Of a stretch of DNA of 64,000 nucleotides, positions 1-64,000 are shown one piece after another. Under the pieces are notes generated by a model that did not search any database, was not told where the DNA came from, and saw nothing but the letters and a program-made list of their open reading frames with translations. The position numbers and the translations under genes are program-made. Numbering within the stretch: the stretch's first letter is position 1; every line of letters starts with the position of its first letter. Origin of the DNA: Trichosporon coremiiforme (lineage: Eukaryota > Basidiomycota > Tremellomycetes > Trichosporonales > Trichosporonaceae); assembly GCA_039545355.1 (NCBI GenBank), contig BCJJ01000049.1, forward strand, positions 1 through 64,000, read 5' to 3'.

Positions 1-694
1 TACACCCAGTCCGGTGGTGTGCGCCCGTTCGGTATTTCGACCTTGGTCGTCGGCTTCGACCCCAACGACACGCTGCCGCGTCTGTTCCAGACTGAGCCGT
101 CCGGCATCTACTCGGCGTGGAAGGTGAGTAATTCGTGCTTCCAGACATTATCTATGAGCGCATCGTGCGGGGTTTCCAGAACTATTATGATGCGTCATGG
201 ATGATCGGGAACTGGTCTGAACACGTGGGCTTGACAATGATGAGATGGAGATCACCTTGTAGTTGGAGCGCTGACACCACAGGCATGCGCCATCGGCCGT
301 GCGTCCAAGACGGTCAGGGAGTTCCTGGAGAAGCACTACACGGAGAACCTCGAGCGCGACGAGACGATCAAGTTGACGGTCAAGGCGCTGCTTGAGGTCG
401 TGCAGACTGGAGCGAAAAACATTGAGATCTCGGTGATGGAGCGCTACGGTGTGGTTAGGGTGAGAAGCTGCCGTCCCTCTGGCTATGAGCTGACATTCGC
501 AGAGCCTCGAGCCGACCGAGATCGAGGCGATCGTTGCGCAGATCGAGTCCGAGAAGGAGGCCGAGGCGGAGCGCAAGAGGCAACGCCTGGCGCAGACGCA
601 GGCGGGCCAGGCGTCCATGTACGCGAGCAACCTGTCTGGCGCGGCGACGGGCACGACGACACCGGCGCAGGGCGGAGGGAGCGGCGGGCAATAG
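1..694 (+). CDS. PRE6: 20S proteasome subunit alpha4, 3' part
   Basis: Alpha-type ring subunit of the 20S proteasome (PRE6/PSMA7), non-catalytic, part of the gated outer ring in cytosol and nucleus. The window opens inside the gene in frame. Exons are <1..123, 283..459 and 503..694, all in phase 0. The protein reads [15 protein letters not shown], then [17 protein letters not shown] substrate-channel sequence (here [14 protein letters not shown]), then [12 protein letters not shown] and [20 protein letters not shown], the conserved C-terminal half of alpha4. The tail is charged ([15 protein letters not shown]) and ends in a Gly/Thr/Gln-rich stretch. The start and N-terminal half lie upstream of the window. 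Family assignment is secure; the alpha4 call rests on the YTQxGGVRPFG and [10 protein letters not shown] segments, which match yeast Pre6 better than other alpha subunits. Confidence 0.93.
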
Positions 695-1956
695 ACAAAC
701 GTAACAGTTTCTGTAGAATAGTGGCTAGCAGCGACGTGAAGTCTGACATTATCGAGCGGTCGCTTCCGAGCGGCGAGTGAACATATTTGCGGAGACGAGG
801 GGTGGTGCGGAAGATGAGTGCGGATGAGTCAAGAGTGGCCGAAAGAGGCCGAGACGAGCACGCTGTGCCTGACAGTGGAATGAGGAGTGTGCCGAGGTGG
901 TCTCGAGCTCGTGTAGGACATGGATCGAGCAGCCGAGTCCTGACGAGGGTTCGTTGCAATGTAAGGCCCTGTGGTCCGGAGTCCGAGGGTTCGTGGAGTC
1001 CGTTAGATTCTGAACATCACCAACGTCACTCAGTATCTTGTGCAGAGGGGGGTGGTGTTTGCGAGTTACCTCAGTACCTCACTCAGGCTCACTTCCAGGG
1101 CCAAGGGCCGGGTTGGATAAGGGTCTGATGAGGGTCTGATGAGGTCGGTCGATTATGTCATTGATGTTGCTGCCAAAGCAGGCAATAACAGTGACCATTC
1201 GGCCATTCAATCGACTTCAGTCCACTGACGGCGCATTGAGATGCAGGGGTGACGTCACCGGCTCGGATTGGACGACTTTTTTGCCAGAGCTTGTTTGGCT
1301 CGTGTTCTGCCAATCAAACGGGGCAAGCGGGCACGGACGGAGGCGACGGAGCAGCTAAAGACTTCATGAGCTCACGAGGAGCGCCAGGAGCAGGAGCATG
1401 TTCTGCGGTTCTTCAGTGACCTCTCCAGGGCGTCAGAGCTAAGGGATCGGCCGATGACGGCGCCCTTCACGCCTCAGACCCGCCAGAGTGTTGTGATGAT
1501 CACACCTGCCCAACTGCCGCCGAGGTGGGTCCGTTCCAGAGCCAGAGCCTGCAGAGCCAGCAGGGCCTGGGAAGGCAGCGAAGGAGAGCTCGAGGGTCCA
1601 GGTTTAGCTCATTCATGTCATGAAAATATACGTCTCCCTTCTGATTACCCCCTGGTTGCTCGCCGGAGGCCCTCAGACCTGGGGCCTTAGTTCTCCACCC
1701 GGTTCCATAGAGTCAGATGGGAGCTCTTACATCACAGGGGACTTTGACCTAGGATCCTCACAGGAGCAAAGAGCGCCGCTGGACCAGAAGTTTATAAGAG
1801 AACAACTCTGCCCGGCTCCAACATCCCTTCTCCCCATCCTTCAACAACTCTACGCCGAGCAACTCATTGTCGCTGCCATCTGTCGAATTACCCGACGCAC
1901 CACTGTATCAACGTCTTCTCCTTCCCAACACTACCACCAACCACTAATCTGCCATC
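695..1956. other. Intergenic, 1.26 kb
   Basis: No reading frame with conserved sequence or consistent splice signals was found. It holds the 3' flank of PRE6 and, at its right end, the promoter and pyrimidine-rich 5' leader of the MARVEL gene. Confidence 0.6.
1793..1798 (+). promoter_or_regulatory. TATA-like box of the MARVEL gene
   Basis: TATAAG lies 164 bp upstream of the ATG at 1957, followed by a CT/CA-rich leader of the kind seen before fungal transcription starts. Position and motif only; no transcript data. Confidence 0.4.
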
Positions 1957-2546
1957 ATGGGTGACGCAGTGAGTAAGCCAGTATCCGCCTTGTTCCGGGA
2001 TATGACGCAAGAAGGGCCTCATACTGACCAGTTCTCCAGGCTCGCTACGTCGCGCGTTCATCGCCGATCGTCCTCGGCGTCATCTCGCTCTTCTCGCTGA
2101 TCGTGGCGTGTATCACGTCCTACCTGGTCGCGAAGGGCAACGGACATGAGGGCTACGTGAACGCGAGCTACCGTGACCGAACGCGCTTCCTCCTCTTCGT
2201 TGGCTGGTGGACCTTCCTCACTTCGATCGTGTACATTGTCGCCTTCTTCGTGTCTGCCATGTCGGTCGTCGCCTCGGTCCTCAGCCACCTCATCTACATC
2301 TCCATCACCTGGATCTTCTGGCTCTGCGGCGCCGCCTCGTACGCGGCCATGATGGGCGGTGGTGCCCACTGCGGCCAGCCCGGCGCCCCGCCCCACTGCT
2401 CGCACTACGTCGCCGCCGAGGCTTTCGCTTGGATCAACTTTATCCTCCTCTCCGTCTGCCTCGCTATTCTCATCGCCATGACTATCGCCGGCACCCGTCG
2501 CGGAGACCGTCTCACGTCGTCCTTCATCGACGCCGCCAACGCCTAA
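1957..2546 (+). CDS. MARVEL-domain four-pass membrane protein
   Basis: Exons are 1957..1968 (12 nt, coding MGDA) and 2040..2546, giving 172 aa. Four hydrophobic segments are visible at about residues 11-34, 54-75, 78-105 and 127-150, with a short Gly/Cys loop (GGGAHCGQPGAPPHC) between the last two. The arrangement, the WW pair at the head of the second segment and the small size fit the fungal MARVEL/Nce102-like class, which sits in plasma-membrane or secretory membranes. The function of this member is unknown. The ATG is chosen because it follows a typical leader and splices in frame at GTGAGT...CCAG. The first exon of only four codons is easily missed, so an internal start in exon 2 might be called instead. 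Confidence 0.72.
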
Positions 2547-3184
2547 GTGTGTTCGCTTCTGAGCGAAGATCGATCCACAAACGAAACCCACCTCAAATCT
2601 CAACGCCCCATCATAGACATCACTGTATCCAGTACTATCTGCCCCATCTTCTCCGGTCGCCGAGCCTAGCGAGTCTCTGCAACCGCTTCGACAAACCGCA
2701 TCCAATCATCTCAATATAATCCTTCTTATACACTATTGCCTCGAAGTATAAATTCGTTCTTATTCTGCATCCTCGGTGCATCTTTGCGATGCGATCTGGT
2801 AGTGATGACTGACGCCGAAGCAGAGGAGACGGACGTCCGAGGGGCGGCGGACAGGTAACCTCGGTGAACCCAGTTCACACGAGCGAAACCGCACGGGCAG
2901 ATTCGGTCGAATACATCATATGCATGTGGATCATGAGAGACTCGGGGCCAGGTGTGTCCCCCCGAATCGACGGAACCGACGAAAGAGGCAATATTCCGCT
3001 GACTCATCTTAAGCTCTGGGGTGGAGCGGCGACAGGACATTCGGTCTGCCATTGTCGCTGGGGGGATGATTTCGGAATCCTCAACGGCTGGCTCTATTTC
3101 GTGCGATCGTGTGTATGCGTCGTTCAGTCGTCGTCTATGCTGATGGAATGGGAGAGATGAGGCTGATGCTGACGTGCTGAGAGA

Positions 3185-4675
3185 TTATGGCTGAGCCTGG
3201 GCAGACTCGGCTGATGCCGGTGGCCAGGACTCGAGCCTCGGAAGAGCCTTGTACGGTTTCTTCAGACCACGAGCCGCTATGACGTCGGCTGGCATGCAGT
3301 ATAGCGGGTCAATGTCCTGCAAGCCGGGGTAGCCGAGGAGACTCAGGCCGGCGAGCCCAAACACAGTGTGGAACACGTCCACCCAGTCGCCTGGTCGGTC
3401 CGCGATACCGCCGTCCTCCTCGTCCTGATAGTCAGCTTTGGTCCACCAGAGACAGATGTCACAAAATGCCTCTTCCTGACAAAGCAAATTTCGGGCGGCT
3501 CCGAGCGTCGCGATCGAGGACCAGAGGCGGATGACTAGCCGAGGGAATGGTTTGACTCACCTGCGCGCTCAAGATGAAACTGATGAGTTTGTCCCGGTTG
3601 ATCCAGTGCAGCTTGCCAATGATAGCGAGACCAGCAAGGTTCCACCACGAGTAGCACACGTCCTCGAGCTTTTCCGGGCGACCGTTCAGGCCGCCGTTGG
3701 GCAGCTGCCGCTCGCTGAGCCACCAGCCCAGCATGTGGCTGTCGATACGGTCGAGCTCGCCCAGAATCGCGAGGGCAGCGACGCTGACCCAGACTGTAAG
3801 TTAGCTTGGGGGACGAAAACACGCAGCTGAGGCTGAAGGGGAGGACAGATGCTATGGTGAGGGAAGGAGACGTACCTTGCGCGCCGTGGCTCTCCGCGCC
3901 CGGCTCAGCCCCAAAAGCGCCGTCGTAGTTCATACTCCGGACAAAGTTGTCAATGACGAGCTCCCGGCCCTGTCCGTCATAGAGCGTCTCAAGATCGCCC
4001 AGTCGTCCGAGCAGGCTCAGTGCCGAAACGAGAATGTACGCGAAGCGCGTGTCGCGCTCGCCGAACTCGTCGCCGGCTACTGAGCCATCCTTCCACACGA
4101 GAGAGAGGAGGACTGAATGTTAGCTTTGAGTTCCAAGCAGCCACAGCTGTGAGGGGGAAGGCGGGGTTGAGTGGACAACTCGTGGGAGGATGGGAAACAG
4201 GGAAGATCACTGTGAGGGAGAACTCACACTTCACGACCCGCTCGACGTCGCACCGCTCCAGTGCGTCCTGCATGATGAGTACCTGCAGTGCACTCAGTGT
4301 CGCATGGATATGCGCGTCGTGTCCGGGATGAGCTCCAAAGGCGCCTGGACGTCAGCTAAGCCAATCCTTCTTCAAGCTGCGATCCCCGCTGTAGGTGCAC
4401 TGACCAGCCTCCTCGTCCCAGCACTCCATGACATAGTCGACCATGGCGTCGCGGTCAAGAGCATCCTTTTGTCCCATAATGCACAAAGCCGTCAGGCCCC
4501 AGTACACGCCGTTGAGGCGCAGGTGCGCCGTGAGGTGGTACGCGAGGTCCTTTTTCTGATCTTGTCAGCTCCCTGTACCAACGGCGGAGCTTACCTCGTC
4601 CAGGCTCTGGATATACTTGACATGCAGCGGGATGTCGAGGGGCGGAACGGCCGCCTTGCCTGCTGTCTTGGACAT
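3185..4675 (-). CDS. BET2: Rab geranylgeranyltransferase beta subunit
   Basis: Catalytic beta subunit of GGTase-II, which attaches geranylgeranyl groups to the C-terminal cysteines of Rab GTPases in complex with the alpha subunit and Rab escort protein. Six exons on the complement: 4675..4595, 4555..4405, 4344..4228, 4112..3876, 3793..3561, 3424..3185; 352 aa. Prenyltransferase alpha-alpha barrel repeats are evident: [56 protein letters not shown] and [19 protein letters not shown]. The zinc ligands fall at D240, C242 and H292 in my splicing, the expected spacing for the family. Length is slightly over the usual about 330 aa because of a short C-terminal tail after the DIDPLYCMP motif. Splice phases close in all six exons. 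Confidence 0.93.
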
Positions 4676-4862
4676 ATTTGAGCGTATCTTGTGCTGATCA
4701 GGAAGTAGGTCTGGGCTGATGTCGAGGTGGACAGGTGGACGAGGTGGAGGGTGGAGGTCGTCGCGACTATTTGGTTCCGCATCGTAGGAGCGGAACATCA
4801 TGGCGGTGAGCAATGTGATGTGCCAAGGTCTATGCATATGTTGATTGAGATGCTACAAATGT

Positions 4863-7118
4863 CTACTTCTTGATGAGCTTTGAGAGATCAGGCCACCACT
4901 CCGGGAACGCCTCCTCAATCGCCTCAAACACGACTTGCGGGCTGTGCGACCTGAAGCCGTACTTCAGCACGATCGCCGCCAGATCCTTGTCGGCGAACGG
5001 GTCGCTGAAATCCTTGATGGCCGCAATCGCGTCCTCGTACTTGCCAACGCGGCACAAGCACTCGATCCACGCGCTCCTAGCCCCGAGGCCAGAGGTCATG
5101 CCGTGTCGAGTGGCCCAGCCCCAGATCTTCTTCGCACGCGCAAACTGCCCGCCGTATGAGCAGGCGTCGATCACGATCGCGACGGATACCTCGCCGGCCC
5201 GCTTGTCCTCTGACGAAAGACGGGGGAGGATCTCGTCCCATACCCTCAGTGCTTCGGCGGAGGCACCGCAGCACGAGAGCGCGTTCATGAGCGTGTTGAG
5301 AAGGTTGAGGTCGACCACGATCAGCGGGTCCAGAGACGTCAGGGTGCGCACATCCCTCGTTGCGCTAAGGAGGGCGGAGCGCTTGAACTCCGTCTCGGCC
5401 GTCGGGGGGAGCTTGGCGACCCGCTTAGCCAGAGAGGCATACGAGGCAAGAACAGAAGTCAGGATCTCGGCGCCAGGCTGGTAGCCCGCCTTGCGCATGT
5501 CGTGCATCATCTCGATGACGAAGTCGGGCGGCGGGACGGCTGACGACTTGGTGCGGAGGCGGACGAAGGCGCTGATCGCGAAGGAGAATGTGGCGGCGGA
5601 CCAACGACTCGAGACAGCGCGGAAGGCCTTGTACAGGTCGAGGGCGATGACGTGGTCGGGAGCAGCGGCGATGAGGGCCGTGAGCTGCTCGCCCAGCTTT
5701 GGTGCCTTCAGCACAACTGCGCGCTCTTTGATAGCTCCAAGCACCGAAAGGGCGGTATCGGTGTCTCCCTCCTTGGCGCAAGAGGCAAGCAGGCGGCGGA
5801 AAACGTCCATGCTCGGCCGCCTTGACTCGTTCGTCGGGTCCGCATCAGAGGCAATGACGAGCTCGTCGTAGACGTTCATCGCGTCGTCGAGCCGCCCGGC
5901 GTCGCACAGCTGTCCGATCAGAGCCTTCGCGAGCGGTTCGTCGAGCACTGCAGCCTCGAGCCTCGCCTCCTCCAGGAGCGCCAAGGCATTGTCGACGTCC
6001 ATGCCCAAAATGAGGCGCTTCCATCCCTCTTTCGACAGACGCACACCCGTTTCCCCGCGGAACCGATGGACCGCATCCACGGTGTCCCGCACAGAGGGAC
6101 TGGCGCGGTATGCGTTGATGACGAACGAGCTCGCGCGCGGCGGTACCTCGTCGTCCGTTCCCGCCATCGTCCGAATCACCTCGACCGTTGCGGGGACGTC
6201 CCGACGAGCAATTTCCACCTCGCACTTGGCGCTTAGGAGCGAGGAGCGGAGCATCTCGTCGTCGACAGACGGCCAGGCATCCGCCATCGTCTTGGCAGAG
6301 GCAACGTCGCCGAACATGATGTAGATCGGCACGAGGGCTGATTCCGTCCACAGCCCAGGCTTGACACCTTGTTGCTCCATCCGACCGAGAAGAGCTTGCA
6401 GCTCCGAGGAGTCAACACCATCCCGTCCGTTCATTGCGTTCAGAAGGGCGGCATACAATCGTTCGTCCTTGATCCCATTCTCCTCCGCAAGAGACAGCAC
6501 GCTATCGGCGTTTCCCGTCTTGGCCGCAGAGCGCACGAGCTCAATCCATTCTCTCGGCTCGATGGCTCCGGCGTGTCCGTCAAGCAAGAGAACTAGCGCC
6601 TCGTCCGCCTTTCCGTTCCGTGCCAGACTGTAGATGAGCTGTCGGAGGAAGCGATGCTGCGGTTCCAGTCCATGCAGCGCCAGATCGTTCCAAAGCCGCT
6701 GCATGAGCTCCGCAGCGGCCGCCGATCGTCGTCCACTGATAGCAGTCATGAGCTTCTCCATCTCGTCCGCACTCAAACGGCGCGTGTTGCCGTCGTACTC
6801 GATCCACTTGATGAGATTGTCGTAAGCGGCGGCAAGGGGCTCGCTCAGTCCCGGACCAAGCGTGGCCATGACGGCGTCGGCGGGCTTGATCGGGGCCGGT
6901 TTCCGGCGGAAGAAGCTGAACGCCTGCGCCGGCGCTGAGGTCTTGTACGTTCGGTTCGACCTCAGTTCGAGCGTTCGTGGGCCGGGACCGGCAGAGGCGG
7001 AGGCCGACGCCGAGGTGGGGAAGGACGGCGCAACGTTCGCGGACAATGGGCGCACAGGGCGCGCCGCCGCAACCCGCCGCGCTATCGTACTTGGGTTCAG
7101 TCGAGCTCGGAACGGCAT
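4863..7118 (-). CDS. Pentatricopeptide repeat protein, probably mitochondrial
   Basis: A single uninterrupted frame of 751 aa, unusual in this intron-rich window. The N-terminus is rich in Arg, Ala and Ser with almost no acid (MPFRARLNPSTIARRVAAAR), as in mitochondrial presequences. The body is built of paired helices of about 35 residues: for example ALHGLEPQHRFLRQLIYSLA, GRLDDAMNVYDELVIAS and CRVGKYEDAIAAIKDF. These are degenerate PPR units. Fungal PPR proteins bind organellar RNA and act in maturation, stability or translation of mitochondrial transcripts; which RNA is not readable here. No SMR or other catalytic domain is seen. It lies in the same direction as BET2, 187 bp upstream. PPR call is moderately sure; the target is unknown. 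Confidence 0.7.
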   Translation of the reverse strand: MPFRARLNPSTIARRVAAARPVRPLSANVAPSFPTSASASASAGPGPRTLELRSNRTYKTSAPAQAFSFFRRKPAPIKPADAVMATLGPGLSEPLAAAYDNLIKWIEYDGNTRRLSADEMEKLMTAISGRRSAAAAELMQRLWNDLALHGLEPQHRFLRQLIYSLARNGKADEALVLLLDGHAGAIEPREWIELVRSAAKTGNADSVLSLAEENGIKDERLYAALLNAMNGRDGVDSSELQALLGRMEQQGVKPGLWTESALVPIYIMFGDVASAKTMADAWPSVDDEMLRSSLLSAKCEVEIARRDVPATVEVIRTMAGTDDEVPPRASSFVINAYRASPSVRDTVDAVHRFRGETGVRLSKEGWKRLILGMDVDNALALLEEARLEAAVLDEPLAKALIGQLCDAGRLDDAMNVYDELVIASDADPTNESRRPSMDVFRRLLASCAKEGDTDTALSVLGAIKERAVVLKAPKLGEQLTALIAAAPDHVIALDLYKAFRAVSSRWSAATFSFAISAFVRLRTKSSAVPPPDFVIEMMHDMRKAGYQPGAEILTSVLASYASLAKRVAKLPPTAETEFKRSALLSATRDVRTLTSLDPLIVVDLNLLNTLMNALSCCGASAEALRVWDEILPRLSSEDKRAGEVSVAIVIDACSYGGQFARAKKIWGWATRHGMTSGLGARSAWIECLCRVGKYEDAIAAIKDFSDPFADKDLAAIVLKYGFRSHSPQVVFEAIEEAFPEWWPDLSKLIKK

Positions 7119-7494
7119 CGCGTGTGTCGAGTGTCGAGTGTCGGGTGTCGGCTCGCGATGTCCGAGTCCGATTTTTGTGAAGGTACTGACCGCCGGGCTC
7201 GTGTCGGACGTGAAATCTCAGGATATCCGTGAGCAGCATCGCGGGAGTAAAGTCACGTGAACCTCATGTGGTGCACTGATAAGGAAGGGCGGTTCTGCAC
7301 ACTGTTCTGCATGCATGGAACAACGGCGAGAGCTGAGAAGGGTTGCTTCTGCATCCCGATGCACGCTAGAAGCGCACCTCGCACTGCGGAAGGAGAGGGT
7401 TACATGTCACAGGGTGATTTACAAACGGGTACGCTGACTATCCTGGGTAATGGTGCACAACAGAGGGGGTATATGGATACAATCGAGCAGCACA
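7119..7494. other. Intergenic, PPR promoter side
   Basis: 376 bp between the PPR start and the WSS1 stop, both on the minus strand. No conserved frame or clear motif was recognised. Confidence 0.5.
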
Positions 7495-8909
7495 TTAGCC
7501 CCAGGTTCGCATGGAACCACAATCGCCGCATGTCCAGTAGGTCATCTCTCGCGGGCCGCAGCCGCAGAAATCACAGAACCAGCCGTCCTTCGTGGCCATC
7601 TGCTGTGGTCGGGGCGTCGTGCAGGCGTCACAGGTGGTCCCACGTATAGGGTTAAGCAACGTACAGGTCGGGCAAGCCCACTCTGAGCGTGCACGCGGAT
7701 TCGGTGGTGCAGTCGCCGGTTTCGGTGGTGCAGTCGCCGGTTTCGGTGACGGTCTGCTTGGCAGGACGGGTGCGGCTTTGGCACGCGAGATCGTCTCGGT
7801 CTTGTTGGCTTTGAACCGAGCAGACGACGTCCCCGTGCCCTTTGTGCCCTCGAAAGCCTTGGCGTCGATCTCAATGATATCATCGTCATCACTGGACAAA
7901 GCGCGTTTGCTTTTGTTCGACGGAGCTCGGGATGGCGGTCCTGGTCGGCGCTCGGCGGGCTCGGAACTCGGCGGCGGCGGAGTGGCGGCCTCGGATGTTT
8001 CGGGAGACGAGGCAGTCAGATCTTCGACGTCAATACGAGTTGACTGGCTCTCAGCCTGCGCCTTCCGTGCCTCTTCCTCCGCCTCCTTGCTGTCCACCTT
8101 GCAAGACTTGTCGTCGCGAAGGCGTCGCTCAGCGGCCTGTTCGTCAGCTGACTTGCTCTGGCACAGGAAGCTTACCTCTGCGACAATCTCGCGCATCGTC
8201 TTCCCCGTTACCTTGGAACCGCCCAGCACACCACCGCGCCCCATGACTCTTTGACGGGCGAGGCGCTTCTCTGCAGCCGCGAGGCCACGCTTCTTGCCCT
8301 CATACTCGTTCACGCGAACGCCATTGAGGCGGTGGCCATCTGAATTGAAACCCTCGCCACTGTAGCCCTTCGACTTCAGGCTGTAGTACTCTTCTTCCAG
8401 TTCGCCGAGGAGCTTGTAGAATTTGTCGTCGTGTGGTCCGTGAACGATGTGAGTGAGCTGGTGTCAGCTCGCATACGGACTATGAAAGCTCACCTCGTGC
8501 AGCATGACCAGCACTAGCTGGTCGTACTCGTAGAACGTATCCTCGTTTCCAGGGGGGCGCAACCGAAGGTGTATCCGCTGCCCTCTGTTGATGTTAATCC
8601 CGAGCAATGCTGGATTCGCCGGAAGGAACTGGCCGAGTCAGCATGGCACTCGGGGTCACGGAGGCGTCGGAGAACTGAATGCACTGATACACACTTCGGC
8701 AAGTGTTCCAACTTTCCACCCCCTTTTGGACATGATGGGCTTGACTTGACTAGCAATCTTCTCCAGAAGCGGTCTGTTATGAAACGTCAGTTCAAGGGAT
8801 CGATTCAAACGCGCGCCGCGGTTGCGCCGCTGACTACGCACCTTGCCTCATTCGACTTTGGGCGGTTCGGCAGGTGCTCGAACGCCCGTACGAGTGGCGC
8901 CACGGTCAT
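7495..8909 (-). CDS. WSS1: WSS1-like WLM-domain DNA-protein crosslink protease
   Basis: DNA-dependent metalloprotease that clears proteins crosslinked to DNA, acting with Cdc48 and SUMO in yeast. Exons on the complement: 8909..8842, 8773..8695, 8628..8494, 8457..7495; 414 aa. WLM signature: FEHLPNRPKSNEA, then IASQVKPIMSKRGWKVGTLAEF, NPALLGININRGQRIHLRLR, and the zinc site HELTH (H93, E94, H97) split by an intron after HE. Downstream, VMGRGGVLGG resembles an SHP box for Cdc48 binding, and DDDDIIEID resembles a SUMO-interaction motif. The C-terminus has a RanBP2-type zinc finger (WACPTCTLLNP...CDAC) and a second CxxC pair (WFCDFCGCG...CGDCG). A 21-bp tandem duplication encodes PKPATAP twice. 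The ATG at 8909 gives the family-typical short N-terminus; upstream frame has no further conservation. Confidence 0.88.
7701..7749. repeat. 21-bp tandem duplication inside WSS1
   Basis: TCGGTGGTGCAGTCGCCGG recurs at 7701 and 7722 with a degenerate third start at 7743. It codes for a repeated Pro/Ala/Thr heptapeptide in the linker before the zinc fingers, so length can change without a frameshift. Confidence 0.8.
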
Positions 8910-10303
8910 TTCGCCTGATGCTTTGGAAGAGAGTAATGATGCGAAAGAAAGAAAGGAACAGCGTGCAGAAGATTGTAGCAGAGACGAAACGCTGACCAAG
9001 CTCGAGTGGATCGAGTGGACGCCCGACGGTCGTGATTTGGGTGAACGACCTCCACCTTCGGAATCAGGGAGGGTCAGGGGGTTGTCAGGGACGGAGTCAT
9101 GTGACCGGATGTGAGAGGGAGACTGCTGAGTGTTGCGGATGGTTATCAGAGTTGAGCAGTCAGGGGTCGGGCGGCGCGGGCGGAGCGCTGAGCCTAGCTC
9201 ATGTCTAGTAGTTTGTCGCAGGTGGCGAGTCTGGCGAGTTTGCGGGTGCCAAGGGGATTAGAAAGGGCCTAATGAGGAACAGCGTCATTCCTTGGTAATA
9301 TTGATCGTGCCGACCTCATAATGACTCACCCATCACAGAGCACAGAGCATAGAGCATACCTGGCCCGTTTGGATGCAGCGACGCGCAAGGCGTGACATCT
9401 GCAGTCGCTCGCTCGCTTGCGCTTGGCGGCAGCTTCGGTCTTGCGGTGGTAGGCTCCAGACGCTACGAAGCTCTAGACTCCCATGCTCGGAGGCGTCTCG
9501 CTCAGGGCCGTCCCTGACGCTCGATGATGTCGCGGCCATGCACCCGTGCCGCCCCCTGCCCAGCTGCCCAGGTGCACTCAGTCGCACACTTGCTATCAGC
9601 AACCGTCACAAGGTACTCGTCACCACCTCTGTCGACCGCTGCAACCCACCCATCTTTCCGTAACCACCGTTGATCTTAACCCTTCCTTCACCTACCATCC
9701 CACCCCGATCAACTTGTTCTCCCTCACCACCCAAAAACATCGCCAGGCGGAGTCACAACACCCTCTCTCAACTCCCACCTAACTGTCGACCTCCTATATC
9801 TTAGGCCCTCCCCTTCGACTTGGTTCAGCGTCCAACTTCTTTTCAACGCCGGCCCCCCCACAACCCTCGACAACAATAAACCGAGATTGTTGTTTCCCCA
9901 CACTATCCTCTCATCTACCCACCAGATCTCGGTCTCCTCTTTCTCTCGACACCTCGCGATCACCATGGTCCATTCCTAAAAGACCAAAGTTCGTGAGTCC
10001 ATACAACCCCCCCTGTCCTGGGTAACCGAGGTCTCCTACTCGTGAGACCTTCGGGGACTATGAAATCGCCCCGTCGCGCTTCTCGCTGTTCCGCCAACGG
10101 CATGTTCCCAGATGAGAGCCACAGACACGCAAGTTCTGCGATCGCACACTCGCCCTCGCCCGCCTCAGCCTTCACACTCGCACATAGTCACACGCTCATC
10201 TGGACGTGAAAGCTAACCTGATGCAGCATTCTCGGCTTTCTGAATTTTGATTCACTCCATCAACTGTCTCAAAGCTCGCATTCGTCAACAACCGTTGACC
10301 ACC
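8910..10303. other. Divergent intergenic region WSS1/FMP27 with long leader
   Basis: 1.39 kb between two divergent starts. From about 9660 to 9960 the plus strand is CT-rich, as in fungal 5' leaders. A four-codon upstream frame and a probable leader intron are listed separately. Nothing else was recognised. Confidence 0.5.
9965..10226 (+). promoter_or_regulatory. uORF and probable 5'-UTR intron of FMP27
   Basis: ATG GTC CAT TCC TAA at 9965..9979 sits in an excellent context (CACC before ATGG). It is followed by GTGAGT at 9993 and, after a CTAAC branch motif, by a CAG acceptor ending at 10226, which would remove 234 nt. The FMP27 ATG follows at 10304. This pattern suggests a leader with one intron and a minimal upstream frame that could lower translation. 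Inference from signals alone. Confidence 0.45.
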
Positions 10304-13300
10304 ATGGCGTCGTCCTGGATCGCCAAGGTCGTCGGCCTACTGCTCGTCTCGCTCGTCCTGTCCTACGTTATCATCCCGTGGGCCATCGAGCGGTTCAGCA
10401 AGTTCCGTTTGCGAGTGAAGAAGCTCTCGATCTTCTCTGCGCGCGGTCTGGAATGGCGGAGTAAGGCGCATGCCAACGCTGCCGAACCGGACCTGCGCAT
10501 CGATCACATCTACTGGAGTTGGGGAGGATGCTCGCCGACCAGTATCGTCACGCTTCACTTTGATGGCATCACTGTGCGAGCGCGGAAGCACCCTAAGAAG
10601 TCGGGGAAAGATCATGAGGTGAGCATCGGGGCGTCGGGCTTTCACACTGACGTTACAGTCTGCCCCGAAGAAGAAGAAACGTCTACCCCCAAATGTTCAG
10701 CGGGTCGTCAACAACCTCGTCCATATGGTCGTGCACCATTGGTCGAGGATAGCTACGCGGATCGGAGTCAGCGTGCAGAAGATCCGTGTCATCCTGGAGG
10801 ACCATGGCGAGTCCGAGGTCCTCATCGGTGGCATAGTGCTCTCCTCGGCTCGCGAGACTCTTGCACCTCTGCCTCAGGCCAGCGACAAGGATGACCTCTC
10901 CGCCGGCAAGAACTGCCCCAAGGCGAAGGATGGCAAGGGCCACAGGCGCCGTGGCAGTCTGGCCAACTTGCAGAGCATCCACGACAAGGTGTCAAAGACA
11001 GCATCGACACTGTGGTCGTCGGCCGTCGGTTACGGCGTGGATCACGTCGTGTTCACCCTCACGATGTCCAATGTGGATGCCGTCCAGCCGCTGCCGCTGT
11101 ACTCCTCGCACTCTGACAGCACGATTACGACTTCACTGCCCCATCTGTCGCCCCGTACATCAACCACAAGTATGTCCAGCACTAAGAGCGCTCGGACTTC
11201 ATCGTTCACCACCTTCGACCCTATCAACTCTCTGCTCAACTTCCGCGCTTCCCCAGACGCGAAGGCTCGCTCCTACGAGAAGATCGCCACGATCGACACT
11301 GCCACCACCGTCAAGGTCAGCGTTGGTTTCGCCGCCAACCACGACATCTTGGCAGAGGACAACATCCGCGCCGATGTTCAGGTCGGCACGATCCACGCCA
11401 GCATCGACGCGCTCGAGAAGGCGCAGAAGATCATCAAGGAGAAAACACCCGTACACAAGGAGGACGTCAAGGCAGAACTGCAGCAGCCTCAGCATAGAGA
11501 AGCTGATACGACGCCCGCAGAGCAGTCGGCCAAGAAGCGGAAGGACAACTCTCTGGTCATGGTGAGCTGCTCACGGCGAGAACTTTAACTAACGGACAGG
11601 CTCTTCTCCGTGCTTCAGAGCGCACGTCCGTCTCATTCTCCAAGGTTTACGTCTCGCATGCTCTCCCCGTCACCAAGGTCGAATCGCCGCCATGCTCGTC
11701 TTGCGAGTCGTCGACTGCCGTCGAGCCGTCCGATGCAGGATCAGCTTTCACGCTGTCTCTCGACTTTACCAACCTATGCCTCACTGTCGCTGGTACGAAT
11801 TCCAACGAGGACCCGCGGTTGCGCAAGTTGTACGGCTCCAACGAAAGTTCTGAGTCTTTGTTGAGAGGAGTTTCAGTCTGCCTGTACTGGACGTCTATCG
11901 AACTCCAGTGCATCTCTCCCGGTGAATCGAGCAACGAGAAGATCCAGCTTGTCGCCATCAGGAAGGCAGAGTTCGATCTCTTGTCAAGCTGGCGCCCCAT
12001 GACGTCTGTCCCGTCCAACCTCCTCTTTGCCGATGACCTGAACCAGTTCCTTGTCTACGCGCGCGGATCTATCGCTTCAGTGGACGTCGCCACCGACGTT
12101 CAACTGTGCGAAGAGCTTGTTGCTTCATGGCGTGCGGTCCATCCGCCTAAGGAGAAAAAGCACCCCAAACACAAGAGGCACTTTGACGGCGTCCCCCCTC
12201 GCGTTATTTTCCTCGTGGACATTGGCCATATCTCGATGGTCGTTGCCAATCGCGCGGATGAGAACTCGGCGACCATCACTCTCGCCTGTGACGGTCTAAC
12301 CATGGGGACCCACACCGAGTACAAGACGCTTACGGCAAAGCCTCGATCGAGCCCCGCCTCATCTACGGCGACAACTCCCTCTGCCAACGCCAAGTCTGGA
12401 CGTCCAGCTCCCGGTAGTCCCACCTCGGTCAAGTCCGCCAGAACCTTCCGTACGACGTCTTCTCGCACGTCGGCCACAAAGGTGTCTGCGGACGCCAACG
12501 AAGTGGACACGTCGAATGAGATCGGCCCCGACGACTACTCACTTGTCCTCCAGGGTGATGGCTTCGTAAACGTTGATCCTATTCAACTGCGTCTCTCTCT
12601 GGGATCTCGTAACGAGAGGTCCTTCCGCCTGGCTCATCTCGGACCTGTCAATGGCGAGATCTTCGGAGACATCCGTGGTGTGCAAAAGGTGGATGAGAAT
12701 GGTCGGGACAGATATTCTCTGTGTCCCGATTCATTCCTGGCTGATGGCGATATCACTGTCGAGGAGGGCCTGAGGCTCGAGATCTGGAGCGAGGAGGTTG
12801 TCGATGCCATCCGACAGCTTGCTGGCTTGCGAACTCCTAAGGAGCACAAGCAGCACAAGCCGACCTCCGACCCTCTCGATAAGATGCCCGTCGGCTTGTC
12901 GCTACGAGCAGACGTGCCACTCAGCATCTTCCTGGGCCACAAGGAGCTCAACCCCGCTGGAGCAAAACTGGTCCACGGCATTTGGCTCACGAGCCACGCT
13001 GTTGTTGACTATGCGTCGTACGGACCGGTGAAGAGGGACGGAAGCTCCACAAAGCTCCCAGACTCGGACGCTCGCAAGCAGCTCGGCCTCTATACCGACA
13101 TCAGGACGACTGCCTCTCAGGACGCCAAGGTGCTGAAGGACCAGAAAGGGCAGTCTGCTCTCTTCGCCTTCACACTTCTCGACACGAACATCAAGCCTGT
13201 TCTGAACGGATCAAACTTCATTGAGAAGGGCGGCACGGACCAACACATGCCCGAGGACGAGTATGACGATGAGGCTCCGCCTGAACCTGATCTCGAGTAC

Positions 13301-16300
13301 GCCGCCTGGGGTTTCAAGGGGAACCGAAGGCGCGAGCAGCCCGGTATTCGCCCGACCATTCTTCCACCAGCGGATGTGGCGCCACGCTCAACCCTGCGCT
13401 TGCCTCGTCTGTTGATGAATGCTAGACTCGTCAAGCCGACCGCCAATGATGACTCCTCTGCCAGCGTCTCCATACGAATGGACCTCCTGCACCTCCACAT
13501 CAGTGTTGCAGACATCTACTGCTTCATGCTTGGTGGTCAGACGCTGAAGGACATCGCGGAGCCATTTAAGACGCCCAAACCCGCCGAGGGCGACGGCGCA
13601 GCGGAGAAGCGCAAGCGATACGTCAAGGTGGTCTGTCTCATTCCCAACATGTGGGCCGACTTTGCCCTGCCGTTGCGTGAGCGTGTGTTCTTGACCTTCA
13701 GCAACTTGGGTGTCAACGTTGTCCCTAACGATCCGCTGAGGGTCACCGCCGACTCGTCCCTGTTGTACGTGCAGAGCCGCACCTTCCCCGGCTTCTACGA
13801 TGAGCTTGGCCTCATCAAGAAGCTTGACGCTTCCATCGACTTGCCGGGCAAGGTCATTGGCATCGACGCCGACGCCTTCAGGATCCGCATCCCCTACGCT
13901 TTCATCCTGTACCAGCTCATCTTCAACATCAACGTCACGATCAAGACGTGCAAGCTGCTCGCGCACAACTTCAAGTCGAAGCAGTTCTCGATGATCAAGA
14001 TGCCGGGACCCGAGCAGCCCAAGTACCTGCCCACGTTCAAGATCAACGTCGGTCTGTTCCGCCTCGAGTTCAGGGATCACCCGGTAGAGAACAAACTGAA
14101 CTTGGCGAACCGCGTCGGTCTCGTCGAGCAGAAGAAGCGTATTGGTCTTGAGGATATGTTCGAGCACAAGGTCTCCCTGCTTCACGATGACGACGTTCGT
14201 CCAGTGAACCACCTCACAACGAACGCGACGGTCTCCGAGGCCGAAGCGCGTTACCGTCTGGACTGGCACATGTCGCAGTCGTGGATCAAGCGTATGAAGC
14301 GGGCCACGGCAGAGCAAAACAGGCGAGAGGAGGCTATCAACAGCAAGATGAAGGTGAAGCGCCCCACGGACCTTCCCATCCACATCCTGCCTCTGGAGCA
14401 GACGACGCCGCTGTTCCGAGCATCCTTCAGTGACGTCAAGTTGACTTTGGCCCCGCCGCCGCTGAACCGCGACCAGATTATCAACTTTATGAGCAACACT
14501 TCCACGCCGTTCGACGAGGACGTGCAGTTCTCCCTCATGGTCCCCTTCGAGCTAGATTGGACGCAAACAGAGTGTAAGATTACTCTACGCGACTATCCGC
14601 TGCCGCTCCTCCGTGTACCGCCGAAGAAGGACGGCACTCCTAGCTGGCACGTCACGACGCTTCTCGTCATTGCAGAAGAGCTGCCTCAGCAGAACTTGGA
14701 GGACACTTGTCTCTTCGTTCCTGTTGAGATTCTCCCCGCCCAAAGTGGGCACGTCGATGCTCCCGCATTGCGCTGCCAGGTCGCCAAGACTATTACTCCT
14801 GTGAAGACCTACGCGCGCCCCATCTTCTCGATCACGTCAGACGACCCCGCCACCATCACCTGGTGTAACTCGTACCAGCCCGGTATCAGCGATGTCATGA
14901 AGGTCCTCGACGGGTTTAGCAGTCCTCCTCGTGACCCATCGCCCAAGCCTGGCTTCTGGGACAAGATGCGCCTGTCTCTGCACTGGATCACGAACGTCGA
15001 GTTCGCTCATTCGCTACGTCTCCTTCTCAAGGGTGAGTGCTTGGGCTTGTTGCTGTGACTAACACCAGGTTCGCAAGATCCCTACCAAATCGATGGCACA
15101 GGTGCAGGCTTCGCGCTCGTGTTCCGCTCGCACTGTCGTATTCAGATCAATGAGCCGAACGACCAGCACGAGCTTATCCAATTCCTTGCTGAGGAGATGC
15201 TCGTGTCGATTCCTGATCTGACCAACTACGATGACAAGAGGGCTGTCGGACTGGACGCTCCGCCCGAGGGTGAAGGAGACGGCGGTGAGGCAGACAGGCG
15301 GTTCATCGAGAAGCGCAGCATCAAGCCTTGTGCTCGATTCTTGAACGGTATCCGCTTCGGCGTAGGCTTCCGCTTCGAGCGTACCTGTCGCCCGTGGACT
15401 TGCACTAAGGACTGTGGGGACACGACCAACCTCTTCCACCGCCGGTGCCGCATCTTCAACTTTATCCCTCACCAGGCCGTCAGGCTCCGGCGATCCGATG
15501 TCGTCGAGCACATGGCCGCCGAGGCCGGCCATCCCATTGACTCGTACGAGGGATTCCGCTCGGACTTCATCCACTTCTCCATCTCTCTGGATGCCCCGCG
15601 CGACCGCAACCGCGAGAAGAACCTCGCCAACGCCGGTGCAGACAACAACAACAGTTTGTACCTCAGTCCCAAGGCGTTCGCGCACTTCTTCGCCTGGTGG
15701 CACCTCTTCACGAGCAAGATCCCCGCTCCGATCCGCCAAGGTCCAGTCTTCCCCGACTCTCCACCGCCGTCCAAGAAGTTCGGCAAGTCCATGGCTACGA
15801 TCAAGTACCGCACAGACTTGTCACCGGTGTACGTTCAGCACGGCTACTTCCAGTGGTCGCAGCAGCTGTGGTCCACGGGGCGCGCCGAACACGTGGGTGT
15901 CAAGCTTCGTGTCGACCGTTTCCGTCTCGACGGCCATCAGCGTATGACGGAGCGTCGTGTCTGGCAAGACAAGCTTCAACGCGTTAAGACCGTCGTTAAC
16001 AAGCCTTTCTACGCCTGTGACCTTATTCTGGACGTTATTCGTCTCAAGGGCATGGTCTCGACATTTGACGAGATGACAACCCTTTGCGCTGAGAACCCGC
16101 CACCAGCCGACATGCCCAAGGTGCCCCATGCGAGCGAGCTGCCACCTCTCGACCGGCAGTGGTACAGTTGGTTTGACTATATTGATGCCGACCACAAACC
16201 GTTTGACCGCAACCCGCGCGTGCTACTCGTGCACCTCGGTGACTGTCCTCACGTCTTCCTCTCCCGTCGTGTCAAGGCTCGACTCATCTCGCCGCATGAG

Positions 16301-19300
16301 GACCCGGATGCGCCGCCTAGCGATCTCGGCGCAACGAAGTTTGGTCATGAGAAGACGCACATTTGTTACCTCGGTGCTGCCATGGGTGTCGGACCCATGC
16401 AGTCTGAGATTACGCAGACGCGTATCATTCAGCTTGAAGGTGTGCTCTCGAGGCTACCGCCGCCCTTCGAGGGCGAGCCGGTCAAGATCACGGATGGCCG
16501 TAACCTCGCTGCGCAGAGGATCAGCGTCCTGCAGAACCACATTGCGGACCTGCGCGAGCGTGAGCGCCGTCACATGGACGACAACACGTTCATTCAAGAG
16601 CACGACAAGGCTGCACTGAACGCCGACGCCAGTGGCGACGTCACGTTCGAGAACACGATCCACGTCCACTCGCCCCGCCTGTTCTTCAACAACGTCTCGC
16701 GCAATCTCATGTACAAGTACCTGTACTCGAGGCAGAACCGCAGGAAGGAAGAGTACACGAGCTCATACGAGTCGCTCAAGGGCTTACGCGACGGCATGAA
16801 CAAGCGCATGAACCGGACACCGAACGGTCTCAACGCCGACGATTTGCAGCCCGATGCGAGTTCCTCTACCGACGCGGTCCAGGAACTGCAGGAGACGCTC
16901 GAGAAGCTGGTCGACAGCAACACTCCGTCGCTATACAAGCTCCCTTCCGACTTCTTCAGCGACAAGAACGACCTCCGCCGTCCCGAGCTCGGCCTGCCCG
17001 CCGAGTGTACCGTCCACCCGCACTGGCAGGCTGTCATTCTCAAGCCGCAGGTCTCTCTCCGCAGTACCGCGGACGTGGAGGCTGTTGTGCTCGTCGCGAT
17101 GGAGGAGATCAACTACCGCGACTACTCTGTCCGAGACACAAAGGGTGAAGACCATGTTTCCACCAATGTTCTTGACCGTGACTTTATTTCGTTCCAGGGC
17201 CTGCAGGCGTTCTATCCTACGAGTCGCATCGCAAAGACAAAGAAGGCTGAAGGCAACCCCAACTTCCAGCTCGACTTTGTGCCACTTGAGATCTTTGTCG
17301 ACACCAAGTGCGAGGCGAACGACTACGAACGTATTGTCCTTAAGACTGACATCTCCATGTCCATGGACCGATTCAACCAGCTGCGTCCTCCGCGTGGTCT
17401 CGAGTGGCCCGAGACGCGCAACGAGGCGGGTGAGCTCATCACGCATCTGCGCAAGCACCAGAACGAGACGTCGATCACGATCCCGATGATCACCGTCTCG
17501 GCGACGTCAGTGCACTACTCTGCGCTGTACTACATCGTGACCGACCTCCTACTCTACCGCGACCCGCAGGACGTGCAGCGCTCAGCCAAGATCGAGAGCT
17601 TCCTGTACAAGTTTGACCGTCGTGACCGCAACCCGCAGCAGCTTCTGCTCAGTCTCTTCGTGCTCCAGCAGCACATCCGCAACCTGACCGAGCTCCAGCG
17701 CGGGTACGAGATGAATATGGACCGTCTTAACGAGAACGGCAAGCGCGAGCTATTCCAGATTCGCTCGGAACTGTTGAACGAGTACGAGTCACTGTTCACC
17801 ATTTTCGCCGTCGTCAACGTGAACCGTTCGCGCGAGCAGGCGCGTGAGATGCTCAAGACGCTGTCGAAGATCGACATTCGTGCCGGCAACGTCGCATGGC
17901 ACATGCTCCGCGACAACGGCGACCCGCTCCTCAAGCTCAACATCAAGCACACGATTGCGTCCCGCATTAACAATCAGGATGCGTCGTCCGACCATGCCCT
18001 CGTCATCGGTGATCTTGCCGCGCTCAACACGAACGCAGACGCGCTCTTCCCCGAGGTGTTCTACCGCACTGCCATGAAGGAGGTGCCCAAGGTCAAGACC
18101 AAGAAGAAGAAGGACGATGACAAGGATAAGGATAACGATAAGCGCAACAGGGACGGATCAAAGGTGAGTTGGGTCACTCCGGAAACGAACTGACAGGCAG
18201 CCGAACAGCTCGATCTCTATGGCCATTTCGTGGGCTCCAGAGGTTGGAGGCATCAAGATTGTGCGCGAGGGCACGCTGTTCCTGCACCCGTGCCGCTTCC
18301 GTCTCGAAGAGGAGGTCGGCTCGGCCGTCATGGCGTACGTCTTCCGCCCGAAGAAGGGCCAGGAGGAGACCCAGGCGGCGGCGCAGGCGAAAGACGGCAC
18401 GCACAACTTGGAGACGACCAATTTGGGCACGTCCAAAAACTCTACGTCCAACACGTCCAACAACAAGAATTCGGATGCCGCTAGCACGCACGAGAGTGTC
18501 TCGACCACAGACACCTCGGTCAACGCGGCCATCAACGAGCGCCTGCGCTGCAAGGGTGCCCTGATCTCGGCCGACCGGTTCGCCCACCGCACGGCCCAGA
18601 ACAAGAACGGCGATGCTTCTAGCGTGCACGAGTCCAGCCACGGCCACGGGCACGGTCACGGACATGGTGGCGACGAGACGGACACGGACGACGAGGACGG
18701 CGCCGAGATGCGCAGTCGCGCCAAGAACAACTTCACGTTCGTCAGTGTCGTCATGGGCTCCACAACCTTCGTGCTCGATTACAAGCGCGACGACCACCGG
18801 AAGCACAATGCGATCTCGCTCCCTGAGTGCGTCGACTTCCGCTTCGACGTGCCGTCGATCAACTACGAGAACAAGGTGTGGACGGCCGAGGACCTCGTGA
18901 ACCACCTCAAGGTGGACATCATGAAGTCGATGTGGCACCAGCGGTCCGACATCATCAAGCAGGTGTTCCACAAGACGTCCATCTTCCGTTCGAAGAAGGG
19001 TTTGCGGCAGATTGCGGGCATTGAGACGCAGACCGCAACGGCGGCATTGAAGAAGGAGCAGAAGAAGAGCGGGTTGCGTTTCAAGGAGTCCACCCTCGAG
19101 CCCCTCGATATCGACGACGCGCTCTCGCCGCAGATCACACACGACCTCGACCCCAAGATGCCAGAGCACGGGTCTCGTAGCGTGAGCCCGACCGCGACGG
19201 CGAACCCGAACTCGCGCCACCAGCGCGGCCCCAGCGCCACGTCCGAGCCGTCCATCTACGAGTCGGCTACGCCCACCGACGACCAGGACCCCGATGCGTC

Positions 19301-19634
19301 CGTTGACAGCTCGACGCCGAGGGACACCCGCGACACCTCGAGCACGAGGGACAGTACGAGTGCAAAGGACAGTGCGTCGTCGCAGAAGAGTCACAAAGGC
19401 CACGGCCTCGGCTCGTTACTCAAGTCGGGCATCCGCAAGGTCAAGGACCACACGCACCACCATAGTCATAACAAGGACAAGGCCCAAGATGCGAGCTCGC
19501 CAACAAGTGCATCGTCGCGCTATGCTGCGGACCAGGCGGCGCTCGGCGAGGCGGCGTGCATGCTCGACCAGGCGGGCGCAGAGGACCTGACGCCGCCACT
19601 GGAGGATGCACCTCGTGCGTCTCACGCGGGTTAG
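10304..19634 (+). CDS. FMP27: FMP27/BLTP2-family bridge-like lipid transfer protein
   Basis: Giant protein of the FMP27/Hobbit/KIAA0100 family, rod-shaped bridges with a hydrophobic groove thought to move lipids at ER-plasma membrane contacts. Exons: 10304..10618, 10659..11561, 11600..15032, 15069..18163, 18201..19634; 3059 aa. An N-terminal membrane helix (about residues 9-27, VGLLLVSLVLSYVIIPWAI) is followed by the RBG-type start LRIDHIYWSWGG. The hallmark GFWDK motif is present at about residue 1524 (PGFWDKMRLSLHWITN). The C-terminal third holds IEFAPEV-like sequence (ISMAIS WAPEVGGIKIV) and EDLVNHLKVDIMKSMWHQR, then a low-complexity tail with HGHGHGHGG and Ser/Thr/Asp-rich stretches. All introns are 36-40 nt and phase-consistent. 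Without splicing it breaks into at least three separate frames and would be called as several genes. Family is clear; lipid cargo is not deducible. Confidence 0.9.
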
Positions 19635-19815
19635 AGAGAAGGAAGATGAGAAAGAAAAGAAGAATCTAAGAGCAAGATCATGTTGTAGTTTTACCACCCA
19701 CTTCCCCCATCAACTCTATACAGTAGTACATTCAGTAGTCCCGGAGAATGTGTCTTATGCAACGATCCCAGATCCAAGATAACGAGTGCATGGGGTATAC
19801 AAAGTGAGAGTGCAG

Positions 19816-20729
19816 TTAGAGACGCGCCTTGACGGAGATGAGCGAGCCGCCGTCGATCGGAATGATCGTGCCCGTGACCCACTCGCCGCCCTTGCCCGAG
19901 AGCCAGAGGCAGGCGGCTCCTACATCTCCAGGCTCGCCGATACGCTCCATGGGCAAGCTCGCAGCAATAACGTCCCCAGCAGCGTCAAGCGTGGCCTTCA
20001 TCATCTTACTCCGGAACGGTCCGAGGGCGAGGGCGTTGACAGTTACCTTGGGACCAGTGAAGGCAGCCAGGTGCTTGGTGAGCATGTGCAGCGCAGCCTT
20101 GGAGGAGCTGTACGCAAACGTCTCAAGGCTGGGCACATTGATACCATTGACCGATCCAATATTGATGACGCGACCGATACCATCGCGCTCGGCGCCCTTC
20201 TGCAGTGCTGGGAGCAGCGCCTGCGTAAGGGTGAATACGCGCTGGACATTGAGCGTCATGAGCTTGCCGAACGCGGCGTCGGGGTACTCCTCCAGCGGGG
20301 CGCCCCAGGTCGCGCCGCTGTTGTTGACCAGGACGTGGAGGACGGGTTCCCGCTTCTGGATCTCGGACGCGAGGCGCTGGCACTCGTCGTAGCTCGACAG
20401 ATCTCCGGGAATCGCGATGCAGGTTCCCGGACCGGCGGAGGTGAGCTGGGCCGCGGTCGCGTTGCACGCCTTGGCGTCGCGCGAGGAGATGTACACCTTG
20501 GCGCCATTTGCGACGTAGGTCGCTGCGATCTGGGGTCAGCGTAACGGTTCTGAGCGTGTGGTTCGAGCAAGGAATGTTGTCTCGGACCCCTGCTATTCTG
20601 CTACTTACCATCTCGCCGACACCGCGGCCGCCCCCCGTGACGAGCACGACCTGTTGTCAGCTAACCATCGTTCATTTAGCTTACCTTGTCCTTGACGTTG
20701 AAGAGAGCTTGGCTAGTGAGGTCCGACAT
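19816..20729 (-). CDS. Short-chain dehydrogenase/reductase
   Basis: Classical SDR, NAD(P)-dependent oxidoreductase, 266 aa. Exons on the complement: 20729..20685, 20650..20609, 20529..19816. The cofactor motif TGGGRGVG is at residues 20-27, VNNSGATWG is the NNAG equivalent, the catalytic Ser is in INIGSVNG, and YSSSK gives the Tyr and Lys. The C-terminal PIDGGS motif is complete. Sequence resembles 3-oxoacyl-ACP reductase/RhlG-like SDRs common in basidiomycetes, often cytosolic or peroxisomal; substrate unknown. The end SVKARL has no clear PTS1, although ARL is a weak variant. It faces the 3' end of FMP27, separated by 181 bp. Confidence 0.85.
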
Positions 20730-21179
20730 TGTGTTTGTTGCAGAGGAGACGTACGTCGTCTTCCTCGTGAAGCGCATTGCTCGAAATAATGTCTGGGGTT
20801 GGGTATGGCCACCGGCTACTCCACCCGCCGATCGCGCATGACCGGCGGGAAGGCGGCCGGTGCCGCCAGGATCCTCGACGACTCTTGTCATCAGGTCTCC
20901 CACGCCTGTCCCCGTCATTTCTCCCACGGTTGAGAGCGCGGGACGACAGCGGAGATACACCGGTTCTCCACGTTTTGGTACGACGTCATGGCTTCAGACG
21001 CCGTGATCGAAGTCTCTCGTCACCCCGTACGGGCCCTACGGTGAATGAAAAGGAGCAAGGATTCCGAACGCCAGCGGCGTCTGCATGCGAAAGGGTCTGG
21101 GGGGTGACTCATGTCGAGATAAATACGGGGAACAGACAACGTCGTCTTCTTAACACTTCTTCATTGACTACGAAACACA
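20730..21179. other. Divergent promoter region SDR / Cys-rich protein
   Basis: 450 bp between two divergent starts. The right end has a TATA-like element (separate entry). No frame with conservation. Confidence 0.5.
21119..21125 (+). promoter_or_regulatory. TATA-like box of the small Cys-rich gene
   Basis: ATAAATA, 55 bp upstream of the ATG at 21180, with a short AC-rich leader between. Confidence 0.5.
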
Positions 21180-21701
21180 ATGTGCAAGCGCGTTACCTGC
21201 CCTAACGACGGAAAGCCCACTTGGTGGGGATGTGGTGAGTCATGAGCTGCTCTATCAGGCGACACAGCTGACAGACAGGAAACCACATCGAGCAGGTGAG
21301 TTGAGACCGGGGACGACACCTCTTTTCGCCGCTGGAACGATCAGCTCGCTGTGAACTGCATCGCTCTTCTCATAAAGAGAGGAGGACGCCGCGGGGTAAA
21401 GGTCGGGAGGCGTAACGTTGGGCGGACAGAGGCTGGCATCCCGAGCGCCCGTCAACGTCATAACAACATCCTCGCAATTCGTCGTCTGCCGCATGGCCCC
21501 CACATGCCGTGTTCCACCGACACAGTTGCGCCATCAGATTCTCTCTGCAAATCTCGTCTGAGATACGCTGACACCCAGTGCCTCGCCGACGTCCCCGAGG
21601 ACGAGCGCTGCCACTGCAAGCACGAGCCCGTCGACGGCAACCCGAACATGTACGAGGTCAAGCCCAAGAACGCCGATGTCAGCAACCACTCGGTTGTCTA
21701 A
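21180..21701 (+). CDS. Small conserved Cys-rich protein, 64 aa
   Basis: Exons 21180..21234, 21279..21295 (17 nt) and 21579..21701. The protein has CxxxxxC (MCKRVTCPNDGKPTW), then WGCGNHIEQ and DERCHCKHEP, a set of cysteines and a histidine that could form one small metal site. Short fungal proteins with CKRVTCxxCGKPTWxGCGxHIEQ are widespread and of unknown function; this copy has Asn-Asp where relatives often have a second Cys pair. The long second intron (283 nt) and the 17-nt middle exon make it invisible to ORF-based calling. Splice phases close and the result is clearly family-like. A promoter TATA element lies just upstream, which may mean inducible expression. Confidence 0.78.
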
Positions 21702-22356
21702 GCTGGAGCGCCGATAGCTCGATAATGCTGAAGACGAGAGGCGAGGGCTCGGTTGTAACATGCAAGCTAGTATGAACTCAAGCGCTAGAGCAGCCCCCGA
21801 GTTTGCGCAGGAAGACTGCAGACTGAGAGACTCACCGCAGGATGCAGTATGCGCACGCACGGATTGGTGAGACTGAAGTTTAAGTGCCGTCAGCTACCTG
21901 CAATGCTCAAGTGGTCTCGAGTGGTTTGGGACGCATCCATACGCTTCATGTGATCCCCCGCACTGGCAACCCCGATGCACCTCAGCGTCTTCTCTGCTAC
22001 GGCAGGCACCAGCCCGAAATGAGGTCGGTCGAAACCACTTCGGCGGTCACCCGACAGTCAGGGCCTCCGTGAGCGGATATCCCCGTTAGGTCCGGCGCAA
22101 GACCGCCGCTCCGCGCTCCGCAAGCCGACGCGTCTGACATCATCGCCCATCGCCGGGAGAGCTTGTTCGGTTCATCGATCGCTCGGTCTGATTTTCATGC
22201 CTGAGAGCATTGTGTAAATCGTTGAATGTCGTGCTTGTCCTTCCTTTTTTCTTTCCTTCCATCGCCGACTGCATTTTGTCCAAACTGCAGAGCATTGAAC
22301 CAAACACCCCAGAACAGCCCCCCGCTGTTCCCAACCCATAGGGCCTGGCATCTCTG
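21702..22356. other. Intergenic, 655 bp
   Basis: Separates two plus-strand genes. Contains a T/C-rich stretch near 22230-22260 that may be leader sequence of the F-box-like gene. Nothing else recognised. Confidence 0.5.
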
Positions 22357-23768
22357 ATGCCGCTTGCGGCTCGCCTCGATGCGCTCCCGACCGAAGTCCT
22401 GCGGTGCATCGTGGAATTTCTCGACCCCGCCCAAGATGCGGACTCCCTCTTGAGTCTGATGCGCACGTCGAGCTCGATGTGGGAGGAGGCGGCTAGACGG
22501 CTCTACGCCTCCATCACGCTGAATAGGGAGCAGGTCGTGCTCCTCATCGCTGGGAGGGGGTGGCGGCTTCGCTCAGACCATGCGCCGCCGCGCAAACCGG
22601 AAGACCGCCCACCGGTGAAGTTGAAGGAACGCACACGCCTGGCTCTCTCGTTTGTTCGCCGCCTCAAGATCCTGGGATATTGGACGACGTCCATCGTCGA
22701 GATGCTCTGGGACGCCGCGGCGCAGGGTGCCCGCCCCCTGTTTCCGAATGTGGAGCAGCTGCTGCTCGACCTGGGACCGCCGTGCGTCTCCAATCCGCCA
22801 TGGATACAGTGTGAGCTTCCGTCTCCGCCCCAGTTCTACATCTTCGACACGGTCGATGTCTGCGTCCTCGGCGACGAGAGCAAGGACCTCCTCTTCAAGC
22901 TGCCCACCAAGCGATACCGGAGCGTCACGTGTCATGAGGTGCTGCTCGGGGGCTGGCTGTGGCGAGAGCGCTTCGATAAGTGTCTGACCTGGAACGAGTG
23001 GCGCTGCTTCGCCTCGGATGCGTGGGAGGCAGTCCAGGTCATGGCGAGCGAGCTGAACCGCCTCACATGGGACGACTACGAACACGAGCGTATGCCCGAG
23101 TGGAGACTCCCGTCCCTCCAGGTCTGCCTCAACTATGGCGAGAGGCTGGGAAGCGACATCGTCGAGCACTTCGAGGACCAGCATCAGGATCATGGGATGA
23201 GGGTCATCACCGATATCCCCCACATTGTGCAGATACAGCATTACCCGCCTGACGGGGAGGGGTGTGAGCCCTGCGAGCTCTGTGGTACGTTTTGTTCCTC
23301 AGTTCATGATAGGCTGACCTGACAGGTGAGACGTGGAGGTCACAGGAGCTCGTGGAGAAGCGACGCTGGAGAGCTGTCGGTCCCTCTTTGGCGCTTCTCA
23401 AGTCTCTTCGCTGGCAGTCAATGAACGAGGAGTCAGAAGAGTCCACCGACGACTCCAACACGGGGACCGGCTCATCTGAGGAGACGACCTCTGGCTCGGG
23501 TTCGAGCGAGGAGACGACCGAGGGGTCAACGGAGGGGTCGTCCGAGGGGTCGTCTGCGTCATCTGGGTCGTATGACGGCTCATCACAGGCATCATACGGG
23601 TCGTCGCAGTCGTCCCAGAGGCTGTCCCCGATATCCGAGGAGCCTCCATCGTCGGACGACGATACCCTTGCGTCGACTTTAGTCTCCGAAGATCCATCTG
23701 AGGCAACGACAGAGAACTCGATGGACCGTCTTCGGGCAGTCGTCAGTGAGATGGTCATCCTGCCTTGA
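22357..23768 (+). CDS. F-box-like protein with Ser/Glu-rich tail
   Basis: Exons 22357..23284 and 23326..23768; 456 aa. Residues about 7-45 (LDALPTEVLRCIVEFLDP...LMRTSS) match the N-terminal helices of an F-box, the Skp1-binding module of SCF ubiquitin ligases. The middle has no recognisable WD or LRR repeats. It contains several Trp-rich segments and a CEPCELCGETW cluster that spans the splice site. From about residue 340 the tail is very rich in Ser, Glu, Thr and Gly (SSEETTSGSGSSEETT), an acidic disordered region. Such F-box-plus-unknown proteins form large variable families in basidiomycetes. Function and target unknown; the F-box call is from pattern only. Confidence 0.6.
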
Positions 23769-24430
23769 GGGCTTGACGCGACGGGATCATCATTCGCGGC
23801 AACCTACTGGGCGTGAACTGGTCGCCGCCTCAAACCCCCTCAGCTTTTGTCCCGAAGACCATCATACTGTTATTGCTTCCAAACCTCAAGTATCAAGCTA
23901 TATCAAGACAACTCATCAATATCGCTGCAACACTTTGTGCATCGCTTTTCATTTCCAGGCATCCTCTCATAGATCCCATACAGCAATGTGGCAATGTCAA
24001 TGAATACGCCCGAGCGACCGGCGGTGTCCCTTGCCCTGGCCCTGGATGGCATGATCCTCGCAGCCTCCCTGCCCATCAAACCGCGAATAACATAGGGAGG
24101 TTACTCAGCTGTTCGGGCGCGCTGTGTACGCTGTGCAGGGTACAATGCACAATGCTTCTTCTCTGACAAGGCTGCCTTGCTGACGACGCCTCGACAATGC
24201 ATGGGACTGTGGTCTGGAACAAAGAGCGGGTGCATGCCACAGACGGGATCAAACCAGGATCGCCCTATATTCCCGTAAGCCACGCGGGAACGCTTTGCAG
24301 GCCTTCGATCCCTCGAGTGCGCTAGTCGACATCCAACCGCGTCGTTACATTGCTACGCTCATCCACCCTTACTCTCCCTCAACCCTCTCTCATCTTCCCC
24401 CTCATCGCATCCATCCACCCACCGTTCACA
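23769..24430. other. Intergenic, 662 bp
   Basis: Upstream region of YRA1. The last about 100 bp are CA/CT-rich (leader). A GGTTTGATCCC element on the minus strand near 24250 was examined as tRNA-like and rejected. Nothing else recognised. Confidence 0.5.
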
Positions 24431-26243
24431 ATGGCTTCCATGGACATCGACAAGCCCCTCGACGAGGTCCGTTACCGCGATATTCGCCATCCGTAATCTC
24501 GAGCTGACGCCTCCTCTTTTCACGCCCTGCAACGCGTCTGTTTGCCACCCATGTCGCGTCTCTTACCATCTCTCTCCGACCAACAGATCATCGCCGCCAA
24601 GCCCCGCACTCGTCGCGGTCGTGGCCCTCGCTCGGGAGGTGCTGGTGGAGCTGGAGGTGCTGGTGCTGCCGCCGGTGCCGGTGGCGCGCGTGCTCGTTAC
24701 GCCGGAGCTGCGCCCAAGTCGGCCTCGGCCAAGCAGTCTGCGCGTGCTGCCGCTCCCGTTCCGGCCAAGCCCATCACGGCCGACGCCCAGAAGATCATCA
24801 TCTCTAACCTCCCCGCCGACGTCACGGACGCCGCTGTCCGTGACCTCATGCAGTCGACCGTCGGACCGGTTCGCTCCGTTCACCTGAGCTACACCAGCAC
24901 CGGCAAGAGCACTGGTGTCGCGACCGTTCTGTTCAAGAACAAGGGCGACGCCAACAAGGCCCACTCGACGTACCACAACAGGATGATCGACAACCGTTAG
25001 TGTTTCTCTTTACTGATCCCCATGTCTCCGCTGTTCGCTGGCTGTGTTGTCCTCGCAACGAGTGATGATGTGCCAAGGTAGTTCAAGATCTTTGAGCAGA
25101 GTAAAATCTGCTCTCCAGGAAGGAAGGGATCCGACCTCGCGCGTATCGCGCGTCATGCCCATGTTCCCAAGTTCCTTCGCGACGCCGGTCGAGTTCGAGG
25201 TTTCACAGCTCTCCCCTTTGGAAGGATTAGTGCACATGATCAGACCCATCGACGGTAACGGCGGGACCTCCGCAAGAGGAGGTCCACTTGGAGATGGTGT
25301 TTACCATTGCATTCCTTGCAGCTCAAACCCCGCTCGGGGGGTTACCAAGTTCGGAAGTGCATTTGGAGTTGCCACTTGGTGTCACGACCGATGAGAACTA
25401 GGGCGCAGAGCGCGGTTCGCGGGCGTGGTTGAGCGGTGCTACGTTGCCCCATTCGAGGGCGGTACGCAGAACGGCGTTCTCCTATGCAAGAGGAAGCGCG
25501 TTCTTTTTGACCCACAAGCAAGGCAAGACCGAACAGGGACCCGACGACTGTCTTCAAGACAAAGCGACGGCATGGTCTCGGTGGTGACGAAGCGATGTTT
25601 TCGCGGAGCCCGTGTTCCGGTAGCTGGCAGGACTGGTTATTGAGATCGACGGCTTCCTCTGGAAGCCCACAGCGACAGCGGCGGCTTTCCCATCCTCTCG
25701 CTTTGTTTGAACGAATGCTGATACGGTTCCTCTCGCTTGGACTTTGGACTTTTGGCTTCTCCCCCGCATTCAATCCGAATTAACTCAATCGTTATTCGAC
25801 CCACTACTGCCTTTCCTGCTCCCTTCGACAACTTCGACTACCGCAATCGACGACACCTTGACCCCGTTTCCCTGCCAACCTTCAAACTCCCCATTCCTTT
25901 CGATCCGCGTCTCCTTCACGGCTGCTTTCCGACATACAGAGCGCCCCATGAAGGTTGAGATCGCCATCGACCCCAACGCGATGCAGTCTCTTGCGTCTCG
26001 CGTCAACGCCCCCGCCGCCGCGGGTAGCCGTGGTGCTGGCCGTGCTCCTGCCGCCGCCAAGGCTCGCAACGGTGGACGTGCCGCTGGCTCTGGCTCTGGC
26101 CGCGCCGCCAAGCCTCGTGCCCCTCGCCCCGCGAAGAAGACTGCCGAGGATCTCGACGCTGAGATGGCCGTGAGTATAGCTAACCGCCAGCTTGAAACTG
26201 AGCTAACATCCAGGCCTACAAGGAGGCGACCTCGACCGCTTAG
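24431..26243 (+). CDS. YRA1: mRNA export adaptor ALY/REF
   Basis: RNA-binding adaptor that links the TREX helicase Sub2/UAP56 and the exporter Mex67 to mRNA in the nucleus. Exons 24431..24466, 24587..24995, 25940..26169, 26214..26243; 234 aa. The N-terminus has the UAP56-binding motif (DIDKPLDEIIAAK, split by intron 1). An RGG-like Gly/Ala/Arg region follows, then an RRM from about residue 81 (KIIISNLPADV as RNP2, STGVATVLFKN as RNP1). A basic Ala/Gly/Arg linker and the C-terminal UBM (KKTAEDLDAEMAAYKEA) complete the protein. The third intron position is the notable feature: 944 nt, against 32-120 nt in most neighbours. Read through, it gives a stop two codons past the donor and loses the C-terminal UBM. 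Whole-protein identity is clear from the paired UBMs. Confidence 0.9.
24996..25939 (+). other. 944-nt structured intron of YRA1
   Basis: GTTAGT...CATACAG intron, by far the longest in the window. Perfect hairpins: 25094-25100 with 25107-25113 (GAGCAGA/TCTGCTC), 25264-25271 with 25278-25285 (GGACCTCC/GGAGGTCC), 25344-25350 with 25374-25380 (ACCAAGT/ACTTGGT), and AACCCC/GGGGTT at 25326-25343. The last about 200 nt are pyrimidine-rich. No box C/D or H/ACA snoRNA could be made out. Confidence 0.75.
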
Positions 26244-26486
26244 AGATGAGAGAAGAGAGAAGAAGCGATAACCAAAATCTATTTATTTATGTGTTTGTCT
26301 GAGATTTGCCCCGAGGGGTCTTCCTCTTTTGCCCTGTTGAGATGCCAGACCGTGTAGCCCGCTCCCAGCTTGTCTCTATCTGCTGTTCACATCGTTGCAT
26401 ATTCCAAGAACCTCATGCTACATTAATTGTTGGTGCGACTGATGACTACGTCAATCAAGCTAGAGCTGTCTTATGTTTGTTGGGTG

Positions 26487-27610
26487 TTAGTTGAGCCATG
26501 TGCTCTTCTCGCCCGCGACCTTCCATGCCTTGGTGAAGGAGAGCGGGTTGGTGTGGCCGTGCTTTTCCCTCGCGTCCTGGAGTCGCACGATAAAGTTGAG
26601 GAGGATGGCGATGAAGAGAGCGGCACAGATCAGGATTGGGCCCCAGAGCTGGTCGAACGAGCCGGCGTGGCGCGAGGCGATCATCGTCAGACGCTGCTGG
26701 TAGACGACATAGGCATAGATCAGGACGGCGGCGGCACTGTTTGTCAGCTTGAGGTCACACTGCCCATTTAGCACTGAGGACTGCAATCAGTGCTAGCGAT
26801 AGCGATAGCGAGATGCAGTGCTCGATAAGTCAAACTCACATGCCGGCGTAGACCCAGGCGAACTTGCGGGCGACACTGTCCTTGGCGCCGAAGAGGAGAC
26901 CAGTCGCGATGGTCGACAGCAGCATGCCCATGGACAGGTACGAGATGAAGGTACGCTCGTTCGCGAACCAGACCTTGGCCTCGACCTTGACGGGGGTGGG
27001 CTTCTTCTCTGTGGTGGTCAGCTATCGACCTCCGAAGGAAGGTTGCTGCCGCGGCGCCGTTGGTAGCTGCCCAACCTCTTCAAACGAGGTAGGCGAACCC
27101 AACAAGGACACTCACTGGGCACACGGACGCGGATCGTGGGGTCGTTGATCGCGTGATAGTCCCTCAGAAGCGGGCGGTCGTCACTGATTGTCAGTTCGCG
27201 CTGGCAAACCCAACTCACGTGTCGGGGAGGTTGTCGGAGCGCTTCTGCTTGATCCGGATGCCTTCTCCGCGCTTGGGGAGGAGGTTGAGGGCACCCTGCG
27301 AGAACCTGCTGTCAGCTCTTCTTCTGCATGTGGATAGCTGTCAGGAAGGATGGCAGCAGGCAAACCACCTCCGGTGGCAAGGTCGGTCTTCTGAATGCTT
27401 GGCATGTAATGCAGAGGCTCCTGCCAGCTCTGCCAGCTCCAAGGGATACTCACGGCTGGAAGAAGTTCTCGGAGACGTCCTGGGCAATCCTGCCCATCGT
27501 GGACGACTCGCCCTTGTTGTTATCATTGTTGGGGTTGAGGGGGGTGTTCTGACGTTAGCTCTGGCTGGTGAACCACTTAGCTCGGCGTCCGGGCTCACCT
27601 CGTCAGGCAT
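26487..27610 (-). CDS. VTC1-like DUF202 membrane protein
   Basis: Exons on the complement: 27610..27599 (12 nt), 27548..27454, 27305..27219, 27183..27116, 27008..26840, 26736..26487; 226 aa. The C-terminal 120 residues match the DUF202/VTC1 family: VKVEAKVWFANERTF, then three membrane helices (about LSMGMLLSTIATGLLFG, AAAVLIYAYVVYQ, WGPILICAALFIAILLNFIV). VTC1 is the small membrane subunit of the vacuolar transporter chaperone complex that makes and imports polyphosphate. The N-terminal about 100 residues, with NPNNDNNKGESS and RPLLRDYHAINDP, are longer than in yeast Vtc1. So this may be a paralogue or an extended form. All six exons keep phase. It converges on YRA1 with 243 bp between. Confidence 0.78.
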
Positions 27611-28312
27611 GGTTGCTTGTCGTGATGCAGCAAGAGTCGGAGAATAGGGGCTGATGCAGTGAGCTGAAAAGTCAGAGGGGGTCGAGGATCGAGGAGGGAG
27701 GAATGGAATGAGGAAGGCAGACGAGAATAAAGTCAGGAGACAGGAGACGTCAGGATGGAGCACTAGCGAGCTAGTGGGTGGACTTATGTAGCACGTGCGT
27801 GAGGATCGACCAAGGGCCGTTGACTGTCATTTCGTGTGTCTGGGCGTCCTCTGCTCCTCTATGCTCTGGAACCGAGCAACCGGCTCTTGTTCTTGGTGTT
27901 GCCCGCCGCAACGTCTGTGTGAATGTGTGCATGCCGCCTCGGCCCCTCTTAGCTGTGTGCATGGTCTGACTGCAGCTGTGGAGAACGGAGTCGTCGACGG
28001 GGGCGGAGCTGTTTGCGATGCGCAGCCGTTAGTCCCAGTCCGAAAGTGGAACCGACGGAGTCGTGCCTGAAGGATGACCCCTTTCACTCTGATCGGAGTC
28101 CCAGGAATGACGTTTTTCGGCGGTGGCGCTCGAGCGCTCGAGGCCCTCGCCGGAGGCAGGGTACGCACTCAGCGCACACGGCCCGGACGCACGCGCTATT
28201 GCTTCCAGAAGCTTGCGAGTCAGACAGCGTAGCATGTTCGTTATGCATGATACTGATACAACAGATGTAGAGGGTAGTTCGAGACAATGCAAAAATGAGG
28301 AAAGTGAGGACG
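27611..28312. other. Intergenic, 702 bp
   Basis: Lies upstream of the VTC1-like gene and downstream of the OPT transporter, both on the minus strand. No conserved frame recognised. Confidence 0.5.
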
Positions 28313-31072
28313 TTAGAAGTTCATGGGATACTGATCCGGCGACAGACCAAAGAATCCCTTATCGGGGACGGGGAGGAGGCTCGCGTTGCCGCTCCACAGC
28401 TGCCAGTCGACGCCAGCCTGGGACACAGTGTTCCCCCACCATCCCAGGTCGACATGGATCGCAAAGTCGAACACGAGCGTGATGATGATGGCGGCACAGG
28501 CGGCGCCTGCGTCGAACGCAGCCTCGAGGATGTAGTTGTACTTGCTCCACCAGGTGGGATACCGGCGCTTGATGTGGTACATGAACAAGAAACTGAGGAC
28601 GACCTTGTTGCTGGCGTAGCTTAGGTTGTTGCCTCCGGTCCAGTTCAGCGCGCCGGACCAGGACACGGCGGGGTCGAACCACTCCATCCACGACAGGCTC
28701 ACACACAGCCCGTGTAAGCGGTCGTAGAGCTTTGTCGGACATCGACGCTCTGGCAGTCTGTGAATGGCTGGAGCACAACGATACACCACGCCGTAAACGA
28801 TGCCGACAACGGCACCGAGGAGGAAGCACCACGGCAGGATCGGGTACAGCTTGAACAGGTTCGGCACGCCGAGACCGCCGTACATGACCGAGTTGGCGTA
28901 CAGCAGCGCCGTGTCGAAACAGATGTAGTGCGACGAGCTGTTCTCGCAGAGCGCGCCATCGTCGTATTTGTGAAGCATCCAGTGCAGAAGTCCGACGAAG
29001 ACGAAGCATTGCAGCAGCACGGCAATAAGCTGAGCACGAAACACGGCCCGCGGGGGCAGTTTTGCGTACAGCGCCATCTTCTGGTCCATGACATACTGGC
29101 TCGCGCCTGTATTGAACGCACTCCCGAAGACGGTCGTGATCATGGCCGCCTCGGGACGGCCGGCGAACCAGACCCCACTGATCGTGCGGAACAACACTGT
29201 GGTCGGGACGCTCGTGTTCGCGACCGCGGAGAGGATCTGCGACGGCACGACGAACACGACCGATATGCCGAGCACGGCGAGCATGGTCCACCACGGCGTC
29301 GCTGCCGGCCACGCTGTGACTGCAGCAACACCGAAGCCGATCGAGATGGCGAGCACGAGCAGAAACCACCACTCAGGGACCTCGGGGTACTTGCGGATGG
29401 AGCGGGTCTGCGCGTCTTCGTATTCGTCGTAGAGCGTTGAGCGGCCACGCAGAGCCGCCCACTGTCCCGCCACACAGTTGCGCAACAGTGGCCAGTTCTT
29501 GATCAGGACAGAGAAGACGATCATGCCGTACCATGCGAACCAGGCGCCTTGGGAGAAAACGTTCGAGGCGGAGAAGTACGCGGGCCCGTACTGCTTGTAC
29601 TTGTCGGGATCGACTTGGGTGCCGGTCATGATGCGGGAGACATTGTAGTGCTCGCCCGTGTTTGAGAAGGCCTCGTACGCGTTGATGGGCAGGTATGCAG
29701 ACCAGGCAAAGTTCGTCCAGTACAGCGCGATGATGATGAGCCCAGCGAGAACGCGGGAGGCGTACTGCTGAATCTCACTGAGGTCAGCTCGAAACACTAA
29801 GAAAGCTCACCTGAACCAAGGTGTGATGAGGGCTCCCGTCCCGGACACGGTCCACTCAAAGGTCGCCATGGGATTGAAGCCCATTCCCCCATAGAAGCCA
29901 GTGACGACAGCAAGCGCAAAGTTCTGTGGCGCAATCCAAGTGATCCAGTTGAAAGCTCTGAGGCCGCGGAAGACGAGGTTGGGGATCCACCACCACAGGA
30001 ACATGCCCGTGCCCGCGACGAGGAAGAACTCCCTCCTCGACACGTGCCACCCATTGACTGGCGTTTCGCCCTTCGTCCTCCCCCTCTGGCACAGTACGCG
30101 GTTCAGCGCCAGTGTCGGCAGGACGCTGGGCCACAGCATCGTGGTCGGGTAAATTGCAATCCGGCGCAGGAGACCCGCGAATCCGAACCCGAGGAACTGC
30201 ACGGACAGCGCGAGCGTGATCTCGTAGCCCCACGAGACCCACGACTGGTCGTAGTACTTAGGCAGCCGCTGGACGAGGTAGACGTAGTACGTCGACGCTG
30301 CGCCCTGGACGACGGAGAACATGATCGTCGCCAGCGTTTGCTCCTTGACGCTCCACGGGCCGGGATTCAGGCTGATGCGCTTGCCTCGGATCGCGAAGCC
30401 CCAATCTGGCAGGGCCCACGCAAGGAACCGGCCACAAGGCGCAAGCACGAGCTGCATCACCGTCGTGCCGATCGAGAGACCGGGGTTGTTCGTCGAGAAC
30501 ACAGTTGAGAGGCGGAGGTAGTTGGACATGGCGTCCATTGTCGTGTTCAGAGATGTCACAGCGCCCATGAGGAGGATGCCGAGCACATAAGCTCTGATGG
30601 TCTCGACGGGCACGTCTGTGCCGTCGGATGGGTCAGTCACAGCGCGCACCTCAGCATACGGGCTGTGGAATCGTATCATGACCGCCAGAGCTTTACACTC
30701 GGCACTCCACTCGGGGTCGGCGGCAAAGGTCCTTGGCCCGCGGACGAGTTCCTTGATGCGCCGCATAGTCGCCTGCGAAAAGTTGGGGTCCTTGTCGTGC
30801 TCCCGTATCGTGTCGAGGAGGATACCCACGGCCTTGTCGTCGCTCATGTCCGCGTGGTCGGCGAGCGTCTCGAGCGGTCCGGCATCTTGCAAAGGGTGAC
30901 GGCCGTATTCGCCGAGAATCCTGGATCGGAGCGTGAACTGCGGCGAGAGTGAGGACGGCGTGGGCGACTTGTCGTCGACCAGGGGCGGGCGCTGCTCCGC
31001 TGCCGTCGAGGTCGCCGCGAGCGAGCCTTGCGCTTGCTGCGTGAAGTCGCTGCGGCTGCGTTCGCTGGTCAT
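28313..31072 (-). CDS. OPT-family oligopeptide transporter
   Basis: Proton-coupled importer of small peptides, glutathione or siderophore-like ligands at the plasma membrane. Exons on the complement: 31072..29811 and 29777..28313; 908 aa. After a Ser/Thr/Pro-rich cytosolic N-terminus comes the family signature SPYAEVRAVTDP (usual form SPYPEVRAV). At least 12 hydrophobic segments follow, with WALPDWGF, NPGPWSVKEQTLATIM and HYNVSRIMT also typical of OPT. Length is normal for fungal OPTs. The start at 31072 is preceded by a TATA box 39 bp upstream on the same strand and by a short leader, so longer in-frame GTG starts are not used. It is divergent from an NmrA-like gene across 727 bp. Substrate cannot be read from sequence. 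Confidence 0.9.
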
Positions 31073-31110
31073 TAGATGGGTGGCCAACACATTCCATCAG
31101 TACTTCACGT

Positions 31111-31117
31111 CCTTATA
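31111..31117 (-). promoter_or_regulatory. TATA box of the OPT transporter
   Basis: TATAAGG on the minus strand, 39-45 bp upstream of the ATG at 31072, implying a short leader. Confidence 0.5.
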
Positions 31118-31668
31118 GCGAGCAGGCGCGTGACGCGAGTCACCTTTTGTCATGGCTGATGTTCGCGTGCCGCGGAGCTGCGGAGCTCCAGCCAACGTGA
31201 CCGGGCGGCTCTTGTCCGTATCGCGTCAGCAAGGTTTGGTTAGACTGGGTGGCCACGGGGAACAGAGAACGGTGATTTTGGGTAGATGGGGAGGGGGTTG
31301 ACTCGGCCATCTTGGTTGTAGAAAGCCGGTGATCCGGATCGGCGGTGGCTTGAGCCGAAGCCTCCGATCGATACGACCATCATTGCCACCACACTATCTG
31401 CCCTCTGGCAAGCTGATAACAAGCAGGCGTGCCCCTTCCTATTGTCCCACTGCATAATGAGCTGTTCACAGCGACAAAGCCATGGCGCATGCCTATTCTG
31501 AAGACTACGACGGATGCTCAACGAAGGACCTCGGAACTCCCCCGCGTGCCTCACCGAGACGTCGACCGAGCATGAGAGACGACAGCCTGCACGACGTGAC
31601 GTCAATCAGCCTCCCTACGACCATGGCCTCCGTTACGACCGCGAGAAGCGAACGAGAAGTTCCAGAAA

Positions 31669-31686
31669 ACCATAGACGTCTATGGT
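31669..31686. promoter_or_regulatory. 18-bp perfect palindrome upstream of NmrA-like A
   Basis: ACCATAGACGTCTATGGT equals its own reverse complement. It is centred on GACGTC, the core of CRE/ATF-type sites, and lies 114 bp before the ATG at 31800. A dimeric regulator site is the simplest reading; a short stem in RNA is the alternative. Confidence 0.5.
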
Positions 31687-31799
31687 GATCTACCACCGTG
31701 CGTGAGGGTCAGTGTGAATACCTCGTGCATAACATAAGCGACTGGGACATCGGCCACTTGTCAATCTTTGTTGACACTTCGCACAAATATCAGAACACA

Positions 31800-32744
31800 A
31801 TGGCCTCCCTAGTCATCTTTGGCGCCGACGGACGCATCGGCGGCCAGCTCGTCCCCGCTGCTGTCGGATCCTTCTTCGTGCACGCCGTGACCAAGACAAA
31901 GTCCCAGAAGTGCGTTTCCCCTCACCCTTCTCTTCCACCCCTCCCCGACTGACATCTCAGCGACCAGATTCTGAAGGAGCTCGGCGCGACGCCGCACGTG
32001 CTTGACCTGACGACCGCGAGCGTCGACGACATAGTCAAGCTGTTCAAGGACACCAAGGCCGAGGCGATTGTGAACTGCGCCTCGGCCGACGACGTGCGCG
32101 ACGCCAAATCCGTCAAGGCGGTCGACTACGAGGGCGGGCTGAAGGTGATCCAGGCGGCGGAGAAGGCGGGCGTGGCCCGTTTCCTGACCGTATCGTCTAT
32201 GGGTGTCCATGACCCGGACAAGATGCCGGGGTACTACTCCAACGTCTCGTGCCTCGCTAGCAAGATCATGTGGCAGAGCGACAGCGCCATGCGGCCCTTC
32301 CTTGAGGCCAAGTGGCAGCTGGAGAGCGCGCTGCACAAGACCAAGCTCCAGTTCACTGTCCTCCGCCCCGGAGCGCTGTTTGACAATTACGAGACGGGCT
32401 GTCGTATGGGCGCCCTGAACCTCGTGCGCGATGGGTCGTCCGTCAGTCCGCCCACCCTCGAGCGCGTCCTCGATGCCATGCCCCCGACTTCGCGCGAGCT
32501 CGTTGCCCAGACCCTCTACGAGTGCCTGCGTACCAAGGAGTCGGCGGGCCTCACCCTCGACGTCGTCAATGGTCCCGGCGACATTAGCGAGGAGCTCAGC
32601 ATCATGACCGCGTCCAAGACGGATGTCTGGAAGGAGGACCAGAAGACGCGCGACTGGGACGAGAAGACGGCCCAGAAGGAGAGCGAGGACAATGCCGAGC
32701 AGCAGAAGAAGGACCACCCCGGACCCAAGATCGTTTGCCTGTAG
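31800..32744 (+). CDS. NmrA-like NAD(P)-binding protein, copy A
   Basis: Exons 31800..31909 and 31961..32744; 297 aa. The N-terminus is a Rossmann start with GADGRIGGQL as the dinucleotide loop. Residues around TASVDDIVKLFKDTKAEAIV, VARFLTVSSMGVHDPDKMPG and FTVLRPGALFDN place it in the atypical SDR/NmrA-type group, which includes redox sensors and reductases that lack a full YxxxK site. The C-terminal 40 residues are charged and probably disordered (DEKTAQKESEDNAEQQKKD). A second gene at 40420-41277 shares the same layout, intron position after about 37 codons and motifs, so the two are paralogues. No metabolic role can be assigned. Confidence 0.75.
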
Positions 32745-32882
32745 GGGTAGATGAACTGAAGTACAGAAGTAGAGGCAATGCATCAAGCTGGATTAATCGT
32801 GTCTGCATCGATACAGTGTTACGTATTATCTACAGATGTCCAACGGATAGAACGGTGGTTCAACATCAGTCCCAAGCCCTGA

Positions 32883-35760
32883 CTACCCAATGTTCGACGG
32901 CATCGTTCCGAGAGGCATCTCGCCGCCGCCGTACCGCCGCCGCGACTCGGCCATGGCCTCTCCCCAGTCCTCGCGCGACATCATGCGCAGCTGCTCCAGC
33001 ATCTTGCCGTTGATCGCGGCAATGTCCGCGCCGTCGAGCTCCGTCACGCCAGACGGGTTCGGCGACTCCTCCATGAGACCGAGAATGTCGTGGTCGCCCG
33101 TGAGCTTGGGTGGCGGCTTGCCCTCCTTCTGCTTGACGGCGATATCGACATCACCCCACTTCTTGAGCGAGTTGATCGCGACCCCAAGGTCCGCATCGAT
33201 CTCGGCTGCCCGGTCATCCAAGCCCAGGAACTGCAGACGCTTCACCTCGCGCACGAGCACCATCGCGACCTCATTCCAGATGGTAATCATGAAAATGTCG
33301 TAGCCCGTCGACATCGGCTCCGTCTGGTACAAGAACATGACGTTGACCAAACGGCGAGCGACAAGCAGTGCAACCGCGTTCTCGGCGTCGAGCGCGCGAA
33401 TGTTCCACAGCTGCATGTACGCATTGCCGATCAGGAAGTGCAGCACGCACGTCTCCCGCGACAGTTGCACACGCGGAAGCGTCGTCTGGTTGCCCTCGTC
33501 CCAGCGCCACGGCGGTCGGTCCGCATCGGGCAGGTGGTCGATGAAGTAGTCGAGCGCCGCCTTCATGCGGCCAAAGCCTGTCGGGTGGGTGATGAAGGCG
33601 GGCTGGGCAGATCCGGGGTATGAGCACCCGTGAGCCGTGCGCCCCGCACCAGGAGATCCGGGGCTCTCGAAGGGAATCTCTGGAGCCTCCTGCCGCAGCT
33701 TGTGCACGCGAGCAAGCAGCGTGACGGCCTTCAGACGCAGGACGAGGAACGACTGGTCACCGCCAGACGGTGGCATCGGCGGCGGGTCGATGACCGAGTT
33801 CATGGTCACGTCATCCTTTGTGCTAACAAGGCCTAGCTCGTACTCGATCATGGGGCGGGGGAATGGAGTCCGGATGTCCTCAATGGCCAGGCCGGTGTGC
33901 CAGAGATAGGCGACGGCCGTGCAGCAGTCGACCTCGTACACCGCCCAGAACGCGTATATCCGCTCGGCGAGGTCGATTGCGTCCTCTGGCGGCTGCAGCG
34001 CGTAGCCACCGGTACGCAATGTGCAGTGGATGGCAGCGTTGAACGGCGGTGGCGGCGCCCACACAGATGAGGGTATGCGGTCCAGGCCACACGAAATCGC
34101 GAGTCGTACGGCGGCTCCGGTCATGTGATATCCGGGGGCATACTGTTCAGAGGCAAAGAGGTAATTAGCCAGCAGAGTCATTCCGCGCAGAGCGTCGAGC
34201 AGTCGGTCATGGGCTGCCACAGCCTGGCGGCACCGCTTCTCGGCGATCTCGTAGAACTGCTTCTCCAGTTGCCGAATCGCGGGCTGCATCGACACGCGAG
34301 CCGCGCAGCAGAACATGCTGTACAGCAGTCCCGGATGTGGCCGCTTCTGCGGGAGCAGAGTCAGGCGAGTGTAGAACCGCGGGAGATGAAGCGTGATGCC
34401 GAAGAGCGCCTTTGTGCCAGAGTTGCACCTCGAGAAGAACAGGTCCAGGAGGTGGTCCCTCACTGCCGGCGGCACATCGTTCGGGTCAAACCATCCTCCG
34501 ACAACGTCCCGGCCCTGCGGCACATTCGGCAGAATGCTGATCTCTCCATGCGGGATAACCTCGAACTGGTTCTCGCCGTCGTCGATGCTGCCGCGCAGGC
34601 TAGAGTTGTCATCCTTGTGGATTCCAACGAGGTTGGTGAGCGAACTGAAGGCGCGACCGGCACTACCCTCGCGACTGTCAGCATCGCCAGATCCCGTCGA
34701 CATGTTCGCCATGTGCATGCTGTTGCTAAGATCATGCACCGGTTGATCGAGGAAGGACAGATCAAAGTCAAAGTTCGGGTTCGGCTCGCCAAGCGGACGA
34801 GGGCCGGTGCTCTGCGGATACGGGTTGCCGCTGCGAGGTGACCGCAGAAGCGTCGGATCAGCCTGAGCACCCCTCGGAGCCATCGGAATCGGCCCTTGCT
34901 GAGGGTGGTGGCCGTGACCGTGACCGTGGGGTTGGCTATGCTGATGAAGAGGGGTCGGGTGGTGAGGCTGATGATGGCCGCCGGCCATGTGGTGGGACTG
35001 GTGTCCGGCAGAGCCTGCGCTTCCAGCAACAGACGGCGCCATCTCCGGCGGCACGGTGAGGATGTGTCCCTGGGCTGTCGGGATAGCGAAGCCGAGCGCC
35101 GAAGGGCTGATGGTGGCGGCTCCGTTGGATCCGCTGCCTCGAGACGAGGTCGAGTTTGACGGCGAAGTGACCTGCGGCGGCCCTTGTGAGAGCTGCGATT
35201 CGAGCTCCGCTGCGATCATCAGCAAGGTTTAACGGCGTCGTGCTCACCGATCCGCGCCTTCAACACCGCAATTCGCGACGTGCTCTTTCCCGTCTCATAC
35301 TTGCACTCCTTCTTCAGTCGGACACAGGTGGCACAAGCCGGCTTGTCGGCGCTGCATTTCTGTTGTCAAAGTTAGCACCGGTCGCATGCTGGCCTGGGCC
35401 ATGTTTCGGACGTACGATTCGACGCTTTCTGCACGCCAAGCACGCGTCTCCACTGCGGGGTTAGTACACGACTGCGGTACTGGCACGGTGGGGTGTGTGC
35501 AGTGTGTGTGTGTGTGTATGTGTTGTTGATGCGTACCGTTTAAGCGTGGCTGCAAACGCGTCAGCGTGGATCGTCGGTTTCGGAGTAGTGACTTGCGACA
35601 TACCTTTGCCAGAGCTGGGCGGGATGCCTTCCTTGTCGAGGGGGTTTCCGTCTCCGTTGTCGTTCTTGTAGTGGGGCTCGACATCCATGTCATCGCTAGA
35701 CTGGCCGTTGTCGATGCCGAGGTCTTGAGCGGCGACTTGGCCGTTTGCTGACATTGTCAT
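32883..35760 (-). CDS. Zn2Cys6 fungal transcription factor
   Basis: Exons on the complement: 35760..35604, 35549..35537 (13 nt), 35452..35416, 35359..35248, 35209..32883; 881 aa. The Gal4-type cluster is spread over exons 3 and 4: C61, C64, C71, C78, C81 and C88 in CLACRKRRIKCSADKPAC followed by ATCVRLKKEC. A short coil (ARIAELESQLSQ) follows. A His/Gln/Pro-rich linker precedes the fungal middle-homology domain (LLYSMFCCAARVSMQP, YHMTGAAVRLAISCGLDRIP). The 54-nt stretch 35603..35550 has a GTATGT donor and a CTGAC branch, so I treat it as an intron. It is also in frame, so an isoform with 18 more residues before the cluster is possible. Targets unknown. Confidence 0.85.
35502..35517. repeat. 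(GT)8 microsatellite in an intron of the Zn2Cys6 gene
   Basis: Uninterrupted GT run inside the intron 35453..35536, next to the 13-nt exon. Confidence 0.9.
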
Positions 35761-38022
35761 CGGTTTGGAGGCCGTCGACGCAGAAGGCAGAGGCAGAGGG
35801 GGGTTTGGACCGGGGATGATTGAGATGGCGGTAGTGGTGTGAAGAGTGTGAGAGTGAGGATGAGTCGGCGGGCGGGAGGATGTGTGTGCGCTGGTGTGGT
35901 TGCGAGCTACTTGGCGACTAGGGATGCTGGGCGACTAGACTGTGCTCATGCTGCAGAGGCAGAGGCGAGGCTCGGAGGGTCGAAGGACGCAGGACGCAGG
36001 ACGCAGGACTCGCAGACTCACGTCGTGAGCTAGCGTTCGGTGCCTGCGGCCAGACCCTGACCCTTCCCTTCCCCGCATGGGGTAACCGTACGCGCACACA
36101 GCCAGCAGCGCAGCGAAAGACGCCGCGGAATCTGTTCTGATTGGTCTCGCATGCGGCCCACCCGCTAATGCCCATTACATTCCCGGCCACGTGGTCCCAC
36201 GGAGATCCAATACATCCATTAGCAGGTTCCTATACCACAGCGTCTCTGACCACCTGACCTAGAGGTCACACAGGTCGCCTTGGTCACCTTGGTGTGCCTA
36301 GCGCGAGACTGACGCGGCCTGGCCCTGGCCGACTCTGACTCTACGGCAGATGCTTCACACTTTCAGGCAGCCCTGTCCGGCCCAGCAGGCCCAGCCTACC
36401 TACCTGGCCTTGCTCGACCGGCATCCCGGAGCTCGTTAAGGTTTCTCGATGCCTTCCTCGTCTTCAACTCCATGCTCTCTCACTGGAAGATCCCCGGATA
36501 GCGAAGCCTCTCCCATGGATACCACTCTCAAGTCAAGTCTACCCTCCCATTCAACCCCTGTCTCGTGTCCTCGGCGGAACCACCGACTAGACGTACTAGA
36601 CCACGACTGCGACGGCGACTCGTTCGGCCGCCGCCACTCTCATCCACCTCCACATCCCCCACCAGCGGCGACCTTTGAGCTCGCTCCCCCCCCAAACGCA
36701 GTGTCGGACCTACCACACTCCGCAATGCAAGCCCCAACGCTGTCAGCCGGGTGGCCGACGGTCGATCCGTGTGTGTCTGGCGTCGGGCGCGGTCAGCTCA
36801 GCGCGTGTTTGCATGACGAGTCAGCCAACCATGTCGCCGACAGCGGCGCCTCCATGCCTGAATGCCTGTGCACCAGGACACATCCACATCGGGCCGTCAG
36901 GATAACAGAGCCGGAACAAGCTACAGGGATAGGGACTCGCGCCGTAAAAGGAGTGAGCATCAGGCTGCGTACTACGGCATTTCATCCTGCTTTGGGTGGA
37001 CGGCATGGACGGGTGTCACGCGTCCGATGCTTATGCTCGCGGCTCGCTGGACTCTGCGGCCCAACTGGTCACAACGTCCGCTGGGGTCAGTGGGGTCTGG
37101 TGGGCGCACAGCATACGGATTGACGCAGGTTGACCGACGCAGTCGTTTCAGAATGTCGCTTCGCGCACGTCGTGACCACTCAATGTGATCCAAGCTTCCA
37201 AGACGCGAGCGTCGCTCGACGGGGCCGGCCTCTCCATTGGCCACGGCCGCCGGCGCAGAGTTCATCTTGCGTCGTTCCGACTGCAAAGAGCGATCATTCC
37301 CGTGCGCACTACGTCAGCGCCAAGCGTAGGTTGCTCCTTCGTCTTTCTCTTTGACTTCCCCGCACGTTAGTTCAACTCAAAGATGCAAGCTCCATCCCGG
37401 CGCGAACCAGCGCGGTCCAGCGTCCGGGGCCACTTGGTGTTGGAATCAATCGAAGCGCCATCTCGAGGTCAGCAGTCGAAAGCGTATATCTAGACAGAGT
37501 CAGATTGCCTCGGTCCTCGATAGAATACAGCTTGGAGCGTGCTCGATTCTGGGTCTCAAACATCGTTCCTCACCCCCCCTACGGGAAGCTAAACATCGCG
37601 ATACCAGTGCTGAGGCTTGCATGGCTCCACAAGAGCATAAGCAGTTAAGCACTGGTGATTCTCCCGCCGCGGCCGTCGCGAGAGAGTGTGCCGTGCCTCA
37701 CTCTGAGTCTGGGTGTATCCAGCTACCATTCAGAGGACGCCTCCGCGGTACATCGAGCTCGCCTTCTTATCTACTCGAAAGCTTGAAGCTCTTCCATCCC
37801 AGAGTTGAAAACATAAAGCGAACCCGTGTACGCTCCCAATGCATGCTGCATGTCGCAGGACTCGATGCAAAAGAGTGTTCGCCACCCAAAAATCGTAAAT
37901 GACATCAAATCCCGGACCCTCCCATCCCTGCGTCTCCGAATCGCCCTGGTATCTAGCTCCGTTAATGACCGACTCTGCATGCGACTGCCATTTTGGCATC
38001 GCACACTGCACCACGACCCGCC
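35761..38022. other. Longest intergenic region, 2.26 kb
   Basis: Between the divergent starts of the Zn2Cys6 gene and the J-domain gene. It contains a short AGGACGC tandem repeat (separate entry). An open frame at 36449..37123 (224 codons) shows no conserved motif and overlaps antisense frames of similar size, so it is not called. A lineage-specific gene or ncRNA here cannot be excluded. Confidence 0.5.
35984..36009. repeat. AGGACGC tandem repeat, 3.7 copies
   Basis: Three perfect 7-bp units and a partial fourth, in the leader or promoter region of the Zn2Cys6 gene. Confidence 0.9.
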
Positions 38023-39262
38023 ATGTCTCCGCGACCGCTGATCAACGCCGCACGCGCTTCACGGCGCATGCACGCATGCCCCAGCTGCATGAGTGCGTGG
38101 AGCGCACGCTCTGCCTCGGGCTCGGGAGGATACGGCAGCTACGTCGCTTCGGGCTCCTCGCTCTCGGCCCTCGGGCTCGGGAGACGTTACGCCCATGCCG
38201 CCGCGATGCCGGAGGATGAAGCGGGCCCCTCACAACGTCGCAATGCAGACTACAAGTTTCCAGAGAAGGGTGCGCGTGGCGGACCGCCGGACCCGTTCGA
38301 GATTCTCGGTCTCGAGCGATCAGCGCTTCCGGGCGAGATCAAGGCGAAGTGTGAGTCTTTCACTCCCTCTTGACACTCCCCCCAGCTCGGCGCAGTCCTT
38401 TCAGCTGACAGCAGACTACAAGCTTGCCCTGATTCTGCACCCCGACAGCTCGCACCCGGCCGCGTCGGCCGAGCACTTCGCAACCCTCAACAAGGCGTAC
38501 AAGCTCCTGAGTGACCCGGCGCAGCGCCGCTCCTTCCTCCAGACGGGGTATGGGTGGGCGTCCAAAGCTGGCGGCGACGGCGTGTCGGCCTACGACCAGG
38601 CGTTCCACGACGCAGTGCAACACGCAAAGCAGGCGGGGGCGTCGGAATGGCGCGGGCGCGGGTTCCGCGACGCCGAAGCTGGATCTGGCGCCTGGACGTA
38701 TGCCCGATACGCCGAGTTTGCGCGCGCGTCTGAGGGGATGGGACAGGGAATGGCGGGCGAGTGGGCCAAGAGCCACGGCTACTACGACCACAGGCGGTAC
38801 GGGTCCAACTGGCAAGCCGGCGCGCACACGCAAGGCGGGTGGCATCCGTACATGGCAGACGGGAACGCGCAACAGGGGACCGGCGAGCCAATCTACATGT
38901 CGAACCTGCGTTTCTTCGCCCTAATTGCCGCATTCAGCGGTATATTCGCGTTCTCGCAGATGTTCCGCGCAACCAAGTCGGCGGAAAGCCACAAGGAGCT
39001 CCTCCGCGACAAACATGCCCAGTGAGTGCCGGAGCGGAAAGGACGGGAGAGGAAAAGGCTGACGAACAGTGCGTCACAGGCTTTGGCTGAGGCGAGGGAA
39101 GATGCGCAGAAGTTTGGCCACCAGCGCAGAGAACAGATCAAGCGCCGCGTGCGCGAGAGCAGCGTGCTCAAGGAGATTGACCAGATGGAGGTCGGAGGCG
39201 ACTCGGGACATCTCCGTATCGCCCCGCCGTCGAGCGAGCCGCCGGCCGCAGCGGCAAACTAG
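38023..39262 (+). CDS. J-domain protein, probably mitochondrial and membrane-anchored
   Basis: Exons 38023..38350, 38415..39021, 39070..39262; 375 aa. The N-terminus is basic and Ser/Ala-rich (MSPRPLINAARASRR), like a mitochondrial targeting peptide. A J-domain spans about residues 93-155: DPFEILGLE...YYKLALILHPDSSHP with the HPD motif that stimulates Hsp70 ATPase, then LNKAYKLLSDPAQR. No Gly/Phe or zinc-finger region, so it is a class III (type C) DnaJ. A single hydrophobic segment (FFALIAAFSGIFAFSQMF) lies near residue 295 and is followed by a charged coil. Intron 1 splits the J-domain just before YYK. Relatives exist in many basidiomycetes; the partner Hsp70 and client are unknown. Confidence 0.8.
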
Positions 39263-39498
39263 ACGTAGACCCATACACACCATCGCCATCGCCATCCATG
39301 CATATACCATCTTGCCATCCTGCCCTCAGACCTCTCGAGGTTCCTGCCGCAAGTGCTTGCAGGTGCTCTGTGGACCGTGCGGGTCAACCACGTGGTAACC
39401 CTGTATGTGGTCCTCCCGGTTAGATGTTGACGCGGTCGAGAAGGTGTGACGTTTCGAGACCGGCGCGTAATGTCGTCGACAACGCCAGTACGCCAACG

Positions 39499-40288
39499 AT
39501 GACGGTCCACGCTCTCTGGGCGATCAACAAGGCCGGAGGACTCGTGTTCTCGCGGTATTACTCGAGTGAGTCGGCCCTGTTGTCTTGCCCATTACACTTG
39601 TTCTGAGCTGACACGTCCTTCTTCCGACCTCCACCTCTCCTCGGCGTCCATCTTGTGCGCATCGACCTTGAACGACTGCCGCACAACTATGCCCGGCCGC
39701 TGACTGGCATTGATGGTGCTGTTTGTTCTCATCTGACTACAGGCACACTTCCCCCGCTACCGCTCAACGATCTCCTCATCCTCGCCGGAACGCTCCATGG
39801 CATCCACGCCATCACGGCGCGGCTCGACCCCGCCCCGCCGCCGGGCGCGCCGCCTGCTGGATTGCAGAGCTTCGAGGCCGAGGGATGGGGAGGAACAGTC
39901 TTCCTGACGCCGACAGGTGAGTCGTGCCGGCAAACGCTCTCGCGTCCATCCCCACTCGCCTCGGGCTTGCCCGTGCCGCCTTCCTGCTATAAGACGACGC
40001 CAGGCGTAGCGGCCGGGCGGTAGCTTGTGACGCTCCTCCACTTCTTAGCTGACCGACAGGAACCAAGTTTGTTCTCTTGCACTCTATCGGACACCCCGCC
40101 GTGGACGACCTCATGAAGAAGGTCTACGATATTTGTGAGCCAGCTAGGGGTGGAGCGAGCTGACCCCAGACGCCGACGCGGTCATGAAGAACCCCTTCCA
40201 CACGCCCGAGATGCCGATCAACTCGTCCTTGTTCGACAGCAGGCTGCAGACTCTCATGACGAGTGTGAACGAGGCGCCGGCGCGATAG
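39499..40288 (+). CDS. TRS23: TRAPP complex subunit, sybindin family
   Basis: Core subunit of the TRAPP tethering complexes that act as Rab1/Ypt1 exchange factors at the Golgi. Exons 39499..39565, 39743..39916, 40060..40134, 40170..40288; 144 aa. N-terminal longin strand MTVHALWAINKAGGLVFSR, then LPLNDLLILAGTLHGIHAIT, TPTGTKFVLLHSIGHPAVDD, and YADAVMKNPFHTPEMPIN. INKAGGL and KNPFHTPEMPI are TRS23/TRAPPC4 rather than BET5 features. It is shorter than human TRAPPC4 (219 aa) because the PDZ-like insertion after the first strand is absent, as in several fungi. Intron 1 is 177 nt and holds no conserved frame. Phases close throughout. Confidence 0.85.
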
Positions 40289-40419
40289 CCCCATAGTTGG
40301 GAGGGCGGAGCGAGTCACCCCGGTCGTCTGAATGCGGTGTCGGAGCGCGGGGGCGATCGAGACGAGTGAGAGCCACTAAGAGTAGAAGCTAGACTATGCA
40401 TTGTAAACTACCGATCTTA

Positions 40420-41277
40420 TCAATTGTCGCCCGTCTTGCCCCACGCATCGACCTTGAGGCGCGCGCACCGCTCAACCTCGCTCTTGACGCTCTTCTCGCC
40501 ATCGAGGACATCGAGCGTGAGCCCAATCGTCCCATCCTCAAGCGCACAAGCGAGGAGCACCTCGCCGACGAGCGCGCGGCTCGTGTGTCCCATCTGCGTC
40601 AGGCCCAAATCGCACCCACCAGCGGGTTCGTGCGTCAACCTGCCCGGCCTGAGGATCGTAAAGTCCAGCCCGCTCTGGTGCAGGTACACGTCGGCCTCAT
40701 ACTTGGCCTGCATGTATTTGCCAATACGGTCCCAGACCTCGTCCGAGCCCTTCTTGGACGCATCGTTGTAGTGCTCGGGGTAGCCCTGGGAGCGGTCCCG
40801 GACGTCGATGGCCGAGACGATCAGCAGGCGCTTGCAGGGTACCTGCTGCTGGGCCTGGGCGACCTTCTTCAGCCCCTCGAGGTCGACGGCACGCGTACGT
40901 TCCGGCGCGCCCTTGCCGCCCGCTCCCGCGCTGAAGATGACAGCTCGCGGCTGCACGGATGAAAGGAGCTGAACTATGTCGTCGACGGAACAATCTTCCA
41001 GGGAGAGAATGGGGGGCTTTGCGCCGATCTGGGCAAGTTCCTCGTTGCTGGGTGTCAGCTTGCTATTACTTGTCGCAGGGCTGTCGTAGCGGCGGAGATG
41101 TCACTGCGTCGCAGACGCCAGAGGCAGGCTGCTCTCGCAGCCGCAGCCACGGCGGACTCACTGGCTGTCGTCCCGCACGACACTGGTGACCTCGGCCCCC
41201 ATCGCGACCGCCTGCCTGGCAAAGGCTTGACCGACATGCCCGCCGCCACCGAATACGACGAATTTGTTGTTGCCCAT
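40420..41277 (-). CDS. NmrA-like NAD(P)-binding protein, copy B
   Basis: Exons on the complement: 41277..41162 and 41047..40420; 247 aa. Rossmann start MGNNKFVVFGGGGHVGQAFA. It shares with copy A (31800-32744) the segment CSVDDIVQLLSSVQPRAVIF, the rLLIVSAIDV strand, GLDFTILRPGRLTHEP, and the single intron after 38 codons. So this is an ancient duplicate. No complete SDR catalytic triad is visible; the protein may sense rather than turn over NAD(P). It converges on TRS23 with 131 bp between, and is divergent from the GH5 gene. Confidence 0.75.
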
Positions 41278-41862
41278 GGCTCCTGTTGTTGTGGTATGGG
41301 TGATGGGAAGATGCGGCTGCGAGATGTGCAGGCTGTGTAGCTGTACGGGGCAGGCGTATGACGCCATTTCTGACGGCGGATGCCGATGCCGCCGGTTGCG
41401 ACTGCCTTCTTTCATCCTCACAATCGACACCCTTTGTCGATAGCTGTGCGCAGAGGCGTACTTGGACACCTGCGTCAGTCTGGGTAGACGAGGTGCATGC
41501 AGTGCAGAGCTGGACTGCTTGGGCTGCATGTATGCCGCCCATCACTCATCACGTGATGGCCTGTATTATCTCTGGGGGCTGGTCTGATAGTCTGAGCTTC
41601 CTCCTTCTGCCGACGTTTCTTCTCCCGACAACGCGTTCTGTTTCTTCGGTGCATTTGCTATCCCATTGACGAGCCTCTAACCACTGTACCGCATGGATCC
41701 TCTTGCTGCCGCGAGGGCTGGACGAAGCGCACGCGTGCACGCATGGTGCGTGTGGTCACCATGCGTGCCGTGCCAAGCCCCCCTGGCGCGACCCTGGACT
41801 TATAATCTTAGGTCGTTTCGAGCCATCGCTCCGCTCCGTCCGCTCTCTCATCCGCACACATC
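41278..41862. other. Divergent promoter region NmrA-like B / GH5 glucanase
   Basis: 585 bp. TATA box of the glucanase gene at the right end (separate entry). No coding frame accepted. Confidence 0.5.
41801..41807 (+). promoter_or_regulatory. TATA box of the GH5 glucanase gene
   Basis: TATAATC, 56-62 bp before the ATG at 41863, followed by a CT/CG-rich short leader. Confidence 0.55.
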
Positions 41863-43777
41863 ATGACTCTCCTGCTCGTGCTGGCGCTGCTCGCTGCGCG
41901 AGTGCTGCAGGTGACCAGCCGAGCCTTCGACGCCCTCGAAACGGAGACACTCGCGGCGCTGGCGGCGCGAGCTCCCCCTTCCCATCCCCGTGCTCCGCGC
42001 GGCCTCATCAAGCGCGGGGGATGGTTCAACTACGACGAGTGGAAGGTCCGCGGGGTGAACCTTGGAGGCTGGTGAGTTAACCTCCCACCATTTCCTTGCG
42101 TAAATGCTGACATTGCAGGCTCGTTCTCGAGGTGAGCTAAGGGGGACGGATGTGGCAGCTGACCAGACAGCCGTGGATCACGCCCTCACTCTTTGACGGA
42201 AAGCCGGACTGGGTCATTGATGAATGGACCTATGCCGAGTTCACGAAGGATAACCGGACGGAGCTGGAGCGGCACTGGGACACCTGGATCACGGAGCAGG
42301 ATCTGCGCGCCATCGCTGGCGCGGGACTCAACACTGTCCGGATCCCTGTTGGATGTGAGTGCGACATGGGCGCGCGCAGCGCACAGCGAGCAGGCCAGCA
42401 AGTCGCTTGCATGCTCGTTCGACTTTTTCGACACCCGCTTGAATCTGGGGATGGAGGCTTTGAGGATTTGCCGGTGATGGGTCGGATGGCTGGTCACCCG
42501 AAGCTCGTTAGTGCGACATGTGCAGCCATGGGAGGCATGGTGGCGATTGGCTTTGGTTCCTGGCGTGACAATCGTGACTGTCTTTCACGTTATCCCCAGA
42601 TAGCCACAGCCCCGGCGCGATCCGATCGGCCGATAATAGCTACACAACCATGCACCCCAAATCTCACCACCTCCCCCAGCCTCACCTCACGCTCTCCCCG
42701 TGCACATGCACCATCGTGCGATGATGAACCCCGCTGACGCCAGACTGGTCCCTCATTCCGCTGGAGGATGAGCCATTCCACACCGGCGCATACCCGTACC
42801 TGCAGAAAGCGGTTCAGTGGGCGCGCTCCTCGGGCCTAAACGTGATGCTAGACCTGCACGGTGCCCCCGGATCCCAGAACGGCTTCGACAACTCCGGCCG
42901 TCGCGACCAGCGCTCCTGGTTCCAGAACCAGCATAATGCAGACCGAGCAGTCGATGCCGTGCTCAACCTAGTCCGCGAATTCACGAAACCAGAGTACGGC
43001 GGCGCCGTGTCTGCGATCCAGCTCCTGAACGAGCCCTTCCCGCACGAGGACTGGGAGCTCAACTTTGTGAAAGACTTCTACACCCGCGCATACCGGGCTG
43101 TGCGCGAGATTGACGGCGACATCCTCGTCATTCTGCACGAGGCCTTCCGGCAACTCGACACGTGGAAGGACGCAATCCCCGATGCGACAAGGGTCGCGCT
43201 CGACACACACATCTACGCCGTGTTCACGCCCTCGATTCTCAGCTACGGGTACGTGGACAATCTGCGCTGGTCGTGCGGTTTCGCCGATACGCTTCCCGCA
43301 TCGCCGTACTGGACGATCGTGGGCGAGTTCTCTTTAGCCAACACGGACTGCGCGCCCGCTCTTAACGGCCGTGGCCGCGGCGCGAGGTGGGACAACACGA
43401 TGAACGGGGCCGAGAAGATGAAGTTCCCCGGAAACTGTGCGGAGCGTACTGGGCCCGACCCCGAGAGGTGGAGCGACAGCTACAAGCAGCAGCTGAGCAA
43501 GAGCTGGCAGACTCAGACGTGGGTGTATGAACGGGCCAAGGGGTGGGTGTACTGGACCTGGAGGACTGAGGCCGCCGCGGACTGGAGCCTCCTCACTGGC
43601 TTGAGCCATAGGTTCATTCCCACGCCCATCACGGCGCTGCCGGATGGGCAGCCTTGCAACTTCTCCAGCTTCATTCATAACTCGAGGTACGCGAGGGAGG
43701 AAGGGAGCGGAGGCCGGATCGCGCCGCCGATCCTCGGTCTGGCTGTCCTCGCTGCTCTCGCTCTCTTAGAGCTCTAG
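41863..43777 (+). CDS. GH5 glucan 1,3-beta-glucosidase, GPI-type
   Basis: Secreted exo-beta-1,3-glucanase that trims cell-wall glucan. Exons 41863..42071, 42119..42131 (13 nt), 42171..42354, 42744..43777; 479 aa. Signal peptide MTLLLVLALLAARVLQ, then [22 protein letters not shown], the usual N-terminal GH5_9 signature, which the 13-nt exon (codons for LVLE) completes. Acid/base Glu232 is in LLNEPF, nucleophile Glu330 in WTIVGEFSLANTDC. The C-terminus ends in a hydrophobic tail (PPILGLAVLAALALLEL) after a Ser/Gly stretch, fitting GPI anchoring. The third intron is 389 nt, long for this window, with no conserved frame inside. Identity is clear. Whether it acts on the wall, capsule or external glucan is not. 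Confidence 0.9.
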
Positions 43778-43980
43778 ATGGATGATTAGCTTAAGTTTCT
43801 AGTCATAGCCATAGACTTCAGATACGACTCTCTCGTAGACACGACCCCACTTTCACGCTATCACGCTGCACGCCTGCCCCAAGGGCACGCCTTACGATGC
43901 AATATGTTACATGGATGAATGCACTATGCTACAACATCCCCATCACCATTGACAATCATGTCTGGGCTAGTCGATAGTGG

Positions 43981-46900
43981 CTACTCGCTGCCGCTGTCGG
44001 GGTCGAGGTCGATCGGGTTCTGCGACGAGGTGCCCTGCTCGTCGGGCCCAGCCGTGTTGGAACGGGCCCGCTTCCGCTCGCCGCCCATCGCGACTGAGCC
44101 GCTGACGGCGCGCTTCTTGCCCTTGTCCTTGTAGGTCTGGTTCCGCGCACGTGCAGGAGCAGAGACGGCGGGCGGCCCGACCGGTTCCTTCGACTCCTTC
44201 GTCTCCGGCGTGGCTGGGCGCAGTGTGCTCGGACTACTGGCGCCGTTAACGCGGTATTCCAGTAATGTCTGCTGTTTGAACCCATCAGGTACGCTCTTGC
44301 GACTGCTCCTTGGTTTCTTCGACTGCCGCGTAGGACTGGAAGGCGGCTCGCGCGGGGGCGACGACCCAAACTGGCTACTATTCCGTTTGCTGTTGGTCGA
44401 AGAGATTTGGGCAGCACGCAGCACGGCGTTGGGCGCATGGTCGCGGAGGTGGATCGGGCCCGCGAGCTCGTCGTCCTCGCTCAGCTCGTGGACCGTGTCG
44501 GGTACGGCGGCGTCGCCCATATCAACCTCCGGTTGGTCGCTGGAGAACAGCACACTAGGCTGACTGGCGTCCTCGTCCGACTTTGGCTGGGAGTCCTCCA
44601 CGAGCACATGGCTGTCCACCTCTTCCCTCGATGAGACCTTCGTGCTCATCGAACGCATGCGCGACGGCCCCCTCGACGCACCGCTCTCACTCTCCGAATC
44701 ACTAAGTAGAGAGGTACGGGGTGTTGGCGTCAGGAGGTCGGTGTGCTCGGGTTGCGGTTCAGCAGTGGCGCTGTTACTGTCGTCCTCGGGCAAGGGTTCA
44801 GAGTTTTGACGTCTAGTGTCAATCGGCGGACGAGTATCGGGCGGAGCGGCCGAAGACGAGCTAGACGTCGCCCCCGAAGAGCTCGTGCTCTCCGTGGTCG
44901 AGGAGTCGGTGCCTTCGCCGACTGTGGGCAGTGGATCCGGCCGGTCCGGCGGGTTCACCTGGATGACCGAGGCTTGGGAGTCCTCGACACCAGGGAGAGA
45001 CGCCGCAATCTGAGACGTGCCCTGGCCCGTCGCTTCCTTGTATTGCAGGTTCAGCTGCTGGATGGTCTCAATCCACTTGGCACGCAGCTCCTTTGTGGTC
45101 GCCGCGTGCCATACATGGTTCATCTCGGTTTCGTACTCCTCCTTCACTTCCTTTTCCCTGGCGTAAGGAATCGGTTTCTAAGACCGTCAGCCACCGCTCA
45201 GATGAGTACCACCTCAACTCACTCCGATAAACTCCAAGACCTTTTCCGTATCGTTCAGGAGGCACCGCAAGAAGTGAATGACGAAGACGCCGCAGTCGGA
45301 AAAGTTGTTTTGTTGAGGTACCTTGGCCTCGACATACTCGATAGTGGACGGCGCAATCTCCTTCTGCAGCTTGTCCCGAGCCTCGAACTCGAGCCACAAC
45401 TTGAGGTTGTCTCCTACAGCCTTGTGGCTGCCGCCAAGAGAGTCAAACGTCATGATGTACGTTCTACAGTTAGCTCAGGGTCTGTGCTGCTCACTCACTT
45501 GCTCTTGTCCAACAGGTCAATGGCCTCCCGCTTGAACTTCGGTTTGGAGTTGACTGGTGGTGAGGGGGTCTTCGGTGGGGACAAAGCCATGTTGTCTTGG
45601 TCGTTTATCCAACTTAGTTCCATAGACTGAATGGGCTTGGGGTCTGGGCTGATACGGCAGCCCTCGACCTTTTCCTTGATATGCTCCACGCTCTCATCTT
45701 CACCCTCACTCATGACATCGAGCGGGTCTTTACCTTCTCGCGAGCTCTCCGCAGATGCAGAGACCGGCCTCGAGGACTTTGCGCTCGCGGGGTGAGAAGG
45801 TGGCAGCTGTTTAATCGGTGAAGGGCGCGGTTCGATGAGAGCTCGCGGGTTAAAGATGACCGCCAGATACCAATGTAGGTTCTCGTTGACCGGTACAATG
45901 ATGAAGTCCTTCTGGAAGACATCGACAGACTTGGTCCACTTCTTGACTGAATCATACGCCGGCCACTTCTTGTCGTTGTCCGGCTTCGGTCTGGTCGTCA
46001 GCGCTGCGGCTACGCAGCACTTACTTTGCGTCTCGGCTGGAGAGCTTGTTGTAGAAGAAGGAATTGAAGAGATGGAGAGCTGTCTCCTGACTCTGCAACA
46101 CCTCTGCCACAGTGTAGCGGAGGCCAAACTCAAGGGTGACGTCGTTCAGGAAGTCATCGTCCATCAAGCGGTAGAGACTGTCCTTGGTGATGTCCAAGCT
46201 GCTTCGCCCTGTGAAGGGGTACGGGAAAAGGCTGGGATCAGGATCGATACCGCTGCCGAAACTCACAGGTCGTGCTTGTCTAAATGCGGTGATCGGCGGC
46301 GTTGCGGCCGACTGGATTGGGGCGCTTCATCGTCGGAAAGGGTGTTAACTGTGGGAGTAGCCCCCGCCATGGAGCGACGCGTACTGCGCCTGGGTGGTGC
46401 TGCGTCACTGGGGCTGAGAAAGTCAGAGATACAGCTTTTAACGCGGCTTACAAGTTGAGACGGGACTGGCTGGGGCTCCGAGACTCTTTGCCTTTTCCTT
46501 TAGCCTCAAAACGCTTCTCCGCCGCGGCGGCTGCCCTCTTGGACGGTTCGGACATATCGGACGCGGGTCTGATAGCTTTAGACGACTTTTTGGCGCCCTC
46601 CCACATCCGTACGAAGATGGCCACAGCCTCATCACTAATGTAAGCATGAAGCTGGTACCCGTAACGTACTCAAGGATATCGGCAACTAAGCCGCTCTTCG
46701 CCTGGATGATCTCGACAGCCCTGTCTACCAGGTTCTGGCTTCCGCTCTCTTTCGGAAAGGCGATGTCCACAGCAATATCACCTTCGGCGTCAGCTGAAAT
46801 ACCTAGGCAGGCTACCCACCACCTTCGAAAGGCTGTGACATGGCTACCAGATCATCAACGTCGTTCTTGCCGAGCGCCATTTCAAGTCGTAGAAACCAAC

Positions 46901-48109
46901 TGCGGTTGGACTAACGTTAGCGTTGTTGCGCGATGTTGGCTCACCTGTAACCCGGAGACGTTCTCCAGGGGCAGAGAGGCACGCCTACCAATACCCCCAA
47001 CGAGCTCCAGCACGACGTCCTTGCGAGGGCCCGCGGTACGTAGCGATATGTTCTGCGCGTGAATAACGTGCTTATCTTTTCCACTTTCTACCACCGCCCA
47101 ATCGATGGCAGCCGGTATCGCGGAGACATTGGAGGACGCAATGGGCGATTTGGGCGGCGGGAACGAAGCTCTGCGCGAGCTTTCGGACTCTGAGGGTCGA
47201 CTTCCATCCTTCTTCCTCATCTTGGCCCTCTTTGTCAGCGCAGGTGGAGTTGGAGCCGTCAGTGTACTCCGGGGCGGAAACTTGGGAGGCTCAGGATCAG
47301 GACTAAGTAACTGTGGCGACTTCGGCCGTACCTCGATCGTCTCCTGCTCTTCTTCGCTGCTGGACACGTTGATATGGTCCTGGCGGTGTAAGGGGCGACT
47401 CGGACTCGAGTTAGCCACTCCATCTGTCCTTCTGCTTTGTCCTGTGATGCGTCTGCCCGAACCAGGCGCGGCGGATCGAGTGTCCCGAGTTGATCTCTGA
47501 ACAGGGAACGCCGGTACCACGGCCTCCGGGACCTCATCGTCGTCCCGCAACGTATGTCGAGCGGAAGACCGAGAAGCGTTAGGCTGTCTTGAAGAACCTT
47601 CGCCATTCTCAACATCTGGACGTCTTAGTCCAAGTTCGTGTTCAATCTTCAGCCTCCGTTGCTCTTGGTCTCGCCCGGATGATCTCGATGATTTCGTCGT
47701 CGTTGACTGGTCATTCTGTGGCGATGCCTGATAGTTTCCCAGCACCTCAATCTCTGACTCCTTTCGATCGGTAGAACTTGTCGCTCGATTGGCGTCTCGA
47801 GAGTAGACGGACGATGCCTGCGGCTTGTTGCTCCTCTTTTGGCTCGCTGCGAAGGGACTGGACCCGGGTCGTAATTTCTTCTTGGCCTGAACATTAGTTC
47901 CGTCCACGCATGGTGAGGAGTTACCTTGGTCATCTGCGCTGCTTCCCTTTTGGGTCAGTCGTGTGCCTCGCGCTGGTTACTCACGCTTCCACTCCAAATG
48001 TCCGCTTTCCCGACATCTCCAGCTGCTGTCGCGACACGCCCTGGTCGTCTTCCGGTGCCCGCGTCGACTCTCTGCTGGGGGTTCGCTTGAATATAGCTAA
48101 GAACTCCAT
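43981..48109 (-). CDS. ULP2: ULP2-type SUMO protease
   Basis: Cysteine protease (C48) that removes SUMO and trims SUMO chains in the nucleus. Eleven exons on the complement: 48109..47985, 47946..47925, 47886..46945, 46910..46823, 46781..46670, 46634..46452, 46413..46350, 46311..46025, 45990..45499, 45463..45223, 45177..43981; 1250 aa. The catalytic domain starts at DDDFLNDVTLEFGLRY. Triad: H647 in NENLHWYLAVIF, D779 in TYIMTFDSLGG, C829 in NNFSDCGVFVIHFLRC, with Q823 as oxyanion residue. About 130 acidic Ser/Pro residues separate H and D, an insertion typical of ULP2/SENP6-7 rather than ULP1. Long disordered flanks carry many Ser/Arg stretches and a C-terminal IDLD element like a SUMO-interaction motif. 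Introns are 34-45 nt. The 38-nt intron 46349..46312 has a weak GTTAAC donor and is the least certain junction. Confidence 0.88.
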
Positions 48110-48605
48110 GAGCCGGCCGTTTGGCGAGAATCGATCAGCTGTAGGTGAGACTTGCACATCCGGGGTGGCAACATACTAGAGGTCCTCGGGAGGGGCGAGC
48201 ATGACCACAACACGGGGCGTTACAGGCGGTGCAATGCGTTCGAGAACGCAAGCGGCGAACTCGCGAGGTCAAATGGCGAGAGACAGCGAGTAACACGCGT
48301 CGAAGCGAGCGGAGGCGGCAACGTCGAGATGATAACAATGGTGACAACAAGTGTGCAGAAGTCAGCCCCGGTCTGGAGAAGGGAGGACGAGATCGAAGGC
48401 TGTCGCTCCCAGAATGGTAATGGCCGATTAGCGGAGTCTGACCACTAACCGAGCCATTAAGGAATTCCAACTAGAATATTACAGGTTCGGTGCCTGAATC
48501 CGATCTTGTGCCGTCACTTACGGTCACCTCCACAGGCACTCTCACAACTCGTAAACAAATTCGCTCCTTCATCTCTATTACCCGCAAAGAACTGGCGAGT
48601 GACTC
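48110..48605. other. Divergent promoter region ULP2 / WRAP53-like
   Basis: 496 bp. No conserved frame or clear TATA element. Confidence 0.5.
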
Positions 48606-50029
48606 ATGGAGTCCGACACGCGAGAAGAGGCAGCATGGCCGGCTGCCCCGGAGTACGACTGGCAAAGTCCCAAGATCGTTGCCCAGATTCCCGTCCAGGA
48701 CTTGGCCGCTGAACCTGGCTTCTTCTTCCGAAGCGCACGATGGTTGGTCTCCCAAGCTGTGGGCAGTGCGGGCAACAACTGACACTCAGGACATCCGACG
48801 CGACGTGCATTTTGACGACTGGGGAAGACCGGGTAGTGCGCGTCTTCGACATGTGAGGCTCCAATCTGCGCAACCGCTGACCGAGCAGGAGCTATGAGGA
48901 AGACGCTCCGCGGATATCTGAGGCTCGAAGCTTCCGGCAGACCGAAGCCGTAAACGTAGCTGTCTGGTACCCCTCTGCGACTGCAACAGTGCCGGAGACG
49001 CTGTGTTTTGTCACCTCGACACGGGACACTCCAGTACATCTGATTGATGGCGTAGACGGACGAGTAAGCTGAGCGATCGATATTGTAAAGCTCACTCCAG
49101 CTTCGTGCAACGTATCCGATCATCGACCACCGAGAGCGATTCATCTCCCCGTCCAGTCTGGCGTTCAACCTGGACTCAAGCAAGTGAGCTCGATTACGTC
49201 TGGTGACAGCTAACAACAGACTGTATTGCGGTTTCGAGAATGCCATTGAGGTGTTCGACGTTCTGAACCCAGGGGAAGGGGAGCGGATCAAGACAACATT
49301 CTCACGACGCGAGCGCGGCGGTCAGAAGGGTGAGGGCGCGAGCTAAGTCATCCTTCACGAGCTAACGTGCAGGTATCGTGTCAGCGCTAGCCTTTTCACA
49401 ACATCAGGCGGGCACATACGCGGCTGGCACGTTCTCAGGCTCAGTCTGTCTGTATGACGAGGATAGCTCAGGCGTCCTGGCACACCTGGAGGGCGTCGAG
49501 GGCGGCGGCGTGACGCAAATCGCGTTCCACCCCTTGAATCCGGACATTCTCTTCGTTGCTTCGCGGCGATCGACGGCGATCCAGGTGTTTGATCTGAGGG
49601 ATACGACGGCCCCCGTCGCGCGACTCGAGCGATCAGTCAGCACGAACCAGCGGCTCGCCTTCGACGTTGACCCGTGGGGTCGTTGGATTGCTAGCGGTGA
49701 TGAGGTGAGCTCATGCGATTTGGCGTAGCTGACTTCAGTTCGGAACGGTGCGTGTGTGGGACGCTGCGACGTATGAGGTGCTGTTCGAGAGGCTCCTTCA
49801 TGAGGGTGGGTTGCTCTTTCTCCGAACGTTCTAACCACGCTCAGATGCTGTCAGCTCGGTTCAGTTCCATCCCTTCAAGCCCCTTCTGCTCGCGGCCTCG
49901 GGCTCCCGCGCGTATCTGCAAGAGCAAATAGAGGATCTGTCCGACTCCGACTCGGACGAAGAGGCAGGAGCGCTGCACCTCGACGCGGGCCCGAAGGACG
50001 CCCGGCTAGCGATCTGGTCCTTCGCCTAG
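48606..50029 (+). CDS. WRAP53/TCAB1-like WD40 protein
   Basis: Eight exons: 48606..48742, 48790..48852, 48889..49063, 49101..49183, 49220..49329, 49373..49704, 49739..49805, 49845..50029; 383 aa. WD40 blades are visible: SDATCILTTGEDRVVRVFDI, FISPSSLAFNLDSSKLYCGF, TYAAGTFSGSVCLYD, VTQIAFHPLNPDILF and STNQRLAFDVDPWGRWIASGDEFGTVRVWD. The order LYCGFENAIEVFD, then GQKGIVSALAFS, then TNQRLAFDVDPWG, is specific to the WRAP53/TCAB1 family, whose animal members carry scaRNAs and telomerase RNA to Cajal bodies. Yeast has the distant Swt21. The residues ahead of the first blade are few, so it lacks the long animal N-terminus. The two 3' ends of this gene and ALG2 are only 31 bp apart. Confidence 0.82.
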
Positions 50030-50060
50030 AATATGTTGTATCATTATTACATGTAACTGT

Positions 50061-51723
50061 CTATGGGCTAGCAAACTTGAGCGCGACGAGCAGGCCGCCG
50101 AGCGAGAGGACAATGAGGGTGAGGCCAAACTTGATGAAGTTGTCCCCAATGGCCCTCTGGGGGTTACCGAGCTTGACGGCCTCGCGGCACGCGATATCCA
50201 TCTCCCGTCCCAGAGTTTCGGAGGAGAACTGCTCCCTGACGCGCTTCTTAGCGGCGGCACTGACGTTTCTCCTCTCGTCGTCGCTGAGGCTGACGAGACG
50301 CGCGAGCGCGGGCGCCCACTCCTCCGCCTGGGGGGCGCGGAGGAACCCGGTAGCGCCCTCCTCCGAGAAATCGACGACGGTCTCGGTCGGCCCGCCCGTG
50401 TTGCATGCGAGCACGGGGAGGCCGCACGCCATAGCCTCAATCGGCACGATACCAAAGTGCTCGTTCGTCGGCGTGTACAGGAGCGCGAGCGTGTGCGGGC
50501 TCAGAAGCAGGGCCGAGCGCTGCGCCGTGCTGAAGTTCAGCACGAAGAGCACGTCCGTCCCCTCGGGCGCGGGCTCGTCGGTCGTCGTCCACAGCGTGTG
50601 GTACGACAGACCCAGCTTCTCGCACAGCGCCTGGTTCGCGCGCAGCGTCTCCACGTTGTCGGCCTGCTCGGAGTCGTACCCTCCACCGACGACGAAGCGG
50701 AGGTCGCGAGAAAGGTTCTCGGGGATCAGGCCGCTGCGCTTCAAGTCGGCAAAGGACTCGATCGCGAGAGCAACATTCTTCTTCGCCTCAAAACGGTTGA
50801 AACTGATGATCGTGGGGCGCTCGCTGTCGTCAGTTCAGATGCCTGGCACGAGAAACTCACGATACGACGAGATCGACGCCGTCCTCTGCCTTCGCCTTGC
50901 CCTTGTCCTTGCGCGCCGAGGAGCCCTGGTACGCGTCGACGTCAATGCACGGGTAGACAACGCTCGGCTGGCGCTTGGCGAGAGAGGAGAACGCGGCCGA
51001 GTACACCTTGGAGGTGAACTTGGAGTTGGCGAGGATAACATCCGCCTGGCCTGCCTGTCAGTTCTGAAGCTAGGGCGCTAAAACTCACCCGTAGTCCACT
51101 CCTCGAGAGTGTCGATCGGCCAGCGGTACGCTTTCTTCAAAAGACCACCAGAGTTTCGTGAGAGGTTGACCTCGTCGCCGGCGGAGATCTGCCAGCCTCC
51201 ACTCAGAAGCTTATCCGGGAAGTGGCAGTAGAAGACGACAGGCGTGCCAGTCAAGAGGCGCAGGAACGGGACACAGACGGACTGCTGGTCGACAACGAAG
51301 ACGTCGAACGCGGGGAGGGGTGCCAGGGGGTTGATGGCACCTGCAGGTGGTGGGAGCACCTGCGAGAACCAGAGAAGGAACGCGAGGGCGATATTCCGCA
51401 GAATCGAGAAAACAATGGTCATCGGGAACTTGCTCGTCAGGCTGCGCGGCAGCGACGAGCCCAGGACATGGACAGGAAGTGTACCTGGGGTCAGAAGTTG
51501 AATCGATAAATAAGACTCACCGTTACGCGTCTCCTCGAAGCAGCGGGCGGGGTCATGTCTGCTCGTAAACATCACGACCTCGTGGCCCAGCCGCTGCAGG
51601 GAGACGGCGGCATCAACAACAAGCCGCTCCGCACCGCCTGACGTCAGCTTTACAGGTACCACTCAGCTTACCAATGCCTAGATCGGGGTGAATAAACCCG
51701 ATGCGAAGCTTGCCTTCCGCCAT
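50061..51723 (-). CDS. ALG2: Alpha-1,3/1,6-mannosyltransferase ALG2
   Basis: ER enzyme that adds the second and third mannose to dolichol-linked oligosaccharide on the cytosolic face. Exons on the complement: 51723..51672, 51637..51521, 51484..51089, 51050..50861, 50823..50061; 505 aa. GT4/GT-B fold: N-terminal [20 protein letters not shown], central [31 protein letters not shown], and C-terminal [22 protein letters not shown] with the EX7E donor motif. Two hydrophobic segments, one near [20 protein letters not shown] and one at the very C-terminus ([19 protein letters not shown]), fit the membrane attachment known for ALG2. Start chosen at the only ATG before the G-rich donor loop. All phases close. 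Confidence 0.93.
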
Positions 51724-52186
51724 GCTGTACGTGTACAGGTGTTGTTGTAGCTCTCAACTTTCCGCAGATTACAACGCGACACACCGACTGTCCTTGGTGG
51801 AGGTCTGATCGACGTCACGTGAAGTGGCCCCTGGGCTCGTACCTGGAAGATAAGCAGATGGTCTCGTACAGGCATCATTCCTGATGCATACTGCAAAGAG
51901 TTTTGAGGTGTCATCAGCTTATCCACTGCACTTGTCAATGGTGCTTTGCAAAGCAAGCTGCAGTGAGTGCAGGACTTGTTGCGTTGGAGAGATGATGCAT
52001 GACTCAGCACTCCCAACAGCTTTTGCTAAGAATCGTATACGTCAATTAGCCTGGATTCTAATGGCCACTGCTAATCCTTTATTACAAGACGCGTTTGCTT
52101 CCGCCTCCACTTCAAAAGTTCAGTCAGTTACGTCTTCAGTCACGAACCTGCGGGTGGTCGCTCCTCACACCTACCCATCAACAGCC
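51724..52186. other. Divergent promoter region ALG2 / DIS3
   Basis: 463 bp between two housekeeping genes. No conserved frame or TATA box recognised. Confidence 0.5.
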
Positions 52187-55100
52187 ATGGTCTCAACCGC
52201 CTCCGACGAGGGGAGCTCATCGCACCCTCCCATCACTATCCTCAAGCGTCAGAGGGCTGACGCTCCTCTGGCGCAGAACAAGTTCCTGAAGAAGACCGCC
52301 CGGGGAAAGGTCCTGCAATGTAAGCTCCAACGATGGGTAACATCTGACATCAGTCCTCCGTGAACGCTATGTGCGCGACGATATTCCTTGCGGCTTCGCT
52401 GAGTGCAGGATCTGCACTGATTTCCCGGGGTTCCGACCGGTGCTTCCTGAGAAGGGATACACCCGGCACTCGAAGTTCGGCGGCAGCAATGGCCACTGGC
52501 TTGTGATCGATACGAACATTGTTCTTCACCAGGTGAGTTTCGATCGTATGTATAAGCTGACAAACAGATGGACCTGCTTGCAGCCCTCCCTCCGCAGCTT
52601 CCCATCATTGTTCCCTCGACTGTCATCCGCGAGACCCGGCACCGATCTCTCCCTCTGTTCAACCGTCTCCAGCAGCTGGTGCAGGAGGAGGACCGGTGCA
52701 TTTGGGTCTGGTGGAACGAGGAGTGCCGAGACACTGCGACGGTCGGCATTGAGGAAGAGGGAGAGTCTATCAACGATCGTAACGACAGAGGTGAGCTGCT
52801 TCATACGCGTGTCAGTCTTCTAACGTTCAGCGATCCGACAGACCCTCCACTACTATCCTCAGCATCTCTCGAGCTCGTCCCACACCCTCCCGCAACTCGT
52901 CCTGTTGACCGACGACAAGCGGAATCGAGAGCTCGCTCAGGCCGAAGCTCTCACCGCTGTCTCTGCCCGTGACTACGTCGATGGCCTCCAGGGAGAGGTC
53001 CGTGACAAGCTGGTCGACCTGGTCGTCGGAGGTGTCGATGAGATGGAGCCCGGAGAGCGCCGAAGCAAGAGGATCTACGATGACGTGAGTGCCACTGTTC
53101 TGCTCATGACTGACAAGCAGTACCTTCCCCAGGAGACGTTGACTGCAGGTGTGAAGAGCGGTCGCTACCTTCAGGGTTACTTCAATGCCAACCAGTACAA
53201 CTACCTCGAGGGCACCGTGCGTGTTGCGGGAATGAGTAAGCAGGTTCTGCTCGTCGGACGGCAAGCCATGAACCGATCCGTCGACGGTGACATGGTTGTC
53301 GTGGAGCTCCTGCCAGAGTCCGAGTGGAAGGCGCCTGGAGATGAAGTTCTTGACCAGGACGTCGCTCTCAAGGACGACGATGTCGAGGGCGACGACGTTG
53401 CTGTTGAGGAGAAGACGGAGAAGCAGGAGGAGATGGACGTTGAGGAGGTCACCAAGAAAGCCAAGCGCGAGATTATGCCCACTGGCCGTGTTGTTGGTGT
53501 GACGAAGCGCAACTGGCGTGCTTACGTCTGCCACATCGACCGCTCGTCTTTGTCGGAGGCTGCCCTCACCTCGCTTTCCCAGCAGACTGTGTTTGCTACG
53601 CCCGTCTCTCCCGCTCTCCCCCGTATCCGTCTGCGTACCAGGCAAGCTCCGGCTCTCCTCGATCAGAAGATCCTCGTCACGATCGACAACTGGACCGTGA
53701 ACTCACGCTACCCGGATGGCCACTTCGTCCGCGCACTCGGACAGGTCGGAAGCAAGGAGGCTGAGCAGGAGTCGCTCATGCTCGAGTATGAGGTGCCGTA
53801 CCGTCCCTTCGGTAAGGCTATCCTGAACTGTCTGCCCAAGGAGGGCGACGACTGGAAGGTGCCCGAGAAGACTCCCGAGAACCTCGAGTGGCGTGACCGA
53901 GAGGACCTCCGTGACCTGCTCGTCTGCAGTATCGACCCGCCAGGATGTCAGGATATCGATGACGCCCTTCACGCTCGGAAGCTTCCAAACGGCAACATCG
54001 AGGCGGGTGTGCACATCGCCGATGTGTCCCACTTCGTCCACGCCGACAACCCGATGGACTCTGAGGCCGCTGCCCGTGGAACCACCGTCTACCTCGTCGA
54101 CAAGCGTATCGACATGCTTCCCGCGCTTCTTGGTACCAACCTTTGCTCTCTGCGACCCTATGTGGAGCGCTTGGCCTTCTCTGTCATCTGGGAGCTCACT
54201 CCCGAGGGCAAGATCGTCGACGTTCGCTTCACGAAGTCTGTCATCTCGTCGAAGGAGGCGTTCACTTATGCCGCTGCCCAGCAGCGCAAGGACGACAAGT
54301 GAGTTAGAGGAGCGAGGCCGCAACTGACAGCAGGTCTCTGAATGACCCTCTCACCGAGTCGATTCGTCTGCTGAACTCACTGGCCATCAACCTGAAGGCC
54401 GCCCGTATCGCTGCCGGTGCTCTTTCTCTTTCGTCCCCCGAGCTCAAGATTCATCTCAACTCGACGGAGTCAACGGCGCCCATTGACGTCGAGCAGAAGG
54501 AGCAGCTTGAGACGAACTCTCTCGTCGAGGAGTTCATGCTTCTCGCCAACATTAGTGTTGCCCGACGAATTCAGGAGTCATACCCCGCTACCGCGGTTCT
54601 GAGGTGAGTTTAATGACAGAGGCAACAACTGACCGTTTCAGACGTCACCCTGTTCCGCCGAAGACCAACTTCGAGGCGCTGCAGGACATCCTGCAGAAGC
54701 GCAAGGGCATGACGCTTGACGTGTCGAGCTCCAAGGCTCTCGCTGACTCGCTCGACAAATGCGTCGACCCCAAGCTGCCCGAGTTCAACACGCTCGTGCG
54801 TATCATGGCCACGCGCTGCATGCTTTCGGCCGAGTACTTCGGCGCGGGCAGCGTGTCCAAGGAGGCGTACGGACACTACGGTCTCGCGTCCGACATCTAC
54901 ACGCACTTCACCTCCCCGATTCGACGATACGCCGACGTGCTGGTGCACCGCCAGCTCTCGGCCGCGATCAACTACACGCCTCTGCACCCTTCGCTGCAGT
55001 CGAAGCAGCACGTCGAGCGCATGCTCAACGTCGTGAACAAGCGTCACCGTCTTGCGCAGATGGCGGGTCGTGCTTCGGTCGAGTTCTACGTCGGCCTCGC

Positions 55101-55460
55101 CGTCAAGTCGCGTACCGAGGACTCGGAGCAGAAGGCCGTGCGTGAGGAGGCCTTCGTCATCCGCACGTTCAGGAACGGTCTTTCCGTCTTCGTCTCCAAG
55201 TGAGTGTCTCGCTTTTTGCAGTTGGATCGTTGCTAATAAACAGGCTGGGTCTCGAGGGACTCATCACGTTCCAGATGGACACCCACGACTTTGACCCGGA
55301 GAACTACTGCATCAATGTGCCGAAGCCGGGCGGCGGAACCGCGACGATCGCCGTCTTTGACCGTGTCACTGTCGACATCTCGATCGAGAAGGACCAGAAC
55401 ACCCAGAGGCACAAGGTCAAGATGGTGCTGGTTGAACCCGTTTCGTCGGAGGGACTGTAG
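52187..55460 (+). CDS. DIS3: Exosome ribonuclease RRP44
   Basis: Catalytic subunit of the RNA exosome with 3'-5' exo- and endonuclease activity. Eight exons: 52187..52319, 52354..52532, 52568..52790, 52831..53084, 53121..54298, 54334..54603, 54642..55199, 55244..55460; 1003 aa. The CR3 cysteines (C57, C62, C65 in [11 protein letters not shown]) precede the PIN domain ([13 protein letters not shown]97). Two cold-shock domains follow, then the RNB domain with [15 protein letters not shown] (D535, D541, D543, D544) and [18 protein letters not shown], and an S1 domain at the end. The acidic run at about residues 345-380 ([13 protein letters not shown]) is a species-specific insert. Intron 53085..53120 is 36 nt, in frame and stop-free, so an ORF caller would wrongly include it as 12 residues. 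Confidence 0.95.
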
Positions 55461-55746
55461 AGAAGGTAGCAAATCTGTAGACGGTGTAGACGTAGAGACA
55501 CAGATGGATCGCAGTGTATCTTTGTAACTTGCTATGGGCAAGATGAACGAGTATCACCGACAGGACTAATTCAAGTCGAAACCGAAAAGTGACCGAGATT
55601 TAGCATCATTTAACCTCGGGACTACAAAAACGACGACGATTCCATCTCCGTTGCAACATCTGCCTGTCCTCCGTTCGAAAGATTGTAACTGCACCTCCAA
55701 TCCATCCGATGCATGCATAGGAGAACCAAAAAGTTTCAGAACCAAG

Positions 55747-55751
55747 AAAAA
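55747..55751 (-). terminator. RNA polymerase III terminator of tRNA-Asp
   Basis: TTTTT on the minus strand immediately after the discriminator base of the tRNA. Confidence 0.8.
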
Positions 55752-55823
55752 CTTCCCGTCGGAGAATCGAACTCCGATCTCCCGCGTGACAAGCGAGCAT
55801 ACTAGCCGTTATACGAACGGGAA
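55752..55823 (-). tRNA. tRNA-Asp (GTC)
   Basis: 72-nt cloverleaf on the minus strand, no intron. The acceptor pairs TTCCCGT with ACGGGAA, discriminator G. The D-arm region reads GTATAACGGCTAGTAT. The anticodon stem CTCGC/GCGGG closes the loop TTGTCAC with anticodon GTC. The T-arm is CGGAG-TTCGATT-CTCCG. A T5 terminator follows directly. The CCA end is not encoded, as usual in eukaryotes. It lies in the gap between DIS3 and the CoA-transferase gene, on the opposite strand to DIS3. Confidence 0.93.
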
Positions 55824-56502
55824 GGGCGTTGTATGGATGAGGGCGCAAGGGGCGCGAGCGGCGCGGCCCCCTCGCCCTCGGCCCTCGCCTCAACGAGCTG
55901 CAACAGCAGTCTGGTAGCTTGGGACCATGAAGGGAGAGCTGGTTCTGCGTAGTATCATGAAGTATTCGAATGGACAGTAGGGCTTCGGAGGGTCCGATGC
56001 GACGGAATTTTGACCGGATTATGTTGGATTGGAGGCGTCCGACTCCTCTCGTCGGGCTTCCCATCCGAAGAGCCGGCCGACTCCTTGCTTGACCCCTTCC
56101 TCGGCCCCTCGTCCGACCCTTCCGAGGATTGTTCGTATGAGCTGGAAGCTGGACAAAACCCCTCCTCCCCACGTGCAGGTGGTAGAAGAACCATGACGCG
56201 TGTCTTCCTCACTCCCGGCACGTGGGTTCGTGGGGGAAGGGTAAAGACTGCCACCGCCACTTCACCGGTCAGCAACGCCGGCGAGGACGGGTGCCCTGCG
56301 AGGTGCGTTACGCTAAGGCGTTCGGGGGGTGGATGTTGGTGATCTGTGATGGTCGAGAATTCGAATCAGATCCTAATCGAGAGAATGCGCGGCAGCTGTC
56401 CCGCCGTATCAGTCTCAATAGCGATAGCAATCGTTGTACAACTATGCATTCCATGATCTGCCTGCTCGTCTACTCGCACAAGGGCCATCCCGGCCCCACA
56501 AC
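55824..56502. other. Intergenic, 679 bp
   Basis: Between the tRNA 5' end and the CoA-transferase stop. Small overlapping frames on both strands show no conservation. Confidence 0.5.
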
Positions 56503-58178
56503 TCAGGGGAACTCGGCAGGGTCGTCGCCGTTTTGCCTGACACCACGATCGAACCCGACGTCAAAGGCGTCAAGATGAACTACTGGACTGACAGCGCGCA
56601 CCGTCTTGCCCTGGCCGAGGGACTCGGCTTCAATTTCGTGCCAGAACTTGTCAGACGAGAAGACGTCCGGACGCTTCTTTCGAAGCTCAGGAAGAATGTA
56701 CGGGAGCGCTTTGCCGTGCTGTGGGTTAGCTCTGCTTGTGTCACCCTCGGTCAAACTACTCGGGCCACGCCCACGTGCAAACTCACATCCCAATCATGTT
56801 GCAGTGCGGCTTGCGGCTTGAGAGCCTCCCAAATCTCGTCGGGCAGGAGCCCGAGGCGCATAACGAAGACGTTGTAGTACGCCAGCGCCGTATCGACGCG
56901 GAAGCGCCCTCCCTGTCGCGCACGCAGCATGAGCGCGTGCATGACGCCCAAGACGCCGGCTTCACCTGTCCCGTAGTCCGCGGTAGGGAACAGGGGCAGC
57001 ACGGCCTGCTCTCCCAGTCCCAGGGCTTTGCCGAAGGCGCGGCTCGTGCCGACCAATGCATCGGCGGTCTGCTGCCATCCACTCCTTCCCGCCCAGGGAC
57101 CGTGCCAGCCATAACAGTTCTCGCGAACGAGGACGAGACCCTCGTTCAGCTTGCGCAGCGACTCCTCGCCGAAGCCCAAACGCGCAAGCGCACCCGGGCG
57201 GTAGCCGTCGACGAGCACGTCGGCCTCGCTCACGAGCTTTTCAAAGGTCGCCTTCCCCTCGTCCGTCTTCAGATTCAGCTCGGCGCAGGCCTTGCCGTGA
57301 CTCATGTCCAGGTGGAGATACTCGAAGTCGGGCTGGGTGGAGGTCGTGATGCGGAGTACGCTGGCGCCATGCTGTGCGAGTCCTCGCCCGATCGCGGGAC
57401 CGGCGATGATGCGTGTAAGCTCCAGCACCTTGATCCCGCTGAGGACCTTGTTCGCCTTCGGCTCGGGCCAGGAGACCTTGGGTCCGGGAGAGCGGTGGAG
57501 CTCGTAGATCGGGGAGTCCTTGATTGCCTTTCCGTGGGGGAGCGCCTGGAACTCATCCCAAGTGTAGCACACGCTGCCGGCTTGCTTGTATTCGTCGTTG
57601 ATCGCCTTGTCGAGCTCAGAAGCTTCACGCTTCCCCATGGCCTCGGCGTAAATGGGACAGATGTCCTCCCACTCGGTTAGGTCACTGTCGGGCTCGACAC
57701 CGAGCATAGTCTGTGTTGGGAGCGCATTTAAACTCCCGTGCGTCTGGACGTAGCGCCCGTCCTTCGTGCGGTAGATGTTCGTCGCGAGACGCTTGTAGCG
57801 GTTCTTCTGGGCGTGGTGCGTGTCGCAGGGGCGCATGTACTTCGCGGCTGCGGCTGCTGGGGCGAGGCCGTCGACAGTGGCTTCGAAGCCTGAGAACGTG
57901 AACAGCGCCGCGTGGTCGGTGTTAATCACTGCCTTGGCCGATTTGCCGAAACGCTCGCGGCCGATCGCGATCGCGAACGCTGCCTCGAGACCCTTCACAG
58001 CAGCGATGCCCTCGGCGAACTTGAAGGGGACGCAGAGGAAGGGCAGGTCGGAGCCCTCGAACGAGACGTCGGATGCGGCCGCCTTGACGTCATCGGGGAT
58101 TGCGAGGCGGGGGTCGGCGAGTAGTTGGTCGAGGATCTCCTGCGCTACAGCGGGTACACTGTAAGATGAGATGGTCAT
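56503..58178 (-). CDS. Family III CoA-transferase (CaiB/BaiF)
   Basis: Exons on the complement: 58178..56787 and 56718..56503; 535 aa. The core motif KVLELTRIIAGPAIGRGLAQ and DVLVDGYRPGALARLGFG are diagnostic of family III CoA-transferases, which move CoA between acids and include carnitine, oxalate and alpha-methylacyl-CoA enzymes. DFEYLHLDMSHGKACAELNL is the conserved segment near the catalytic Asp. Fungal members of this length have two CaiB-like halves; the first (residues about 1-200) is degenerate. The last 71 residues (HGKALPYILPELRKKRPDV) come from exon 2 and end with AVSPVVHLDAFDVGFDRGV, a usual tail. Substrate unknown. A TATA box lies about 40 bp upstream. Confidence 0.85.
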
Positions 58179-58712
58179 GGTTGTTGTTGATGAGCGTGCA
58201 TGAGAACGAAGGTGAGCTTATATGAACTGAAGGAGATGGGCAAGAGGAGCCGGACCGATAGCGCCGAGGAGCGGCGAAGGTCATGAGACCCAGGATGGTT
58301 CGGAGATAGGCGCCAGTGCTCGGCATTCAAAGCCGGAGCCGGCATGTCGTAATCTGGAATCTGAGGGTGGGCGACAACTGCGCACAACTACGCATTCGTT
58401 TATCTGCGCACGTTTAACATATCCTGAGCGCGTGCGTTCTGGACCTGTGGATATCCTGATTCCAGAAGAAACCTCTGATAAAGGCGATCTGCGAGTTGAA
58501 GATGCTGATAATGTGTGTTGCCCTTTCAGGCACGAGGGGGAACCGTGTCATGTCGCCAGAGTTGCAGCACCATCAAAGAGGTCGTTCTCGTGAAGACAGC
58601 TGATGGGCAGTTGCGAGTCTGGATTGGCCTGGATATCACATATGCATAGACGCTTCATACAACTTGACGGTTGGGCGCTTCGAGTGTAGACTAGGCTCCG
58701 CCACCTCTGTGG
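58179..58712. other. Intergenic, CoA-transferase promoter and 3' flank of SUMO-like 1
   Basis: 534 bp. Contains TATAAG on the minus strand (58222..58217), 39-44 bp before the CoA-transferase start. The part at 58691..58712 may belong to SUMO-like 1 if a longer spliced form exists. Confidence 0.5.
58217..58222 (-). promoter_or_regulatory. TATA box of the CoA-transferase gene
   Basis: TATAAG on the minus strand, about 40 bp before the ATG at 58178. Confidence 0.5.
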
Positions 58713-59122
58713 TTAGCCGAGCCTGGTAGACAACTCGCGGGTGGCGCGCATCTCGAGCTTCAGACCCTCCTCCAGGTCGTCTTCCTCGACAGTGGGAATG
58801 GAACCAGAGGTAAGCTGGTCGTTCTGGAGGACCTCCGCGTCCAAGCACAGTCTGGTGTGAGCGACGAAGTAGAGCGAGCCCTTACCGAAAGGAGCTGACG
58901 TCGATGTTGTGAAGGTCAGCGAGTTTATTCTGTTCATCAGCTGAGGAAGGCATTGACGAGCTCACCTTGAGCTTGGTAACCTTGTGATGGCGCTTCACAT
59001 GAAAGTGCGTCTCATTGCCGTTCATATTCCTCACGGTGACCTTCACCTGGTCCGGGTCTGTCGTCAGAGTATGCATGGCGGGAGGGCTCACTACGCATTG
59101 GCCGCGCTGGCGCATCAGACAT
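58713..59122 (-). CDS. SUMO-like protein 1 (no GG in the annotated frame)
   Basis: Exons on the complement: 59122..59092, 59057..58966, 58929..58886, 58851..58713; lengths 31, 92, 44 and 139 nt; 101 aa. Ubiquitin fold of the SUMO/Rad60-SLD type: VKVTVRNMNGNETHFHVKR (beta1-beta2), VTKLKNKLADLHNIDVSSFR (helix and turn), LCLDAEVLQNDQLT and EEGLKLEMRATRE. The first three exons match SUMO-like 3 exactly in length and phase, which supports the splicing. The frame ends STRLG then stop, with no di-glycine. A CTAAC...ACAG acceptor overlaps the stop, followed by codons for GGGA and a stop, so a GG-bearing isoform is possible. Introns are 34-36 nt. Family call is structural and by comparison within the cluster. 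Conjugation ability is doubtful for this form. Confidence 0.75.
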
Positions 59123-60137
59123 GCCGATCGACTGGATGCAAAAAGGGAGATGGTGGCGTGTGAATGCAGGCGATGATGCTGGTCGTGGTGGGTGGTGGTG
59201 TTGAAAGCCGATGCGCAGAGTAGTAGAGATGGTGGATGGAACGGTGGATGGATGAGTGGAAGTTGCCGAGTGCAGATGTGATGGGGAAGCGGTGGGGAGT
59301 GGAGTGACGACAGCGACGACGAGGGTTGACACGACGAGCGCGGGTTTCGGGTGCGGGGGAAAGAGATGCTCCCGCTGTGGCATCAAGCTCTCACCAGTGT
59401 GCTGCTGACGCACTGCGTGTGTGCAGCCCACAAGCAACGCCGGATCCACCGAATCTAACGCGGTGCCCACCGCATCTAACGCAGTAAAGTGAACTCCCAA
59501 CATCGAGTGTGGCGATCGGCCGAGTTTTTAGGATATAAATCTCGCGCGATCCAGCGGAAGTTCCTGCACCCGCCTGAGGTCAGACAGCCTCAAGAAGCCT
59601 AAATTGCTTACTAGCATCACTATCAAAGCTCAGGTAGGCTTCAGCTCTTTGCACAATAGTTTTATCGTTGCACGGGGTCCCGATTTGGACCTCGCGCCCG
59701 TTAGAAAAACTCGAAGATAACACTTCTCGATCTCCCTTCGAATGGCGTGGGATCCGGATTCAACCCAGTATTAGCGAGGACTTTCTGATCATCCCAGGCC
59801 AGGTTGCGGTGCAGTTCGATGGGTTTTTACAGAATTATGGTCGATTTCTCATCTTTTTGGACATTTTCAACTTCTTCACCTGATCTTCGGCGTTTCTCAC
59901 GTCATTTTACGCCCAGGCACAACACGCGGCAGCGTGGAGATGGGCCGTGAAACGTCCGTTCATTGGCCCAGATAGAGCCCAGTCCAAACTAGAGTTTGGA
60001 CTGCCGAAGGGATCTCCGGGGTATGTTTCGTGACACGTCGCCGACGCGCGGAAGCGGATGCAGGTTGCTGCGTCGCTGGCATGATCCGTACCATTCGTGC
60101 GAGTCGACTTCTCACACATGCATCCACACCCACAGCT
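59123..60137. other. Divergent region between SUMO-like 1 and 2
   Basis: 1.0 kb. A TATAAAT on the plus strand at 59534..59540 is too far from SUMO-like 2 (about 600 bp) to be assigned safely. No conserved frame. Confidence 0.45.
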
Positions 60138-60650
60138 ATGGCTCCGCTCATCCCACCCGACCAGCCCATCAGTGCGTTACGCCTATGCGTGGATGCACTT
60201 GCCATGCATGCATTGAGCTTCCCGGAAACCATACGCGCTTACACGTAGACCCTAAGACGGTTCCGATCCTAGTTACAGCAGCCCTCGCAGCTGTACCAGG
60301 ACCCCCCGTGACCTGCTACATCACGCGGCCCTCGGAATTAATCAAGCTGAAGGTGCGTATGGAAAGATGGACAACTAATATCAGATCCAGCTCGGGAAGC
60401 TGAGCAACATCGACCGGCACACGATGAAGTGAGTTGGTTATTGGCGTCAGAACAGAGCTTTGTGGCCAATACTGATCAGAGACTCCTATACGACGGCGAG
60501 AGGGCCTGACACGACGACACATTCGCGAGCCTCGGTATCGACGACGACGACATCCGCGGCGGTGTCCACTTTGAACTCATGGCTGAGCGTGAGTTGTGAC
60601 TGGGGCGAAGCTAACACGCAGAGATTGGCGGTGGCAGATCTAGTCGATGA
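60138..60650 (+). pseudogene. SUMO-like gene 2, disrupted by one nonsense codon
   Basis: Exons 60138..60171, 60249..60352, 60385..60428, 60482..60588, 60622..60650 (34, 104, 44, 107, 29 nt). The start MAPLIPPDQPI and the segment CYITRPSELIKLK match SUMO-like 3 and 4. Exon 4 keeps the family length of 107 nt but carries TGA at 60507..60509, where SUMO-like 3 has Pro (GETLP). After that codon the frame is intact: TFASLGIDDDDIRGGVHFELMAE, then the last exon gives QIGGGRSSR and a stop. So the di-glycine and a four- or five-residue tail are kept. Using the CAG acceptor two bases earlier (60478-60479) avoids the stop but shifts out of the ubiquitin-fold frame. Either a young pseudogene, a readthrough gene, or an assembly error. 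Confidence 0.65.
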
Positions 60651-60843
60651 GGGATTGGAACGCGACAGTCACTGATGCATCCTTCTTGCTTGATGATCGA
60701 TCTGCAGTTTCAAAGTGCAACTAAGAGATGTGGGAACCTTCACGTGCGTGGTCAAGCTGTACAGGTGTCACCTGCCTTTTATGCTTCGGCAATACTGTCG
60801 TTCTTCACAGTCTTCACTCCCCGCTTCATTCTCCACCGCAGCA

Positions 60844-61335
60844 ATGCCTCTGATTCCCGACGACGAAGACATCAGTACGTCCTTTCCCCTAGCTTTACAG
60901 TGTTGGCATGGCTTACACCAGACCCCCGCCGCATCCCTGTCCAGGTGCGGACGGACCGCGGCCTCCCCACGAAGTGCTACGTGTCCCGCGGCGCGAAGCT
61001 CATCAAGCTCAAGGTGAGCTCTTGAACACCATTTCGCGTCCATGCAGATGTCGCACAGCGCTCTTTGACTGTTACAGCTAACATGCAGATCGAACTTGCC
61101 GAGAAGATGAACGTCAACCCTCACGAGCTCAGGTACGTGTTGCCTATGAACCGAGCACCTAACCCCGCAGCTTCCTGATCGACGGCGAGACCCTCCCCCA
61201 GCAGAGCTCTCTCGACTCCCTTGGGTTCAGTGATCAGAAGATTAGGAAGGGTGTCGAGATCGAGGTGCTCATTGACCGTGAGTCTCAGTTAAGTAGGGTC
61301 GTTCGCTTAGCTGACATCCAGACGTCGGGGGATAG
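60844..61335 (+). CDS. SUMO-like protein 3, ends exactly at Gly-Gly
   Basis: Exons 60844..60874, 60922..61013, 61089..61132, 61171..61277, 61322..61335 (31, 92, 44, 107, 14 nt); 95 aa. N-terminal MPLIPDDEDI is a short acidic tail, then RIPVQVRTDRGLPTKCYV, AKLIKLKIELAEKMNVNP, FLIDGETLPQQSSLDSLGF and VEIEVLIDHVGG followed by the stop. FLIDGE and the GG terminus correspond to the FRFDGQ and QTGG landmarks of SUMO. The 14-nt last exon codes for the VGG alone. With no residues after GG, the protein would need no protease to be conjugatable. All splice phases close and all sites are GT-AG with CTAAC or CTGAC branch motifs. Confidence 0.8.
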
Positions 61336-61656
61336 TCTTCCTGTCAGGTGACCCAGCTATGCATACCGTAGTCTCAATGAGGCGAGTGTTGCACGTTCAA
61401 GACGCACGTCGAGCTCCCTGCTGATCTGCCGTCACCCCAAGGGGGGTGAGTATCGACGCCCAAGACCCATTCCATGCGTTCTAGACCAAATCTACTCACC
61501 CAAGGCAGACCTTCGCCTGCGCCCAGTACGCCTGCCTCCGTCTCACGTCGAGACCTGCTGACCAGATCACTGACCATCAACTTCCTCCTTTTCTCAACCC
61601 CTTGTTTCTTCCCAAGCCTCACCCCTCTCAATCGATGTCTGAACATCTCACCCACA
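61336..61656. other. Intergenic between SUMO-like 3 and 4
   Basis: 321 bp. The last about 100 bp are CT-rich, a typical leader for SUMO-like 4. Nothing else recognised. Confidence 0.5.
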
Positions 61657-62132
61657 ATGGCCGACAACGCACCACCAATCCCGCCTGATCAGCCGATTGA
61701 TCCGATGCGCATCCCCATTCTCGTGCATCCCCTCGACCGCGGGCCGGTGATCCACTGCGTCCTCAGAATGACCTCGCGCATGGGCAGATTGCGCGTGCGT
61801 CTGACAGCTGGGGCAATGTCGCTTGTATATAGCTGACAGCAGGACTCTCTCGCAGCAAAGAGCGGGATCGAGCGAGATGCATTCGTGTGAGCGTTGGTTG
61901 GTGTGGCGTCGTAGCGACGACCACACCTGGAGATCGGCCACTGACACACAGCCTCCTTCATGACGGGCCTCTGGTCCACGATATCGACACGCTCGAGAGC
62001 CTGGACGAGCACGGCGTCGACGAGGAGGAGATTCGTTCCGGAGTCCGATTCGAGATGAACGCAAGACGTGAGTCCAGCTCACTTGGTGCCTTGAGCTGAT
62101 GTGTAGAGACCGGCGGCCATCGGTGGTTGTGA
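61657..62132 (+). CDS. SUMO-like protein 4, QTGG precursor
   Basis: Exons 61657..61794, 61843..61886, 61952..62067, 62107..62132 (138, 44, 116, 26 nt); 107 aa. The first exon equals exons 1 plus 2 of SUMO-like 2 (34+104 nt), so intron 1 was lost here or gained in the others. Sequence runs MADNAPPIPPDQPIDPMR, IPILVHPLDRGPVIHCVL, LAAKSGIERDAFVLLHDG, DEEEIRSGVRFEMNARQTGG and a tail HRWL. The QTGG is identical to the C-terminus of mature SUMO and is followed by a four-residue extension, as in SUMO precursors cleaved by ULP1. Exon 3 is 9 nt longer than in the sister genes, a three-residue insertion in the loop after LESL. The best candidate in the cluster for a true conjugated modifier. Confidence 0.8.
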
Positions 62133-62877
62133 GCTGCTCCCCAAGTCTGGTGGGGTGTCCCCAGCTCCGACTTCGTGTGCGCTACGGGGGTCAGCGAGGA
62201 GCGGTTTGGAACCTGGAACGAGTTGCGACTCTACTTCATGTCCGAGATTCTTGCTTGCGGTTGTGTATGCACAGCTATGGACAGATGGCGGGAGATTCAG
62301 ACACTCCCAATGCAGTGCACATAGTGCGAAGCATCGATCAGCACGTTTGTCCCAAGCATCAAGAGTTGAGGTGTAATACCAGGAGCACGAGGTCGTAGGA
62401 CGGCAGCGGTAGTTCCAATGTCTCCCACGAGTGCCTCGGCGTGGAAGCCATTTGTGGAAAGTCGTGTGTGCTGCATCGCGGTCGGAGTCAGCCTTCGCCT
62501 AGTTTCACGGTTTCCCACGAGTGCCTCCAGCGTAGAAGCAACTTGTTGAGAGTGATGTGTGCTGCATCGAGGTCGGAGACGGCGCTCGCTAGTTTCAAGC
62601 CTTCCCACGGTCGTCCGAAAGGGCTCACACCTTCCCTTGCCATGAGATCGCTGACGGTCATGCATGCATGGAGTGAACGCATGTCAGGTTTGCAATCAAT
62701 GCCCGGAAACGACGGGTTAGTGTGCTTACATTGGCGACGCGCTGGAGAGAGGCTGCCAGTTTCAGGCATTCCATGACTGCTGATGGTAACCGCCACGTAA
62801 CTTGCCTCGCGATCAGGGTTGATTAGACTTCTGCATACACAACGGTTACGTAGATTCGATACAAAATAGAGAGCCGC
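62133..62877. other. Intergenic, 745 bp, contains 90-bp repeat
   Basis: Between SUMO-like 4 and the 3' end of the MFS transporter. Apart from the tandem repeat, no conserved frame was recognised. A minus-strand frame across the repeat has about 120 codons but low-complexity, unconserved sequence. Confidence 0.5.
62423..62610. repeat. 90-bp imperfect tandem repeat, about 2.1 copies
   Basis: Unit starts TCCCACGAGTGCCTC at 62423 and 62513, with a third partial start TCCCACGG at 62603. Shared blocks inside the unit include GTGTGCTGCATCG and CTAGTTTCA. Units differ by scattered substitutions. The period is a multiple of three. Confidence 0.85.
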
Positions 62878-64000
62878 TCAGTGCGTAGCGCCAACGGTAA
62901 GGGTGGCAAAGTCCGCGTCGCGCTCGACGCCGGTGAGCTCGTCAAAGTTGTAGAGAGGCTTGAGGTCGCTCTTCTTGGCCTTGCGGAGGACGTAGTGGCT
63001 GAACCACCAGGGGAGCCAGGTGGAGATCTGGTACTTGGCGTGCACGGCTGTGGGGACGCCAAAGACAGAGTCGAGCTCCTCGAGCGTGAGCTGCTTCGTC
63101 TCGGGGAGGAAGAAGAAGATGAGCCAGAACGCAGTGAAGTTGAGCCCGGCGTAGAAACCGAACGCGCCCGTCGGCGTCAGGGCCGTCTTCATGCGCGGCC
63201 AGGTCATGCCGAGCACGGCGGCCCAGAAGAGACACGTAGCCACGCCCCAGCCCATGCCGACCTCGCGCGCCTCGAGCGGAAACACCTCGGCAGAGTACGC
63301 GAAGGGCACGGGACCTTCGCCGACCGAGTAGAACATGGCGAAGAGGTAGATGAAGAGTACGATGAGGGGGAGACGGGCAGGCGAGTTGGGGGAGATCAGG
63401 AACATGAGACCGGCGCAGAGCAGCGTCCAGCACATGTTCGGGAACGTCGAGAGGAGGAGGTTGCGGCGTCCGAAGGTGTCGATGGTGAACACAGCTGGGA
63501 TCGCGAACACAAAGTTAATGAGGCCGAAACCCCACGAGGCGAGCAGACACTGGAGACTGTTGTAGCCTGCCTCCTTGAAAACGGACGACGAGTAGAACGC
63601 GATGATGTTAATACCGCACATCTGCTGGGCGAGCATGACAATGAAGCACGCAAGGGTCGCGCGGCGGATACGCGGCACGGTGAACAGCTTAAGGATGCGG
63701 CCGAGGTAGGTGCTGTGTCCGAAGGCGGCCTGCTCCTCGACCAGCTGGCAGTGGACGTAGTACATGTCGCGCGCGGCCTGGAGGGGGCTGTTGCGGAGGC
63801 GGAGGTAGCTCTTGAAGGCATCGCGGTAGCGGCCCTTCTTCATGAGCCAGCGGGGCGACTCGGGGCAGAAGAAGATGAGCAGCACGAGCGGGACGGCGGG
63901 GATGAACGCGGATCCGATCTGGAGGCGCCATGCGATCTTGCCTGTGTTATAGACTGCTAAGTTGGCGCAGAACCCGAGGAAAATACCGAACGCTGTCCAC
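62878..64000 (-). CDS. MFS sugar transporter, 3' part
   Basis: Sugar-porter family proton symporter or facilitator at the plasma membrane; 374 codons in one exon, with the N-terminal part beyond the right edge. Family motifs in order: [18 protein letters not shown] (helix 4-5), [16 protein letters not shown] (after helix 6), [20 protein letters not shown] (helix 7), [11 protein letters not shown] (helix 8-9), [18 protein letters not shown] (helix 10-11) and [16 protein letters not shown] (after helix 12). The order and spacing are complete for the C-terminal half. Substrate not determinable. The 3' end at 62878 is 745 bp from the SUMO-like cluster. The 5' end of the gene and any introns there are not in the window. 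Confidence 0.92.

Follow-up and report, generated by a model that had tools for sequence, protein, structure and literature searches.

Evidence for a cluster of SUMO-derived genes, one of them broken, within a wider family of SUMO-like genes in Trichosporon coremiiforme

The stretch of Trichosporon coremiiforme DNA analyzed here, 64,000 nucleotides long and referred to as the window, holds four SUMO-like genes, g1 to g4, which we spliced by hand from the window DNA. The comparisons described below give good support to the view that this cluster is real and SUMO-derived, with one broken member, and that it belongs to a genome-wide family; the SUMO ancestry of the four genes is well supported, and their functions are what we infer. 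Our main reading, to which we assign a rough probability of 0.55, is that g1 to g4 are lineage-specific paralogues of canonical SUMO: one founder copy would have been duplicated at the DNA level to give the four genes, with fast divergence by birth and death afterward, leaving g3 and g4 as conjugatable modifiers with altered readers, g1 as a decoy and g2 as a pseudogene. SUMO ancestry and a local expansion had been proposed in an initial annotation of this DNA. The introns, the profile matches of three of the four genes, an orthologue of g4 and the phylogenetic trees all speak for that proposal, and the interruption of g2 and the lack of a significant profile match for g4 speak against it. Features are collected in Table 1.

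Table 1. Positions of the SUMO-like genes and associated features; positions given without a contig name are those of the window.
Feature	Location	Strand	Exons or basis
g1, SUMO-like gene	58713..59122	-	59122-59095, 59057-58966, 58929-58886, 58851-58713
g1, end of open frame	58713..58738	-	sequence compared with g2 to g4 and canonical SUMO donors
g2, SUMO-like gene	60138..60650	+	34/104/44/107/29 nt
g2, in-frame TGA in exon 4	60507..60509	+	spliced reading
g3, SUMO-like gene	60844..61335	+	31/92/44/107/14 nt
g4, SUMO-like gene	61657..62132	+	138/44/116/26 nt, intron 1 absent
Ulp1-family (Peptidase_C48) SUMO-protease-like gene, two exon matches	45244..45980 (45244-45459, 45834-45980)	-	
Six SUMO-like loci	C16 980.6-994.6 kb		exon-4 model
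Five SUMO-like loci	C28 298.4-312.3 kb		exon-4 model
Two SUMO-like loci	C16 364.8, 365.8 kb		exon-4 model
Two SUMO-like loci	C2 2153.3, 2154.2 kb		exon-4 model

The window corresponds to C49:1-64000 of a genome of 42.0 Mb in 134 contigs. From the genome size and the doubled loci, the source is probably a hybrid Trichosporon, and T. coremiiforme and T. ovoides are treated as hybrids in PMC6642101. A separate canonical SUMO gene, which the initial annotation had called for as a control, exists at two loci (on C2 and C4). These encode identical 99-residue proteins ending in EQIGGSL, and their exons measure 55, 89, 44, 92 and 20 nt. The reading frames of g1, g3 and g4 are open and that of g2 is interrupted. 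Genes g2 to g4 are arranged in tandem and g1 lies on the opposite strand. All 14 introns of the four genes are GT-AG introns, and the last 14 bases of each contain CTNAY (CTRAC in 7 of the 14), as expected of branch points.

The gene structures carry much of the case for SUMO ancestry. Every intron present in g1 to g4 has the phase of its canonical SUMO counterpart: the canonical phases 1, 0, 2, 1 recur in full in g2 and g3, g1 has the first three (1, 0, 2), and g4 has the last three (0, 2, 1). Introns 2, 3 and 4 also sit at the same aligned places as in canonical SUMO, after KLxKLK, before the LLxDG strand and before the residue preceding xGG. For intron 1 the phase matches, and the position, in a region where the alignment is loose, is the same to within about 1 residue. 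A 44-nt exon is common to all four genes and canonical SUMO, and canonical SUMO further resembles the cluster in carrying its GG in the last mini-exon. The resemblance has limits. Canonical SUMO has an exon 4 of 92 nt, whereas that of g2 and g3 is 15 nt longer (107 nt) and that of g4 is 24 nt longer (116 nt), and where canonical SUMO has a Phe in the groove that binds SUMO-interacting motifs (the SIM groove), g2, g3 and g4 have a Cys. The complete exon and splice pattern is seen only in g2 and g3, since g1 (28/92/44/139 nt) lacks the terminal mini-exon and g4 lacks intron 1; to speak of four genes of the same structure, as the initial annotation did, is too strong.

At the protein level, g1 to g4 are 27 to 34% identical to canonical SUMO. 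Among six proteins, i.e., g1 to g4, the Trichosporon asahii relative of g4 described below (P0002) and canonical SUMO, all 15 pairwise alignments beat all 500 shuffles, with z values from 9.2 to 85.1. The statement that three of the genes keep a C-terminal GG, one of them as QTGG, is borne out: g3 has HVGG, g4 has QTGG, and g2 has QIGG beyond its stop.

The retained GG in g3 and g4 suggests that both are conjugatable modifiers with changed readers. They would be activated through this GG by the SUMO E1 and E2 and then attached to targets. The g3 protein ends in DHVGG directly at the stop, without a tail, and would require no maturation cut, and the g4 protein ends in RQTGGHRWL and would require a cut of the Ulp1 type. 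The SIM-groove Phe lies in the second strand of the SUMO alignment, which we take to be the strand forming that groove; because it is replaced by Cys, we expect g3 and g4 to be read by different partners. From sequence, we regard the two as probable conjugatable modifiers whose SIM groove is altered. When g3 was the only query, a single protein (P0001) was returned; it is an unspliced version of the g3 locus from a strain nearly identical to this one, with 97% identity over 161 residues.

Gene g2 is interrupted in exon 4 by an in-frame TGA, and we take this gene to be a pseudogene in the T. coremiiforme genome; the frame past the TGA ends in QIGGGRSSR. This stop, the lack of a GT at the last g1 donor, the high divergence of the genes and the failure to find a second copy of the cluster DNA in the genome would all suit a cluster that is mostly decaying, a set of dying SUMO duplicates under relaxation that are functionless and only briefly kept. 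We consider that outcome unlikely, although it deserves to be weighed seriously, because g3 and g4 are open here, g4 is open and spliced with its GG and at 75% identity in T. asahii, and another relative has an exon piece of g4 (P0010). Homologue searches with g3, with a g1-g4 profile, and with P0002 and g2 turned up no annotated orthologue of either g2 or g3 in T. asahii.

The T. asahii orthologue of g4 (P0002) is A1Q1_01699 of strain CBS 2479, a protein of 106 residues that is named as a hypothetical protein by NCBI and given a ubiquitin-like name in UniRef. It is joined at the exon borders that we modeled for g4 and shares the GG end, but its C-terminus, ARQIGGCLS, has the tail CLS where g4 has HRWL. 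Its AlphaFold model is poor, with a pLDDT of 52.6 (42.5 with 5 rows). The g1-g4 profile search returned 8 proteins and the search with P0002 and g2 returned 4, the latter including P0009 and P0010, which are exon-4 pieces of g4. P0003 is g4, and P0007 corresponds to exon 1 of g4 in the form that P0002 has; similarity in P0007, P0009 and P0010 breaks off at the predicted splice sites. The g1 of the window is P0005, a g1 that is 97% identical to it is P0006, and P0004, from the profile search, is the g1 of a more distant relative. P0008 is a g1 relative from T. asahii CBS 8904 (A1Q2_07771), and its annotation omits the 44-nt exon. Databases already contain a g4 orthologue and a g1 relative, under hypothetical or uninformative names.

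In its direct reading, g1 ends in TRELSTRLG. Here it differs from canonical SUMO, which has the GG, and the missing GG points to a non-covalent role. The second strand of g1, HFHVKRHHK, aligns with QFKIKRHTP of human SUMO2. Since it keeps the SIM-binding strand and lacks a GG, g1 would serve as a SUMO decoy that stays free and non-covalent, its likely role judging from its sequence. The end of the gene allows a second reading. At the place of the intron-4 donor (58738), g1 has GC (C/GCGAGT) rather than GT, and an exon-5-like stretch carrying GG lies just past the g1 stop, so that use of a GC donor is possible; it could give g1 a different C-terminus.

The same features of g1, i.e., no GG in the direct reading and a SIM strand like that of SUMO2, would also fit a scheme in which all four genes are non-covalent mimics of SUMO or ubiquitin, acting unconjugated as decoys or dominant negatives, and the 27 to 34% identity to canonical SUMO is in keeping with it. 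We think this improbable for the cluster as a whole, given that g3, g4 and the T. asahii g4 all have GG at the canonical exon-5 place.

Profile searches placed three of the four genes over the cut-off for Rad60-SLD (PF11976): g1 (3e-8), g2 read with X at its stop (8.7e-7), and g3 (2.3e-5; 24.6 bits against a cut-off of 23.8). The profile search that had been proposed as a check therefore agrees with the annotation for these three and gives no significant match for g4, which was not listed for Rad60-SLD and alone matched only the ubiquitin family, below the cut-off (E = 0.12). Canonical SUMO itself scored 6.8e-25 against Pfam. The best PDB matches of g1 are SUMO chains (4.5e-6 and 4.8e-6), and those of P0002 are SUMO2 (2.4e-5, summed from two weak repeats) and SUMO1 (2.9e-5); the P0002 strand INCILKMT aligns with IHFKVKMT of SUMO1. 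Searched alone, g3 gave no significant PDB match, the best being an archaeal modifier (E = 0.17), with SUMO2 at 0.36. An origin of g1 to g4 from ubiquitin-like genes other than SUMO is very improbable in view of the intron phases and places held in common with canonical SUMO and the SUMO proteins that lead the PDB matches of g1 and P0002, even though both proteins match the ubiquitin family (g1 at 4.3e-9, slightly better than Rad60-SLD; P0002 at 25.5 against a PF00240 cut-off of 25.4, and at 15.1 for Rad60-SLD, whose cut-off is 23.8) and the g1-g4 profile ranks polyubiquitin chains first, by summing single repeats of about 13 bits, compared to 40 to 48 bits for single SUMO chains.

Maximum-likelihood trees, rooted at the midpoint and with no outside Ubl among their rows, join g1 to g4 and P0002 in one clade, with support values of 91/89 for 15 rows, 99/99 for 14 rows after removal of one long row, and 100/99 without g1, whose branch is long. 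The four genes therefore look like copies of one founder. The trees took in nine of the 15 other SUMO-like loci found in the genome; the remaining six were left out, their models being incomplete or broken (those of C28_311152 and C28_298447 are out of frame), as was the C4 SUMO, which is identical to that of C2. In all three trees, canonical SUMO falls between the window clade and the other SUMO-like genes, a placement that fits two separate expansions, each starting from canonical SUMO.

These 15 loci lie outside the cluster and make the expansion more than local: the cluster is supported, and the claim of a local expansion is too narrow. They were found with an exon-4 model built from 14 peptides and run on selected regions of the genome. 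Rebuilt from coordinates, the model gave 27 rows, from which 21 loci were accepted (four in the window, two canonical and the 15 others; 14 of the 21 are in the model itself). Of the six rows dropped, four were weak, with E over 1, and lay outside the window genes, and two fell elsewhere in g3 and g4. The 14-peptide model likewise yielded 27 rows and these 21 loci. On the 78-kb contig C49, the model yielded no further SUMO-like exon 4 that we accepted. A model made from the window genes and canonical SUMO recovered one of the 15 other loci at an E value of 2.4e-5 and a second at 0.68, and an exon-4 model without the window genes recovered none of the four window exons at an E value of 1 or better. 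The genome search with PF11976 gave 37 rows, 26 of them over the cut-off, with polyubiquitin and other ubiquitin-like genes included; there were rows for 13 of the 15 other loci, seven over the cut-off. Joined cores of other loci passed the Rad60-SLD cut-off in all four cases tested. The readable ends of these loci are WSG, LSG, RSG, HGG and MAG, with WGG for one read by eye, and two have no such end.

The C16 and C28 clusters together comprise eleven loci, several with apparent N-terminal extensions and some with broken models; where canonical SUMO has its GG tail, they have ends such as WSG or WGG, or none. In a SUMO-like gene that ends in MHGG, an in-frame TGA interrupts exon 2 (C16:364533-364613); at this place the frame of the related C2 copy is open. 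Weak exon-4-like rows lie upstream of the C16 pair (C16:363918-364004; E = 0.14) and of the C2 pair (C2:2152447-2152530; E = 0.31), and are perhaps a third member of each.

It is possible, and we offer it tentatively, that Trichosporon has a multi-SUMO system formed by two separate expansions of canonical SUMO, one giving the window set with its longer exon 4 and the other the set elsewhere in the genome. Each haploid set would then have about a dozen SUMO-like genes, provided that the two parental genomes contribute equal numbers of loci; some of the system's products would be conjugatable with changed SIM recognition and others would be free decoys. Comparable events are described for plants. 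According to PMC6680281, plant SUMO paralogues arose by genome duplication and then in tandem, copies having diversified or become pseudogenes, and selection is described as acting on both the sequence and the copy number of SUMO. So far as that account goes, the Trichosporon set resembles the plant one in duplication with diversified and pseudogenised copies, although the host is a fungus rather than a plant. Among titles and the openings of abstracts in the open-licence literature, we found no report of such a SUMO expansion in a fungus. With 21 SUMO-like loci, two of them canonical and one group closely clustered and traceable to its founder, this fungal genome would offer a natural experiment in the splitting of a protein modifier into pseudogenes, decoys and new modifiers.

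A SUMO-protease-like gene of the Ulp1 family (Peptidase_C48) lies 13 kb to the left of the cluster. We take it to be probably Ulp2-like. Its exon at 45498-46145 matches Pfam at 1.9e-8 and occurs once in the genome, and the other Peptidase_C48 gene was found twice; the adjoining open frame at 45071-45442 had no Pfam match. A SUMO protease linked to a SUMO cluster is noteworthy, and the linkage may be due to chance. The other neighbors are ordinary, i.e., a glycosyltransferase, an Rrp44-like exonuclease and a CoA-transferase. When 72 kb of C49 was compared with 30 kb of C3, only positions 52047-55903 matched, at 85%. This similarity ends near a tRNA-Asp gene (55751-55824), and the stretch of this tRNA gene resembles about 40 places in the genome.
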